Virus record (IMG/VR): IMGVR_UViG_3300032134_000005
Location: 1-44,624 of that record
Origin: a virus
Length of the DNA stretch: 44,624 bases
Strand: one strand, 5' to 3'
Of this stretch, positions 1 to 44,624 are shown one piece after another. Every line of letters starts with the position of its first letter. Position 1 is the stretch's first letter. Both the position numbers and the translations under genes were made by a program. The notes under the pieces are model-generated. The model was not told the DNA's origin and did no database searches. It saw only the letters and a list, made by a program, of their open reading frames with translations.

Positions 1-16
1 AACTTTTTACAAAACA

Positions 17-129
17 GGTGGATAACTTCAATACTTTACTCCATTAATATATTCTTTGGGGTTGGAAATACAGCGCAAACGGCAGCGCAACAAGGTACTC
101 AAAACGTTATGCACATAACCTGTGGATGA
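17..129. other. DnaA-box-like cluster, left end
   Basis: Three sites resemble the DnaA box TTATNCACA or its complement: GGTGGATAA at 17-25 (one mismatch), TTATGCACA at 107-115 (exact) and TGTGGATGA at 121-129 (one mismatch). The last sits in a 16-base stretch, CCTGTGGATGACTCTG, that differs by one base from 44498-44513 at the other end of the window. The region downstream of the integrase (1-252) has no convincing gene. If the window ends join, these sites and those at 44447-44508 form one cluster of about 300 bases. It could be a replication origin or a regulator-binding region; this is inference from short matches. Confidence 0.45.
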
Positions 130-188
130 CTCTGCGTGTAATGAAATTCTCTAATTAAATCAACGCTTTGCCAATCAATACTAGTAAA

Positions 189-235
189 CTGTCTGTATTC
201 TGTCTGTACAGTAAACTTATTCATGTCTGTCTAAT
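189..235. repeat. TGTCTGT repeats beside integrase
   Basis: CTGTCTGTA occurs at 189-197 and again at 200-208, eleven bases apart (one helical turn). ATGTCTGTCTAAT follows at 223-235. The same word appears inside the 19-base repeat at 5955-5973 and 44298-44316. The position directly after the integrase gene and the helical spacing fit arm-type integrase binding sites, but no attachment core was recognised. The motif TACAGTAAAC at 207-216 overlaps this cluster. Confidence 0.4.
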
Positions 236-252
236 CAATAACTTACAGACGC

Positions 253-1494
253 TTATAACAACTTTTCAGCGTACGCATTTTCTAATGATACACCTAAACC
301 CTCTGGTAGCTCGGCTGCTACTGCATTACGAAGTGCCGTACCTTTCGCTATGGCATCTTTGGGACGCATATGAATGTATTTCATACTCATCTCCTCGTTT
401 TTATGACCTAGTAGGTGCATTAATTCGCTCGGTATTATGCCCTGTTCAGTCAGCCTTGTCGCGTACGAATCACGCAGCGAGTGAACAGTGAATTTTCCAT
501 ACCGTTTCACGAACACAGGATCATTTAGTCCAGCCTTATTGATTCCGTTTCGCAGCGCACCCATGTAACCACCTTTGGGTTTCTCAACATCAAATGCATG
601 GGGATATACATACTTCGATCCACGAACATCACGGTACTTGAAACGCTGCTGCATCACTTCGCGTAGACGATCAGTCATTTGCAACATATCAGTCGTGTCT
701 GTTTTCGGACGATAGACTTTTATGCCCACCCAATTCACTGTATCAACATCTGTCCAAAGGATGTGACGACCTTCCGATGATCGGACACCTGTGTCGAGAT
801 AAGTGATTAGTAAATGAAAAGAATCAACAGCCCACAGCCTCTGGTTGCGAGGCGCACGTTCCCACGAACATTTGTTCAGGTAGATTTTCGTCACCGGATT
901 CATCACATCGATGAGCGTCTGCTCCTCCGCTTCACTAGCAGCGCGGGTTTTTTTCTTAACCGGGAGCTTCAAATCATCAAAGTCTAAATCGTGATTGATT
1001 TTAATGCCCCACTTCCGCTTACAAGCTTTCTGACACGCTTGAATGTAATCTACCTCTTTATTGATCGTCGCATTAGCATAGCCTTCCAGCTTACGATTAG
1101 TCATGATTACGTCAAGGTCGCGGTTTGAAAGGCTGGCCCACAGACGCTTAGAATCAAGGCTGTAAGGCATAACCTTTTCAGGCACCCTGTACAACTCATC
1201 AGCTGGGAATGTACCGCCTAGACGCTTCTGAAAAGCCTCAGACTGCGCCTTACCTGAATCAGACAGTAACGTCTGCTGGTCGACGTACAGCTGAATAACA
1301 TCAGCGATTGTGGCGTCGTGCGTCAGTCCTGCAATCTTGTGGGCGCGATTCTTCGACAGCATAAGCTCTGCTATTTTCATAGCCTCGCGCTTATTCGTAC
1401 ATCCCGTCGACTTTCGTTGACCGTTTAGGCTGAAACTCCATTTCTGTGATAGGACTTTACCTGCTTTATCGGTTCTTCGGAATAATTTAGTCAT
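253..1494 (-). CDS. int: tyrosine recombinase (phage integrase)
   Basis: Site-specific recombinase of 413 aa, expected to insert and excise the phage genome. The C-terminal half carries the family catalytic residues: Arg in DTGVRSSEG, a Lys in the RPKTDT strand, HSLRDSYATRL (the HxxR box), LLGHKNEEMS and the nucleophile region MKYIHMRP. The N-terminal half contains a SAM-like core-binding region. The start is ATG preceded by GTAGGAGT at good spacing. It is the last gene of the early block. Integrases occur in some T7-like phages of marine bacteria, so the gene suggests a temperate lifestyle despite the lytic-type core. The attachment site is unknown. Confidence 0.95.
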   Translation of the reverse strand: MTKLFRRTDKAGKVLSQKWSFSLNGQRKSTGCTNKREAMKIAELMLSKNRAHKIAGLTHDATIADVIQLYVDQQTLLSDSGKAQSEAFQKRLGGTFPADELYRVPEKVMPYSLDSKRLWASLSNRDLDVIMTNRKLEGYANATINKEVDYIQACQKACKRKWGIKINHDLDFDDLKLPVKKKTRAASEAEEQTLIDVMNPVTKIYLNKCSWERAPRNQRLWAVDSFHLLITYLDTGVRSSEGRHILWTDVDTVNWVGIKVYRPKTDTTDMLQMTDRLREVMQQRFKYRDVRGSKYVYPHAFDVEKPKGGYMGALRNGINKAGLNDPVFVKRYGKFTVHSLRDSYATRLTEQGIIPSELMHLLGHKNEEMSMKYIHMRPKDAIAKGTALRNAVAAELPEGLGVSLENAYAEKLL

Positions 1495-1565
1495 ACGTGT
1501 TACTCCTACATTTAGTTGCTTAACTTCAATTGGTTAACAATGGTACATCGACAAAAGTTTGCTGT

Positions 1566-1784
1566 TTATTCGTTGACTTTTAAAAGCGTAGAGAGTAAGT
1601 CCTCTACACTTTCAGTCTCAGAGATTAAATCCCAACCTTCAAATAAACGAACACTAGTATCGATGGTAATTGTAAACCTACCTGACGAGAACCAAACTTC
1701 TCCCTCGTCCGTGTGACCCTCATCTACTATTACAGTCACACCTTCCATTCTTTCAAAAACTTCCTGCACTTTATTTCTCTTCAT
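1566..1784 (-). CDS. small hypothetical protein, 72 aa
   Basis: An acidic 72-aa protein lying between the XRE regulator and the integrase. It has no motif I recognise. The sequence alternates beta-prone stretches (VTVIVDEG, RFTITIDTSV) with a C-terminal acidic helix rich in Glu and Leu. The start ATG follows AAGGTGG at suitable spacing. Its position could suit a small excision or control factor, but nothing in the sequence shows that. The coding call rests on position, ribosome site and strand. Confidence 0.65.
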   Translation of the reverse strand: MKRNKVQEVFERMEGVTVIVDEGHTDEGEVWFSSGRFTITIDTSVRLFEGWDLISETESVEDLLSTLLKVNE

Positions 1785-1850
1785 TATCTATCCACCTTGG
1801 CGCTTCCAACTGTACTTTTAGTTGTATGACTATTCTTGTCATTTACTTAC

Positions 1851-2180
1851 TTACTTTAGGGATTCATAATCCGTCGGTTCTGTGCGTTTTGCGTCGTAGA
1901 GAACCTCAAAAGTGTCAGGGTCGTAAAACTTCATCAGCTCACGTACAAATTTCTTTGCGTCGACGCCAAAGGCATCTGCAAAAGCTTTGTATTTTGCTGG
2001 TGGTATCTTACCGACGCCAGACTCAATCTGACTTATGAATGTGTAATATTCAAGTCCCACGGTGGCAGCGAGGTCACGTTGTGTATAACCATTACTTGTT
2101 CGTAATGTTTTCACAATTAACCCACCCTGTTTACGTGCGTTTTTGGACTTATGATCTGATGCTTTCTGGTGTAAAGCCAT
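1851..2180 (-). CDS. XRE-family helix-turn-helix regulator
   Basis: A 109-aa protein with a helix-turn-helix at about residues 25-75 (TLRTSNGYTQRDLAATVGLE, then YTFISQIESG), the pattern of Cro/CI-type DNA-binding domains. Residues after about 80 form a short tail without recognised domains, so it is shorter than a self-cleaving CI repressor. The start is fixed by AAGGAG seven bases upstream of ATG. Three ACTTTAAGT near-palindromes lie 60-140 bases upstream and are candidate operators for autoregulation. Next to the integrase, it is the best candidate for lysogeny control. Whether it represses or activates is not shown. Confidence 0.88.
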   Translation of the reverse strand: MALHQKASDHKSKNARKQGGLIVKTLRTSNGYTQRDLAATVGLEYYTFISQIESGVGKIPPAKYKAFADAFGVDAKKFVRELMKFYDPDTFEVLYDAKRTEPTDYESLK

Positions 2181-2242
2181 TTAGTACTCCTTCAACGTAG
2201 ATTTATTGTTGAGTGATATTTCCTTATGTCACACTCAAGCCA

Positions 2243-2320
2243 ACTTTAAGTCTACTTTAAGTATCCAGTGAGGGGAGTCCCCTTTTTAAAGTTCTTCTTC
2301 TCTCACTGTCTACTTTAAGT
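2243..2320. promoter_or_regulatory. three ACTTTAAGT candidate operators
   Basis: The 9-base near-palindrome ACTTTAAGT occurs at 2243-2251, 2254-2262 and 2312-2320, all upstream of the XRE gene. The first two are 11 bases apart, which places them on the same face of the helix. The arms ACTT and AAGT are inverted repeats, as expected for a dimeric helix-turn-helix protein. A GGGGAGTCCCC inverted repeat lies between the second and third copies. Confidence 0.55.
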
Positions 2321-2348
2321 TGTCGTTTAGTTGTCTTTTCCTCTACTC

Positions 2349-2371
2349 TTAGCAAGAGGCCCCCCAATTGA
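2349..2371 (-). promoter_or_regulatory. 23-base repeat, candidate phage promoter (copy 1)
   Basis: On the minus strand this reads TCAATTGGGGGGCC followed by TCTTGCTAA. It matches 41658-41680 at 22 of 23 bases. The length equals that of a T7-type promoter, and both copies lie upstream of genes on the sense strand (here the XRE regulator, there the SSB operon). Promoter function is inferred from repetition and position only. Confidence 0.4.
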
Positions 2372-2410
2372 CACATGGTCATTTTGGAGCCTCATTTAGT
2401 CACCAACCCT

Positions 2411-2494
2411 TCATGAATAGACTTTGTAAATAATAATACTAATGATGAGTGACATCCAAAAAATGGGTATCAAATAACCATAATTATTATACAT
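2411..2494 (-). CDS. 27-aa putative membrane peptide
   Basis: A short ORF (MYNNYGYLIPIFWMSLIISI and seven more residues) with a strong ribosome site, AGAGGTAGCTAA, directly before the ATG. Almost the whole peptide could span a membrane. It lies between the hairpin cluster and the XRE leader. The size is too small for family assignment; the good Shine-Dalgarno is the main support. Confidence 0.4.
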   Translation of the reverse strand: MYNNYGYLIPIFWMSLIISIIIYKVYS

Positions 2495-2582
2495 TTAGCT
2501 ACCTCTACAATGCTGTTGGTTTTGTACAACCCTCTCCTGATAAACCTGCTAAGGTAGAATCGGAATTGTACGCGAAATAACT

Positions 2583-2650
2583 CGGTGTTTAAACCGATTT
2601 ATCAACTCTTAGAAGAGTTGCGGTATGACACTCGTCAAGAAATGTCATAC
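2583..2650 (-). promoter_or_regulatory. three consecutive hairpins
   Basis: Three inverted repeats follow one another after the stop of the 56-aa gene: CGGT/ACCG (2583-2596), CAACTCTT/AAGAGTTG with only two bases between the arms (2603-2620), and GTATGACA/TGTCATAC with a 12-base loop (2623-2650). No T-run follows, so simple intrinsic termination is doubtful. Attenuation, RNA processing or mRNA stabilisation are alternatives. Confidence 0.5.
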
Positions 2651-2664
2651 GACAATGCTTCTGA

Positions 2665-2835
2665 TTACTCGTCAAACATTAGGTTGTGTAAGGTTTCCGT
2701 AACTGGCTCAAAACATAACTCCATTTGAGGCGTCACTAAATTAACCTGGTACTCGTTAGCGTCAGGCCATAACGTCGCCATGGCTGCTTCAAATTGTGAC
2801 CGGGTGTAGGTTGCTTGCTGGTGTAAATAGATCAT
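2665..2835 (-). CDS. small hypothetical protein, 56 aa
   Basis: This gene encodes 56 residues starting MIYLHQQATYTRSQFEAAMA and ending LMFDE. Its ATG overlaps the stop of the upstream 62-aa gene in an ATGA junction, which implies translational coupling. No domain is recognised. It is the last of the run of small early genes before the hairpin cluster at 2583-2650. Confidence 0.6.
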   Translation of the reverse strand: MIYLHQQATYTRSQFEAAMATLWPDANEYQVNLVTPQMELCFEPVTETLHNLMFDE

Positions 2836-3020
2836 TCGCCTAACTCCATGAATTCTGCAGTGGCTACGATAACACTCCAGTTAATGCCTATGTTGGCATC
2901 GTGGCTGCGCTTGACGCTGTGCAGTACGTCTAACGCCTGTTCTTCTGTTAGGTGTGGGCATACGTCAATGACATCATCAATTGACCACGAGATGGAGATG
3001 GTGCGTTCAAATACATTCAT
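2832..3020 (-). CDS. small hypothetical protein, 62 aa
   Basis: An acidic 62-aa protein with two predicted helical stretches and no recognised domain. The ribosome site AAAAGGAAGT lies seven bases before the ATG. The gene directly follows the first copy of the 53-base repeat, so its leader carries the hairpin and the ACCAACCGAAA motif. It is coupled by ATGA to the 56-aa gene. Small early proteins of T7-like phages often act against host functions, but no activity can be assigned here. Confidence 0.65.
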   Translation of the reverse strand: MNVFERTISISWSIDDVIDVCPHLTEEQALDVLHSVKRSHDANIGINWSVIVATAEFMELGE

Positions 3021-3040
3021 AATATTACTTCCTTTTGGTT

Positions 3041-3093
3041 TTCGGTTGGTTTAATCAAAGGCCCGACGTATCAGGCCCTTTGTTAACTCAACT
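3041..3093 (-). repeat. 53-base direct repeat, copy A
   Basis: Identical over all 53 bases to 3588-3640. On the minus strand it begins at the stop codon of the 81-aa gene. It forms an AAAGG-CC/GG-CCTTT hairpin (with one internal mismatch), then reads TTAAACCAACCGAA and runs into an AAGGA ribosome site. The layout is a mobile-looking leader: intergenic hairpin, conserved spacer, gene. Confidence 0.85.
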
Positions 3094-3337
3094 AGTCGAT
3101 GCTGTAGCCGTGAATGGCTTTATATTGTTTACGTGCGTTGTTCATTTCGTCGGCTGGTAACATCGCCCAGTACTGATAAGCCTTATCGAATGCCCTCTCT
3201 TCTCTGTGCTCTTGTGCTGAGGTTTCGATGTCGTAAAGGCTCCCGACGTTCACGACGTTGTGATACGCCCGATCTGCGTGGTAAGCGCGTTCTAAGGTGC
3301 GTTGGTTCTTTTCTCGTAGTGCTATTAGTTGTTGCAT
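3092..3337 (-). CDS. small hypothetical protein, 81 aa
   Basis: An 81-aa, largely helical protein with many charged residues. It contains a short internal near-repeat (ERAYHADRAYHNVV). The ATG follows AAAAGGATAAAACACC, a strong ribosome site. It pairs with the 75-aa gene just upstream, and the two together are bracketed by identical 53-base repeats. No family is recognised. Confidence 0.65.
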   Translation of the reverse strand: MQQLIALREKNQRTLERAYHADRAYHNVVNVGSLYDIETSAQEHREERAFDKAYQYWAMLPADEMNNARKQYKAIHGYSID

Positions 3338-3343
3338 GGTGTT

Positions 3344-3571
3344 TTATCCTTTTGCTTTTGCGTATCGAATTAAAAATCTAATGTAATCGTGGTAGCTGCT
3401 CCGCGACTTTGCGTTGTCGTACCAAGCAGCAACATCGTTACCAGCGGTGCCTATACCGCACCAGATGCCCTTTGTTGAGGGGTCACCTGCAAATATCCAT
3501 TGTCCCGGCTGAAGCTGGGCGCGTTCTTCCCGGCTTAATAGCCAGACATCCATAGCTTTTTGATATTTCAT
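3344..3571 (-). CDS. small hypothetical protein, 75 aa
   Basis: A 75-aa protein with a Trp- and Gly-rich centre (PGQWIFAGDPSTKGIWCGIG) and a basic helical C-terminus. A GAAGGAAGT ribosome site precedes the ATG. It follows the second 53-base repeat copy directly and shares its leader with the 62-aa gene further on. No domain is recognised. The gap to the next gene is six bases. Confidence 0.65.
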   Translation of the reverse strand: MKYQKAMDVWLLSREERAQLQPGQWIFAGDPSTKGIWCGIGTAGNDVAAWYDNAKSRSSYHDYIRFLIRYAKAKG

Positions 3572-3587
3572 TTTTATACTTCCTTCT

Positions 3588-3640
3588 TTCGGTTGGTTTA
3601 ATCAAAGGCCCGACGTATCAGGCCCTTTGTTAACTCAACT
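3588..3640 (-). repeat. 53-base direct repeat, copy B
   Basis: A perfect copy of 3041-3093, starting about 20 bases after the stop of the 283-aa gene and ending just before the ribosome site of the 75-aa gene. The two copies enclose a two-gene cassette of about 500 bases. Recombination between them would delete or duplicate the cassette. Confidence 0.85.
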
Positions 3641-3659
3641 TTGACGAACATTTGCTGTA

Positions 3660-4511
3660 CTAGGCGGCTAAGAAAACAGATTGAACAGCTGGGCGTACAA
3701 AGCCAGACTGATCGCCTATTGCATCGCCCTTGGCGCGTAGACCAACAATTGTTGCCGGTAGATCATCCGGGCGATAGTCTGTTAGATCCCCGTCGATTAC
3801 AGTGGCAGTAATGCCGTTAATTGTGTAGTGCGTGGGTAGCGTTTGGCCTCGCTTAGTGTCGAACACTGCGGCCACGTTATGGCCTCGTGCTAGCTCACTT
3901 GCTGCTAGCGCGTCGTTATCTTCGGATAGGCTAAACGTTAACGAATAGTAGGCCGGTGTGGTGCGGTTTGGGATCTTTGTATAGTCGTAGATCTTAGCGT
4001 CTGGCGCTGCAGAGTGGATAAGCTCGGCTACAGTCATAAAGACACCGGCGTGTTTAACCTTGCTCACTTCCCATTTGATATCTGAGGTGGCATTAGGGCG
4101 AAACGCTAGCGCCATGTTTAACTTTTTGGCCTTGTTACGTGCCGCCACCACCTCTTTAACTAGTAGAGCCACAAACAAAGCACGGTTCTCAAAGTATAGG
4201 CGCGTCTTAGCGGTTCGAGCGGCCTCTTTACCGGCTTTGTACATTGGGTTACCAGCAGTGTTTAAACACGCCTCACGGCATCCGTTGGAGGCCATAGCGC
4301 AGGTGTTATAACCGCTTACTGTGGCTGGTGCTAAATGTAGCGGGAAAGTTAACACGCCGTTTTCCTTGGCGTTCTTTGCGACCTTGGGGTTAGACAGTGG
4401 ATCGGCGAATAATGAACCTTTTACATTGTATTCACGAGCCAAGCGCATCAAAGCGGCTTTAGTCATGTGGTCGTAATGGTCGAATTGTGATAGTTCAGTT
4501 TTCATTAACAT
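3660..4511 (-). CDS. conserved phage protein of unknown function (GP88-like?)
   Basis: About 283 aa. A cysteine cluster, NTCAMASNGCREACLNTAGN, lies near residue 70. It is followed by an Arg/Lys-rich helix (TAKTRLYFENRALFVALL) and later by a TSDIKWE stretch and KIYDYTKIPNR. This pattern recalls a phage family known as gene product 88 (assignment from memory, uncertain). The closely spaced cysteines suggest a metal or cluster site, but function is unknown. An ATG at 4520 overlaps the AAAAGG ribosome site, so the ATG at 4511, nine bases after it, is preferred. It is the largest early gene besides the integrase. Confidence 0.8.
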   Translation of the reverse strand: MLMKTELSQFDHYDHMTKAALMRLAREYNVKGSLFADPLSNPKVAKNAKENGVLTFPLHLAPATVSGYNTCAMASNGCREACLNTAGNPMYKAGKEAARTAKTRLYFENRALFVALLVKEVVAARNKAKKLNMALAFRPNATSDIKWEVSKVKHAGVFMTVAELIHSAAPDAKIYDYTKIPNRTTPAYYSLTFSLSEDNDALAASELARGHNVAAVFDTKRGQTLPTHYTINGITATVIDGDLTDYRPDDLPATIVGLRAKGDAIGDQSGFVRPAVQSVFLAA

Positions 4512-4533
4512 GGTGATCATCCTTTTGGTTTGC

Positions 4534-4583
4534 TGCGGTTGGTTTAACGGATAGCCCGGTTAACAGGCCATCGAGTAAAACAA
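4534..4583 (-). repeat. degenerate third copy of the early-gene leader repeat
   Basis: The order of elements matches the 53-base repeats: stop codon of the preceding gene, a GGCC/CCGG-containing hairpin, then TTAAACCAACCG and an AAAAGGA ribosome site. The bases of the hairpin differ. CGGTTGGTTTAA (plus strand) is the shared core. It links the 283-aa gene to the same regulatory design as the 75- and 62-aa genes. Confidence 0.55.
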
Positions 4584-4748
4584 CTAGATACACTTGCGAA
4601 TTAGTTCGCGTACTTTCTTTTTACAGCGCGTGGCTTCCTTAACGTCGCCTAGTTCTAGGGCCGCTATCTTGCGTTTATTCCAGTTGAATAGAGCATCGCG
4701 GTATCGGGTTTGATTGTTGCGCTGGTTAGCTTCTCGTGTGAATGCCAT
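4584..4748 (-). CDS. small basic protein, 54 aa
   Basis: A 54-aa strongly basic protein (MAFTREANQRNNQTRYRDAL at its start, ending RELIRKCI). It is predicted helical and has the charge of a nucleic-acid binder. AGGGGC lies just upstream of the ATG, inside the end of the preceding 28-aa ORF. Two bases separate the two genes, implying coupling. No family is recognised. Confidence 0.6.
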   Translation of the reverse strand: MAFTREANQRNNQTRYRDALFNWNKRKIAALELGDVKEATRCKKKVRELIRKCI

Positions 4749-4750
4749 TT

Positions 4751-4837
4751 TTAAGCCCCTAATGTGATGGTGTAAATTGTGATTAATGACGCTGCAAAGA
4801 GCGCCGCGAGAGTTGAGTATTTAATTAGAGTTAACAT
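4751..4837 (-). CDS. 28-aa single-span membrane peptide
   Basis: A very short ORF encoding a hydrophobic peptide that begins MLTLIKYSTLAALFAASLIT. Residues 8-26 could form one membrane helix. A clean ribosome site (AAAGGATAAC) precedes the ATG at good spacing. It lies between the 141-aa and 54-aa genes with short spacers. Inhibitory membrane peptides are common in phage early regions, but no role is shown. Confidence 0.5.
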   Translation of the reverse strand: MLTLIKYSTLAALFAASLITIYTITLGA

Positions 4838-4872
4838 ATTTTTGTTATCCTTTGTTTAACGTGGTTTTACTG

Positions 4873-5298
4873 TTATTTAGCGTAGCGTTTAGCCTTGCGT
4901 ATTGCGTTTTTAGATTGAATCGGTGTGATTTCCCATACGTTTTGGATGCGATAGCGTCGGCCCTCGCTCCAATCTTCAACCTTGCCATTAGCAACAGCTA
5001 AGGCGTGGCCCTTAACGTTACAAACATAACGTTTGCTAGGGTCTAAATGGTGTGGCAGCGTGGTAACTGTTTTCGCAGTTGTATGAACCGTGAACACGTT
5101 AAACCCCATCTTACGCATAACGTCTTTGTATACGTGGCTGTATGTCCCTTTGCCGGCCTTGCGTCCGGCCTCTGCTAGTTTGGCGTGTACGAGTTTGTAA
5201 GGCTGATTCGTAGCGATTGCCACGGCCTTAACTGTACAGTCGTTGTTCTCTTTGTATGCGTCAGATACTGGTACGCACGATTGATAAGTTATGCTCAT
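4873..5298 (-). CDS. hypothetical protein with possible papain-like Cys/His site
   Basis: First gene of the early block, 141 aa. Near the N-terminus NNDCTVKAVAIATNQPY places a Cys at the head of a helix. The second half has CNVKGHALAVANGKVEDW, with a His followed by Asn/Asp. This order (Cys helix, then His strand, then Asn/Asp) is the pattern of papain-fold cysteine enzymes, and DC(T/V)VRA-type starts occur in phage proteins of unknown role. Protease or amidase activity is inference only. The C-terminus is basic. The ATG follows AAAAGGATGC; the 889-base leader lies directly upstream. Confidence 0.75.
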   Translation of the reverse strand: MSITYQSCVPVSDAYKENNDCTVKAVAIATNQPYKLVHAKLAEAGRKAGKGTYSHVYKDVMRKMGFNVFTVHTTAKTVTTLPHHLDPSKRYVCNVKGHALAVANGKVEDWSEGRRYRIQNVWEITPIQSKNAIRKAKRYAK

Positions 5299-5314
5299 AT
5301 TTATGCATCCTTTT

Positions 5315-5324
5315 GTTTACTGTA
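5315..5324 (-). repeat. TACAGTAAAC motif copy
   Basis: One of four exact copies of this 10-base word, all between genes: 207-216 (plus), 5315-5324, 41701-41710 and 44388-44397 (minus). This copy lies between the leader hairpins and the ribosome site of the first early gene. Fewer than 0.1 copies would be expected by chance in the window, so it is probably a protein-binding or promoter element. Confidence 0.45.
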
Positions 5325-5351
5325 ATTGTGAGAGTTAGAAGAAATTTAATT

Positions 5352-5449
5352 GATACCTCTATCGTATTCGGTTGACCTTTCCGATTGAGGTATCTCTTTA
5401 AATTGCCTCAAGACGCTAATATCTATTCGGTTGACCTTTCAATTTAGCG
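5352..5449 (-). promoter_or_regulatory. twin hairpins with identical 17-base loops
   Basis: Hairpin 1 (5352-5394) pairs GATACCTC with GAGGTATC, has one A-A mismatch, and continues with ATCG/CGAT. Hairpin 2 (5414-5449) pairs CGCTAA with TTAGCG. Read on the sense strand, both loops are GAAAGGTCAACCGAATA exactly (5365-5381 and 5424-5440). The stems are unrelated in sequence, so pairing and the loop are conserved rather than the whole element. They lie in the 5' leader of the early transcript, between the boxA sites and the first gene. A protein-binding RNA, processing site or loop-recognised regulator are possible roles. Confidence 0.7.
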
Positions 5450-5536
5450 GCTTGCTTAGACCTTTACGAATTCACCGCCAGCGCATCCCATGCCGCGCCG
5501 TCAGTGTTAGTAATTCAGATCTTGTAAAGTTAGCAG

Positions 5537-5548
5537 TGTTAAAGAGCA
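5537..5548 (-). promoter_or_regulatory. rrn-type boxA, downstream copy
   Basis: The sense strand reads TGCTCTTTAACA, identical to the core boxA of Escherichia coli ribosomal RNA leaders, which binds NusB-S10 and makes RNA polymerase resistant to termination. It lies about 180 bases downstream of the putative promoter at 5727-5754 and 240 bases before the first early gene. Confidence 0.7.
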
Positions 5549-5690
5549 AAAGCCCTCAACAAAAAGAAACCACCTCTTTAGCTACTACGCGTTGTATCGA
5601 AGCGACCTACTCGGTTGGCATGGGCCATGTGAGTGTTACAGGTCGGCCAATACAATGCGGTTTGCAATGCGTCTGCCGGCGGTTTCAAAT

Positions 5691-5702
5691 TGTTAAAGAG
5701 CG
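5691..5702 (-). promoter_or_regulatory. rrn-type boxA, upstream copy
   Basis: The sense strand reads CGCTCTTTAACA and continues ATTT, so GCTCTTTAACAATTT matches the E. coli rrn leader over 15 bases. Its first base matches lambda nut boxA (CGCTCTT). It begins roughly 20-25 bases downstream of the -10 of the putative promoter, as in a compact rrn-type leader. Confidence 0.72.
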
Positions 5703-5726
5703 GTCGCCGTGAAGCGATGTGCTCAT

Positions 5727-5754
5727 ATAATCACGCACAGCAAACCTTTGTCAA
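5727..5754 (-). promoter_or_regulatory. sigma70-like early promoter
   Basis: A perfect -35 TTGACA (5754-5749) is followed after 16 bases by GATTAT (5732-5727) on the sense strand, then ATGAGCACATCGC. The 16-base spacer and close downstream boxA resemble ribosomal RNA promoters. A T-rich stretch (GTTTTTTG) lies upstream of the -35. This is the best candidate for host-driven early transcription; the -10 is imperfect. Confidence 0.55.
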
Positions 5755-5838
5755 GCGATGCGATACACAAAAAACAGTGGTGCGCAAACGTTTGAGCATT
5801 CCGAAACAAGCCGAAACGCCCACGCCGCGCAGCCCCTA

Positions 5839-5989
5839 GCCTATCCAATAGGCCCTAATATGAGGTGAAATTAAATCACCACAATCTATAGGGAACTCTG
5901 CTAGTAACGATAAGCCCTAGCTATATCAGGCGATGCGCCTACCTCATTCCTAGACTGTCTGTCTAATGTCTGTTAGCTATCGATTAGAC
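5839..5989. other. hairpins and 19-base repeat in the leader
   Basis: This stretch contains GCCTAT/ATAGGC (5839-5853, three-base loop), AGGCG/CGCCT (about 5929-5941) and GTCTAAT/ATTAGAC (5961-5989). CTGTCTGTCTAATGTCTGT at 5955-5973 is identical to 44298-44316 at the start of the RNA polymerase gene. I see no gene in 5299-6187; plus-strand ORFs there lack ribosome sites and family features. Confidence 0.5.
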
Positions 5990-6147
5990 GCCCAACTGGC
6001 GTGGCTTGAGGCCCACCCCGCCCACCTTCGATCTGAGCCATCGTTGTGTCCGAGCCGTGGGGGTAGAGGGGGGGAAGACTTTTTGTGCGCGGGGGTATAT
6101 ATGACCTTACGAATCTTCCGAATAAATCGAAACGACCCTCCCTCCCC

Positions 6148-6179
6148 ACACCTCGTCACACCCCGTCTAACACCCCGTC
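6148..6179. repeat. three ACACCYCGTC repeats beside terminase
   Basis: ACACCTCGTC (6148-6157) and ACACCCCGTC (6158-6167, 6170-6179) are tandem, with a two-base spacer before the last copy. They sit nine bases after the large terminase gene in a purine/pyrimidine-skewed stretch (6050-6180) that also has CCCTCCCTCCCC and a run of seven G. The place between terminase and early genes corresponds to the genome end in T7, so a packaging or terminase-recognition role is possible. Confidence 0.4.
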
Positions 6180-6187
6180 AAACTCAC

Positions 6188-8083
6188 CTAGACATCGCGT
6201 TGGGTTACAACTGAACGACTGCCATCGGCCCTCCTACGGCCTCTGATAGACACCACATTGCCACCTAGTTCCCTACCTGCGAAACCACCCTGCGCCATCT
6301 CCATGAAGTCCTCTATTTCTTGTTCCCATCTACTATCTAGGACACCCTGTCTCGCTTCGTCTACGGACTGACCCATCGACTTCTGCCAGTAAGCTACTGC
6401 CCCGGCTAAAGCGTCCACCCTATCGTCATGCTTTAAGCATCCACGGTCACGAGTGATGTGAGTAAGTTGGTACATTAAGGAGTACACATGGTCTGTCGAT
6501 TTGACATCTGAACGTATGAGAGCTTCATCCATCACTAAACGGTGCTGCGTCATGACAGGCTCTAAGGTATCAATGATACGACCTTCCTTATGACCCTTGG
6601 CCCATTCAGATTCCTGTATCGTACACCCACCGGGCCACACCTTCTGAAGGATAGGACCGAATGAAGTAACCCATAGTCCCTGTCCGTAGTTAGGTTCTAC
6701 CTCTACCACGTTAACTGAGAAACGTTTAGCATCTACAGCTATCTGCTGCATGGCCTCTGCTGGATCACCCTTAAGGCCACCCACATGGAGGACGTACATG
6801 ATGCCGTTCAGTGTCGCTACGATAGCCCATGCTGTTTCATCCTTACCCCTACCTGCAGGGTCAACGAATAGCACCGTACCATCATAAGATTCCCACTCGG
6901 TATCAGTGAAGAGAGGACGAAGGAAGTGATCACCAGAGAACCCTAAGTTACTAATGTCTCTGATCTGGTTCTTCTTATCACTGTCCCTACCCCACTGTAC
7001 CTGTAAGGGTGCCTTGACGGGGTTAGTTGAGAACACAACCAAGTCGAACTGACGTAACGGATAACGCTCAGAGTCTGACAGACTCGTATCGAGCATATAC
7101 TGTAGGGCATATGTTGCTCTACCCTTAGACTCAATCGATACCATCTCGTCTTCACCGAAGCGGGTATCAGTTACCTGACCATTATCTAACAAACCTTCTT
7201 CGTTCTTACGACGTAGATAAGGGGCCAGTATGTTTACATCTTCACCTGACTCTTCGTCACGGAGAACATAGTTCTTCAGCTTGTCTACTGAGGGATAGCG
7301 TACAGGGATTGTGAATGTCCTGAACTGCATGGCCTTAACGAGTACGTTATAGATAGACTCTTCGGTCTGTGGTGTACCCAGTAGGATGATGTCACCCTTA
7401 CCATGCTCTGTCTTGGTGATAGGCACGAAGTCAGACTGTACGACCCTAACGATCCTTTGTCGGGCTTCTTCTGTGAGGGAGTTCTTCTCTACCTCAATGT
7501 CGTCTGCGATAAGTAACGTCGCACGACTACCTGTAATCTGGGAGGTTATACCCCTAGCAGCTACGGAATAGCTCTGGGATAGTGAACTACCAGCGACATC
7601 AAACTGATCAGCTTGGTCACGACGCGCAGCTCCTTTCTCACGAGCGCCTTCTATAAGCCACTGAAGGATAGGCATCGATGAGATAATACCTTTAGTCTGC
7701 GATACGAATTCCTTGGCCTTAGAGCCAGCAGCAGATACAACGAGGATCTTCTCGTCACGGGGGTTACGCATGAGCCGCCAGATAGCGAAGGCTGATGTGA
7801 TATAAGACTTACCCGCGCCACGGAAGCATCGGACAATATCTTCACGAGGGTTCTTATACAGGGAAGTTAGTAGATGATTGTCCAACTCTTTAGCTTCAGC
7901 TGTGTCATAGCCATACTGTAGGCGATGGGCTATCTCGTATTGAGCTTCCGTAGGTTGGGGAAGACCGAGATGATGCCATACAATAGCAAGGAAGTTACGG
8001 AAGTCATCAAAAGCGGGCCACAGTTCTTCTGGGAAGGGTGTCTGCCAGTGAGGCTTGCCGTCAATCATATAGGGGTTGAGCAT
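6188..8083 (-). CDS. terL: terminase large subunit (T7 gp19-like)
   Basis: The DNA-packaging motor of 631 aa, close to the T7 gp19 length (586). The ATPase half has a Walker A-type CFRGAGKSYIT near residue 87 and the Walker B strand LLIADDIE near residue 193. The nuclease half has VLFVDPAGRGKDETAWAIVA (an acidic metal site) and HDDRVDALAGAVAYW near residue 570. The start ATG follows AAGGTACGCC. Directly upstream is the small terminase, with a GGGGC/GCCCC hairpin between. It is the last gene of the virion block, as in T7. Confidence 0.96.
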   Translation of the reverse strand: MLNPYMIDGKPHWQTPFPEELWPAFDDFRNFLAIVWHHLGLPQPTEAQYEIAHRLQYGYDTAEAKELDNHLLTSLYKNPREDIVRCFRGAGKSYITSAFAIWRLMRNPRDEKILVVSAAGSKAKEFVSQTKGIISSMPILQWLIEGAREKGAARRDQADQFDVAGSSLSQSYSVAARGITSQITGSRATLLIADDIEVEKNSLTEEARQRIVRVVQSDFVPITKTEHGKGDIILLGTPQTEESIYNVLVKAMQFRTFTIPVRYPSVDKLKNYVLRDEESGEDVNILAPYLRRKNEEGLLDNGQVTDTRFGEDEMVSIESKGRATYALQYMLDTSLSDSERYPLRQFDLVVFSTNPVKAPLQVQWGRDSDKKNQIRDISNLGFSGDHFLRPLFTDTEWESYDGTVLFVDPAGRGKDETAWAIVATLNGIMYVLHVGGLKGDPAEAMQQIAVDAKRFSVNVVEVEPNYGQGLWVTSFGPILQKVWPGGCTIQESEWAKGHKEGRIIDTLEPVMTQHRLVMDEALIRSDVKSTDHVYSLMYQLTHITRDRGCLKHDDRVDALAGAVAYWQKSMGQSVDEARQGVLDSRWEQEIEDFMEMAQGGFAGRELGGNVVSIRGRRRADGSRSVVTQRDV

Positions 8084-8100
8084 AGGCGTACCTTAGTGAA

Positions 8101-8115
8101 GGGGCATTACGCCCC
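8101..8115 (-). other. hairpin between small and large terminase
   Basis: GGGGC/GCCCC with a five-base loop lies between the stop of the small terminase and the ribosome site of the large terminase. No T-run follows on the sense strand, so it is more likely an mRNA processing or stability element than a terminator. Confidence 0.4.
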
Positions 8116-8120
8116 CTCTA

Positions 8121-8363
8121 TTATTTAGTTGCCTGTATTGGCATTACGTTGGTGTACTTCTTCAGTGTGTCGGACAGATTGTTATCAGTCTGAACCACTG
8201 TTTCTTCAGGTGGGAACTGCTTGAGGAAGTTCACAGCAGCATTAAGTGTGCTTGCGGGTGCAGGGATCTGCTCGCCAGACCGTGGGTCTAGCTCACCGTT
8301 CTCTACCCGGTCACACAATGACTTTAATAACGAACCTTTAAGGTCCGAACTAGTTTTCTTCAT
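8121..8363 (-). CDS. terS: terminase small subunit (putative)
   Basis: An 80-aa protein directly before the large terminase, the place of T7 gene 18. The sequence LCDRVENGELDPRSGEQIPA followed by PASTLNAAVNFLKQFPPE resembles the N-terminal region of podovirus small terminases (a basic helix, GE, then a helix ending in FLKQF). It would recognise phage DNA and load the large subunit. The ATG overlaps the holin stop and is preceded by AAAGGAC. The call relies on position and this short pattern. Confidence 0.78.
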   Translation of the reverse strand: MKKTSSDLKGSLLKSLCDRVENGELDPRSGEQIPAPASTLNAAVNFLKQFPPEETVVQTDNNLSDTLKKYTNVMPIQATK

Positions 8364-8752
8364 CGTGTTAGTCCTTTAGATTTCTCGAAGGTTCTTAGGC
8401 CACCAAGGCCAAGAAGAGCCATTACGAGAGTTGTGAGTTCCGCTGCTTCAATAGCAGGGAGTTCTGCGGGGAGTGCATAATAAGCATTGATAAGACCAGC
8501 AAAAGGAAGGATAAGGAACTGGTAACCAAGACCAATTGCACATACCCAACCTATAGCTGGACGCCAACCCGCTACGAACACAGACTTATGTTTAGCTTCT
8601 TCTATGTTAGCCATTGCCTGTAGAACGTGGGGTTTCTGAAGTACCTCTTGGACCTTGAGATTAGCGACTGCTTTCTCTTCGTCCGAGGTGAATAAATCAT
8701 CAAGACCTTCCATGACACCCTCCGCTATACCAGCAAAAGGGTTTAAGTTCAT
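8360..8752 (-). CDS. holin, GTA-type three-TM family (putative)
   Basis: A 130-aa protein with a charged N-terminal helix (residues 1-60, many Glu/Lys) followed by hydrophobic segments at about 62-85 (VFVAGWRPAIGWVCAIGLGY), 80-95 and 105-122. The AGWRPAIGW motif before the first span is typical of the 3TM holin family found in phages and gene-transfer agents. It would permeabilise the inner membrane at lysis. It lies between a small coiled-coil membrane protein and the small terminase. The ATG follows AGGAAGC. Confidence 0.82.
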   Translation of the reverse strand: MNLNPFAGIAEGVMEGLDDLFTSDEEKAVANLKVQEVLQKPHVLQAMANIEEAKHKSVFVAGWRPAIGWVCAIGLGYQFLILPFAGLINAYYALPAELPAIEAAELTTLVMALLGLGGLRTFEKSKGLTR

Positions 8753-8753
8753 G

Positions 8754-8981
8754 TTAGCTTCCTATCCATCTAGATAAAAATGAAGTACCAACTCCCCCTA
8801 AGCCCATAGACAACAGCATGGCTCCCGCGAGGAAACCTTTGCCTTTGACCAGTTGCTTTTCGAGTTCGTTGATTCGCTTGGATAATGTGACGGTTGTCGT
8901 ATTGAGTGACTCGACTTGCTTACTTAAGTTCTCAATCTGCGTGACCAAACGCCCTGCATCGTAGTCAGTCATTGTTGACAT
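8754..8981 (-). CDS. small coiled-coil membrane protein of the lysis cassette
   Basis: A 75-aa protein with a heptad-like region at residues 10-45 (QIENLSKQVESLNTTTVTLS, then INELEKQLVKG) and one hydrophobic span at about 48-68. The architecture (amphipathic coiled coil, then one membrane helix at the C-terminus) resembles XhlA-like lysis proteins and the size matches T7 holin gp17.5. The ATG follows GGAGGCTGAAC, a strong ribosome site, and the stop abuts the holin start. It may be a second holin or a holin partner; no catalytic motif is present. Confidence 0.65.
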   Translation of the reverse strand: MSTMTDYDAGRLVTQIENLSKQVESLNTTTVTLSKRINELEKQLVKGKGFLAGAMLLSMGLGGVGTSFLSRWIGS

Positions 8982-8992
8982 TGTTCAGCCTC

Positions 8993-9622
8993 CTAAGCTG
9001 ATTCTGAACCGATAGAGTCACCTGAGTCATACAGCATCCAACCCGTAGCTATATACTTGTCGGTTGTGTACACAGGGTTACCACGGTGTGTGTGAGTGAA
9101 AGAGCCGGGGAAGATGACAAGCGTTCCTTTCTTAGGTTGGCATCTGTAACCTTGATATAAGAACTCAGTCTCACCCTCACCTTCTGGAACATCATTAAGG
9201 TACAACAGGTACGTCAACGCTCGACGAGCAAGCGTATAGTTCTCACCTGATTGCTCCCAGTGAAAGGCGTAGTAGCCCCCTTGCTTCTTATGTGAATACT
9301 TCTGTACTTTAAAGTCGTGCGAGTGGAGCTTACAGCTCCGATGCATACCGAACTGCTTCATATAACTTGTTACAGCTTTCTCGATACCCGTATAGAAGCG
9401 GGTAGTCAGGTCATCATGTAACTCTTTGATGTCGTCAGGCCAAGTCGGAATGGTCTTGTCAAAGAAATGTGCAACATCTCTCCGTATACTCATGTCGGAA
9501 TGGTCATGGTTAGCCTTCTCGTCCTCAGAAAGCCCGAAGGCTTTCATCTTTTCAAAGGCATCAATCACTTCATCACAGAAGGTTTCATCATAAATGTCTT
9601 CATATAAATTAATAAACTGCAT
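8993..9622 (-). CDS. 2OG-Fe(II) oxygenase, prolyl 4-hydroxylase-like
   Basis: A 209-aa enzyme of the non-haem iron, 2-oxoglutarate-dependent superfamily. Visible motifs: GGYYAFHWEQ (first metal His with an acidic partner, HxE instead of the usual HxD), RRALTYLLYLNDVPEGEGET, GTLVIFPGSFTHTHRGNPV (distal His) and KYIATGW (2-oxoglutarate-binding basic residue). This is the order found in prolyl hydroxylase-like proteins of phages. It overlaps the stop of the chaperone-like gene upstream by 14 bases and sits at the end of the collagen-like fibre block. A fibre residue is an attractive substrate, but nucleic acid or host targets remain possible. Confidence 0.88.
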   Translation of the reverse strand: MQFINLYEDIYDETFCDEVIDAFEKMKAFGLSEDEKANHDHSDMSIRRDVAHFFDKTIPTWPDDIKELHDDLTTRFYTGIEKAVTSYMKQFGMHRSCKLHSHDFKVQKYSHKKQGGYYAFHWEQSGENYTLARRALTYLLYLNDVPEGEGETEFLYQGYRCQPKKGTLVIFPGSFTHTHRGNPVYTTDKYIATGWMLYDSGDSIGSESA

Positions 9623-10040
9623 GTAATGCTTGCATCCTGTCTGTTTCCTCTTGAGTCGGCTCTTCTTCTACAGGGCTAAGCATCCATTCAGGCGCTTGAG
9701 GTAGAGTTGGGAACCGAGTAGGAACATAAATTGTTGGGAAGTCTCGTAAGGATTGACGGTAGGTTAAGAGAGAGTCGTAGTCTTCATCTGTTAAGTTGTT
9801 ACGCTCAAGATGTTTAGTAACTAGCCAATCACTTTGGCCTAGCCAGAAGTCACGTTGCTCACGTACCTGTTCGATAGTTTGTATCGGAGGTAGCCAGCCC
9901 TGCACTTCGTCATATCTGTGATGTAAGGCAGCGTGTTCGCCATCTTTCTTCCAGTTACTAGGAGGCGCTACACCTTCTTCTAAGCTGAACATACCGTGTA
10001 CGGCATAGCCTTTCTCATCGACTTCATAATAAAAGTCCAT
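9609..10040 (-). CDS. tail fibre assembly chaperone-like protein
   Basis: A 143-aa protein whose centre, VREQRDFWLGQSDWLVTKHL, continues with SLLTYRQSLRDFP. This matches the helix-turn pattern of phage tail assembly chaperones (RxxRDxxLxxSDW, then YRQxLRDxP). The N-terminal 55 residues resemble the binding part of such chaperones. It would assist folding or trimerisation of the neighbouring glycine-rich fibre tip. The ATG follows AAGGAGTAACGT. It lies four bases after the glycine-rich gene and overlaps the oxygenase gene. Confidence 0.8.
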   Translation of the reverse strand: MDFYYEVDEKGYAVHGMFSLEEGVAPPSNWKKDGEHAALHHRYDEVQGWLPPIQTIEQVREQRDFWLGQSDWLVTKHLERNNLTDEDYDSLLTYRQSLRDFPTIYVPTRFPTLPQAPEWMLSPVEEEPTQEETDRMQALHAVY

Positions 10041-10043
10041 ACG

Positions 10044-10886
10044 TTACTCCTTATATGCCGTGATAATTACACGCCCAGCTGCGCCTTTACCACCGTTAGA
10101 TTGTGAGTAGGAATTGCCGCCATAAGAGCCACCAGCTCCACCACCACCAGCACCAAACTGGTCGGCATTTTGTGTCTGACCTAAGTTAGCTCTACGGGCT
10201 GTACCTCCAGCACCGAAGCCAGCTGCACCTGTGCCACCGCTTGCTGAGTTATTGGAGTTGCCTGTTTGACCATCACCTCCTGCTGCTCCACCGCCAGAAC
10301 CACCACAGTTACCGTTACCACGGTCCCCGCCTCTGCCGCCAGATGTAGTCCCAGAAGCTGAACCTCCGCTACCACCGTTAGGGCGATTAGCATAAGAGTA
10401 ACCGTTACCTGTATAAGTAGATTGTCCACCACCACAGGTCACTGTTGCGCCAGCCACGTTTATAGTTGTACTACCGCCGTGGTTAGAGTTCATGCCAGAG
10501 TTGTTAGTACCGTAGTTCCCTTGGTTACCACCGTTACCTACGCTGAATGTGATGACTTCACCTACGGATACCGAATATGTTTCGTCTACAACACCTGAAC
10601 CCGCACCGCCACCAGCAGCACCTGTTGAGTGACTCCAATAGCCTCCACCTAAACCACCGCCACCACCAGCACACGCTGAGATTTTCACCTTGTTATAAGG
10701 CGCGGCTACTGTATAGGAACCTGATGCGTTGAATGTCTGAGGAGGAGAAGGTGGAACGTAAGCGGCTGTCTGTGTAGAGCCGTCAGGGAAGGTCACCCCG
10801 TGTAACACTTCTAAGTCTGTCGTGTTTGTACTGTCTACCGTTTGACCTAGAGAGGATAGACCGGACAGTTGTCTTGCTTTACTCAT
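10044..10886 (-). CDS. glycine-rich tail fibre / adhesin
   Basis: A 280-aa protein. Residues 1-50 include the phage tail-fibre signature VTFPDGSTQTAAY. From about residue 70 onward it is very rich in Gly, Asn and Ser (CAGGGGGLGGG, GGSGGSASGTTSGG, GAGGGGAGGSYGGN) and ends AAGRVIITAYKE. That ending and composition are shared by glycine-rich fibre tips. In phage S16 gp38 such glycine runs build a polyglycine-II sandwich that binds the host receptor; applying that fold here is inference. It is flanked by two chaperone-like genes. The ATG overlaps the previous stop (TAATG) and follows AAGGAGGTAAC. Confidence 0.78.
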   Translation of the reverse strand: MSKARQLSGLSSLGQTVDSTNTTDLEVLHGVTFPDGSTQTAAYVPPSPPQTFNASGSYTVAAPYNKVKISACAGGGGGLGGGYWSHSTGAAGGGAGSGVVDETYSVSVGEVITFSVGNGGNQGNYGTNNSGMNSNHGGSTTINVAGATVTCGGGQSTYTGNGYSYANRPNGGSGGSASGTTSGGRGGDRGNGNCGGSGGGAAGGDGQTGNSNNSASGGTGAAGFGAGGTARRANLGQTQNADQFGAGGGGAGGSYGGNSYSQSNGGKGAAGRVIITAYKE

Positions 10887-11251
10887 TAGTTACCTCCTTG
10901 CTGAATGGCTTCACGAGCCTCTTGTCGTTTGATTAGGACTTCTTGAGGCACAGCAGCGCCTGTCTCGGCTTTCCGTATTAAGTACCAATCAGTTTCTTGT
11001 AGATACATCATCGACTCAAAGTTAACCTTCCCTTGAGGATGCTCTTCTTGAGTCTCAATGTAGTCTTTAAGCTCTTGAGCTTGTTCGGGTGTGAGTTTTA
11101 ACCAGTTATCATTTAAGACATAGCCCTGAGTATTCTCATGGAACTGGATTTCATCATATTGGAAGCTGAAATCTGGCTTCATAAAAGCCTCAAGACGCTT
11201 ACCATCTTTCTCAATCAGGCTTAAGCCGTTCTGGTGTATGAATGTGTTCAT
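10886..11251 (-). CDS. tail fibre accessory / chaperone-like protein
   Basis: A 121-aa protein. The C-terminal third (ETDWYLIRKAETGAAVPQEV, then KRQEAREAI) follows the pattern of tail assembly chaperones: a DW helix, ETG-x-xVP, and an ending Arg-rich helix. The N-terminal part is beta-prone (FQYDEIQFHENTQGYV). It overlaps the glycine-rich fibre gene by one base and is probably translated together with it. A second chaperone-like gene lies on the other side of that fibre. AACAGGAATAAC precedes the ATG. Confidence 0.65.
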   Translation of the reverse strand: MNTFIHQNGLSLIEKDGKRLEAFMKPDFSFQYDEIQFHENTQGYVLNDNWLKLTPEQAQELKDYIETQEEHPQGKVNFESMMYLQETDWYLIRKAETGAAVPQEVLIKRQEAREAIQQGGN

Positions 11252-11263
11252 TAGTTATTCCTG

Positions 11264-11719
11264 TTAATAGTAGTAAGCTGTAACGTTTTGAGTTTCGTAG
11301 CCAGAGGTGTCTACCCATATGGCTTGGTCTTGATACTGGTTTATACCGTAATGTCTCGCACCACTGTTACCAAGCCAGAACGAAGAGCCATTGTGTTTCC
11401 ATGTGTAGCCATTCCATGTCCTAGACGCAGCGTATGTGTTTCCGGGAATTAGTCCCATTGAGGTACTCCATGTATGATAAACATCATGGTAGCCCCAAGT
11501 ACCCCATCTAGTTCCATTTCCTGAGTACCACCATGAGTAGTGTTCGGCTACCCACACCTCTTGTGTGCTGTTATACCCGCTAGTTACCCACACTTGGCCT
11601 TGTGTTATATACCTCTCCCATATCCTTGTCCCATTCAGCATCACCTTCTCACAGTCAGCTCCGTTGAAGTTGATGTGAGAGGTGACACTTGGGCCTGTTA
11701 GGTCAAATGATTGACTCAT
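11264..11719 (-). CDS. Trp/Tyr-rich putative virion surface protein
   Basis: A 151-aa protein with an N-terminus (VTSHINFNGADCEKVMLNGT, then RIWE) like the strand motif seen in many small phage tail proteins (NG-x-V-x-x-V-x-x-NG-x-x-VW). The rest is unusually rich in Trp, Tyr, Gly and Ser (EHYSWWYSGNGTRWGTWGYH). Such composition suggests an extracellular beta structure, perhaps sugar-binding. It lies between the second collagen-like gene and the adhesin genes, and AACAGGAGGTCAC precedes the ATG. Function is unproven. Confidence 0.6.
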   Translation of the reverse strand: MSQSFDLTGPSVTSHINFNGADCEKVMLNGTRIWERYITQGQVWVTSGYNSTQEVWVAEHYSWWYSGNGTRWGTWGYHDVYHTWSTSMGLIPGNTYAASRTWNGYTWKHNGSSFWLGNSGARHYGINQYQDQAIWVDTSGYETQNVTAYYY

Positions 11720-11731
11720 AGTGACCTCCTG

Positions 11732-13017
<1,286 letters not shown>

Positions 13018-13018
<1 letters not shown>

Positions 13019-14553
13019 TAGATTGTTATCTCCAGTTCACCGTTAGAATTTATATTGAAGTCTTGGTCGTTGGCGCTACCGTAATAGTCTACCGATAGCA
13101 TTCCCGTTACGGGGTCCATGCTGAAACGTCCAAAGGCTAGGCCTAAAGAAGTGGGACCTTGAGGCCCTTCACTACCTACAGAACCTTGAGGACCTAAAGG
13201 ACCTTGGTCACCATCAGGTCCTTTATTACCGAGGTCACCTTGAATACCTTGTGGACCGATTGGGCCTACAGGACCTGTAAATCCGATAGGGCCTTGCGCA
13301 CCTATAGGACCAAGAGGACCGTCATTACCTGTAGGACCTTGTGACCCAGTATCACCTGTACTGCCTTTGACACCCGTAGAACCTGTAGGGCCAATGGGAC
13401 CAGCATCACCTATAGGGCCTTGGTCACCTGTAGAACCTGTAAATCCGATAGGGCCTTGAGGTCCAGCGGGACCAAGCGGACCATCGTTGCCTGTGGGACC
13501 TTGCGAACCTGTGTCACCTGTACTGCCTTTGACACCTGTAGAACCTGTCGGGCCCACTGGTCCAGCATCACCTTCAGGTCCTTGGGAACCTGTGGCTCCT
13601 GTTGGGCCTTGCGTACCTGTAGGACCTGTGGGACCCATAGGGCCGTCACCACCTTCAGGGCCTTGGTCACCTGTAGAACCTGTGAATCCAATAGGGCCTT
13701 GGTCGCCAATGACGCCTTGGATACCTGTCGGGCCTACGGGACCTGTCTCACCTGTGACACCTTGGATACCTGTGACACCTTGGTCACCTGTAGCACCTGT
13801 ATTGCCAAGTTCGCCTTGAGGACCTCTTGGACCTTCGGGGCCTATAACACCTTGAGGACCATCGGGACCTTGAGGACCAGTTGAACCAGCAGGGCCTGTA
13901 CCACCAACGGGGCCTTGAGGACCTTCGGATAGGCTGAATGTAAGCTCACCTGTGTTGACATCGTAGTTAACAGAACCTGTGGAACCGTAGGGTAGAGAGG
14001 TTAGATGAGTTGTTAAGCCATAGAGTTCGTCACGAATCTGCGTAACGTCAGTGGCTTTAATGATTACTTCAGTATGCTTGGTTACTATGTCCGTGTGTCG
14101 TGTTTCAGAATCAGCACGAACACTGTCTGCATACTTCTTGGACACAGCATCTGTATCGGAAACAGGATCAGCAAGATCGGAAAGAACCCTACCTTTAACA
14201 GAGAAAGCTCCAGACGATACATCTTCATAGACACCTAACTGAGACTGATCGACAGCTTCTTGAGAGAGTTTATGGATCTGCTCGAAAGCTGTATCAAGAT
14301 CCTCTTCCGTTAACTGTCCGGGCAAAACGAAGTCTACTAACCGTTGCTCTGGAGAAGTCTCTCGGAAAATATAAATACGGTCAGCAGGTGCCGCCGTTAA
14401 GAGTTGAATTTGAGTGTCAGATGTCCAGCTAAAAGAGTCGACCAGTTCACCATTAACCTTTACTTTGACATGAGATTTATCAAGGTAATCGAAAGGTACA
14501 GTGAATTGTGATTGAGATGTTTCAGCGAGATACGACACATAAGAGTAAGCCAT
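13018..14553 (-). CDS. tail fibre: T7 gp17-type N-terminus plus collagen-like rod
   Basis: A 511-aa protein. Residues 1-150 match the T7 gp17 N-terminal domain that docks to the tail ([20 protein letters not shown], then [20 protein letters not shown]). A helical linker (residues 135-180) leads to Gly-X-Y triplets from about residue 210 to 465, and a short C-terminal tip follows. The collagen part contains a 54-aa unit repeated in tandem ([20 protein letters not shown] occurs twice), seen in DNA as 162-base units at 13279-13440 and 13441-13602. T7 gp17 has no collagen rod, so this is a chimera. GGAGTCCTT precedes the ATG. Confidence 0.9.
13279..13602. repeat. two tandem 162-base units in the fibre gene
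   Basis: The words AAATCCGATAGGGCCTTG recur at 13279 and 13441, and the sequence following each stays alike for 162 bases (54 codons), with scattered third-position changes. A related start (GAATCCAATAGGGCC) occurs near 13684. Unequal recombination could lengthen or shorten the collagen rod in whole triplets without shifting the frame. Confidence 0.75.
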
Positions 14554-14572
14554 AAGGACTCCTATGAAATGA

Positions 14573-14598
14573 TAAAAGAAACCCCTCGACTGAGGGGC
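14573..14598 (-). terminator. intrinsic terminator before the fibre gene
   Basis: The sense strand reads GCCCCTCAGTCGAGGGG then TTTCTTTT: a six-base-pair GC stem, four-base loop and T-rich tract. It lies between the gp16-like gene and the tail fibre gene, so the fibre block may be transcribed at a reduced level or from its own promoter. Confidence 0.85.
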
Positions 14599-14607
14599 TT
14601 AAGGGTT

Positions 14608-17600
14608 TTATTGATCGAAGGTTAAATCAGCTATCTTGTAGAGAGCTTGGTAGGGTGCGAGTTTCATAAGCTTGTCAGCACCATCATCACGCTCTGGATC
14701 AACTAAGGCGTTAATGCCTGACGACACATCCATCGCTAGGCCCATACTCGGACCAGCCACCTGACCTACAACGTTGACTGCTTGGAAGCGAGAACTACCA
14801 GAACCTAAGCCGGTAGTCTTCTCAAAGGCTGAAACATAAGGAGATATCCACGCAAGCATACCGGATCGATCCATAATATCGCGTGTCCACTCACTCGCTG
14901 AACGTTCTTTGATTTCGCCTGATCGAAGCATATCCTTCGACATAACAACCAAACCACCGAGTGCTAATGCCATAGCTATTGAAGCGACAGCCTCCGCATC
15001 TTTATAGTGATGCATACGCTGTGCAGCAGGTGCGAGCATCTTATTCATGATAACGAAACCGTAGGTTTGAAACTGCATGAGTAGCTTAGCTACGTGACCA
15101 TCCATCAATAAAGGTGTGTCACCTATACCGGGAGTCATGATGCCACGGTCACCCGCTTGTCGCATGGACCCTACGAATGAATTGTACGCGTCACGCCCTT
15201 CAGCATACTTAGCGTATTCAACATCCATTGCAGCTTTCAAAACATCTAGATCATCACCCTCGATTTCACCAGCCTTTAAAAGCTTCTTACCGTCCTCGAA
15301 AGCTTGACGAGCTTCACGATAGGCTGGCTCATTACGAGTCTGCCAGTGCTGTGCATCAAAGCTCTTAACACCACCGTCTGATGATGTACCAAACTCATTA
15401 GCCATCTTCTTAAACAACCGTAGTTGATCAGGTCCAATACCTATCGTAGCTAACTTAGCCCGTTCTAGGTCGGATAAGATACTAGGGTTATTAACGATAT
15501 CAACAAGCTTATCTTGCTGGAACATCATCGTCATAGCTTTCTGCTTCATGTTCCAAGCACTAAGGCCAGACATGACGTTTACCTTCTCGTTCAGGCCAGC
15601 TGTTAGACGATCAATGTTAGAGGTGATCCTTTGCTTAGCGGAGCCTGTCGCTCCAATGCCTAAACCGTCATTGAAGTTATCAGAACCTGCAAGCTTAAGA
15701 TGCCGAGCCTGATGTAGTAGACGTTCAGATGAAGTTGCTATCTTATGGATTACATCGTCTGGCATACCCTTCATGATTTTAGACGAGGCTTTAAAATACT
15801 TACCTGCGTAAACACCAAAGCCGTTGGTTAAGATCATGTTAGCCGCATCAGTAAAGGAAGTGATGATGAATTCAGGACCAAAGCGTGTGAAGTTATATTC
15901 CCTCGCCTTACCCGTAGCCCAGAATAAAGCACTATCTGGATCATCAGGCATACCAGCCCGTCCATATAGACGTTCAAGTAGACCATCAATATCAGCCAAC
16001 ACCTTCCTCTTCTCATTCTTTAAGTGAGATGATTTCTTGTTACGGCTACGCTGATAGTCAATCTCGTCGTCATACTTACGTGCTATCTCTTCCTTAACGT
16101 CGCTAAGATCCAGCTTGACGTTTTTACCGAAGACTTGACGTAACGCTAACCGAGCGGAAACTTCATCCCACTGCTTGTCGAGAACCTTATGGATGTCCTT
16201 ATTCAGTATCCCTAAGTCATGGGCTTCACGCGTCTGTTCTGGGGTGAGGTGAATCTTACGACTCTTACTCCGACCACCTTCAAACATAGACTCGTGTAGC
16301 ACACCTTGAGGAGACTTCTGACTGTGCTGAAGGTTACCCACTAGCTCGTCTACTGTTTCCACCATGTTCTTAGCATTACCAGCTCGGCGCTGAATCCTGG
16401 CACTTTTCTTAGTACCTCTAGCAGCCTTCATCCACGCGTGTTTCATCTCTTTATAGGCTTGGCGAGTTTCTTTGTTCAAGCTACGAGTATGCTTAATTGC
16501 AGCCTCAGTATTCCCAACCGCTTCCTCTAACTCAGCAACACGCTTCTGCTTGGCTTTGATCTTATTCTCAGCCGCACGTAGTTTACGTCTAGCTTCTAAA
16601 GACTTCTCCTTATACTTAGCCATCTCTGGTGTGTTCACCTTAACTGAACGCCACGCTTCATCGATTGCTACAGTGTGGGAGATTTCAGCTTGTACTAACT
16701 CTTCCTGTGCCTGTTTGATTGCTTGAGGGTCTTGTTCAAGAGGGCCTTTAACTTTTAGCAGCTTACGAAGCTTCTGGTTAGCAGCTGTTACCGCACGAGC
16801 TGTAGGTCCTGCTTCAACATAAGCAATCTGCTGAGCGTACTCTTTATGCATCTTACCTTTAAGCTCAGCCTGTGCCTCAGCCATTTCAGCTTTAGCCTTG
16901 CCTCGTGTTGCCTTAGTTAACTCAATGAACTCATGAGATTTCCTGACAACCTCTTTAGCAGCCTTGACGGAGAGATTCTTAATCTTAGTCGTGTTCTGTC
17001 TTATGACAGCAGCTGCTTCGACCATAGCTTTACGGGCGGTCTTCTCGGCTTCTAACGCCTGAAGAGCAGCTTGTTCAACTTCCTGAAGAGCCTTCTCATA
17101 GGTATCACCTGCCCAATCCTCTAGGATCTCGCGTTTAACACCTACACCCTCAGCTTTCGTAATTAGCTTCTCTTCGTCACCTACTTTAATTGAGACATCT
17201 TCAACACCTAACTTAGCGTATTGATCCATCGTCAAACCAAAGTCTTCAATGAATTCTTCTACAGGTTCGTTTTGAAGAACCTTCAGAAAGAAATCACGAG
17301 CGCGATAAGTATCTTCACCAATAGCTTTACTGTTCCACAGCTGTGCCATTTTGTAGTCGTCACCCATGCGCTGAGCTTCTGTGATTAAACCATGTTCAAC
17401 CATCAGATCTTCTAAGTGCCGGTTAGCTACACCGATCTCGTTAGACATCTGCTTTGCTGCATCATCGATGAGCTTTGCATTATCAGGTCCCCATTTAGCT
17501 TCCAGCTTAGCGAGGTAATCACCATCAGCGTAATCGTGCAGAGTACGCACAACGTAATCGTTGAAATCTTGGGTTTCCAATAAGCCCATCTCAAACGTTT

Positions 17601-18759
17601 CTTGTTGACCCGTGGAGCTTTGTACCCACTTACCAGCACGAGTTACATCTGATTTGAGCTGCTGGGCTACAGGCCCTGTGCCAGACATAGCGATGTTTAA
17701 GTCACGAACAATGTTCTCAGATCGTAATAGCAATGCGTCATACTCGGTCTTAAAAGCATTCTTAACCGACTCAGCATTCTCAACGACCCTACCGTCGGCA
17801 TGACCTTTAGTAAGTCTACCGCCTGTGTCCATTAGGCGTTGAGTTACATCACGCGCTGTATCGATAGACCATGCAAAGGAACGTCCAACAGGTGTAGTCT
17901 GATCAATCCAGCTAGTAAGCTTCTCTACTGCTTTACCTATGACACCTCGGTTGCCTGACATAACGGACTCGGATGTGTCCGCGACCCTAGCAGAACCTAC
18001 TGAATCAGTATGAGGCTGAGCCTCGTCAGTTGCTTTTGTAGTTGGATTGCCAAGTTCATCAACCTCTTCAGTTACATGTTTAGATGTAGAAGCCTTGCCT
18101 GATCGCACAGTTGGTGTAAGCCCTTTATAACCACCGACTGCAGACATAAGGACTGAGGCCGCAGCTACATTGAATAGCGACTCGTCCATCGTCCTGAATT
18201 CCTGCAGTTGATGCATAACGACTTCCTGCCCACCAGCTACAGCCGACGACTTCCAGCCATAATCTAATGCGGTCTTAAGGGATTGCCCCTTTTTAACTTG
18301 CCCAAGTACAGGGACAAGACTCCAGACATCCAGTAGTGATAGCCCCATACCTAACATATTGCCGGTAAATGTACCGTTCTCCATGTTATCGCGGTTCTTC
18401 AGTTCCCTACGAAAACGCTCTACACGCTTATCGAAGTGACCTTGGTTAGCCGTATCATCGAACTTCCCTTGTCGAATAAACAGATCCATATCTTGCAAGG
18501 ATTCTTTATTCTCATCATAGTAACGGTACGAGTTGAACTTAAGGTCGGTGTCGCCCCGGCCCCACTCCATTGAACTCGTTATACCTGCACCTATGAGAGT
18601 TTCAGCCTCGTAGAAGGACTTAGCTGTTTCAAGGGTAGTAGGCTTCTCGCCGCCCATCGGAATGACGTTGCTACGAGGGCGTGGAACTGTTGTGTTTAAA
18701 TCGACAGATTGGACACGCCGAAGCGCGTCCTCTGTCATCGTTGATGAACTTGAGTCCAT
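14608..18759 (-). CDS. internal virion protein, T7 gp16-like
   Basis: A 1383-aa ejection protein in the T7 gene 16 position (T7 gp16 is 1318 aa). In T7 the gp14-gp15-gp16 set forms a channel through the cell envelope. Visible parts: GLSLLDVWSLVPVLGQVKKG near residue 155, a long Ala/Lys/Glu-rich coiled-coil section at about 570-790, and a C-terminal region with hydrophobic helices (AVASIAMALALGGLVVMSKD). The lytic transglycosylase that T7 gp16 carries at its N-terminus is absent; cell-wall activity appears to sit in the gp15-like protein. AAAGGTGATAT precedes the ATG. Confidence 0.88.
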   Translation of the reverse strand: MDSSSSTMTEDALRRVQSVDLNTTVPRPRSNVIPMGGEKPTTLETAKSFYEAETLIGAGITSSMEWGRGDTDLKFNSYRYYDENKESLQDMDLFIRQGKFDDTANQGHFDKRVERFRRELKNRDNMENGTFTGNMLGMGLSLLDVWSLVPVLGQVKKGQSLKTALDYGWKSSAVAGGQEVVMHQLQEFRTMDESLFNVAAASVLMSAVGGYKGLTPTVRSGKASTSKHVTEEVDELGNPTTKATDEAQPHTDSVGSARVADTSESVMSGNRGVIGKAVEKLTSWIDQTTPVGRSFAWSIDTARDVTQRLMDTGGRLTKGHADGRVVENAESVKNAFKTEYDALLLRSENIVRDLNIAMSGTGPVAQQLKSDVTRAGKWVQSSTGQQETFEMGLLETQDFNDYVVRTLHDYADGDYLAKLEAKWGPDNAKLIDDAAKQMSNEIGVANRHLEDLMVEHGLITEAQRMGDDYKMAQLWNSKAIGEDTYRARDFFLKVLQNEPVEEFIEDFGLTMDQYAKLGVEDVSIKVGDEEKLITKAEGVGVKREILEDWAGDTYEKALQEVEQAALQALEAEKTARKAMVEAAAVIRQNTTKIKNLSVKAAKEVVRKSHEFIELTKATRGKAKAEMAEAQAELKGKMHKEYAQQIAYVEAGPTARAVTAANQKLRKLLKVKGPLEQDPQAIKQAQEELVQAEISHTVAIDEAWRSVKVNTPEMAKYKEKSLEARRKLRAAENKIKAKQKRVAELEEAVGNTEAAIKHTRSLNKETRQAYKEMKHAWMKAARGTKKSARIQRRAGNAKNMVETVDELVGNLQHSQKSPQGVLHESMFEGGRSKSRKIHLTPEQTREAHDLGILNKDIHKVLDKQWDEVSARLALRQVFGKNVKLDLSDVKEEIARKYDDEIDYQRSRNKKSSHLKNEKRKVLADIDGLLERLYGRAGMPDDPDSALFWATGKAREYNFTRFGPEFIITSFTDAANMILTNGFGVYAGKYFKASSKIMKGMPDDVIHKIATSSERLLHQARHLKLAGSDNFNDGLGIGATGSAKQRITSNIDRLTAGLNEKVNVMSGLSAWNMKQKAMTMMFQQDKLVDIVNNPSILSDLERAKLATIGIGPDQLRLFKKMANEFGTSSDGGVKSFDAQHWQTRNEPAYREARQAFEDGKKLLKAGEIEGDDLDVLKAAMDVEYAKYAEGRDAYNSFVGSMRQAGDRGIMTPGIGDTPLLMDGHVAKLLMQFQTYGFVIMNKMLAPAAQRMHHYKDAEAVASIAMALALGGLVVMSKDMLRSGEIKERSASEWTRDIMDRSGMLAWISPYVSAFEKTTGLGSGSSRFQAVNVVGQVAGPSMGLAMDVSSGINALVDPERDDGADKLMKLAPYQALYKIADLTFDQ

Positions 18760-18768
18760 ATATCACCT

Positions 18769-21700
18769 TTATGTATTAGAGGCTATGAGAGGCTTAGCTG
18801 GTTCCTTATCGGCTAACGATATGCCGTACTTCTCAGGCAACACCTGTGCCATATAAGATAAGTAGGAAGGAATAGTCTGCGCCCGCTCAGCTCCTACGAA
18901 TGTAAGAGCTTCTTCATAACGACGGTTGTATAAGCCAAGACTCCTTGAGCCGTTGGATTTAAACAGTATTTCGTTCACTGCTTCGTCCAGCTCTCCAGAT
19001 TTAAGTTGGCTAACTAAGTTTTTACCAATCAACTTTGGCGAGTTGTACGCCATTGATACGAGAGCTAATCGTTGCTGGTTGTTAAGCTCTACACCCTTTA
19101 GTCGGTTATCAATTATCTGCTCTGCCTCACCTACAGCCGCGTCAAATAACTTACGGCCTTGTGCCTCAGTAATATCAACATTGCCGTCGTAAACAGATTG
19201 ATAGTAATCATCCCCAACTTTAAGTGTCTCTTTGAATAGATCCTTATGCCCGACAGAATCGAGATTGAATCCAAAACCAACAGTGCGGTAACCTTTACCG
19301 CCATTAGCTTTCTTAACACCATCCCAGTAAGCTCCTGCTCGCCAAGCTTCGCTCTCACCGATCATTTCAAACCGGCGTCCTTGATATGTAGGATCTGAAT
19401 CAGCACCCATAAAATCTTTTACCTTTGTGTATGCGTCTTGAAGTAACCAACTAAAGTCCTCAGTGAGTGAAGGTTGTGCCGACAGAGCATCTGTTGTTAC
19501 ACCCGTGGTAGGACTAATTTGACCGCTTCTGCGTAAACCAGCCATGACACCCTGAGACACCAGAGTTTGATGATCCGCATCACTTTGAGATTGCAAGTTA
19601 GCAAAGGGTAATCGCTCTCTGGTAATGGTTTGATCGTCCTGCCATTTGTGATCCTTGTTAGGCCGCTCATCGAAGCCCTGTAATTCAACAGGTCGTTCTA
19701 TAGGTGGGTTAACATGACCGCCCTGTCTTAGCTGTTCCATAACCTCATCAGTGTGGAACATTTCAGGAACCTGATCGTCACGTATTGTGGGATAGACTAG
19801 AATCTTATAGTCGAGAGCCAGAACCTGACCCGACTTAATGTCCTCTTCGGTAGCTCCTGCTGGGTACTGTGGTACAAACTCCATGCCTTTATATAGGCTA
19901 CCGCGAACAGCTGCGATGGACTCCTTGTCTATCGTCCAATCACCAGTAAGAGTGAGTTTCATACCTGCATTAGCTTGCACAGGTTTATTCTCACCGTATT
20001 CACCCTTGCCCATTATCCAACCACCGGTTAAGTCGAAGGTGTCTAGTCCTACTACAACATTTACGGGCCTACCGTACTCATCCTTCTGCGTCAAAACCGC
20101 CTTACCTGAACCATCATTTAGTTGTTGAAAACCTAAATCGGCACCGCCAAACCAAGCCATTTCTGACAGAGCTTGTAGACCCTCTTGTAAGTGCTGAAGG
20201 GGGCTAATGGTTTCTTGAGGGTTAAGGGGGTTAGCCATCGTGCCTATGAAAGGCGTACGCGTCTGTACATCACCCTCTTCAGTTAGGGAAGATAGGTAAT
20301 CTATTTCTGTAGCAGCTTGGCCTATAATTATTTGACCCTGATTATCACCCATTTGATTAACACTGAGGGTTGGCTCTAACTTGGCCCAAGCTGTAGCGAC
20401 GAAATCATCTATATCCTCGCCTGTTCCTAGAAACTCAGCACTGATACTTGCGACTCTCAATTGCTCCATAAATGCTTTCTGTACAGGACTCCCAACGGCA
20501 AAGTAGATACTATCTGCGTCAACACCTTGAGCTGCCGCCACCTTCTTACGCCACTCGTTATTAAACAACCAACCGTCAGCAGTTATATCAGTGAAAGCTT
20601 CCGCATCATTATCAGCCTCCAAGCTGGTAAGGATACTTTCCGAGTGACGGGTTATAATCTCAGGATCATTTAGAGCGTTCCAGAGGTCTTCATTTTTGAT
20701 GTTTTGATCTAACTCAAGACTATTTACTCCACCCTCGCTTAGGCGTGTATAAGCATCGTGAGCTATAGCCTGTTCGCTCATAATAAGTGAGGGCATAGAT
20801 GGGTTAATAGCTTCTAGCTTCTTAAGTAATTGGTAACCCTTAAGCCTAGTTGTAGTATCACGGGACAACATCATCGAACTGATAGAAGTCTTAACTTTCT
20901 TAGAGACATACCCCATCGCCTTAAACTGGTTAGCGATCTTTGTCGCTGCAGCCGTTGAGACAGCAGCGTAGTCATCAACTAAGACGTTGGTAAAGTCAGT
21001 AGCGGGATCAGCAATCAATCGTGTGATCTGCTCCATGTTATAATCAGCGGTCTTCAAGTTAGTTGCTTCACCACCACCTATAGCTCGCCACTGAGCGGTG
21101 CTACGTTCTTGTATAGCAACAGCCTTAGCTTGCTCTGACCACACTTGACCTAGCATGGAGTGATTGCCACCATCACCAAACTGATCACCAAACTGCTGTA
21201 CCTGTGTGAATAGACTTGTTAGTTCATCCGTAGAAGAGGCAGAGTCAATCTCACTTACGAGAGCTTGAGCCGCATCGTTTGACTCTTGCGTTTGCTGTGC
21301 GGTGTACGCTGCCCACCCTTGCGAGGCTAACTTAGCGGCTGCCATAGGGAACCGGCCAGCAAACGTATCGAAGTCATCCTTCGTCTTGATGACTTTATCA
21401 TCGTGAAGAAACTTAGAAAATTTACGCCAGCTAGTCCCGCCCCCTGCTATCGCTATGTCAGCCATATAACCAATCAAAGATGATGATATCTCTGAAGAGC
21501 TTTTACTCGGCTGTAATGCTTGGAGCATATCAAAGTGCTGAGCAAAGGCTGCTGTTGTATTAGGGTTAGGGTGTGCTCCTAAATTCGATATGACATCTTG
21601 CACACCTTCTACTCTTATACGCTCAGCTCGCTGCTCTGCTGCCACAGTTAGATGAGGCATAACTCGGTTATTATAAGCATTTAGTTTACGCTGCTCTAAG

Positions 21701-22170
21701 AGCGGGTCGCCTGAATCCTCATTATTGACCGCATAATGTTCCTCAAATTTAGCAGCCAAGCTTGAGCCATCCGACACATTATGCTGCTCAACCACAGCAC
21801 TCAAAGACGATGTGTACAAGGCATTCGATGAAGTATTGATGATATTAAGATGCTTAACTTCTTTTAGAGTGTCACGCTCCTTCCGTTCCACACTAGCTAC
21901 GCGTAGTTCTTCCGCACGTTCTACCTGTGTTAGGTCTGAGTCGATCTGCTCAACAGCACCAAAGAAGCCACTAATAGATGCTCCAAGATTACCAATAGCG
22001 TTAGCCTTAGCTAAGCCACCGCTCATAATGGCTTGGCTGTTTTCAAGCGGAAGTGCGTGTTCCTGTAGTTGGACTTTAGCCGTAGGACCTACGCGGGTCT
22101 GAAGTTGGCTATGGTTACGCCCAGAGCGACTCGCATGAGCGCCAGAGCCACCGTTGGATAAATCAGGCAT
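18769..22170 (-). CDS. internal virion protein, gp15-like, with GH24 lysozyme domain
   Basis: A 1133-aa ejection protein between the gp14- and gp16-like genes. Residues 1-930 are mostly helical, as in T7 gp15. Residues about 933-1095 form a T4-type lysozyme (GH24) domain: MIGESEAWRAGAYWDG (catalytic Glu, then Asp), GYRTVGFGFNLD (catalytic Thr) and SLGLYNRRYEEALTF (family C-terminal motif). Phage phiKMV gp36 has a comparable C-terminal lysozyme, so the arrangement has a precedent. It should cut peptidoglycan locally during DNA entry. AAGGAGGCTTAG precedes the ATG. Confidence 0.9.
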   Translation of the reverse strand: MPDLSNGGSGAHASRSGRNHSQLQTRVGPTAKVQLQEHALPLENSQAIMSGGLAKANAIGNLGASISGFFGAVEQIDSDLTQVERAEELRVASVERKERDTLKEVKHLNIINTSSNALYTSSLSAVVEQHNVSDGSSLAAKFEEHYAVNNEDSGDPLLEQRKLNAYNNRVMPHLTVAAEQRAERIRVEGVQDVISNLGAHPNPNTTAAFAQHFDMLQALQPSKSSSEISSSLIGYMADIAIAGGGTSWRKFSKFLHDDKVIKTKDDFDTFAGRFPMAAAKLASQGWAAYTAQQTQESNDAAQALVSEIDSASSTDELTSLFTQVQQFGDQFGDGGNHSMLGQVWSEQAKAVAIQERSTAQWRAIGGGEATNLKTADYNMEQITRLIADPATDFTNVLVDDYAAVSTAAATKIANQFKAMGYVSKKVKTSISSMMLSRDTTTRLKGYQLLKKLEAINPSMPSLIMSEQAIAHDAYTRLSEGGVNSLELDQNIKNEDLWNALNDPEIITRHSESILTSLEADNDAEAFTDITADGWLFNNEWRKKVAAAQGVDADSIYFAVGSPVQKAFMEQLRVASISAEFLGTGEDIDDFVATAWAKLEPTLSVNQMGDNQGQIIIGQAATEIDYLSSLTEEGDVQTRTPFIGTMANPLNPQETISPLQHLQEGLQALSEMAWFGGADLGFQQLNDGSGKAVLTQKDEYGRPVNVVVGLDTFDLTGGWIMGKGEYGENKPVQANAGMKLTLTGDWTIDKESIAAVRGSLYKGMEFVPQYPAGATEEDIKSGQVLALDYKILVYPTIRDDQVPEMFHTDEVMEQLRQGGHVNPPIERPVELQGFDERPNKDHKWQDDQTITRERLPFANLQSQSDADHQTLVSQGVMAGLRRSGQISPTTGVTTDALSAQPSLTEDFSWLLQDAYTKVKDFMGADSDPTYQGRRFEMIGESEAWRAGAYWDGVKKANGGKGYRTVGFGFNLDSVGHKDLFKETLKVGDDYYQSVYDGNVDITEAQGRKLFDAAVGEAEQIIDNRLKGVELNNQQRLALVSMAYNSPKLIGKNLVSQLKSGELDEAVNEILFKSNGSRSLGLYNRRYEEALTFVGAERAQTIPSYLSYMAQVLPEKYGISLADKEPAKPLIASNT

Positions 22171-22189
22171 CTAAGCCTCCTTATGATGT

Positions 22190-22741
22190 TTATTTGTCTG
22201 AGTTGTAACCAGCAAGCTGATTGGTATGTTGGTTTTTGTTAGCTGTAGCTTTGCCATAACTAGACATACCACCTGTGATAGCCCCGATGGCACTCGCATT
22301 AGCGTTAGCCACAGCAGCTGCACCTTGGTTATAAGCCAACGTTGTTTGATTCAGGTAACCCATCTCACCCTGCCTCTTTTTAGATTGAAGCTGTTCGATC
22401 TGGTTACCCCGACTAGTATTGATACGGGAAATATCCATACCCGTCGTATACTCAGAGTCGATTACAAGTCCTGACGCTGAGGCTGAAGAAACACCTTGCT
22501 CTCCCATAAGTACAGTAAGTGCGCCAAGCTCTCTATTAGCCTGACGAACACGGTCATGTACTTCTGAGTCGTAGATGTCATGAGATTCCCGTTGTAGCCG
22601 GGTGTTCTCTGAATATACGAGATCAAGGTTTTTAGCTTCAGCCTCATAGGCGCGTTCAGTAGACTCACGAGCGACCTGCGCCTGTTGCGCGGCGGCAGCT
22701 AGGCCCCCTATCGCAGAGGCTATAATTGCTGTGATGCACAT
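22190..22741 (-). CDS. internal virion protein, T7 gp14-like
   Basis: A 183-aa protein in the place of T7 gene 14 (196 aa). It starts with a hydrophobic, Ala-rich segment (MCITAIIASAIGGLAAAAQQ) and continues with a long charged helix. A short SSASASGLVIDSEYT loop, a further helix (NQIEQLQSKKRQGEMGYLNQ) and an Ala/Asn/Gly-rich tail complete it. T7 gp14 forms the outer-membrane pore of the ejection channel. AGGAATAAT precedes the ATG, and the next gene upstream ends four bases away. Confidence 0.88.
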   Translation of the reverse strand: MCITAIIASAIGGLAAAAQQAQVARESTERAYEAEAKNLDLVYSENTRLQRESHDIYDSEVHDRVRQANRELGALTVLMGEQGVSSASASGLVIDSEYTTGMDISRINTSRGNQIEQLQSKKRQGEMGYLNQTTLAYNQGAAAVANANASAIGAITGGMSSYGKATANKNQHTNQLAGYNSDK

Positions 22742-22744
22742 ATA

Positions 22745-24982
22745 TTATTCCTGCCTAGTTATCTCATTAAAGAATCCTTTCCACTTTGCGCTTGTGATTG
22801 TGCAAGGTAGGTAGGAGTAGTTTGTGATTTGGATTTTCGCAGTACTACCTTTTGAACGGACCGGCGTATCAAACACACCTGAACTTAAGTCGGGAGTGGT
22901 TTGTATATAGCCTCCTAACACAGACCCATTGAAGGTATATGTTTTCGGGTCACGCATATGCGGTGTTACTACAACCTGTAAGAACGCGGAGTCTTTGTAA
23001 TCAAAGTAGATGCGCTTAAGTTGTAAACGCCCGGTGGTAACAGTAATGTCGTCATCACCTTCGCGCAGGTACTGCTTAGAGAGTTCAACTACCATGTTGT
23101 AGGGAATACCCACGTAGATAGGTGTCTGCGAATAGTCACCAGATACAGTGAATTCGTTACCCGCCGATGACAGTACAGTTAAAATCTGCCCCTGCCTATT
23201 TAGCGGTGCCGTATCCGTATCGACTACAGCTACAAATGACCCTAGCTCATACAGGCTAGTATAAGTAGTTAGGTTAGATACGCTGTCATAGACACCACCG
23301 TCTAAGTGCTGCATAGAATCTAATCGAACAGGAAGCTTGAAGTGCGTAGGACGCTCGTCAATGTTTAACGACATCTTCTCAATCATTACGGTGCCATCCC
23401 TCGTAAGTACTACGAAGAGTTCCCCTTTCAGGACTGTTAAGCTGTGAACGACTGCGTCAACACCAAAGGTCCATTTGCCCCATGCTGATTGTGCCTTCTC
23501 TTCTCCTGACCAAAAGGTTCGGTACACGTATACGGATGAACGATCTGAACCACTAAGTGTAAAGATTGTGCCTGTAACTGTGTCTCCTACTAACTGTGTG
23601 ATAGGAGCTGGAACATAGCCTGACGCATGAATTAAAACGTCATTAGCTGTGTGGCCCACCGAGGTATCACTATAGTAGTACTCAAATAGTGAAGCACTGT
23701 CGCCGCTACTAGACGCGAAGTAAAGCTCGTCCCTGAATCCTATAGGCCGACATAAAGGCTCAGAAGCGTACTGAGTAGATATGTCTATAGTTGTAGCAGC
23801 TGGAGTTAAAGCAGCATCTGCGGACAATTCAAACTGAGCAGTATCTGCTGAACAGAATAGAGCCTTACGGAATGGAACCACGAAGCGTATTAAGTTAACT
23901 TGCGAGCTGGAAGCTGTACGTCCAAAAGCGTCAGAGTCGATGACTTGAGCCACCGTCTTAGGCCAGAAGTTTGTATAGTCACTTGCTTGCGAGAAGTAAA
24001 CTGTCTCGTCGGCTACGATACCTAAGCGATTACGAAAGAAAGTAATATCAGAGATCTTATGCCCTACAAAGTCTGGCGTAGGAATTAAGTCAGTCGGTAA
24101 CGTGGGTGTCTTAGGTTGAGCGTTTTTCAATCGATCTTCAGCAAAGACCGTTAGACCTACCAGATCGCCAGCTTGCGCTCCTTCAAAGACCATACCGTTT
24201 ACATCTGGTGAGTTTAAGTCTTCATCGTCATCAGAGAGTTCGCCTACAGACGAGGCATACACGTATATGTTAAATGTCTTAGTGTTTGAAGTACCATCCG
24301 TACATAAGGCTTCAGCCGTTATGGGGTAAGACGTTTCGGTAGTGGCGTTGACTAAGGTAGGATCAGCTACCGTAACTAGTCCAGTTGTCTCGTCAATAGC
24401 AAAGCGACCTCCTGCATCATCCGTTAGGGTGTATGTGATGTTAGGAGATGAATAATAATCAGGCTCGATTACAGGACGCTCTGTGTACGTTGTGGATGCT
24501 CGGAACGTAAACGATCCGTCTGCTTCGCGTACTAATACATGAGGCATTGTGGCAACATCAAATACACCAGCATCGGACATAGCTACTGTTAACTGTTTGT
24601 TCGATATGAAAGTGTGATCTGCAATCGTCGTGAATGATAAGTCTTGAGAAGGGGTGTCCGTGTTTAGGTAAGCCGTGCCATCAGGAAATGCAACTGCAAT
24701 CTGCGACCCAGTAGTGTTGTACACAAGCAGTGTTGAGTTGTTTACCATGATGAGGTATTTTTCATTAGCGTCACGCTCGTAACCGTAGAGCGCGGTGTCC
24801 TCACTAGGCATACTAGTTGAAGCTAAATGTTGAGTACCCGGCCTCTTCGAGAACCCACCTGAAACCACAGAGAACATGACATTCTCCGCTTCTTCTACCT
24901 GACCCGGTAAGCGTACAGTATTAGGTTGACGACTTACGCCTTGGTACATAGTACGGAGAGTCTGTTCGACCAGTTTACCCAT
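22745..24982 (-). CDS. tail tubular protein B, gp12-like, with cadherin-like insertion
   Basis: A 745-aa nozzle protein in T7 gene 12 position (T7: 794 aa). The start (LRTMYQGVSRQPNTVRLPGQ, then EEAENVMFSVVSGGFSKRPG) is characteristic of the family. It carries an extra domain at about residues 180-245 (24247-24445): ITYTLTDDAGGRFAIDETTG followed by LVTVADPTL and YPITAEALCTDG. This is the cadherin-like repeat pattern (F-x-I-D-x-x-T-G-x-V-T-V). After that the gp12-like sequence resumes (GHKISDITFFRNRLGIVADE). The ATG follows GGGAGATAATC and lies two bases after the gp11-like gene. Confidence 0.93.
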   Translation of the reverse strand: MGKLVEQTLRTMYQGVSRQPNTVRLPGQVEEAENVMFSVVSGGFSKRPGTQHLASTSMPSEDTALYGYERDANEKYLIMVNNSTLLVYNTTGSQIAVAFPDGTAYLNTDTPSQDLSFTTIADHTFISNKQLTVAMSDAGVFDVATMPHVLVREADGSFTFRASTTYTERPVIEPDYYSSPNITYTLTDDAGGRFAIDETTGLVTVADPTLVNATTETSYPITAEALCTDGTSNTKTFNIYVYASSVGELSDDDEDLNSPDVNGMVFEGAQAGDLVGLTVFAEDRLKNAQPKTPTLPTDLIPTPDFVGHKISDITFFRNRLGIVADETVYFSQASDYTNFWPKTVAQVIDSDAFGRTASSSQVNLIRFVVPFRKALFCSADTAQFELSADAALTPAATTIDISTQYASEPLCRPIGFRDELYFASSSGDSASLFEYYYSDTSVGHTANDVLIHASGYVPAPITQLVGDTVTGTIFTLSGSDRSSVYVYRTFWSGEEKAQSAWGKWTFGVDAVVHSLTVLKGELFVVLTRDGTVMIEKMSLNIDERPTHFKLPVRLDSMQHLDGGVYDSVSNLTTYTSLYELGSFVAVVDTDTAPLNRQGQILTVLSSAGNEFTVSGDYSQTPIYVGIPYNMVVELSKQYLREGDDDITVTTGRLQLKRIYFDYKDSAFLQVVVTPHMRDPKTYTFNGSVLGGYIQTTPDLSSGVFDTPVRSKGSTAKIQITNYSYLPCTITSAKWKGFFNEITRQE

Positions 24983-24984
24983 GA

Positions 24985-25581
24985 TTATCTCCCAGCAAGT
25001 GGATGGTTACGGCCTATAATGTAACGACAGTAGGCGCTATCGGTTAAGGCATTAGAGTCTTCAGCTTCAGCTTCGGCATCCATCAAGGCAGCATAAGCTT
25101 CCTGCTCGGCGCGTAGAGCAAACTGATCTGCCGCTACAGAACCTAGTTCAGATTCTTGGAATCGTCGGGAAGCTTTAGCGGTGATATACAATTGAAGTTC
25201 GGGAGTTAAATCCCCGATATCCCGTTCCCAAATAATGTCAACGACAAGGGCGCGGTCAAAGAAGAAGGTGTGGTCAAGTATGTTGTATAGATGTGGTTGG
25301 TTTAGATATTTACGGACGGTGACATGAAGTCCTTTGTCGCTATCTACGGTATCAATGCGTAAGACATCAGGCGATAAAGGTATCGTCTTCTCAGTTGTGA
25401 CAGGCATTGTATAAGAGCGTTCATGATTACATAGCCAACCTTTGGCTTGTACTTCAAGGGACACTCGGTTCAGAATTCGTTCAGCTGCCTCTGCATCGGG
25501 CAACCCAGAACTCAAGGAGGATACTGGATCTTCGCCAATAGATTCTAAGATCTGATTGACGGCGTCGAGTTTCGTTAACAT
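24985..25581 (-). CDS. tail tubular protein A, T7 gp11-like
   Basis: A 198-aa protein (T7 gp11 is 196 aa) that forms the adaptor ring between portal and nozzle. The N-terminus MLTKLDAVNQILESIGEDPV, followed by an AERIL helix and GWLCNHERSY, is the family pattern. YITAKASRRFQESELGS near residue 140 is also conserved. An upstream in-frame start exists, but the ATG at 25581 has GAGGTTCTT at the right distance and yields the expected length. The strong terminator at 25597-25626 lies just upstream. Confidence 0.93.
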   Translation of the reverse strand: MLTKLDAVNQILESIGEDPVSSLSSGLPDAEAAERILNRVSLEVQAKGWLCNHERSYTMPVTTEKTIPLSPDVLRIDTVDSDKGLHVTVRKYLNQPHLYNILDHTFFFDRALVVDIIWERDIGDLTPELQLYITAKASRRFQESELGSVAADQFALRAEQEAYAALMDAEAEAEDSNALTDSAYCRYIIGRNHPLAGR

Positions 25582-25596
25582 AAGAACCTCATATAA

Positions 25597-25626
25597 GAAA
25601 AAAAGCCCCACCCGAAGGTGAGGCTT
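25597..25626 (-). terminator. intrinsic terminator after the capsid gene
   Basis: The sense strand forms AAGCC-CACC/GGTG-GGCTT with one mismatch and a TTCG loop, followed by seven T. It is in the position of the T7 late terminator Tphi, between capsid and gp11 genes, and overlaps the leader of the gp11-like gene. It would reduce transcription of tail genes relative to capsid. Confidence 0.9.
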
Positions 25627-25658
25627 ATGGCTCTAATTAAAAGAACCTGGGGGGAATA

Positions 25659-26636
25659 CTACGCAGTCAATTCGATAGCGCATTCAGGGCGTAGAGTGCC
25701 GTGACCAGTAAGCATCTTGGCAACCAAGAAGTCTTCTAGGCGACGAGTGTCACGCTCAGATTCAAAGCCGATATCCATCAACTTAACGGTTGCAACAGCA
25801 TCCGCAGTCCAGATAACACCTTGAGTGTTGGAGTAGTCTGCACGGTACTTTGCGTACACACCGTTGTCAGAAGTTTCATCTGCATTAGGCATATTCAAAG
25901 ACTTAACAATCTGAACACCATCGATGGTCAAAGAGTCAGCACGGCCTTCAACACCACCAGCACCACTGTGACGTAGATCGGCATCAAGTACTAAGTACTG
26001 ACCGTTTGCGTCTTTAGCGAACTTGATCTTGTTGAAGGTTTCAGCAGATACAGACATATAACGCGTCTGCTCTTCAGGAACAGATAAGTTGAAGAACTTA
26101 AGGTTAGCTAGACGAATCGCATCGATCCACTCAGCGCCAGTAGACGAAGCGCCTAGACCAACGATAGTGTCACCACCGGGGAACGGACCGTCGCCAGTAG
26201 TACGAGCAGCTTTGATGATCTGACGGAATACGTTCTTGTCAAATACACGAGCCAAAGCGCGACCCATCTGAGCAGAATACTCAGAACGTACGTCGAAGTG
26301 TGACAACATAGAATCGATGTCAGCAATTGCAGTGTGAGATACTAAGATGTCATCGATGGTGATGGCGATTTCGCCTGTCTCGATGTCAGTACCCATAAGC
26401 TCCTGACCCGGAGTATGGTATTCAGCAGATGCTTTCCAAGTCTTAGGGAAACGGAAAGAACGCTGACCACCGCCAACAGTTTTAACGTTGTGCTTGTCTA
26501 GAGTGACAGTAGCCATATCGAAGGCAGTAAGAACTTCACCACCAAATACGTCTAAGAATAAGCCGCGATTGTCGGCAGGAGAAGTTTGACCAGCGCCAAA
26601 ACGAGATGGAGCTGAAGTAATACTAGAAATAGTCAT
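25659..26636 (-). CDS. major capsid protein, T7 gp10-like
   Basis: A 325-aa shell protein (T7 gp10A is 345 aa). Near the N-terminus the sequence GEVLTAFDMATVTLDKHNVK, then GGQRSFRFPKTWKASAEYHTPG, is typical of podovirus capsids of this type. IDDILVSHTAIADIDSMLSH and a later SAETFNKIKF stretch also fit. Translation most likely starts at 26636 (MTISSITSAPSRFGAGQTSP) after ACAGGGTATTATC; an in-frame start at 26678 has no clear ribosome site. Codon use is cleaner than in neighbouring small genes, as expected for a highly expressed gene. Confidence 0.95.
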   Translation of the reverse strand: MTISSITSAPSRFGAGQTSPADNRGLFLDVFGGEVLTAFDMATVTLDKHNVKTVGGGQRSFRFPKTWKASAEYHTPGQELMGTDIETGEIAITIDDILVSHTAIADIDSMLSHFDVRSEYSAQMGRALARVFDKNVFRQIIKAARTTGDGPFPGGDTIVGLGASSTGAEWIDAIRLANLKFFNLSVPEEQTRYMSVSAETFNKIKFAKDANGQYLVLDADLRHSGAGGVEGRADSLTIDGVQIVKSLNMPNADETSDNGVYAKYRADYSNTQGVIWTADAVATVKLMDIGFESERDTRRLEDFLVAKMLTGHGTLRPECAIELTA

Positions 26637-26902
26637 GATAATACCCTGTAAGGAATAGATTTTTAATGTCAGTCCCAAGATGGGACGGTATAGATAGATG
26701 TAGAAAGGTTTTAAGGGTGTAGCTAATACAAAGATTGTCTGTCGTAACAGGTCAGTGTATGAGTACTTCTCACGAGCGCACGGAATTAACCCACATCACT
26801 TAGCCTAGCAATGTCAGGGGCGTTGGGTGTGCTACCGTATCGGGGGTATCGCTGGCTTGGCGCTACCTTAGAATAGATGCCTCCCGAAGGAGGCGGTGTG
26901 AC
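26637..26902. other. intergenic region before the capsid gene with two hairpins
   Basis: This 266-base gap holds no gene. Just after the scaffold stop, the sense strand has GCCTCC-TTCG-GGAGGC (26879-26894), a very stable tetraloop hairpin without a T-run. Near the capsid gene, GTCCCA-TCT-TGGGAC (26672-26686) is followed by an A-rich stretch. T7 carries its strong phi10 promoter here, so a phage promoter is expected, but I found no clear match to the 23-base repeat. Confidence 0.5.
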
Positions 26903-27715
26903 CTAACTATGATCTAGGTCGTATGTGGATACAGACATCTTGTCGATGACAGTCTGTCGGAAGGTAGGATTAGTACGATACTCAGGGTTCGTCATATCCT
27001 TCTTCATCTCTGCGCGTGAACGGTAACCCGTAGATGAGTTACCCACCTCATTACCTAACATTAAGTTAGGCTCAGTAGTTTGCCCCATTCGGGACTTAAT
27101 AGCGTCAGCTGCCATCTTCCAGTTTGCTCCATTTAACGTATCGTTGTACGCTGCTTTCTCTTCAGCATTAAGGTTGTTTTCAGCCCATGCACTAATCTTG
27201 GTCCACTCTTCCTCACCGCCCACATAATCGAGGGCTGATTTGGACTCAGCGTCCATGCGGAACTTTAAGTTCTCGACATAAGAGTCAATAAGATTTGCAT
27301 CGACACCCTGTGCAATAAGAGCATTCTTTGCCTCATCGCTTAGGTTACCGTCCTGCTGGATTTGCTGTACTAATGAATCAACATCTAGACCTGCCTTACC
27401 CACGACATCCTTTGCGGCTTCATCAGAAGCTTCGCTAGGTTCGTCATTAGTGGTTGGGGGTTCTTCAGTATTATCAACCGGAGGCTTGTCACCTTGACCC
27501 ATGCGATACTCAAGTTCTGTCGCGTGTGCTTGCCAGTTGTATTCACCTGTTTCAGCATTATAGAATTTGTCCTGTCCGTTCTCCGGTTTAGGAGCCGTAG
27601 GAGCTGAGTCTATATTCTCACTTGATGGGGTCCCATGCCCCGCCTTGAACTGATCAGCTTTCTGCTGGTTGTATTCGTCCGAGCCGGGTTCGGGTTGGTT
27701 AGTTTGTTCAGTCAT
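26903..27715 (-). CDS. capsid assembly scaffolding protein, gp9-like
   Basis: A 270-aa, strongly acidic, helical protein between portal and capsid genes, the T7 gene 9 position. The first 110 residues are Pro/Glu/Asp-rich and probably disordered (EPGSDEYNQQKADQFKAGHG). A central helical region (residues 105-235) and the short basic C-terminus (GYRSRAEMKKDMTNPEYRTN, then FRQTVIDKM) are typical of podovirus scaffolds, whose C-terminus binds the shell. It is expected to guide shell assembly and leave before DNA packaging. ACAGGATAATTA precedes the ATG. Confidence 0.92.
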   Translation of the reverse strand: MTEQTNQPEPGSDEYNQQKADQFKAGHGTPSSENIDSAPTAPKPENGQDKFYNAETGEYNWQAHATELEYRMGQGDKPPVDNTEEPPTTNDEPSEASDEAAKDVVGKAGLDVDSLVQQIQQDGNLSDEAKNALIAQGVDANLIDSYVENLKFRMDAESKSALDYVGGEEEWTKISAWAENNLNAEEKAAYNDTLNGANWKMAADAIKSRMGQTTEPNLMLGNEVGNSSTGYRSRAEMKKDMTNPEYRTNPTFRQTVIDKMSVSTYDLDHS

Positions 27716-27742
27716 TAATTATCCTGTATGTCGTAGGGACTG

Positions 27743-29251
27743 TTACATCCCTTGTTGTTCGACCATTTGTTGAGCCATAGCCTGACCACCAGCTTGCGCT
27801 GCTGAACCTAAGCCTTGTTCCATTTGGCGAGTCTGACGCTTCTGCGCTACCTCGTCTTCTGAGTTCACAGCATCCTCAAGCGACAGGCCATTAAAGGCTT
27901 TGCCTAAGAGCTTCTCCCAACGAACATAGTCGAGGATTTCAGGAGGTAGACCCTGTAAGAATTGAAGAGCTGAGCCTACGCGCTGAACGTCCTGCTCACG
28001 ACCTAGAGATTCTAAGCCTGTGAGTACAGTAGGTTCGACGACGCCTTCAGGCCACGGAGGTAACTTACCCTGCTTCTGCATCTGTGAGATGAGGCGATTC
28101 AGGCGAGCTGACTGCATCTCTCGTGATAGCATTGAGAACGCGCCACCAAGGGAGCCTTCTAATTCTTCTGCCATCATCTTTAGTTCGTAAGCAGTAACAC
28201 GCTCACCTTCACGCTGAACGCTAGAGTTCATTAAGAACGCAGAGGCAATCTCTTGCTTCTTCTCTGACAGTTCAGCCTTAGCGACTTGTAATCCCGGAGC
28301 ATTCTGATACGCAAGCATACCAATATCTTCAGGGTTACCTACCACGTACTCACCATTGTCGGCTTTAGATATACGTCGTCGGAGGTTCAAACCACCAGCA
28401 GCATTAGGACGTATCATCATGATGTGTCTTGATGCTAAGGCAGCACCGTCGAGCATAGATTTAGATAATCCATCAACGGCTTGGAGGTCACCGAGATGCT
28501 CTTCGCACTTACCACGACCATAGTCTTCACCAATTACAGATGTCCAACGTAAGGCGTTAAAAGGACATACATCATATGTACCAACAGACTCCGGCACTTT
28601 ACTCCCAGCAACTTCCTGATGAACTTCGTACCCTTTGTTCGTCTTCTTACACGATGTGAAAATTGGCACACGTTGCGTTGGGGCATCTTCAGCCTTCAAC
28701 ATTGAGCGAACAGAGTCAGGAAGATTAGATGGTGAAAAATATTCCTCGATGATGATCTCAGTTACGTCACCTGTCATGTCGCGTACAACAACATATTGAT
28801 CCAAACGGAATACGCGTAGTCTATTATCGGGCAGCACCTGTTCTAAAGCGTTGCCGGTTGTAATCAGATATTGAAGAGTAAGGTGAGTAGGCTGACGCCA
28901 CTGTTTACGTTCAATCTCATTACTAATGGTCTTCTCAGATAGAGCTAAGCCACGCTCAGTCTCCTGATCTGTTTCCATCTGCCCTTCCTGCATTAGGATT
29001 TCAGACGGAATCTGTAGACGGAATGAACTCATGCCCGGAGGGTACATAGCGATCATCAAGCGGGACGCTAAGCTTACGACAGCACGAGCACCTAGTCCCT
29101 GATAAGGGGCAGGTAGTACAGTGTGAGAGTTGTGACCTTGTGGTGGTAATAGGGCTGGAATAGTGATTGCAGAACACTCACGCGCCCGTGTAAGGAAAGG
29201 CTCACGACGGCTCTTAAGCGACTCGTAGCGAGCTTGAGTTGTATCAGTCAT
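27743..29251 (-). CDS. portal protein (head-tail connector), T7 gp8-like
   Basis: A 502-aa protein (T7 gp8 is 536 aa). It starts with an RYESLKSRREPFLTRARECS helix followed by ITIPALLPPQGH, the conserved start of podovirus portals. QGLGARAVVSLASRLMIAMYPPG, then SFRLQ, and a TSVIGEDYGRGKCEEHLGDL region follow. The C-terminal Gln/Met-rich helix (SAAQAGGQAMAQQMVEQQGM) matches the crown or barrel end. Twelve copies should form the DNA entry ring and bind the terminase. GAGGTAGTT precedes the ATG. Confidence 0.96.
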   Translation of the reverse strand: MTDTTQARYESLKSRREPFLTRARECSAITIPALLPPQGHNSHTVLPAPYQGLGARAVVSLASRLMIAMYPPGMSSFRLQIPSEILMQEGQMETDQETERGLALSEKTISNEIERKQWRQPTHLTLQYLITTGNALEQVLPDNRLRVFRLDQYVVVRDMTGDVTEIIIEEYFSPSNLPDSVRSMLKAEDAPTQRVPIFTSCKKTNKGYEVHQEVAGSKVPESVGTYDVCPFNALRWTSVIGEDYGRGKCEEHLGDLQAVDGLSKSMLDGAALASRHIMMIRPNAAGGLNLRRRISKADNGEYVVGNPEDIGMLAYQNAPGLQVAKAELSEKKQEIASAFLMNSSVQREGERVTAYELKMMAEELEGSLGGAFSMLSREMQSARLNRLISQMQKQGKLPPWPEGVVEPTVLTGLESLGREQDVQRVGSALQFLQGLPPEILDYVRWEKLLGKAFNGLSLEDAVNSEDEVAQKRQTRQMEQGLGSAAQAGGQAMAQQMVEQQGM

Positions 29252-29258
29252 AACTACC

Positions 29259-29483
29259 TCAGAGACTTAAGCCGGAACCATTCTTGCCTTTACCACCGAG
29301 AGCGTTACTCAGTTGAATGCGGAATGACTTGCGGTTCTTTTGTTTAGCTAGATGCTGAGAACCTTCACTCGCTGCTGTTTCAGCTTCGCGTTGTTCTTTA
29401 GTTTTATAAGCATGGGGTTTTTGAAGAACAGCTTTAGGCGGCTCTTTCGGTTTAGGAGGAGCAGCTGGGGAACCGAAGCACAT
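29259..29483 (-). CDS. small basic tail protein, T7 gp7.3-like (putative)
   Basis: A 74-aa protein directly before the portal gene. It has a Pro/Lys-rich N-terminus (GSPAAPPKPKEPPKAVLQKP) and a C-terminus of basic residues then Gly/Ser (NALGGKGKNGSGLSL). T7 gp7.3, in the same place, is also small, basic and ends with a Gly/Ser tail; it is a virion protein needed for adsorption. Similarity is in composition and position, so the call is tentative. Its ATG overlaps the upstream stop (TAATG). Confidence 0.6.
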   Translation of the reverse strand: MCFGSPAAPPKPKEPPKAVLQKPHAYKTKEQREAETAASEGSQHLAKQKNRKSFRIQLSNALGGKGKNGSGLSL

Positions 29484-29593
29484 TATTCAGACCCCTCTTT
29501 CTTCATTGGCTTAGCTTTTGGAGCTTTAGCTTTAGCTTTCGCAGCCTTAGCTGCCTGTTCAACTTGCGTACGATTGTGTTTAATGTTTCCCAT
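29483..29593 (-). CDS. 36-aa Lys/Ala-rich peptide
   Basis: A short ORF beginning MGNIKHNRTQVEQAAKAAKA and continuing with KAKAPKAK repeats. It overlaps the acetyltransferase stop by 14 bases and its own stop overlaps the start of the next gene (TAATG), so it fits the tightly coupled gene string exactly. The composition resembles a histone-like or disordered nucleic-acid-binding tail. Function is unknown. Confidence 0.55.
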   Translation of the reverse strand: MGNIKHNRTQVEQAAKAAKAKAKAPKAKPMKKEGSE

Positions 29594-30059
29594 TGGGATT
29601 GATCCTCGTGTATTGGTGACCGGAGTGATTAAAACCAGCGGCTTCAAACAGCCTACCTGTCTCGTTTAAGAATAGCCCTGTGGTGATACCTAAGTTAATA
29701 CGTGTAGCTCCAATAGACTCAGCCCACTTCTGATAGCGTTTGATCAAACGGAAGGCCGTCATCCCTCCCCGCTGTTCTGGTCGAACATAGAGAAATAGGT
29801 CGCATGTAGTTATAGATGGCCCAAAGTATTCTTCAGTAGCCACTGCCCCAATCATACCCACGAATTTGCCATCCGCATCGGTGGCTGCCATCAGTAGAGC
29901 TTGCGATGGGGAGAATATGGCGGCGTCAGCTAGGGCTACTAACTTCACTGCATCTAAAGGTAGGTCACGATAAACAGGACTCTCGTAGTGCATATCCGCA
30001 GCCATTTCGAGCATGGGATCATAATCGTCCCTAGTGCATCGGACTATTCGGCTCTTCAT
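29580..30059 (-). CDS. GNAT-family N-acetyltransferase
   Basis: A 159-aa protein with the GNAT order: an N-terminal substrate-side region, strand KFVGMIGAVATEE, then LFLYVRPEQRGGMTAFRLIK, where V-R-P-x-Q-R-G-G-M is the acetyl-CoA-binding loop (Q/RxxGxG/A type), and the helix KWAESIGATRINLGIT. The last part, FLNETGRLFEAAGFNHSG, is the usual final strand-helix unit. Such genes lie before the portal gene in several marine podoviruses. The substrate (host or phage protein, or a small molecule) cannot be deduced. It overlaps both neighbours. Confidence 0.88.
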   Translation of the reverse strand: MKSRIVRCTRDDYDPMLEMAADMHYESPVYRDLPLDAVKLVALADAAIFSPSQALLMAATDADGKFVGMIGAVATEEYFGPSITTCDLFLYVRPEQRGGMTAFRLIKRYQKWAESIGATRINLGITTGLFLNETGRLFEAAGFNHSGHQYTRINPNGKH

Positions 30060-30246
30060 CAGCTTCCTCCTGCCACACTAGTAGCTCGTCTATGAGTTCA
30101 CGCATACCAGCATATCGATGAGCTGAGAGTTCAGACTCGTTGTAGGCCACACAGCGTGGAGGGTAATGTTCATGAAGTAATACTAATAGTTCACGGGAAG
30201 ATAGTGGAAATTCTGGAAGATCTAACTCTTCGGTTTCGGTAGTCAT
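30031..30246 (-). CDS. small acidic hypothetical protein, 71 aa
   Basis: A 71-aa protein (MTTETEELDLPEFPLSSREL at its start) with many Glu and Asp residues and no recognised domain. The ATG at 30246 is preferred over the in-frame one at 30282 because AGAGGTATC lies just before it. The stop overlaps the acetyltransferase start by 29 bases. It follows the putative terminator after thyX and may begin a new transcription unit. Confidence 0.6.
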   Translation of the reverse strand: MTTETEELDLPEFPLSSRELLVLLHEHYPPRCVAYNESELSAHRYAGMRELIDELLVWQEEADEEPNSPMH

Positions 30247-30283
30247 TTTGATACCTCTGGCATGAGCGCCGACAATTGACATT

Positions 30284-30319
30284 AAAAGGCACCATCGAAG
30301 GGGGAATCTCCGATAGTGC
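30284..30319 (-). terminator. hairpin terminator after thyX
   Basis: On the sense strand GCACTATCG pairs with CGATGGTGC (nine pairs, one G-T), with a 13-base loop, and CTTTTAAT follows. The T-run is short, so termination may be partial. It separates the nucleotide-metabolism block from the gene string leading to the portal. Confidence 0.6.
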
Positions 30320-30324
30320 TTATA

Positions 30325-30966
30325 CTAGGGGGCTACAAGAGCTTTCCAACTTTCAGGGAACAAAGGTTCGATGATGTCGGAAACTTCTTGGGCTAACTCT
30401 TGGATTTCTTTCTGAGCGTGTGGGTCTAACCTCTGCTTACAGAAGCGAGAGTATGCAGCGAGGCTGCCTGTCCAATACCAAGACACTTCCATACCTTGAG
30501 GCAGCAACAGTCGCGCTTGTTCTGGACACATACCACCGGCTAACGCTGTCTCGTAAGAAGCTAGACACATTGCATAGACTGTGCGGAAACTACTATGCCA
30601 GTAGCGGTTGCCTATGACGGGCATATCCACACCACTACCCTGCTTAACACTACCTTCAGGCTTCATGCGGAATTGCTCCGGCACAAAGAACTCAGGAGTA
30701 TTGCTGATATACCTACGGCTCTCTTCATTCTCCGAGAAGCCAACCTTATGCTTGAAGCACTGGGTGCGAATAGGTACAGGCGCGGTCATGCGTAGAGTAA
30801 TGGAGGTGTGAGCAAAAGGTGTCCAGTGACTGTGTACTGACAGATAACGAATCAGCTTGCGGTCTTTAGCCTCGTCAAACTCCGCAGAATCCTCAGCGAA
30901 TGAGACACGAGCTGCCCGAACTACCGACGCATCGCTACCCATATGATCGATGTATTCAACCTGCAT
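30325..30966 (-). CDS. thyX: flavin-dependent thymidylate synthase
   Basis: A 213-aa enzyme that makes dTMP from dUMP using FAD and methylene-tetrahydrofolate. The signature region FKHKVGFSENEESRRY is the phage-type version of RHRxxSxNExSxRY, with Lys in place of both Arg of RHR. WTPFAHTSITLRMTAPVPIR and EQARLLLPQGMEVSWYWTGS are the other conserved blocks. The start at 30966 has GAGGAG eight bases upstream; an in-frame upstream extension lacks support. The gene overlaps the 52-aa ORF. Together with the ribonucleotide reductase and MazG-like genes it supplies DNA precursors. Confidence 0.94.
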   Translation of the reverse strand: MQVEYIDHMGSDASVVRAARVSFAEDSAEFDEAKDRKLIRYLSVHSHWTPFAHTSITLRMTAPVPIRTQCFKHKVGFSENEESRRYISNTPEFFVPEQFRMKPEGSVKQGSGVDMPVIGNRYWHSSFRTVYAMCLASYETALAGGMCPEQARLLLPQGMEVSWYWTGSLAAYSRFCKQRLDPHAQKEIQELAQEVSDIIEPLFPESWKALVAP

Positions 30967-31114
30967 ATACGGACTCCTCTTCATACATTTCAACAGCTTG
31001 TTTATAGCCGTCCCATTCATCAACACCTAGAAGAAGTAGGCACTCAAGCAGATGACTGTCATGTTGCAATGCTTCATGGTATTCCTTACCCACAGCTATA
31101 ATTACTTCACTCAT
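30956..31114 (-). CDS. small acidic hypothetical protein, 52 aa
   Basis: A 52-aa acidic ORF (MSEVIIAVGKEYHEALQHDS at its start). Its ATG overlaps the upstream stop (ATGA) and its end overlaps the thyX start by 11 bases, so it fills the gap between two genes perfectly. No domain is recognised. The last codons contain the thyX ribosome site GAAGAGGAG. Confidence 0.55.
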   Translation of the reverse strand: MSEVIIAVGKEYHEALQHDSHLLECLLLLGVDEWDGYKQAVEMYEEESVYAG

Positions 31115-31359
31115 AAGTAGTCGTCCTCCCAATCATCCGGCGTTGGTATTTGTACGGTTTTAAAATCACACAACTGATAACAGTTAGTACATTCGATAGT
31201 CCCTTTCAGAATATCGGAGGTGGTGCTAAGCATATTGTCACAAGTAGGACAGTGGAATTTAGGGGTTGAAGGGGTGCTATCAGCACATTCATATGACTCC
31301 GGGTATTCTTCTCCCGGTATGTAGTACCAGTACGCTTTAACTTTTAAGTTTTTACCCAT
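31111..31359 (-). CDS. zinc-ribbon protein, 82 aa
   Basis: An 82-aa protein with two CxxC knuckles: FHCPTCDNML near residue 35 and IECTNCYQLC near residue 55. They are spaced as in a zinc ribbon. The N-terminal part (VKAYWYYIPGEEYPESYECA) is aromatic, and the C-terminus is acidic. It may bind nucleic acid or a polymerase; function is unknown. GGAGCAAAC precedes the ATG, and it overlaps the DUF3310-like gene by eight bases. Confidence 0.75.
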   Translation of the reverse strand: MGKNLKVKAYWYYIPGEEYPESYECADSTPSTPKFHCPTCDNMLSTTSDILKGTIECTNCYQLCDFKTVQIPTPDDWEDDYL

Positions 31360-31702
31360 TAGTTTGCTCCTTACTCAATATGCGGTTAGAAAAGAAGACC
31401 ATCTTCTCTGCGTCATAAACCCCATTGTTACCCTTCTTATGCTTACCCTGACGGGATGCAGCTGTACGCCATAGAGCTTTGAACACATTACCTTCAGCGA
31501 AGGTCATGCCTAATGCTTCGATGATGTCGTTGCACTCAGCGTCATAAGGTTCAGTTAGGGTAGTGGGTGATGTTATAGACACACGGTAGTAGCTAGAGCT
31601 ACCACCTGTATGTTCGACACTAGAGGACTCTAAACAGGTAGGACAATGTTCAGGTGAAATACCTAACGCGGTCCCGCAGCGAGAGCAATCATAGTGTGCC
31701 AT
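31352..31702 (-). CDS. DUF3310-like protein with N-terminal zinc ribbon (T7 gp1.7-like)
   Basis: A 116-aa protein. Residues 1-25 carry CSRCGTALGISPEHCPTC, a zinc knuckle pair. The C-terminal half, CNDIIEALGMTFAEGNVFKA then LWRTAASRQGK and NGVYDAEKMVFF, matches DUF3310, the domain of T7 gp1.7, a nucleotide kinase. The zinc ribbon is an addition relative to T7 gp1.7. A role in nucleotide metabolism fits the neighbourhood. The start has GGAGGCTCTCA upstream and overlaps the HNH-like gene. Confidence 0.8.
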   Translation of the reverse strand: MAHYDCSRCGTALGISPEHCPTCLESSSVEHTGGSSSYYRVSITSPTTLTEPYDAECNDIIEALGMTFAEGNVFKALWRTAASRQGKHKKGNNGVYDAEKMVFFSNRILSKEQTNG

Positions 31703-32051
31703 TGAGAGCCTCCGCTCGTCCGATCTTGCGTTGAGTCCACATAGCTACCTGCATGATCTCCGATGGAGAACAGTCAGACTTCATACGGTTAGCCCTCATA
31801 CTTATGACTGCTGTGTTATCTGCTGTGTAACCTTTGTCAGGATCTAAACGATCTAGTGTGGCGCTGTTATGCGTACCACCAGAGGTTCCACCAGCACACA
31901 GAGGGATGCCCAAGACAGGACATGATTCAGGAATATTCAACTCCTCAGCTGTTAGATCAAATGGAACACCCAGCCCTGAAGCCCTATACTTAGCGTTAGA
32001 CCACATGGATTTCTTATGCTCTAACGAGCCGAACTTATACTTCATAGCCAT
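31689..32051 (-). CDS. HNH-like endonuclease (putative)
   Basis: A 120-aa protein. CPVLGIPLCAGG, then HNSATLDRLDPDKGYTADNT and AVISMRANRMKSDCSPSEI, is a pattern found in small phage HNH or endonuclease VII-like proteins (NSxxxDRxxPxxGYxxxNxxxxSxxAN). The expected second histidines of a canonical HNH are not obvious, so activity is uncertain. It may be a stand-alone homing-type nuclease or a recombination enzyme. It follows phoH by one base and precedes the DUF3310-like gene. Confidence 0.7.
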   Translation of the reverse strand: MAMKYKFGSLEHKKSMWSNAKYRASGLGVPFDLTAEELNIPESCPVLGIPLCAGGTSGGTHNSATLDRLDPDKGYTADNTAVISMRANRMKSDCSPSEIMQVAMWTQRKIGRAEALNGTL

Positions 32052-32052
32052 C

Positions 32053-32766
32053 TTATAAACCTTCCTTATTGAATGCTCTTATCCACATAGCACAGGCGTC
32101 TGAGCGTACGATATCGTCCATCCCAAATTCGATAACCGGGACAGGCATCCTTTGGGATCTAACCATCCTGATAACTGTTTCTAATCCAGAAGTTACTTTG
32201 ATATCACGCTGACGAACATCGCCATTGATCACTACTGTTGAGTCTTTACCGACACGGCTGAGGAACATCTTCATTTCTTCAGGTGTTGTGTTCTGAGCTT
32301 CGTCTAGAATGACAAAGGCTTTGTCGAAGGTGCGTCCACGCATGACCTCGAAAGGTACAATCTCAATAGCCTTATGCTTCATCGCCAGCTCGTACTGTCC
32401 TGACCCTAGCCGCTTACGGATAACATCAGTGAATGGAACAACCCACGGTCCTATCTTCTCCTCCATAGTTCCCGGAAAGAATCCCAAGGACTTAGAGCCA
32501 GTGACGTTAGGTCGCGTCAATACGATCTTATCGATCTGCCCTAGTCGGTACAGATCAGACGCTACAGTAGACGCGATGTACGTCTTGCCTGTACCAGCGG
32601 GGCCTAGTACCACGACCTGCTCAGCCGTCATCAACGAAGCTATATAGTCAGCTTGTGTATCTGTCTGAGGTCGCAGAGGTGGGACTGCATGGCGCTTCTC
32701 ATCTAGAAACTTATCCTTAATCTCACGCGTAGGCTTACCGCGTTTTGCTTTACGTTCTTTTCTCAT
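32053..32766 (-). CDS. phoH: PhoH-like ATPase
   Basis: About 237 aa. Walker A VLGPAGTGKTYIASTV near residue 55, the LTRPNVTGSKSLGFFPGTME loop, Walker B AFVILDEAQNTT and VINGDVRQRDI mark a PhoH family P-loop ATPase. The host version is a phosphate-starvation protein; in phages its role is unsettled (RNA-related work is suspected). The ATG at 32766 overlaps the nrdB stop (TAATG); in-frame ATG or TTG codons just upstream are alternatives. The N-terminus is Lys/Arg-rich. It is common in marine phages. Confidence 0.93.
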   Translation of the reverse strand: MRKERKAKRGKPTREIKDKFLDEKRHAVPPLRPQTDTQADYIASLMTAEQVVVLGPAGTGKTYIASTVASDLYRLGQIDKIVLTRPNVTGSKSLGFFPGTMEEKIGPWVVPFTDVIRKRLGSGQYELAMKHKAIEIVPFEVMRGRTFDKAFVILDEAQNTTPEEMKMFLSRVGKDSTVVINGDVRQRDIKVTSGLETVIRMVRSQRMPVPVIEFGMDDIVRSDACAMWIRAFNKEGL

Positions 32767-33719
32767 TACCATCCCCAAGTTTCACCGGACATACCATCCG
32801 CTGAGTAATCCGTTACGCGCCCCTCAAAGAAATTCTTGAATGAGTCGCCACTTAAAATCCAGTCGAGCCACGGAAGAGGATTCTCTTCAATGTCCCAGTT
32901 TGCTTTCAGCCCTAAATTAACTAGTCGTCGATCCGCGATAAACCTGATGTAGCGTTTGACCTCGCCTTTCGTAAGGCCCTCGCAACTTCCCAATTCAAAA
33001 GCCAGATCGATAACTTTATCCTCCAGTTCCACAGCTGTACGGTACATCTCGTATATAGCGAGCTTAAATTCATCAGTGACAATCTCCGGGTTTTCATTTA
33101 GGAAGGTGCGAAACAACTCAGTCATTCCGTCAACGTGCATGGTTTCATCGCGGATCGACCACTCGACGATCTCGCACATACCCTTAAGCTTCCCGAACCG
33201 CTGGAAGTTTAGGAGCATGACGAAAGCTGAGAAGAGGGACATACCCTCATTGCATACGGTCTGTGCGATGGCTAAGGCCAAGCCTTGTTTACTCGATACG
33301 TCAAAGTTCTGCATGAACGCAACCTTCTCCGTCATCTCTTCGTACTCCAGAAACGCGGAGTACTCAGACTCAGGGAGGCCAAGTGTGTCATTCAAGAACG
33401 CGTAGGCTCGCATATGAATAGTCTCGCGTTGTGCGAATGACAACATCATCATGCGGGCTTCGTTGTTTTTGATGTGAGGTAGGAAGACATCCACATAAGA
33501 CCCACCAACAATTACATCAGACTGTGTGAATAGCCGTAGTATTTGCATGATGAATTCTTTTTCTGAGGGAGCTATCTTCCCCGACTTCCACTGATTAACA
33601 TCCTCCATTAAGGAGGCTTCCCACTCACCCCAGTGGATCTTGTCGTGCTCGATAGCACGGTTAACAAAGTTAGGGTACTTGAACGGCTTGTATGCAGTTG
33701 ATGCAGTTAACAGGCTCAT
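32766..33719 (-). CDS. nrdB: class I ribonucleotide reductase, small subunit
   Basis: A 317-aa di-iron radical subunit. Metal and radical residues are visible: TQSDVIV (Asp), RETIHMRAY (ExxH, with the radical Tyr four residues after His), EGMSLFSAF (Glu) and RDETMHVDG (second ExxH). The C-terminus ends GETWGW, the tail that docks to the large subunit. The length is shorter than E. coli NrdB (376). AAGGATAAATA precedes the ATG, and it starts three bases after nrdA. It works with the 581-aa large subunit to make deoxynucleotides. Confidence 0.96.
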   Translation of the reverse strand: MSLLTASTAYKPFKYPNFVNRAIEHDKIHWGEWEASLMEDVNQWKSGKIAPSEKEFIMQILRLFTQSDVIVGGSYVDVFLPHIKNNEARMMMLSFAQRETIHMRAYAFLNDTLGLPESEYSAFLEYEEMTEKVAFMQNFDVSSKQGLALAIAQTVCNEGMSLFSAFVMLLNFQRFGKLKGMCEIVEWSIRDETMHVDGMTELFRTFLNENPEIVTDEFKLAIYEMYRTAVELEDKVIDLAFELGSCEGLTKGEVKRYIRFIADRRLVNLGLKANWDIEENPLPWLDWILSGDSFKNFFEGRVTDYSADGMSGETWGW

Positions 33720-33722
33720 TAT

Positions 33723-35468
33723 TTATCCTTGACATGAGAGACACTCGTCATCATCAGCGTAGTCTTTCAGAGCCACACGCGTAGCTTTGATCGACACAGT
33801 GTCAGCTTTAGCGCCGGCACTTGTACGAAGATAGTAGAGTCCTTTAAGTTTCTTGTTGAATGCCCGAAGATGTACTTCGTTGACATACGATTTGTCTGTC
33901 CCTGCGGGGAAGAACAGATTGACTGATTGCCCTTGGCATATGAAAGGCTGGCGAGATGCAGCGTGGTCAACAACCCAGCGTTGATCTAACTCAAACGCCG
34001 TCTTGTAGACTTCCTTATCCCAATCACTTAGCCACTCCAAATGCTGGACAGAACCTTCGCTGAGGATAATTGACTTCCACTGCGCGTCTACCCATTCACT
34101 GTCTGAGTTATGATTTCTAATCACCTTATCCAGATAAGCGTTCTTAACTAGATGTGAACCGACACGAGTTCGGTGTGTGTAGGCGTTAGATTTCCAAGGC
34201 TCAATCGATGGGGAGCATCCGGCTAGGATAGAACTGTTAGCGTTAGGCGCTATAGCTAGGAGGTGAGAGTTGCGTACACCAGCAACGTCAGGACAGGAGC
34301 CTCGCTCATCTGCAAGATATACAGTCTGTGCTTTAGCTTGTGACTTGATGTGTGCAAACATACCACGATTAAGAGTCTCAGCTATGGCACTTTCCCATGG
34401 AACATCCATGCGTTGTAAGTAGCTATGGAAACCCATGGCCCCTAAACCTATCGACCTTTCCTGTGTAGCACTGAAGACAGCACGACGTAGCTCTTTCGGA
34501 GCGTACTCAATGAAGAAGGAAAGCACGTTGTCTAACATGGTTATGAGATCTGCAACCATTGTCGTTTCTTTCCACTCGTCATAGTGTTCAAGATTGACAG
34601 ATGATAAGCAGCACACAGCAGTGCGCTCTTCTGACGTAGGCAGGTGGATCTCATTACATAGATTAGAGCCATGAATCTTTAACCCTTTGTCCAGCATAGC
34701 CGGTGGGAGATTACGATTAGCTTCGTCAATGAAATTCAAATAGGGTTCGCCAGTACGGAAGCGGGTTTCAAGTAAACGTTGCCATAACTCACGAGCAGCC
34801 ACCGACTCACGAACAGTCTTGTCGTTAGGATCGATAAGATCCCATGACCTATCCTGAGTCACAGCCTCCATAAAGGCATCCGTAATGTTCACAGCATTGT
34901 GAATATTGAATGCCTTGCGATCTGGATCACCACCTGTTGGAACACGGATGTTTACGAACTCCACAATATCGGGGTGACTGATATCCATGTACGCAGCGTA
35001 GCTACCTTTACGGGTTGTACCTTGACGGTACGCAGTCATGTCGGCATCGACGGTCTTCAGGAAAGGAATCGGGCTAGGAGCAACGTCACTAGTGCTACGA
35101 ATGTCACTCCAATGACCACCCACTCCACCGCCCTTAACTGACAGCCATCTAAGCTCCGTCGAGTGGTCGATAAGACCATCCAAGCTGTCAGGCACGTAAG
35201 CAAGGAAGCATGATATAGGAAGTCCACGAAGTTTTTCTCCTTGAGCGGGGGCGTTTGATAAGATGGGTGAGGAGAACATGAACCAGCCCTTACTGGCGTA
35301 GTCATAGATGCGTTGTGCTAGCTCGTAGTCACTCCGACAGAATGCTAAAGCAGCACGAGCGAAAGCATCCTGCGGATCTTCCCCATCACGGCAGTAGTAA
35401 TCTTTGAGTAAGATGTGTGACTGCTCGGACATTGTTTCAGTGCGGGTATAATCAACTTTGATTGTCAT
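33723..35468 (-). CDS. nrdA: class I ribonucleotide reductase, large subunit
   Basis: A 581-aa catalytic subunit. The active-site Cys pair is in LPISCFLAY and AVCCLSSVNLEHY; NLCNE holds the thiyl Cys with its Asn and Glu partners; KGLYYLRTSAG has the Tyr pair of the radical path; the tail ECLSC carries the redox Cys pair. It lacks the N-terminal ATP-cone of E. coli NrdA (761 aa), so it should not be shut off by dATP. This is usual for phages that need high dNTP levels. It overlaps the glutaredoxin-like gene, its probable electron donor, by 17 bases. Confidence 0.96.
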   Translation of the reverse strand: MTIKVDYTRTETMSEQSHILLKDYYCRDGEDPQDAFARAALAFCRSDYELAQRIYDYASKGWFMFSSPILSNAPAQGEKLRGLPISCFLAYVPDSLDGLIDHSTELRWLSVKGGGVGGHWSDIRSTSDVAPSPIPFLKTVDADMTAYRQGTTRKGSYAAYMDISHPDIVEFVNIRVPTGGDPDRKAFNIHNAVNITDAFMEAVTQDRSWDLIDPNDKTVRESVAARELWQRLLETRFRTGEPYLNFIDEANRNLPPAMLDKGLKIHGSNLCNEIHLPTSEERTAVCCLSSVNLEHYDEWKETTMVADLITMLDNVLSFFIEYAPKELRRAVFSATQERSIGLGAMGFHSYLQRMDVPWESAIAETLNRGMFAHIKSQAKAQTVYLADERGSCPDVAGVRNSHLLAIAPNANSSILAGCSPSIEPWKSNAYTHRTRVGSHLVKNAYLDKVIRNHNSDSEWVDAQWKSIILSEGSVQHLEWLSDWDKEVYKTAFELDQRWVVDHAASRQPFICQGQSVNLFFPAGTDKSYVNEVHLRAFNKKLKGLYYLRTSAGAKADTVSIKATRVALKDYADDDECLSCQG

Positions 35469-35688
35469 CTAACCACGCCTCCACAGCTGCCCGGCTAGTG
35501 AAGCTAGAAAGCCTAGCATTAGTAACAGTATCCACCAGAGTAGGAACGCTACGAATGCGATGCGTAATAGCTGCTTCCACATCTTTCGTAATATCAATGT
35601 CATCGTAGTCCACCATCATTTCGTCAAGCAATACACTCAGCGCATAGCATGGGCTGCAGCCCGGTGTAGAAAACTTTAAGATACTCAT
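35452..35688 (-). CDS. glutaredoxin/thioredoxin-like protein
   Basis: A 78-aa protein with the active site STPGCSPCYAL at residues 7-17 (CxxC) and the cis-proline motif RSVPTLV near residue 47, in a thioredoxin fold of glutaredoxin size. Placed directly before nrdA and overlapping it, it probably reduces the ribonucleotide reductase after each turnover. It overlaps the MazG-like gene by four bases (ATGA). The CSPC motif differs from both classic CPYC and CGPC. Confidence 0.9.
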   Translation of the reverse strand: MSILKFSTPGCSPCYALSVLLDEMMVDYDDIDITKDVEAAITHRIRSVPTLVDTVTNARLSSFTSRAAVEAWLDDNQS

Positions 35689-36002
35689 CGATTATCTCCA
35701 TCGCCTTTCAGCTTCCCTTCGGCTTTACGCTTAGCCAACTTCGCTACGTTACCTTCTGCGATTTCACTCATTGGTACACCAAGGTGGAAAGCTAGCTCGG
35801 ACACAAACCACAGGACATCTCCTAGCTCTGCAGCTAACGCAGACTTATCTAGTTCTTTGTCACCACGGAAATACTTTGCCGCCTTCCCCGCTACTTCACC
35901 GGCCTCACCGGCAAGTCCTGTGACGAGATATTGCAAGCCGTTTTCAGGTGGATAGATGGCAGTCGAATGTGCCACTTGTTGATAGTTGTCAAACGTCATC
36001 AT
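35685..36002 (-). CDS. MazG-like nucleotide pyrophosphohydrolase
   Basis: A 105-aa all-alpha NTP pyrophosphohydrolase domain. GLAGEAGEVAGKAAKYFRGD and AAELGDVLWFVSELAFHLG give the ExxE ... ExxD metal-binding pattern of the MazG superfamily. It may remove non-canonical nucleotides or change the host ppGpp response; both have been proposed for phage MazG proteins. It overlaps the small membrane ORF upstream by 14 bases and the glutaredoxin-like gene by four bases. Confidence 0.88.
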   Translation of the reverse strand: MMTFDNYQQVAHSTAIYPPENGLQYLVTGLAGEAGEVAGKAAKYFRGDKELDKSALAAELGDVLWFVSELAFHLGVPMSEIAEGNVAKLAKRKAEGKLKGDGDNR

Positions 36003-36135
36003 TGTTTTCGTCTTCTTCTTTGATAATTAGGGTTGGGTTGAGCAGTAGGTCGAGTAGATAAAAACCAAACAGGGTTATACCTGCCCACGTAATCGCCTGA
36101 ACTAAATCACCTAACGCGTTAAAGAGGTGTTCCAT
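35989..36135 (-). CDS. 48-aa single-span membrane protein
   Basis: A short ORF beginning MEHLFNALGDLVQAITWAGI with one hydrophobic helix (about residues 11-35) and an acidic tail (IIKEEDENNDDV). AAGGAGATCCCG, an excellent ribosome site, precedes the ATG inside the end of the exonuclease gene (17-base overlap). It also overlaps the MazG-like start. The full fit into the gene string and the ribosome site make it likely real. Function is unknown. Confidence 0.65.
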   Translation of the reverse strand: MEHLFNALGDLVQAITWAGITLFGFYLLDLLLNPTLIIKEEDENNDDV

Positions 36136-36898
36136 CGGGATCTCCTTCTAGATCTAACCAATCGTGGCCTGTTGGGGACCACAGTTTGATGCGGTGGTTC
36201 TCATGATCGTAGTCGTCATGTCTTAGAATTCTAGCCATACGAGTATTCAACAAGGCTTCATCGATACTCTGTTTCTTCTGCCGATACAGTTCGATCACAG
36301 CTGTCCACATCTCGGCAACAGTGCTGCAATCAGCAAGAGCAGCTTCCGCTTTCTTAGGGCCGATGCCTTTCGCTCCTGCGTAACCATCCGTCTTGTCCCC
36401 CATCAGCGTCTGTATCATCCATGCGTGGTTCGCACTGAACTCACGGATTAGTTGAGGACGTTTCATTTTGTAGGGACTGAACAGTTTGCAGGGTATAGTG
36501 AGCAGATCTTTATCGATTGTGATGACAACAGATCCTTTGAGTCGTGGCATAGAACCATAGATGCCCATCACATCGTCAGCTTCAAGGCCTTCGATGCGAC
36601 TGACATGATAGTTCTGTTCAAGATGCTCAATCACTTTGTTATAGACAACAGGTTTGTCTACGCCCTTGCGGTTGGCCTTGTACTCAGGATTGATTACCTT
36701 GCGGAAGTTACCGCCATTCTTAGGGCTGAGACACAGGATAGGCTTCTTCACCCGTGCGCCATGCATCCACTCAGCTATGAGTTTGTCTGCATTGCGACAA
36801 GCCTTACGACTATCAACTACTATTTCATCATCCCAGTTCTCTTGAGCTGCGATGGCACTGCGGAAAGCGATGATGTCGCCGTCAATTAATCCATACAT
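36119..36898 (-). CDS. 5'-3' exonuclease / flap nuclease (T7 gp6-like)
   Basis: A 259-aa nuclease of the FEN/PIN-like superfamily. It starts MYGLIDGDIIAFRSAI (first metal Asp). NPEYKANRKG near residue 75, the acidic cluster GLEADDVMGIY and VVITIDKDLLTIPC follow. QTLMGDKTDGYAGAKGIGPK has the metal Asp pair and the helix-hairpin-helix. It would remove RNA primers and degrade host DNA, as T7 gp6 does. An in-frame upstream start (36946) lies in the polymerase gene; 36898, just after the polymerase stop, is preferred. Confidence 0.93.
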   Translation of the reverse strand: MYGLIDGDIIAFRSAIAAQENWDDEIVVDSRKACRNADKLIAEWMHGARVKKPILCLSPKNGGNFRKVINPEYKANRKGVDKPVVYNKVIEHLEQNYHVSRIEGLEADDVMGIYGSMPRLKGSVVITIDKDLLTIPCKLFSPYKMKRPQLIREFSANHAWMIQTLMGDKTDGYAGAKGIGPKKAEAALADCSTVAEMWTAVIELYRQKKQSIDEALLNTRMARILRHDDYDHENHRIKLWSPTGHDWLDLEGDPDGTPL

Positions 36899-36899
36899 T

Positions 36900-38762
36900 T
36901 TAATGGGTATCCTTCCAGTTATTACCGATGTCATATGCACCAGCAAGTTCGCAGTTCATGTTTAGGTTTTCACCCGCTTCTTTAATTGCCTGAGCAAACA
37001 GTTTGCCAATCGCATCAGCGTGTTCAGGACGTACGGACATCTGCACCTCGTCATGGACGTTGGCACAGTAATCAAAGGTAAGTGGGAGAAGTGTCCGCGA
37101 ATCTACGTGTCCGTCGCGGACACACAGTACGAAGTGGAAGTGCGCGAGAGCCTCCTTCATCACTACAGCCCCGTCAGATTGCAAAAGACTATTTAAAGAA
37201 CTGTGCTCCGACGTAGAAATGATAGGTCTTCCATCGGCGCTCTTCAGATATCCTTGCTCACGGGTACGCTTTTTGCACAGCTCAGTCAGCTTATCCAAGC
37301 CTTTGATACCCTTCGCCAAGTCATCACGAATACGCTTACCGATTCCGGCCAGCCTACCCTTCTTCACGACACCATGTTTCTTCCAAGCAGATACATAGAT
37401 TTGTCCTAAATTAGGATTACCTGAACCATATAACGTGGCGTATATCAGTGTCTTAGAAGAATCCCTGTCAGGCATACCAGCCGCTTTCATTGTGCGACTA
37501 TGAGCATCAGTGCCATCCGCTTTGTCACCGTAGATAACGGCTTTGGCATAGGCACCTTTGTCCCAGAAGAAGAGTCTGTTAGCTAATCCACGTAGCTCTA
37601 AACCCTCAGCGTCACAACCCACAAGCTTGTCGCCTGTATCAGCAGTCCAGACCTCACGCATTCGGAGATCCTTCTTATCCACATTTGCAACATTAGGTGA
37701 GAAGTGAGACATCCTGTGAGTCCGTGTTCCACACTGATTGATTCGTCCGTGTATACGTCCGTTCCTCTCAAGCTTCATCCACGCGTTAGCACCCTCAGAT
37801 ACCTGACCGAGCTGCTTACTGATTCGTAAGTAACGATTCAGGATAGCCGCTTCGGGATACACAAGGTTCTTCAACGTAGCTTCGTTGATCTGAGGAATAT
37901 CCGTAGGCGTAAGCTTGACAGGTTGCCAATCAGCGTGGGCCTTACTGATGCGATAGGTACACTGTGGGCGGGAGCCGGGGTTAAAGGGTTGAAGAGTAAC
38001 TTTGGTATACGGGATTCCCTTAGTTACACCACGACCCTTGTTGCCGACCTTCGGTACAGTGACCTGAACTTGGTTCCAAACTCGCAGCTTCCAATCCCAT
38101 GTTCCCTTCTCAGGGATTATGACAGGTGGGAATGTGTCCTTCAGACCACGCTCTATCTCAAACTTCTCACCTGACAGTTCAACGTAGAGTTCAGTCAACT
38201 TCTCCATATCCAGCTTGAAGCCATGTTGCTCCTGCAGGTGGAGACAGAACGCGACCTTGTGTTCCAGCTTAACAGCGGGACGCCAATCGACTTCCTTCTG
38301 CTTGAACCAGCCCTTAAGTTCCTGCTGCACACGTTGATATACTTTCATCGTTACAAGAACGTCCTGATTACAGTAGGTACCCATCGTAGGGTGCCACTGA
38401 GAGAAGTCCGAGAACTCCATCTTCGGGAACCCAAGGTCATCACCCCACGCGGCAAGCGCATGGGACCGTCGATCAGGGAATAACATCTTCGATAGAACCA
38501 GTGTGTCAAACACTTGGTCAAACCTTAAGGTGTCGGGAACAATCATGTTGATCGCATGAAGGTCGTAACCTAAGCCGTTATGAAAGACAACGCGATCTGC
38601 TGTAGCTAATCGCGCATAGCCTTCAGCTAGGGAGGGGAACCCCGGCTGATCGGCATAGCACGTTATCTCGTCAGTCTTCGGGTTGCCAATGCTTAAACAC
38701 CAATGGCGGGTGATTGTGTCTAGAAGACCATTGGCCTCCAAATCTGCGACAAGTACGTTCAT
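36900..38762 (-). CDS. DNA polymerase, family A (T7 gp5-like)
   Basis: A 620-aa replicative polymerase (T7 gp5 is 704 aa). The proofreading domain has VLVADLEANGLLD (DxE), HNGLGYDLHAINM and YCNQDVLVTMKVYQ. Polymerase motif A is VGCDAEGLELRGLANRL, motif B RDSSKTLIYATLYGSGNP, and motif C NVHDEVQMSV. GTRTHRMSHFSPNVANVDK is the usual thumb/palm entry block. AAGGATATCAAA lies before the ATG. The next gene upstream is the primase-helicase, as in T7 order. The shorter thumb region may mean a different processivity factor; this is inference. Confidence 0.96.
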   Translation of the reverse strand: MNVLVADLEANGLLDTITRHWCLSIGNPKTDEITCYADQPGFPSLAEGYARLATADRVVFHNGLGYDLHAINMIVPDTLRFDQVFDTLVLSKMLFPDRRSHALAAWGDDLGFPKMEFSDFSQWHPTMGTYCNQDVLVTMKVYQRVQQELKGWFKQKEVDWRPAVKLEHKVAFCLHLQEQHGFKLDMEKLTELYVELSGEKFEIERGLKDTFPPVIIPEKGTWDWKLRVWNQVQVTVPKVGNKGRGVTKGIPYTKVTLQPFNPGSRPQCTYRISKAHADWQPVKLTPTDIPQINEATLKNLVYPEAAILNRYLRISKQLGQVSEGANAWMKLERNGRIHGRINQCGTRTHRMSHFSPNVANVDKKDLRMREVWTADTGDKLVGCDAEGLELRGLANRLFFWDKGAYAKAVIYGDKADGTDAHSRTMKAAGMPDRDSSKTLIYATLYGSGNPNLGQIYVSAWKKHGVVKKGRLAGIGKRIRDDLAKGIKGLDKLTELCKKRTREQGYLKSADGRPIISTSEHSSLNSLLQSDGAVVMKEALAHFHFVLCVRDGHVDSRTLLPLTFDYCANVHDEVQMSVRPEHADAIGKLFAQAIKEAGENLNMNCELAGAYDIGNNWKDTH

Positions 38763-38773
38763 TTTGATATCCT

Positions 38774-40423
38774 TTAAAACGGTACGTCATCGAACTCCTC
38801 GCTACTGAAGTCTAAGGGTGACGCTGTTTCTTTTGCCGGTAACAAACGTCCGGTAGTGAGGTTGAATTCGTTTAAGTCTGCCTCGCCCAAGTCCCCGAAC
38901 TCACGGTTCTTTAGAAGACGGATACGAGACTGATCAGGGTTGTCGCCCTGCTGGTCACGCTCGACAGCAATGATATTGTCCGACAGTTGTTCAAGTGAGG
39001 CTGAGCCACGCATATCCTGCAGCGTGACACGACCACCCTCGTTGTAACTCTTACGCCCACCATCGGGACGCTTCAGGTGGGTAATGGCAATGAGGCCGAC
39101 ACCTGTCTGCTCAACCAGACCGCGTAACGCAGTCATCAATAGGTCTATATCTTTACGCTCCCCCTCACCACTGGACTTCTGACCTGACACAACGATTGAG
39201 ATGTGATCCAGTATTAGGAAGTCACACTCCAAACTGGTAGCCATATACTTCAGCTTGCTAATCAGGTTTGCTGAGTCGATAGAACCAAAGTGATCGTAGA
39301 AGTATTGAGGATTAACAACTGCATCTAGAGACTTTTGATAAGCCTCTGGCGAGATGCAGTTAGGTTCCTCACGTAGCCGTCCAAGAGGTACGTTATTGTC
39401 GATGGCGATGTAGCCATGAGCAGTCTTGGTGTAGGATTCTTCAAGGAACACATTGCCAATCTTAAGGCCGTGCTCTTTGACGAGGTGGTAGCCTATCTCA
39501 CGAGCGAGAGTAGACTTACCGATGCCCGAACCTGCAGTCATAAGTGTCAGCTCACGCTTGCGTAGGCCATGCAGCTTCGCGCCCAGTTTGGGATACGGAA
39601 TTGAGTACCCTGGTTTTACAACCGCAAGTAAATCATCCATCCCTATGTCCGCGCCGGACACTATGCCGTCAGGTCTAAAAGGCTTGGCGTCAAACACTGC
39701 TGACATCAACTCTTTAGCACGGCCTTCTTGCACCATCTCCCCTGCATCTTTGAGGGGCAGTGAAGCGATGTATGCCTTACCCGGACTGAGTAGCGCAGCA
39801 CATTCGTGAGCCGCCTCAATGCCCGGAGCATCTTGATCCATCAGGAAGATAACAGAATCATAAGCCTCGCAAAATTCGAGCTGATTTTTGATATCACCTT
39901 TAGCTGATTTTGAACCTGACTTAACAGATACCACAGCCCACGAACCGTTGGTCACGGTAGCGTATGCTAGACAATCGATCTCGCCTTCGGTAATCACGAG
40001 GCGCTTTCCACCGGCTTTCCAAAGGTGCTGTCCAAACATCAGAGCACTCTTCATATCACCCGTGCTACGGAACTGCTTACCTGCATAGCGTAATTTCTGA
40101 GCTACGATCTGACCGTTGTTGTCACGGTACGCTGCGATCTGAACAGTGTTACCCTTGTCGTCTTCGCCAATCGAATAGCCGAACTTCTTACAGATATGGT
40201 CATCGATGTTACGTTTGACGAGAGCCTTATAGACACCCGTAGGTAGTAAGTCCTGTGCTTTCTTTGGTGTACGTGTTGTCATTCCTGTTGCCTTCTTTGA
40301 GTCTTCTGGTGGAGTCTTACCGCCACAGCTGAAGCAGGTTCCCCAGCCCTCGGAGTTGACTGAGTAAGCGTTGCTGCTCGGACACAGTGGACAATCCATA
40401 TGAGTGTCTATCCATTCGGACAT
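38774..40423 (-). CDS. bifunctional primase-helicase (T7 gp4-like)
   Basis: A 549-aa protein (T7 gp4 is 566 aa). Residues about 10-35 hold the zinc-binding site (CPLCPSSNAYS, then CFSCGG). The TOPRIM primase core has LVITEGEIDCLAYATV and VIFLMDQDAPGIEAA. The helicase half has Walker A TAGSGIGKSTLAREI, Walker B FLILDHISIVVSG, and MRGSASLEQLSDNIIAVERD. Upstream in-frame codons reach into the resolvase gene; the start at 40423 (MSEWIDTHMDCPLCP) follows AAGGTATAGAC and is four bases after the resolvase stop. Confidence 0.95.
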   Translation of the reverse strand: MSEWIDTHMDCPLCPSSNAYSVNSEGWGTCFSCGGKTPPEDSKKATGMTTRTPKKAQDLLPTGVYKALVKRNIDDHICKKFGYSIGEDDKGNTVQIAAYRDNNGQIVAQKLRYAGKQFRSTGDMKSALMFGQHLWKAGGKRLVITEGEIDCLAYATVTNGSWAVVSVKSGSKSAKGDIKNQLEFCEAYDSVIFLMDQDAPGIEAAHECAALLSPGKAYIASLPLKDAGEMVQEGRAKELMSAVFDAKPFRPDGIVSGADIGMDDLLAVVKPGYSIPYPKLGAKLHGLRKRELTLMTAGSGIGKSTLAREIGYHLVKEHGLKIGNVFLEESYTKTAHGYIAIDNNVPLGRLREEPNCISPEAYQKSLDAVVNPQYFYDHFGSIDSANLISKLKYMATSLECDFLILDHISIVVSGQKSSGEGERKDIDLLMTALRGLVEQTGVGLIAITHLKRPDGGRKSYNEGGRVTLQDMRGSASLEQLSDNIIAVERDQQGDNPDQSRIRLLKNREFGDLGEADLNEFNLTTGRLLPAKETASPLDFSSEEFDDVPF

Positions 40424-40427
40424 TTGT

Positions 40428-40871
40428 CTATACCTTGTAGGGTTGGTCTTCGATAGCCTCAAACCAGATGTGGATACCGCAAGGCTCATCGCCTTCGCAG
40501 TAACGCTTGGACGCGAGTAACTCCACAATCTGATCATCGTCATTCCAAAACTTCTCAGCTTTGGTCATGACATCTAATGGCCCTTTGATGTAGTTATCTA
40601 TATCTCCCCGTGGGTAGCGCAGCTTTCCCTGTTTAGGCTTCAGTACGACACACTCCATCCACAGTCTCAGTGGTCTGTCAGTGATCGTGAACTTAGCTTG
40701 GTTGCAGAGGGGCTGAGCATCCTTACGGAACATCTCGTAGTTCTTACCGTAGTACGCGCCGAACCGCCCGATACGGGGGCGGCTGGCTGGTACTGGCTGA
40801 ACTGGTAGGAGAAAATAACTTGCAGTAGTGGGGATGTTAAATGGCTTAGAAATCTTCAGGCTCTTCGTCAT
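40428..40871 (-). CDS. RusA-family Holliday junction resolvase
   Basis: A 147-aa nuclease. VQPVPASRPRIGRFGAYYGK near the start and YPRGDIDNYIKGPLDVMTKA with EKFWNDDDQIVEL give the RusA pattern: the Asp-rich metal site D-x-DN, K, D and the DDxQ motif. It should resolve branched DNA before packaging, the job done in T7 by endonuclease I (gp3), which is missing here. The SSB gene overlaps it by 26 bases. The in-frame extension up to 40973 reads through SSB coding sequence and is rejected. Confidence 0.9.
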   Translation of the reverse strand: MTKSLKISKPFNIPTTASYFLLPVQPVPASRPRIGRFGAYYGKNYEMFRKDAQPLCNQAKFTITDRPLRLWMECVVLKPKQGKLRYPRGDIDNYIKGPLDVMTKAEKFWNDDDQIVELLASKRYCEGDEPCGIHIWFEAIEDQPYKV

Positions 40872-41469
40872 CGGCAGGGCCTGTGTCAGTTGATGCTGCT
40901 GGGGTAGACGGGATGCTGGAGGCGGTAAACTCAGTAGAGTAACCATCCACACTGCCAAACTCGTCACCACCATTTGATTGAGAATCTGAACGCTGAGCTA
41001 ATAGCTGTACGTTGCGTAGCTGTAATGCCACACCTTTCATACCACCAGCTGTATAAGGAATTAACACAGCTGACACGCGGATAGTGTCGCCTGAATTAAC
41101 GAACACATCTTCAGGCAGTTCATTGCGTTGTGCGTCGACCATTCCCGGCTGGAACTTGGACTTGGTAGTCAGCATGAACATACCGCGTAGGTCTTCCTTG
41201 CCTTCCTTCTCGTCAGCAATGTCGTCACCGCTCTTGATCGGTGAGCGATAAACTTTAGGTAGCTTGCCCCACTCTGCAATCGCGGCTTCCTTAACTGCAG
41301 CTTCAATCTTAGCGATGCTTTCTGACACACCCGGCTCGTCAGGATTCATAAGTAAAGTTACTTTGTATTTACCGTCACTGAATTCGTGACCGGAATCTGG
41401 ACGAGCGATCCATGCGTACTGCGCTGTGCCTACAGGTGTTACTACCTTGATGAAATTTTTCTTAGACAT
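40846..41469 (-). CDS. ssb: single-stranded DNA-binding protein (T7 gp2.5-like)
   Basis: A 207-aa protein (T7 gp2.5 is 232 aa). It starts MSKKNFIKVVTPVGTAQYAW. A beta-rich OB-fold core spans about residues 5-150. The last 35 residues are Ser/Thr-rich and then acidic, ending DDEEPEDF. The acidic tail with a final Phe is the hallmark of T7 gp2.5, which uses it to contact polymerase and helicase. The start at 41469 follows AAGGATTTC; the in-frame extension upstream overlaps the 51-aa ORF. First large gene of the replication block. Confidence 0.92.
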   Translation of the reverse strand: MSKKNFIKVVTPVGTAQYAWIARPDSGHEFSDGKYKVTLLMNPDEPGVSESIAKIEAAVKEAAIAEWGKLPKVYRSPIKSGDDIADEKEGKEDLRGMFMLTTKSKFQPGMVDAQRNELPEDVFVNSGDTIRVSAVLIPYTAGGMKGVALQLRNVQLLAQRSDSQSNGGDEFGSVDGYSTEFTASSIPSTPAASTDTGPADDEEPEDF

Positions 41470-41482
41470 ACTTTTGAAATCC

Positions 41483-41638
41483 TTAGAGATCGTATTGGTT
41501 TTGAAGTTGATCAGGGTCGATACCCAAATCGTTGAGTTTGATACATAGGTCAACCGGCAATGGCCGACCATTGATCAGGTGATGCATGACCTCAGACGAG
41601 AGATCAGCGTCGCCAAGCTTGAGAAGTTCAAGCATCAT
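41483..41638 (-). CDS. 51-aa hypothetical protein
   Basis: A short ORF beginning MMLELLKLGDADLSSEVMHH and ending QLQNQYDL, with a CGGAGGCG ribosome site just before two adjacent ATG codons. It is the first gene after the RNA polymerase and after the candidate phage promoter at 41658-41680, in the region of T7 genes 1.1-2. It is acidic and predicted helical, with no recognised family. Confidence 0.6.
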   Translation of the reverse strand: MMLELLKLGDADLSSEVMHHLINGRPLPVDLCIKLNDLGIDPDQLQNQYDL

Positions 41639-41657
41639 TCGCCTCCGACATATAGTG

Positions 41658-41680
41658 TTAGCAAGAGGCCCCCCTATTGA
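41658..41680 (-). promoter_or_regulatory. 23-base repeat, candidate phage promoter (copy 2)
   Basis: The sense strand reads TCAATAGGGGGGCC then TCTTGCTAA, one mismatch from 2349-2371. It lies between the RNA polymerase and the first replication gene, where T7 has its first class II promoters. CACTATA, a word also in the T7 promoter core, follows within a few bases on the sense strand (AACACTATATG), but the overall match to T7 is weak. Confidence 0.45.
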
Positions 41681-41691
41681 TCACCCCTTTA

Positions 41692-41711
41692 TTGTCAAAG
41701 GTTTACTGTAC
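41692..41711 (-). repeat. 20-base repeat flanking the RNA polymerase (3' copy)
   Basis: TTGTCAAAGGTTTACTGTAC on the plus strand differs by one base from 44379-44398. The pair brackets the split RNA polymerase: this copy starts just past its stop and the other lies 60 bases before its start. Each contains the 10-base motif TACAGTAAAC (reverse). Confidence 0.6.
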
Positions 41712-41716
41712 TTCTG

Positions 41717-43036
41717 CTAACTGAAGAAGTACGGACTGTTCAATAGTTCATCTATATTGAAGTCACCTTGAACTGGTGGGTGTGGTAGCTCAACATGGGG
41801 AGCATAGCTGTGGATGTGGTCACGGAACTCTGTCAGGTAGTTACCCTTGAAGATTCTATGCGCCTCTTCCCTGATTACTTTATGCAGGACATCAACCGCA
41901 TTCTCCCCACAGTCTAACTGTCCGTGGTGGACACCGTACGAGTCATGTATGAAAGCAGTGGAAGTAACCCCGTAATCGTTCTTCAGGCGTAGAGCCACGC
42001 TTTGGAGTAACCCCGCGTCGAAACTGTGAATGACGTTAGGTGAGGCAGCAAGATAGTTCTTACGCTCATCAAGGCCCAGCACACTATCCTCATCCCACAA
42101 ACTAAACTCCCCCATCAACGTCCTCACCTTAGTTTTACGCAGCTTGTGGTACGCCTGTGTGCATTCCACGCCTGTCGGAGTAATCCACTTCATAGGCAGC
42201 TCGTGAGCCGCTAATGCTTTAGCGCACTGCTGAAAATATTCCATGATCGTAGATGCTGAAGTAACTACTGCCTTTAAAGCATCAACAATTAAGTCCCTCA
42301 TGTAAGCGGCGTTAGTTCCCTTACGCCCATCAAGGTTATCGCAGAAGCCATCCTTCACTAACTGGCTTGCTATTCCACGAGGCGTAACGCCGTAAGGCGT
42401 GGTCATAACAGCGCGTTTCATGGTTTTACGTGTGATTTTACCCATCCACGCCAGAGCTTCTTCCCGGCCCTGTAAAGCCATTTCATTGTTAAGCTTGATC
42501 ACGGCATCCATCACCTCTGTATATAGGTCATACCGCTTCTGTAGGCTGCTACAGTTGGTCTTGATAGCACCAACAGAATCCTTACCCAGTAGACTCAGCA
42601 GCTGCATTCCGTTTGTTACACCGTCCATGGCGCACACTGTCCGACTCAGGAAGTGAGCGGGGTTATCAAGCCCTGTAGCCAGTGCGTATTCCCGTGCCGT
42701 GGCGAGGAAAACATATGGCTCATCGATACCTTCGCTGGCCCATAGCCGCTCACCGTCTAGCGGGTTCAACCCTGAGTCAACTATAAGATCATGATGATCG
42801 TCCACCCACTGGATGCGCTCGGCCCATGTGGCTTTGTCCTGCCCTGCTGTGTTAGCGAGTGATATCTTTAACCAGTAAAGACCTCGGTCCCCCAAAGGTT
42901 TGGCATGGTGGAACTGCAACAGCCCCTTGCAGATCTGATCCCCCTGTGGATTAAGGTCTTGAGCCATAGGGTATAAACGTGTACGGAAATCAGCAAAATG
43001 CGGATAGGTGTGTCGTGAAGAAATGCGTGTTGTCAT
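41717..43036 (-). CDS. phage RNA polymerase, catalytic C-terminal half (separate ORF)
   Basis: A 439-aa polypeptide equal to T7 RNA polymerase from about residue 411 to the end. Visible: LNPQGDQICKGLLQFHHAKP, Asp138 in CAMDGVTNG (T7 Asp537), Arg203 and Lys207 (T7 Arg627 and Lys631), Tyr215 in MTTPYG (T7 Tyr639), Asp365 in FIHDSYG (T7 Asp812) and the C-terminal foot LNSPYFFS. The conserved DxxGR motif reads DFRTR (residues 16-20), so Gly is replaced by Thr. The gene starts 11 bases after the stop of the N-terminal half with only a weak ribosome site (TAGAGAC), suggesting coupled translation. Confidence 0.93.
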   Translation of the reverse strand: MTTRISSRHTYPHFADFRTRLYPMAQDLNPQGDQICKGLLQFHHAKPLGDRGLYWLKISLANTAGQDKATWAERIQWVDDHHDLIVDSGLNPLDGERLWASEGIDEPYVFLATAREYALATGLDNPAHFLSRTVCAMDGVTNGMQLLSLLGKDSVGAIKTNCSSLQKRYDLYTEVMDAVIKLNNEMALQGREEALAWMGKITRKTMKRAVMTTPYGVTPRGIASQLVKDGFCDNLDGRKGTNAAYMRDLIVDALKAVVTSASTIMEYFQQCAKALAAHELPMKWITPTGVECTQAYHKLRKTKVRTLMGEFSLWDEDSVLGLDERKNYLAASPNVIHSFDAGLLQSVALRLKNDYGVTSTAFIHDSYGVHHGQLDCGENAVDVLHKVIREEAHRIFKGNYLTEFRDHIHSYAPHVELPHPPVQGDFNIDELLNSPYFFS

Positions 43037-43047
43037 TCGTTATGTCT

Positions 43048-44319
43048 CTAATAAGTTGTTTCACCCCGGAGTGACCGGGCCATGTCTAGTTTTCTAATGA
43101 AGGATTCACGCTTAGATTGCATCTTTGCGTTGTCCTCGTGAATGCTTGCTATTTGTAACTTCCACTCGGTGCGTTCAGCTTGGTCCATTAGCTCCCACTC
43201 TTCGTCAGTTAGCTTCTCAGGTAGAGGCACATCATCCGATGATGGTAGACCACCTAGTTCCCCACCCTCCGCTCTCACAGTGAGCATCGTATCAAGGATA
43301 AAATCGTTGACTTGCCACTCGGTTGATTGGACCACGTTGATAGCATCTAAAAACTTATCGCTTAAGGCTTCGGGGAAGCTGGCGGTATGCTTATACATCC
43401 CTGATCGCATGATCTTATGCTGGATGATCTCGTAACCACCAGTAAAGCCTGTAAGTTTGCCCTCATCGTTATAGGTATGCTCCCACGGATTTGGTTGGCA
43501 TCTCATCGGTACCATATAAGGCCTATTGACCTCCAGTTGGGAGTTGATATCGGTAATGGCTTGTTGCGCTTCAGAACTTAAGAAGACACGCCTCTCAGTC
43601 TTGCCTGTACGATAGACTAGGCGCTCTTCAAACCACCCACCACCGTGTTTAATCATTAGGTCTAACAACTTAGCCCCGATATGTACCCGCGTGTCAGTAG
43701 GCCACTCTTCGTTCTCAATGGCATCCATCTTGGATTTCCATCTGGCCCATGTCTGCCTATTAATCGTGCCGCCTACTTTTTGTATCAGCCACGCAGAAAA
43801 ATCAAAGCCCCCGTTGTCGCCAGCGAGGATCTTTGATTTCTTTTTCCACTTGTTGAATTCGATTTGCTCTTTGACGGCTTGGCCTATTCTCAGGTTCAAA
43901 CCTGTCGCACCTCGCCCTTGGTAGGATTCGCCAGACGCTTTCTCAGTTAAGATAGTTCTGGCTGTAACCAAGGCAATTTCCTCAGCGGATAACCAACCGA
44001 TTAACCACCACCAATCTTTGTGTGCTCCGCGTCTACCAGAAGTGATTTCCCGTTTGGCTTCTTCGATGGCAGCTTGGAAATAAGGGATGGCGTGGAGCAT
44101 CATTTCTTTGAGGATGATTTGTCCCGGCGCAACGTCGCCTAACTCGGATGATTCATGTTTAACAGTGCCATCGCGTTTCTGTTTCACTGTACTAAATGTC
44201 GCACGGTAGCGATCCTTACCTCGATCTATTGCTGCCGCCTCCCATAAGATTTCTCTTTCCTTCTCGGTTATGCACAGAGTATTATTTGATGCACTTTCTG
44301 TCTGTCTAATGTCTGTCAA
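43048..44319 (-). CDS. phage RNA polymerase, N-terminal half (separate ORF)
   Basis: About 423 aa, equal to the T7 RNA polymerase N-terminal part (residues 1 to about 410). Conserved blocks: LNLRIGQAVKEQIEFNKWKK, IGAKLLDLMIKHGGGWFEER, YMVPMRCQPNPWEHTYNDEG, GGYEIIQHKIMRSG and VQSTEWQVNDFILDTML (T7 IAQNTAWKINKKVL). It ends RKLDMARSLRGETTY and a TAG. The start is probably TTG at 44319, because GAGGGG lies nine bases upstream and no ATG occurs for about 60 codons. A second TTG at 44328 abuts the GAGGGG. With the C-terminal half the total is about 862 aa, near T7's 883. Confidence 0.92.
   Translation of the reverse strand: MTDIRQTESASNNTLCITEKEREILWEAAAIDRGKDRYRATFSTVKQKRDGTVKHESSELGDVAPGQIILKEMMLHAIPYFQAAIEEAKREITSGRRGAHKDWWWLIGWLSAEEIALVTARTILTEKASGESYQGRGATGLNLRIGQAVKEQIEFNKWKKKSKILAGDNGGFDFSAWLIQKVGGTINRQTWARWKSKMDAIENEEWPTDTRVHIGAKLLDLMIKHGGGWFEERLVYRTGKTERRVFLSSEAQQAITDINSQLEVNRPYMVPMRCQPNPWEHTYNDEGKLTGFTGGYEIIQHKIMRSGMYKHTASFPEALSDKFLDAINVVQSTEWQVNDFILDTMLTVRAEGGELGGLPSSDDVPLPEKLTDEEWELMDQAERTEWKLQIASIHEDNAKMQSKRESFIRKLDMARSLRGETTY
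44298..44316. repeat. 19-base repeat at the RNA polymerase start
   Basis: CTGTCTGTCTAATGTCTGT is identical to 5955-5973 and shares TGTCTGTCTAAT with 223-235. Here it lies inside the first codons of the RNA polymerase N-terminal ORF, directly after the proposed TTG start, so it could be an operator for the polymerase gene. Confidence 0.6.
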
Positions 44320-44378
44320 CGTTTTCAACCCCTCAAATTGGCCCTAAATCGCTCTTAACTTCACTAGTATCAAGCTTC

Positions 44379-44398
44379 TTGTCATAGGTTTACTGTAC
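44379..44398 (-). repeat. 20-base repeat flanking the RNA polymerase (5' copy)
   Basis: TTGTCATAGGTTTACTGTAC, 19 of 20 bases identical to 41692-41711. It sits in the leader of the RNA polymerase operon, between the terminator-like hairpin at 44413-44429 and the TTG start. The repeated placement suggests autoregulation or promoter function. Confidence 0.6.
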
Positions 44399-44412
44399 AA
44401 GCTCTGAAAGCT

Positions 44413-44429
44413 AAAAGCCCGAAGGCTTT
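44413..44429 (-). terminator. hairpin terminator before the RNA polymerase
   Basis: The sense strand reads AAAGCC-TTCG-GGCTTTT, a six-pair stem with a TTCG tetraloop followed by a short T-run. Transcription coming from the integrase side would have to pass it to reach the polymerase, so antitermination or partial read-through would matter. Confidence 0.65.
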
Positions 44430-44446
44430 GTGTACAAAATGGGTAA

Positions 44447-44508
44447 AATCCACAGGTGACGCGGGGTACAGAGGAAGTGCCAGACTTATCCCCGATCCCT
44501 GTGGATAA
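44447..44508. other. DnaA-box-like cluster, right end
   Basis: TGTGGATAA at 44500-44508 is an exact complement of the DnaA box TTATCCACA. AAATCCACA (44447-44455) and TTATCCCCG (44486-44494) are weaker matches. CCTGTGGATAACTCTG at 44498-44513 repeats 119-134 with one difference. See the companion cluster at 17-129. Confidence 0.45.
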
Positions 44509-44527
44509 CTCTGTTAACAATTATGGG

Positions 44528-44614
44528 AAAGGTGGCCCAAAGCCCATGAAATAGCAGCTACCAACAAACTGGTTAAAAAATAACCACCTTTTTAAACTAC
44601 TTATTTATCATGGG
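44528..44614. other. interlocking inverted repeats at the right end
   Basis: AAAGGTGG (44528-44535) is complementary to CCACCTTT (44584-44591), and CCCATGA (44543-44549) to TCATGGG (44608-44614), so the two pairs cross each other. GGTTA/TAACC with an A-rich loop (44571-44585) lies inside. The stretch is AT-rich and holds no gene. An origin-type unwinding element or regulatory RNA is possible; chance cannot be excluded. Confidence 0.35.
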
Positions 44615-44624
44615 TTTAGCAAAG

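Follow-up and report, generated by a model that had tools for sequence, protein, structure and literature searches.

A marine T7-like phage carries paired boxA sites behind a host-type promoter, a putative leader for antitermination by host Nus factors

Accounts of T7-like phages usually centre on the phage-encoded RNA polymerase, whose gene the host enzyme must first reach. In lambdoid phages, the nut sites have boxA behind the early promoters, and the same holds for the phage leader described here. A boxA anti-termination element is located downstream of the early T7 promoters, and mutations render Gp2 dispensable, according to the available part of PMC3709561 (citing Savalia 2010). In the accessible sections of PMC5725501, NusB/E was reported to bind boxA, and Nus factors could block Rho in the absence of N, whereas at rRNA they served mainly in its folding. 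In the case of LUZ100, read-through of a terminator that follows the integrase was described, and the accessible portion of PMC10134795 made no mention of boxA there. A literature search for boxA in phages, including the letters GCTCTTTAACA, gave the statement in the available part of PMC3709561 as the sole relevant one. The first-pass annotation had known of no T7-like phage with a tandem rrn-type boxA leader. This could not be upheld, since T7 itself carries an exact boxA with published genetics.

Twenty-nine phage records were picked by hand and not at random (20 plus 9 more), and 23 of them were Autographiviridae. The first 20 contained CTCTTTAACA in 9 records at 14 sites, with one site for the reversed control (SIO1), and 4 of the 9 further records contained it. 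The exact core GCTCTTTAACA was found on the early strand of 12 of the 23 Autographiviridae, namely T7, T3, SP6, K1-5, gh-1, LKA1, BB8, LUZ100, 3MF5, phiYeO3-12, KP32 and Kvp1. All 16 sites were in the first 2.3 kb, including that of BB8 at position 2261, and the reversed control gave 0. The 11 negative members were phiKMV, LUZ19, KP34, Era103, VP4, ICP3, P-SSP7, HTVC011P, YIMV22061, phiAB1 and LIMElight. Among the records outside this family (SIO1, T4, N4, lambda, P22 and HK022), only N4 had a site. The boxA of T7 was at 813, 63 nt past promoter A3 (750) and upstream of gene 0.3 (925). SP6, K1-5 and 3MF5 had two or three exact copies each.

The window analysed here was the whole 44,624-base IMG/VR virus contig IMGVR_UViG_3300032134_000005, from a marine T7-like phage with an integrase. 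End repeats were looked for in the record and none were found. The long genes had minus-strand orientation. T7-like versions of terminase, primase-helicase, DNA polymerase and RNA polymerase were encoded, and the early region contained the integrase and a transcription regulator. The putative promoter and both boxA lay in the non-coding stretch that separates the end of the terminase (6188) from the start of the first early gene (5298). The features were as follows; L006 is a related viral contig.

5727 to 5754, minus strand: putative sigma-70-type promoter TTGACA-N16-GATTAT (TTGACA at 5754, GATTAT at 5727), 10 of 12 consensus matches
5704 to 5717, minus strand: small hairpin UCGCU-UCAC-GGCGA just 5' of boxA1, in a boxB-like position as in rrn; −4.9 kcal/mol, z −1.17, alone not significant
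5691 to 5702, minus strand: boxA1, CGCTCTTTAACA, exact; all 17 columns of the block unchanged in L006
5537 to 5548, minus strand: boxA2, TGCTCTTTAACA, exact; identical in L006 together with the preceding GTTGAGGGCTTTT
4873 to 5298, minus strand: first early gene, 141 aa, phrog_3754 (no assigned function); in L006, a relative with 55% identity is located after the leader
3660 to 4520, minus strand: early gene, phrog_1617 by family match (no assigned function)
1851 to 2180, minus strand: early gene, transcription regulator (phrog_8 and others)
253 to 1494, minus strand: integrase (phrog_1, phrog_216)
43048 to 44328, minus strand: phage RNA polymerase, N-terminal half (phrog_414 positions 7-381; T7 RNAP 22-408)
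41717 to 43036, minus strand: phage RNA polymerase, C-terminal half (phrog_414 positions 386-816; T7 RNAP 416-883)

By sequence, the early sense strand had a host-type promoter followed by an exact boxA, ahead of the first gene. Both boxA were downstream of the promoter on the same strand, 154 bases apart, with the positions and orientation claimed in the first-pass annotation. The untranslated leader was approximately 420 nt long, and 238 nt lay between the end of boxA2 and the first start codon. In all 44,624 bases, the exact core GCTCTTTAACA had no occurrence besides these two, and its reversed control had none; for an 11-mer, our own arithmetic gave approximately 0.02 matches expected by chance. 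When two mismatches were allowed, 4 boxA-like sites were found against a shuffle mean of 4.86. This count was at shuffle level, so the case for the boxes was based on exact identity to boxA, on spacing and on conservation. Taken by itself, the promoter was at chance level (10 such sites against 10.4 expected), yet it was kept in relatives. Since the promoter score and the two-mismatch count were unremarkable, the relatives were used as evidence.

The comparison with E. coli rrnB showed a promoter, a hairpin and GCTCTTTAACAATTT in the same order. These 15 identical bases, present in rrnB, confirmed the match to the rrn leader noted earlier. However, rRNA genes were absent from the window, the leader otherwise differed from that of rrnB, and there was no clear boxC. 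GGCAGACGC after boxA1 was kept in L006 and was not a recognised boxC. In Rfam, the window gave no match at the gathering score, and protein genes followed the leader. Two sub-threshold Rfam matches near the leader were rejected as chance-like.

Because boxA is common to nut sites, the leader could be a lambda-type nut site served by an undetected phage N-like protein. Two early ORFs without a family match (1569-1784 and 3095-3337) would leave room for such a protein. However, no lambda-N-like or other antitermination family was present among the 8 early ORFs scanned, these two included, as the first-pass annotation had proposed. The order of elements also differed from that of lambdoid nut sites. 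The small hairpin preceded boxA, and boxA1 was followed by a strand of a long hairpin and not by a short boxB-type hairpin. In addition, lambda, P22 and HK022 were without exact CTCTTTAACA. A nut site with its own protein was considered very unlikely.

We propose that the leader serves boxA-dependent antitermination by host Nus factors without a phage protein, and that the second box is an extra chance for loading. The probability of this reading was put at roughly 0.64. Host RNA polymerase would initiate at TTGACA/GATTAT and make the untranslated leader. The emerging boxA1 would be bound by host NusB-S10, which would assemble with NusA, NusG and SuhB on the polymerase during elongation, in the manner of rRNA operons and the T7 boxA. 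The modified polymerase could withstand Rho in the leader, the early genes, the regulator and the integrase, and would arrive at the phage RNA polymerase genes without an N-like protein. A further opportunity for loading would come from boxA2, with the intervening conserved hairpin determining which box is free. In this scheme, we infer promoter use, Nus binding, Rho resistance and how the two boxes share the work.

A T7-type single-subunit RNA polymerase was present in two ORFs (phrog_414, E 1.9e-41 and 3.5e-118). When the contig ends were taken as adjacent, its frame began approximately 6.0 kb and ended approximately 8.7 kb downstream of the leader. The path of about 11 kb given in the first-pass annotation was wrong. 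The contig L035 showed the unbroken order of terminase, leader, early genes, integrase and RNA polymerase.

No direct DNA relatives were found in the phage collection. The terminase search of viral contigs gave 18 loci, of which 9 contained the leader, 6 ended before the promoter and 3 were distant; the three distant loci were without boxA. Hexamers similar to those of the promoter were at the same position in L188, L004, L006, L008, L012 and L013. L006 and L015, which had 2 mismatches in 720 nt, kept both boxA with a spacing of 151, compared to 154 in the window. A single GCTCTTTGACA stood in the position of boxA1 in L004, L005 and L016. The promoter and a hairpin were present, without boxA, in L008, L012, L013 and L017. 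In bacterial assemblies, 79 T7-like loci were scanned. The nearest of them, L188 (Bermanella MAG, terminase 97%), kept the promoter and lacked boxA. The absence of boxA in L188, L008, L012 and L013/L017 meant that it was not essential in the clade. Exact boxA was found in 4 of the 79 loci (5 sites; reversed control 0), which meant that it was not general. The idea of an rrn-type antitermination leader stood with respect to the paired boxA behind a host-type promoter, the rrn order and the spacing kept in a second lineage, and fell short with respect to novelty. The first-pass annotation had named an absence of boxA conservation in relatives as refuting, and by this criterion the outcome was half against it, with both boxes in the L006 lineage and none in the closest relative and several others.

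Bermanella was not accepted as the host. The link rested on binning, which is weak, and the one full rrn leader in the genus (G007) has GATCTTTAAAA, two mismatches away. Further tandem-boxA relatives were sought via the first gene, and this search gave the L006/L015 lineage only. The search for GCTCTTTAACA-N122-150-GCTCTTTAACA gave 4 contigs, and L043 and L045 were the L006 lineage again. L042 was rejected because its pair sits in a repetitive, apparently coding stretch. Another phage contig, L044, had a duplicated promoter-boxA unit approximately 150 bp apart around 6216-6362. Two promoter-boxA units, 224 bp apart (10661 and 10885), followed the terminase in the distant relative L263 (Nitrincola sp. 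A-D6; terminase 47%), and L466 of the same assembly was a likely rrn leader with the same core GCTCTTTAACA. In Candidatus Enterovibrio escacola, two T7-like loci had boxA (L252 at 2154 and L257 at 10080) followed by a strongly folded stretch (z −5.25, L252) and shared downstream sequence.

The two boxes of the window were connected by a long hairpin with the following parts.

5552 to 5701, minus strand: long hairpin with boxA1 paired to an anti-boxA at its base; 52 pairs, window fold imposed on the window/L006 alignment
5678 to 5686, minus strand: covarying helix 2, 5' strand, GAAACCGCC; all 9 pairs maintained in L006, 5 of them with both sides changed
5566 to 5574, minus strand: covarying helix 2, 3' strand, GGTGGTTTC; partner of 5678 to 5686
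5552 to 5560, minus strand: anti-boxA, GTTGAGGGC, directly 5' of boxA2; identical in L006

The whole leader was more strongly folded than shuffles (z −4.16). The alignment of the window and L006 was made by sequence alone, and the fold was imposed afterwards. The sequence between the boxes was identical at 65 of 121 positions. In the window and L006, 11 of the 52 hairpin pairs were double-changed and 88.3% of cells were paired. Slid controls with the partners moved by 1-3 columns gave 34-45% of cells paired and 0-3 double changes; the fold was derived from the window sequence, which favours the true over the slid versions in cells paired, and the double changes were the stronger part. In helix 1, boxA1 was paired to GUUGAGGGC; the 9 core pairs of this helix were invariant and by themselves prove nothing. 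The 24 bases from anti-boxA through boxA2, GTTGAGGGCTTTTGCTCTTTAACA, were identical in both sequences. The strength of anti-boxA alone was rejected as evidence, as it was equalled or exceeded in 127 and 148 of 2000 shuffles (6-7%) and was not significant, and the argument rested on conservation. Since two sequences only carry the hairpin, its covariation was real but thin.

A search of the viral collection for an anti-boxA plus boxA hairpin gave 24 contigs. Outside ORFs of 80 aa, these were the L006 lineage (2 contigs) and one other sequence (L088/L138/L517, 3 contigs), a leader with two TTGACA promoters. The remaining contigs looked like chance occurrences inside genes and were set aside.

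Computed folding indicated that boxA1 was mostly paired in the folded leader (0.10-0.14 unpaired), which meant that late binding would be hindered. In nascent prefixes, boxA1 was computed to be 0.66-1.00 unpaired, and this dropped to 0.10-0.13 once anti-boxA appeared. In the case of L006, the computed pairing of boxA1 partly switched back when boxA2 was made. GUUGAGGGC may alternatively close a UUUU-loop hairpin with boxA2 (−9.2 kcal/mol). A two-state boxA relay can be modelled, by which the phage would sense the supply of Nus factors and perhaps set lysis versus lysogeny. If NusB-S10 bound boxA1 before anti-boxA was made 130 nt later, anti-boxA would fold onto boxA2. If boxA1 was unbound, anti-boxA would lock it, and boxA2 would stay open as a second chance. 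Such a relay was regarded as quite doubtful.

The strong fold (z −4.16) and the covarying hairpin would also suit a boxA that acts chiefly on folding and processing. In that case, the Nus-modified polymerase would aid the long hairpin and RNase III would cut it, a scheme already put forward for rRNA, and antitermination would be secondary. BoxA was indeed ahead of annotated RNase III sites in T3 (781; stem 822-875), gh-1 (728; 845-893) and phiYeO3-12 (915; 956-1009). However, the fold strength after boxA was inconsistent, with z from −5.25 to +1.60 across 19 sites, and no RNase III site was demonstrated in the window. The T7 genetics were also presented as anti-termination in the available part of PMC3709561. 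We considered a role chiefly in processing possible but unlikely.

Evidence bearing on antitermination by host factors was also sought in the viral collection. The pattern TTGACA-N36-66-boxA gave at least 120 stretches in viral contigs, and reversed boxA gave 74. With duplicates removed, 113 boxA matches, among the matches listed, were compared with 66 reversed ones. A −10 at 16-18 bases together with a position outside ORFs of at least 100 aa was found for 60 of the 113 among the matches listed, compared to 1 of the 66 with reversed boxA. Among the matches listed, a T7-type marker was within the fetched stretch at 8 of 58 loci, and none of these 58 had a 16S gene. These counts indicated that a sigma-70 promoter with an exact rrn-type boxA is a common phage leader module well beyond T7-like phages. 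Its carriers probably include temperate phages. The survey suggested that many phages, textbook ones included, borrow the host rRNA antitermination signal without a protein of their own.

This enrichment behind promoters in unrelated phages was strong, and it argued against boxA being non-functional remnants, such as captured host rrn leader DNA. The patchy presence of boxA in the clade would fit remnants. However, the boxes were the best conserved blocks in L006, while the flanks diverged with compensatory changes. Remnants were considered extremely unlikely. The boxA pair could also act as a decoy that titrates NusB-S10 and so weakens the synthesis of host rRNA, or could repress the first gene. 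Two copies were located in the early leader RNA, and repression of suhB by boxA was reported in the accessible sections of PMC5725501. However, boxA2 ended far from a Shine-Dalgarno site, 238 nt ahead of the first start codon, and a cis-acting RNA on the polymerase would be a weak sponge. Both forms of this explanation seemed highly improbable.

T7 and the window phage had in common the exact GCTCTTTAACA behind host promoters, an untranslated early leader and a T7-type RNA polymerase. However, T7 had one boxA, and the window had two joined by a covarying hairpin with anti-boxA. The window phage also differed from T7 in its integrase and split RNA polymerase. SP6, K1-5 and 3MF5 were similar to the window in having several exact boxA in the early region. 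In contrast to the window, their copies were 212-545 bp apart, genes or additional promoters lay in between, and an anti-boxA beside the second copy was not visible in the sequence contexts examined. A paired boxA with a linking hairpin was not described in the literature searched, with subscription literature outside the search. The kind of boxA was thus already known from T7, and the covarying paired-box architecture looks new. The paired-box leader is a small RNA suited to direct tests of loading order, Rho resistance and hairpin switching.

Two further hairpins were located downstream of the boxes.

5403 to 5460, minus strand: hairpin with conserved loop GAAAGGTCAACCGAAT, copy 1; only in the window and the L006 lineage
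5344 to 5401, minus strand: second copy of the hairpin with the conserved loop GAAAGGTCAACCGAAT; expectation of 0.03 matches of this kind per window

These successive hairpins (5344-5460 on the minus strand of the window, 8621-8742 in L006) had the loop GAAAGG(G/T)CAACCGAATA and were found only in the two tandem-boxA lineages. They may resemble the HK022 put RNA, a pair of stem-loops that work without a protein. The twin hairpins might be a protein-binding or put-like element. The tandem leader, the two hairpins and the phrog_3754 gene co-occurred in the window and in the L006 lineage. From this joint occurrence, we read them as what may be one exchangeable cassette.

The RNA polymerase of the window (41717-44328, minus strand) was split into two adjacent ORFs with an 11-nt gap, and the split was also found in L035 and L188. 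A split common to distant relatives was ruled out, as a single frame was present in L024, L034, L036 and L040. The split ORFs possibly encode a two-piece polymerase of the single-subunit type. Between the terminase and the promoter, blocks such as CATATATNCCCCC and TATAGATT (approximately 6090-6110 and 5860-5895, minus strand) were kept in close relatives. These blocks were candidate promoters of the phage polymerase or a candidate origin.
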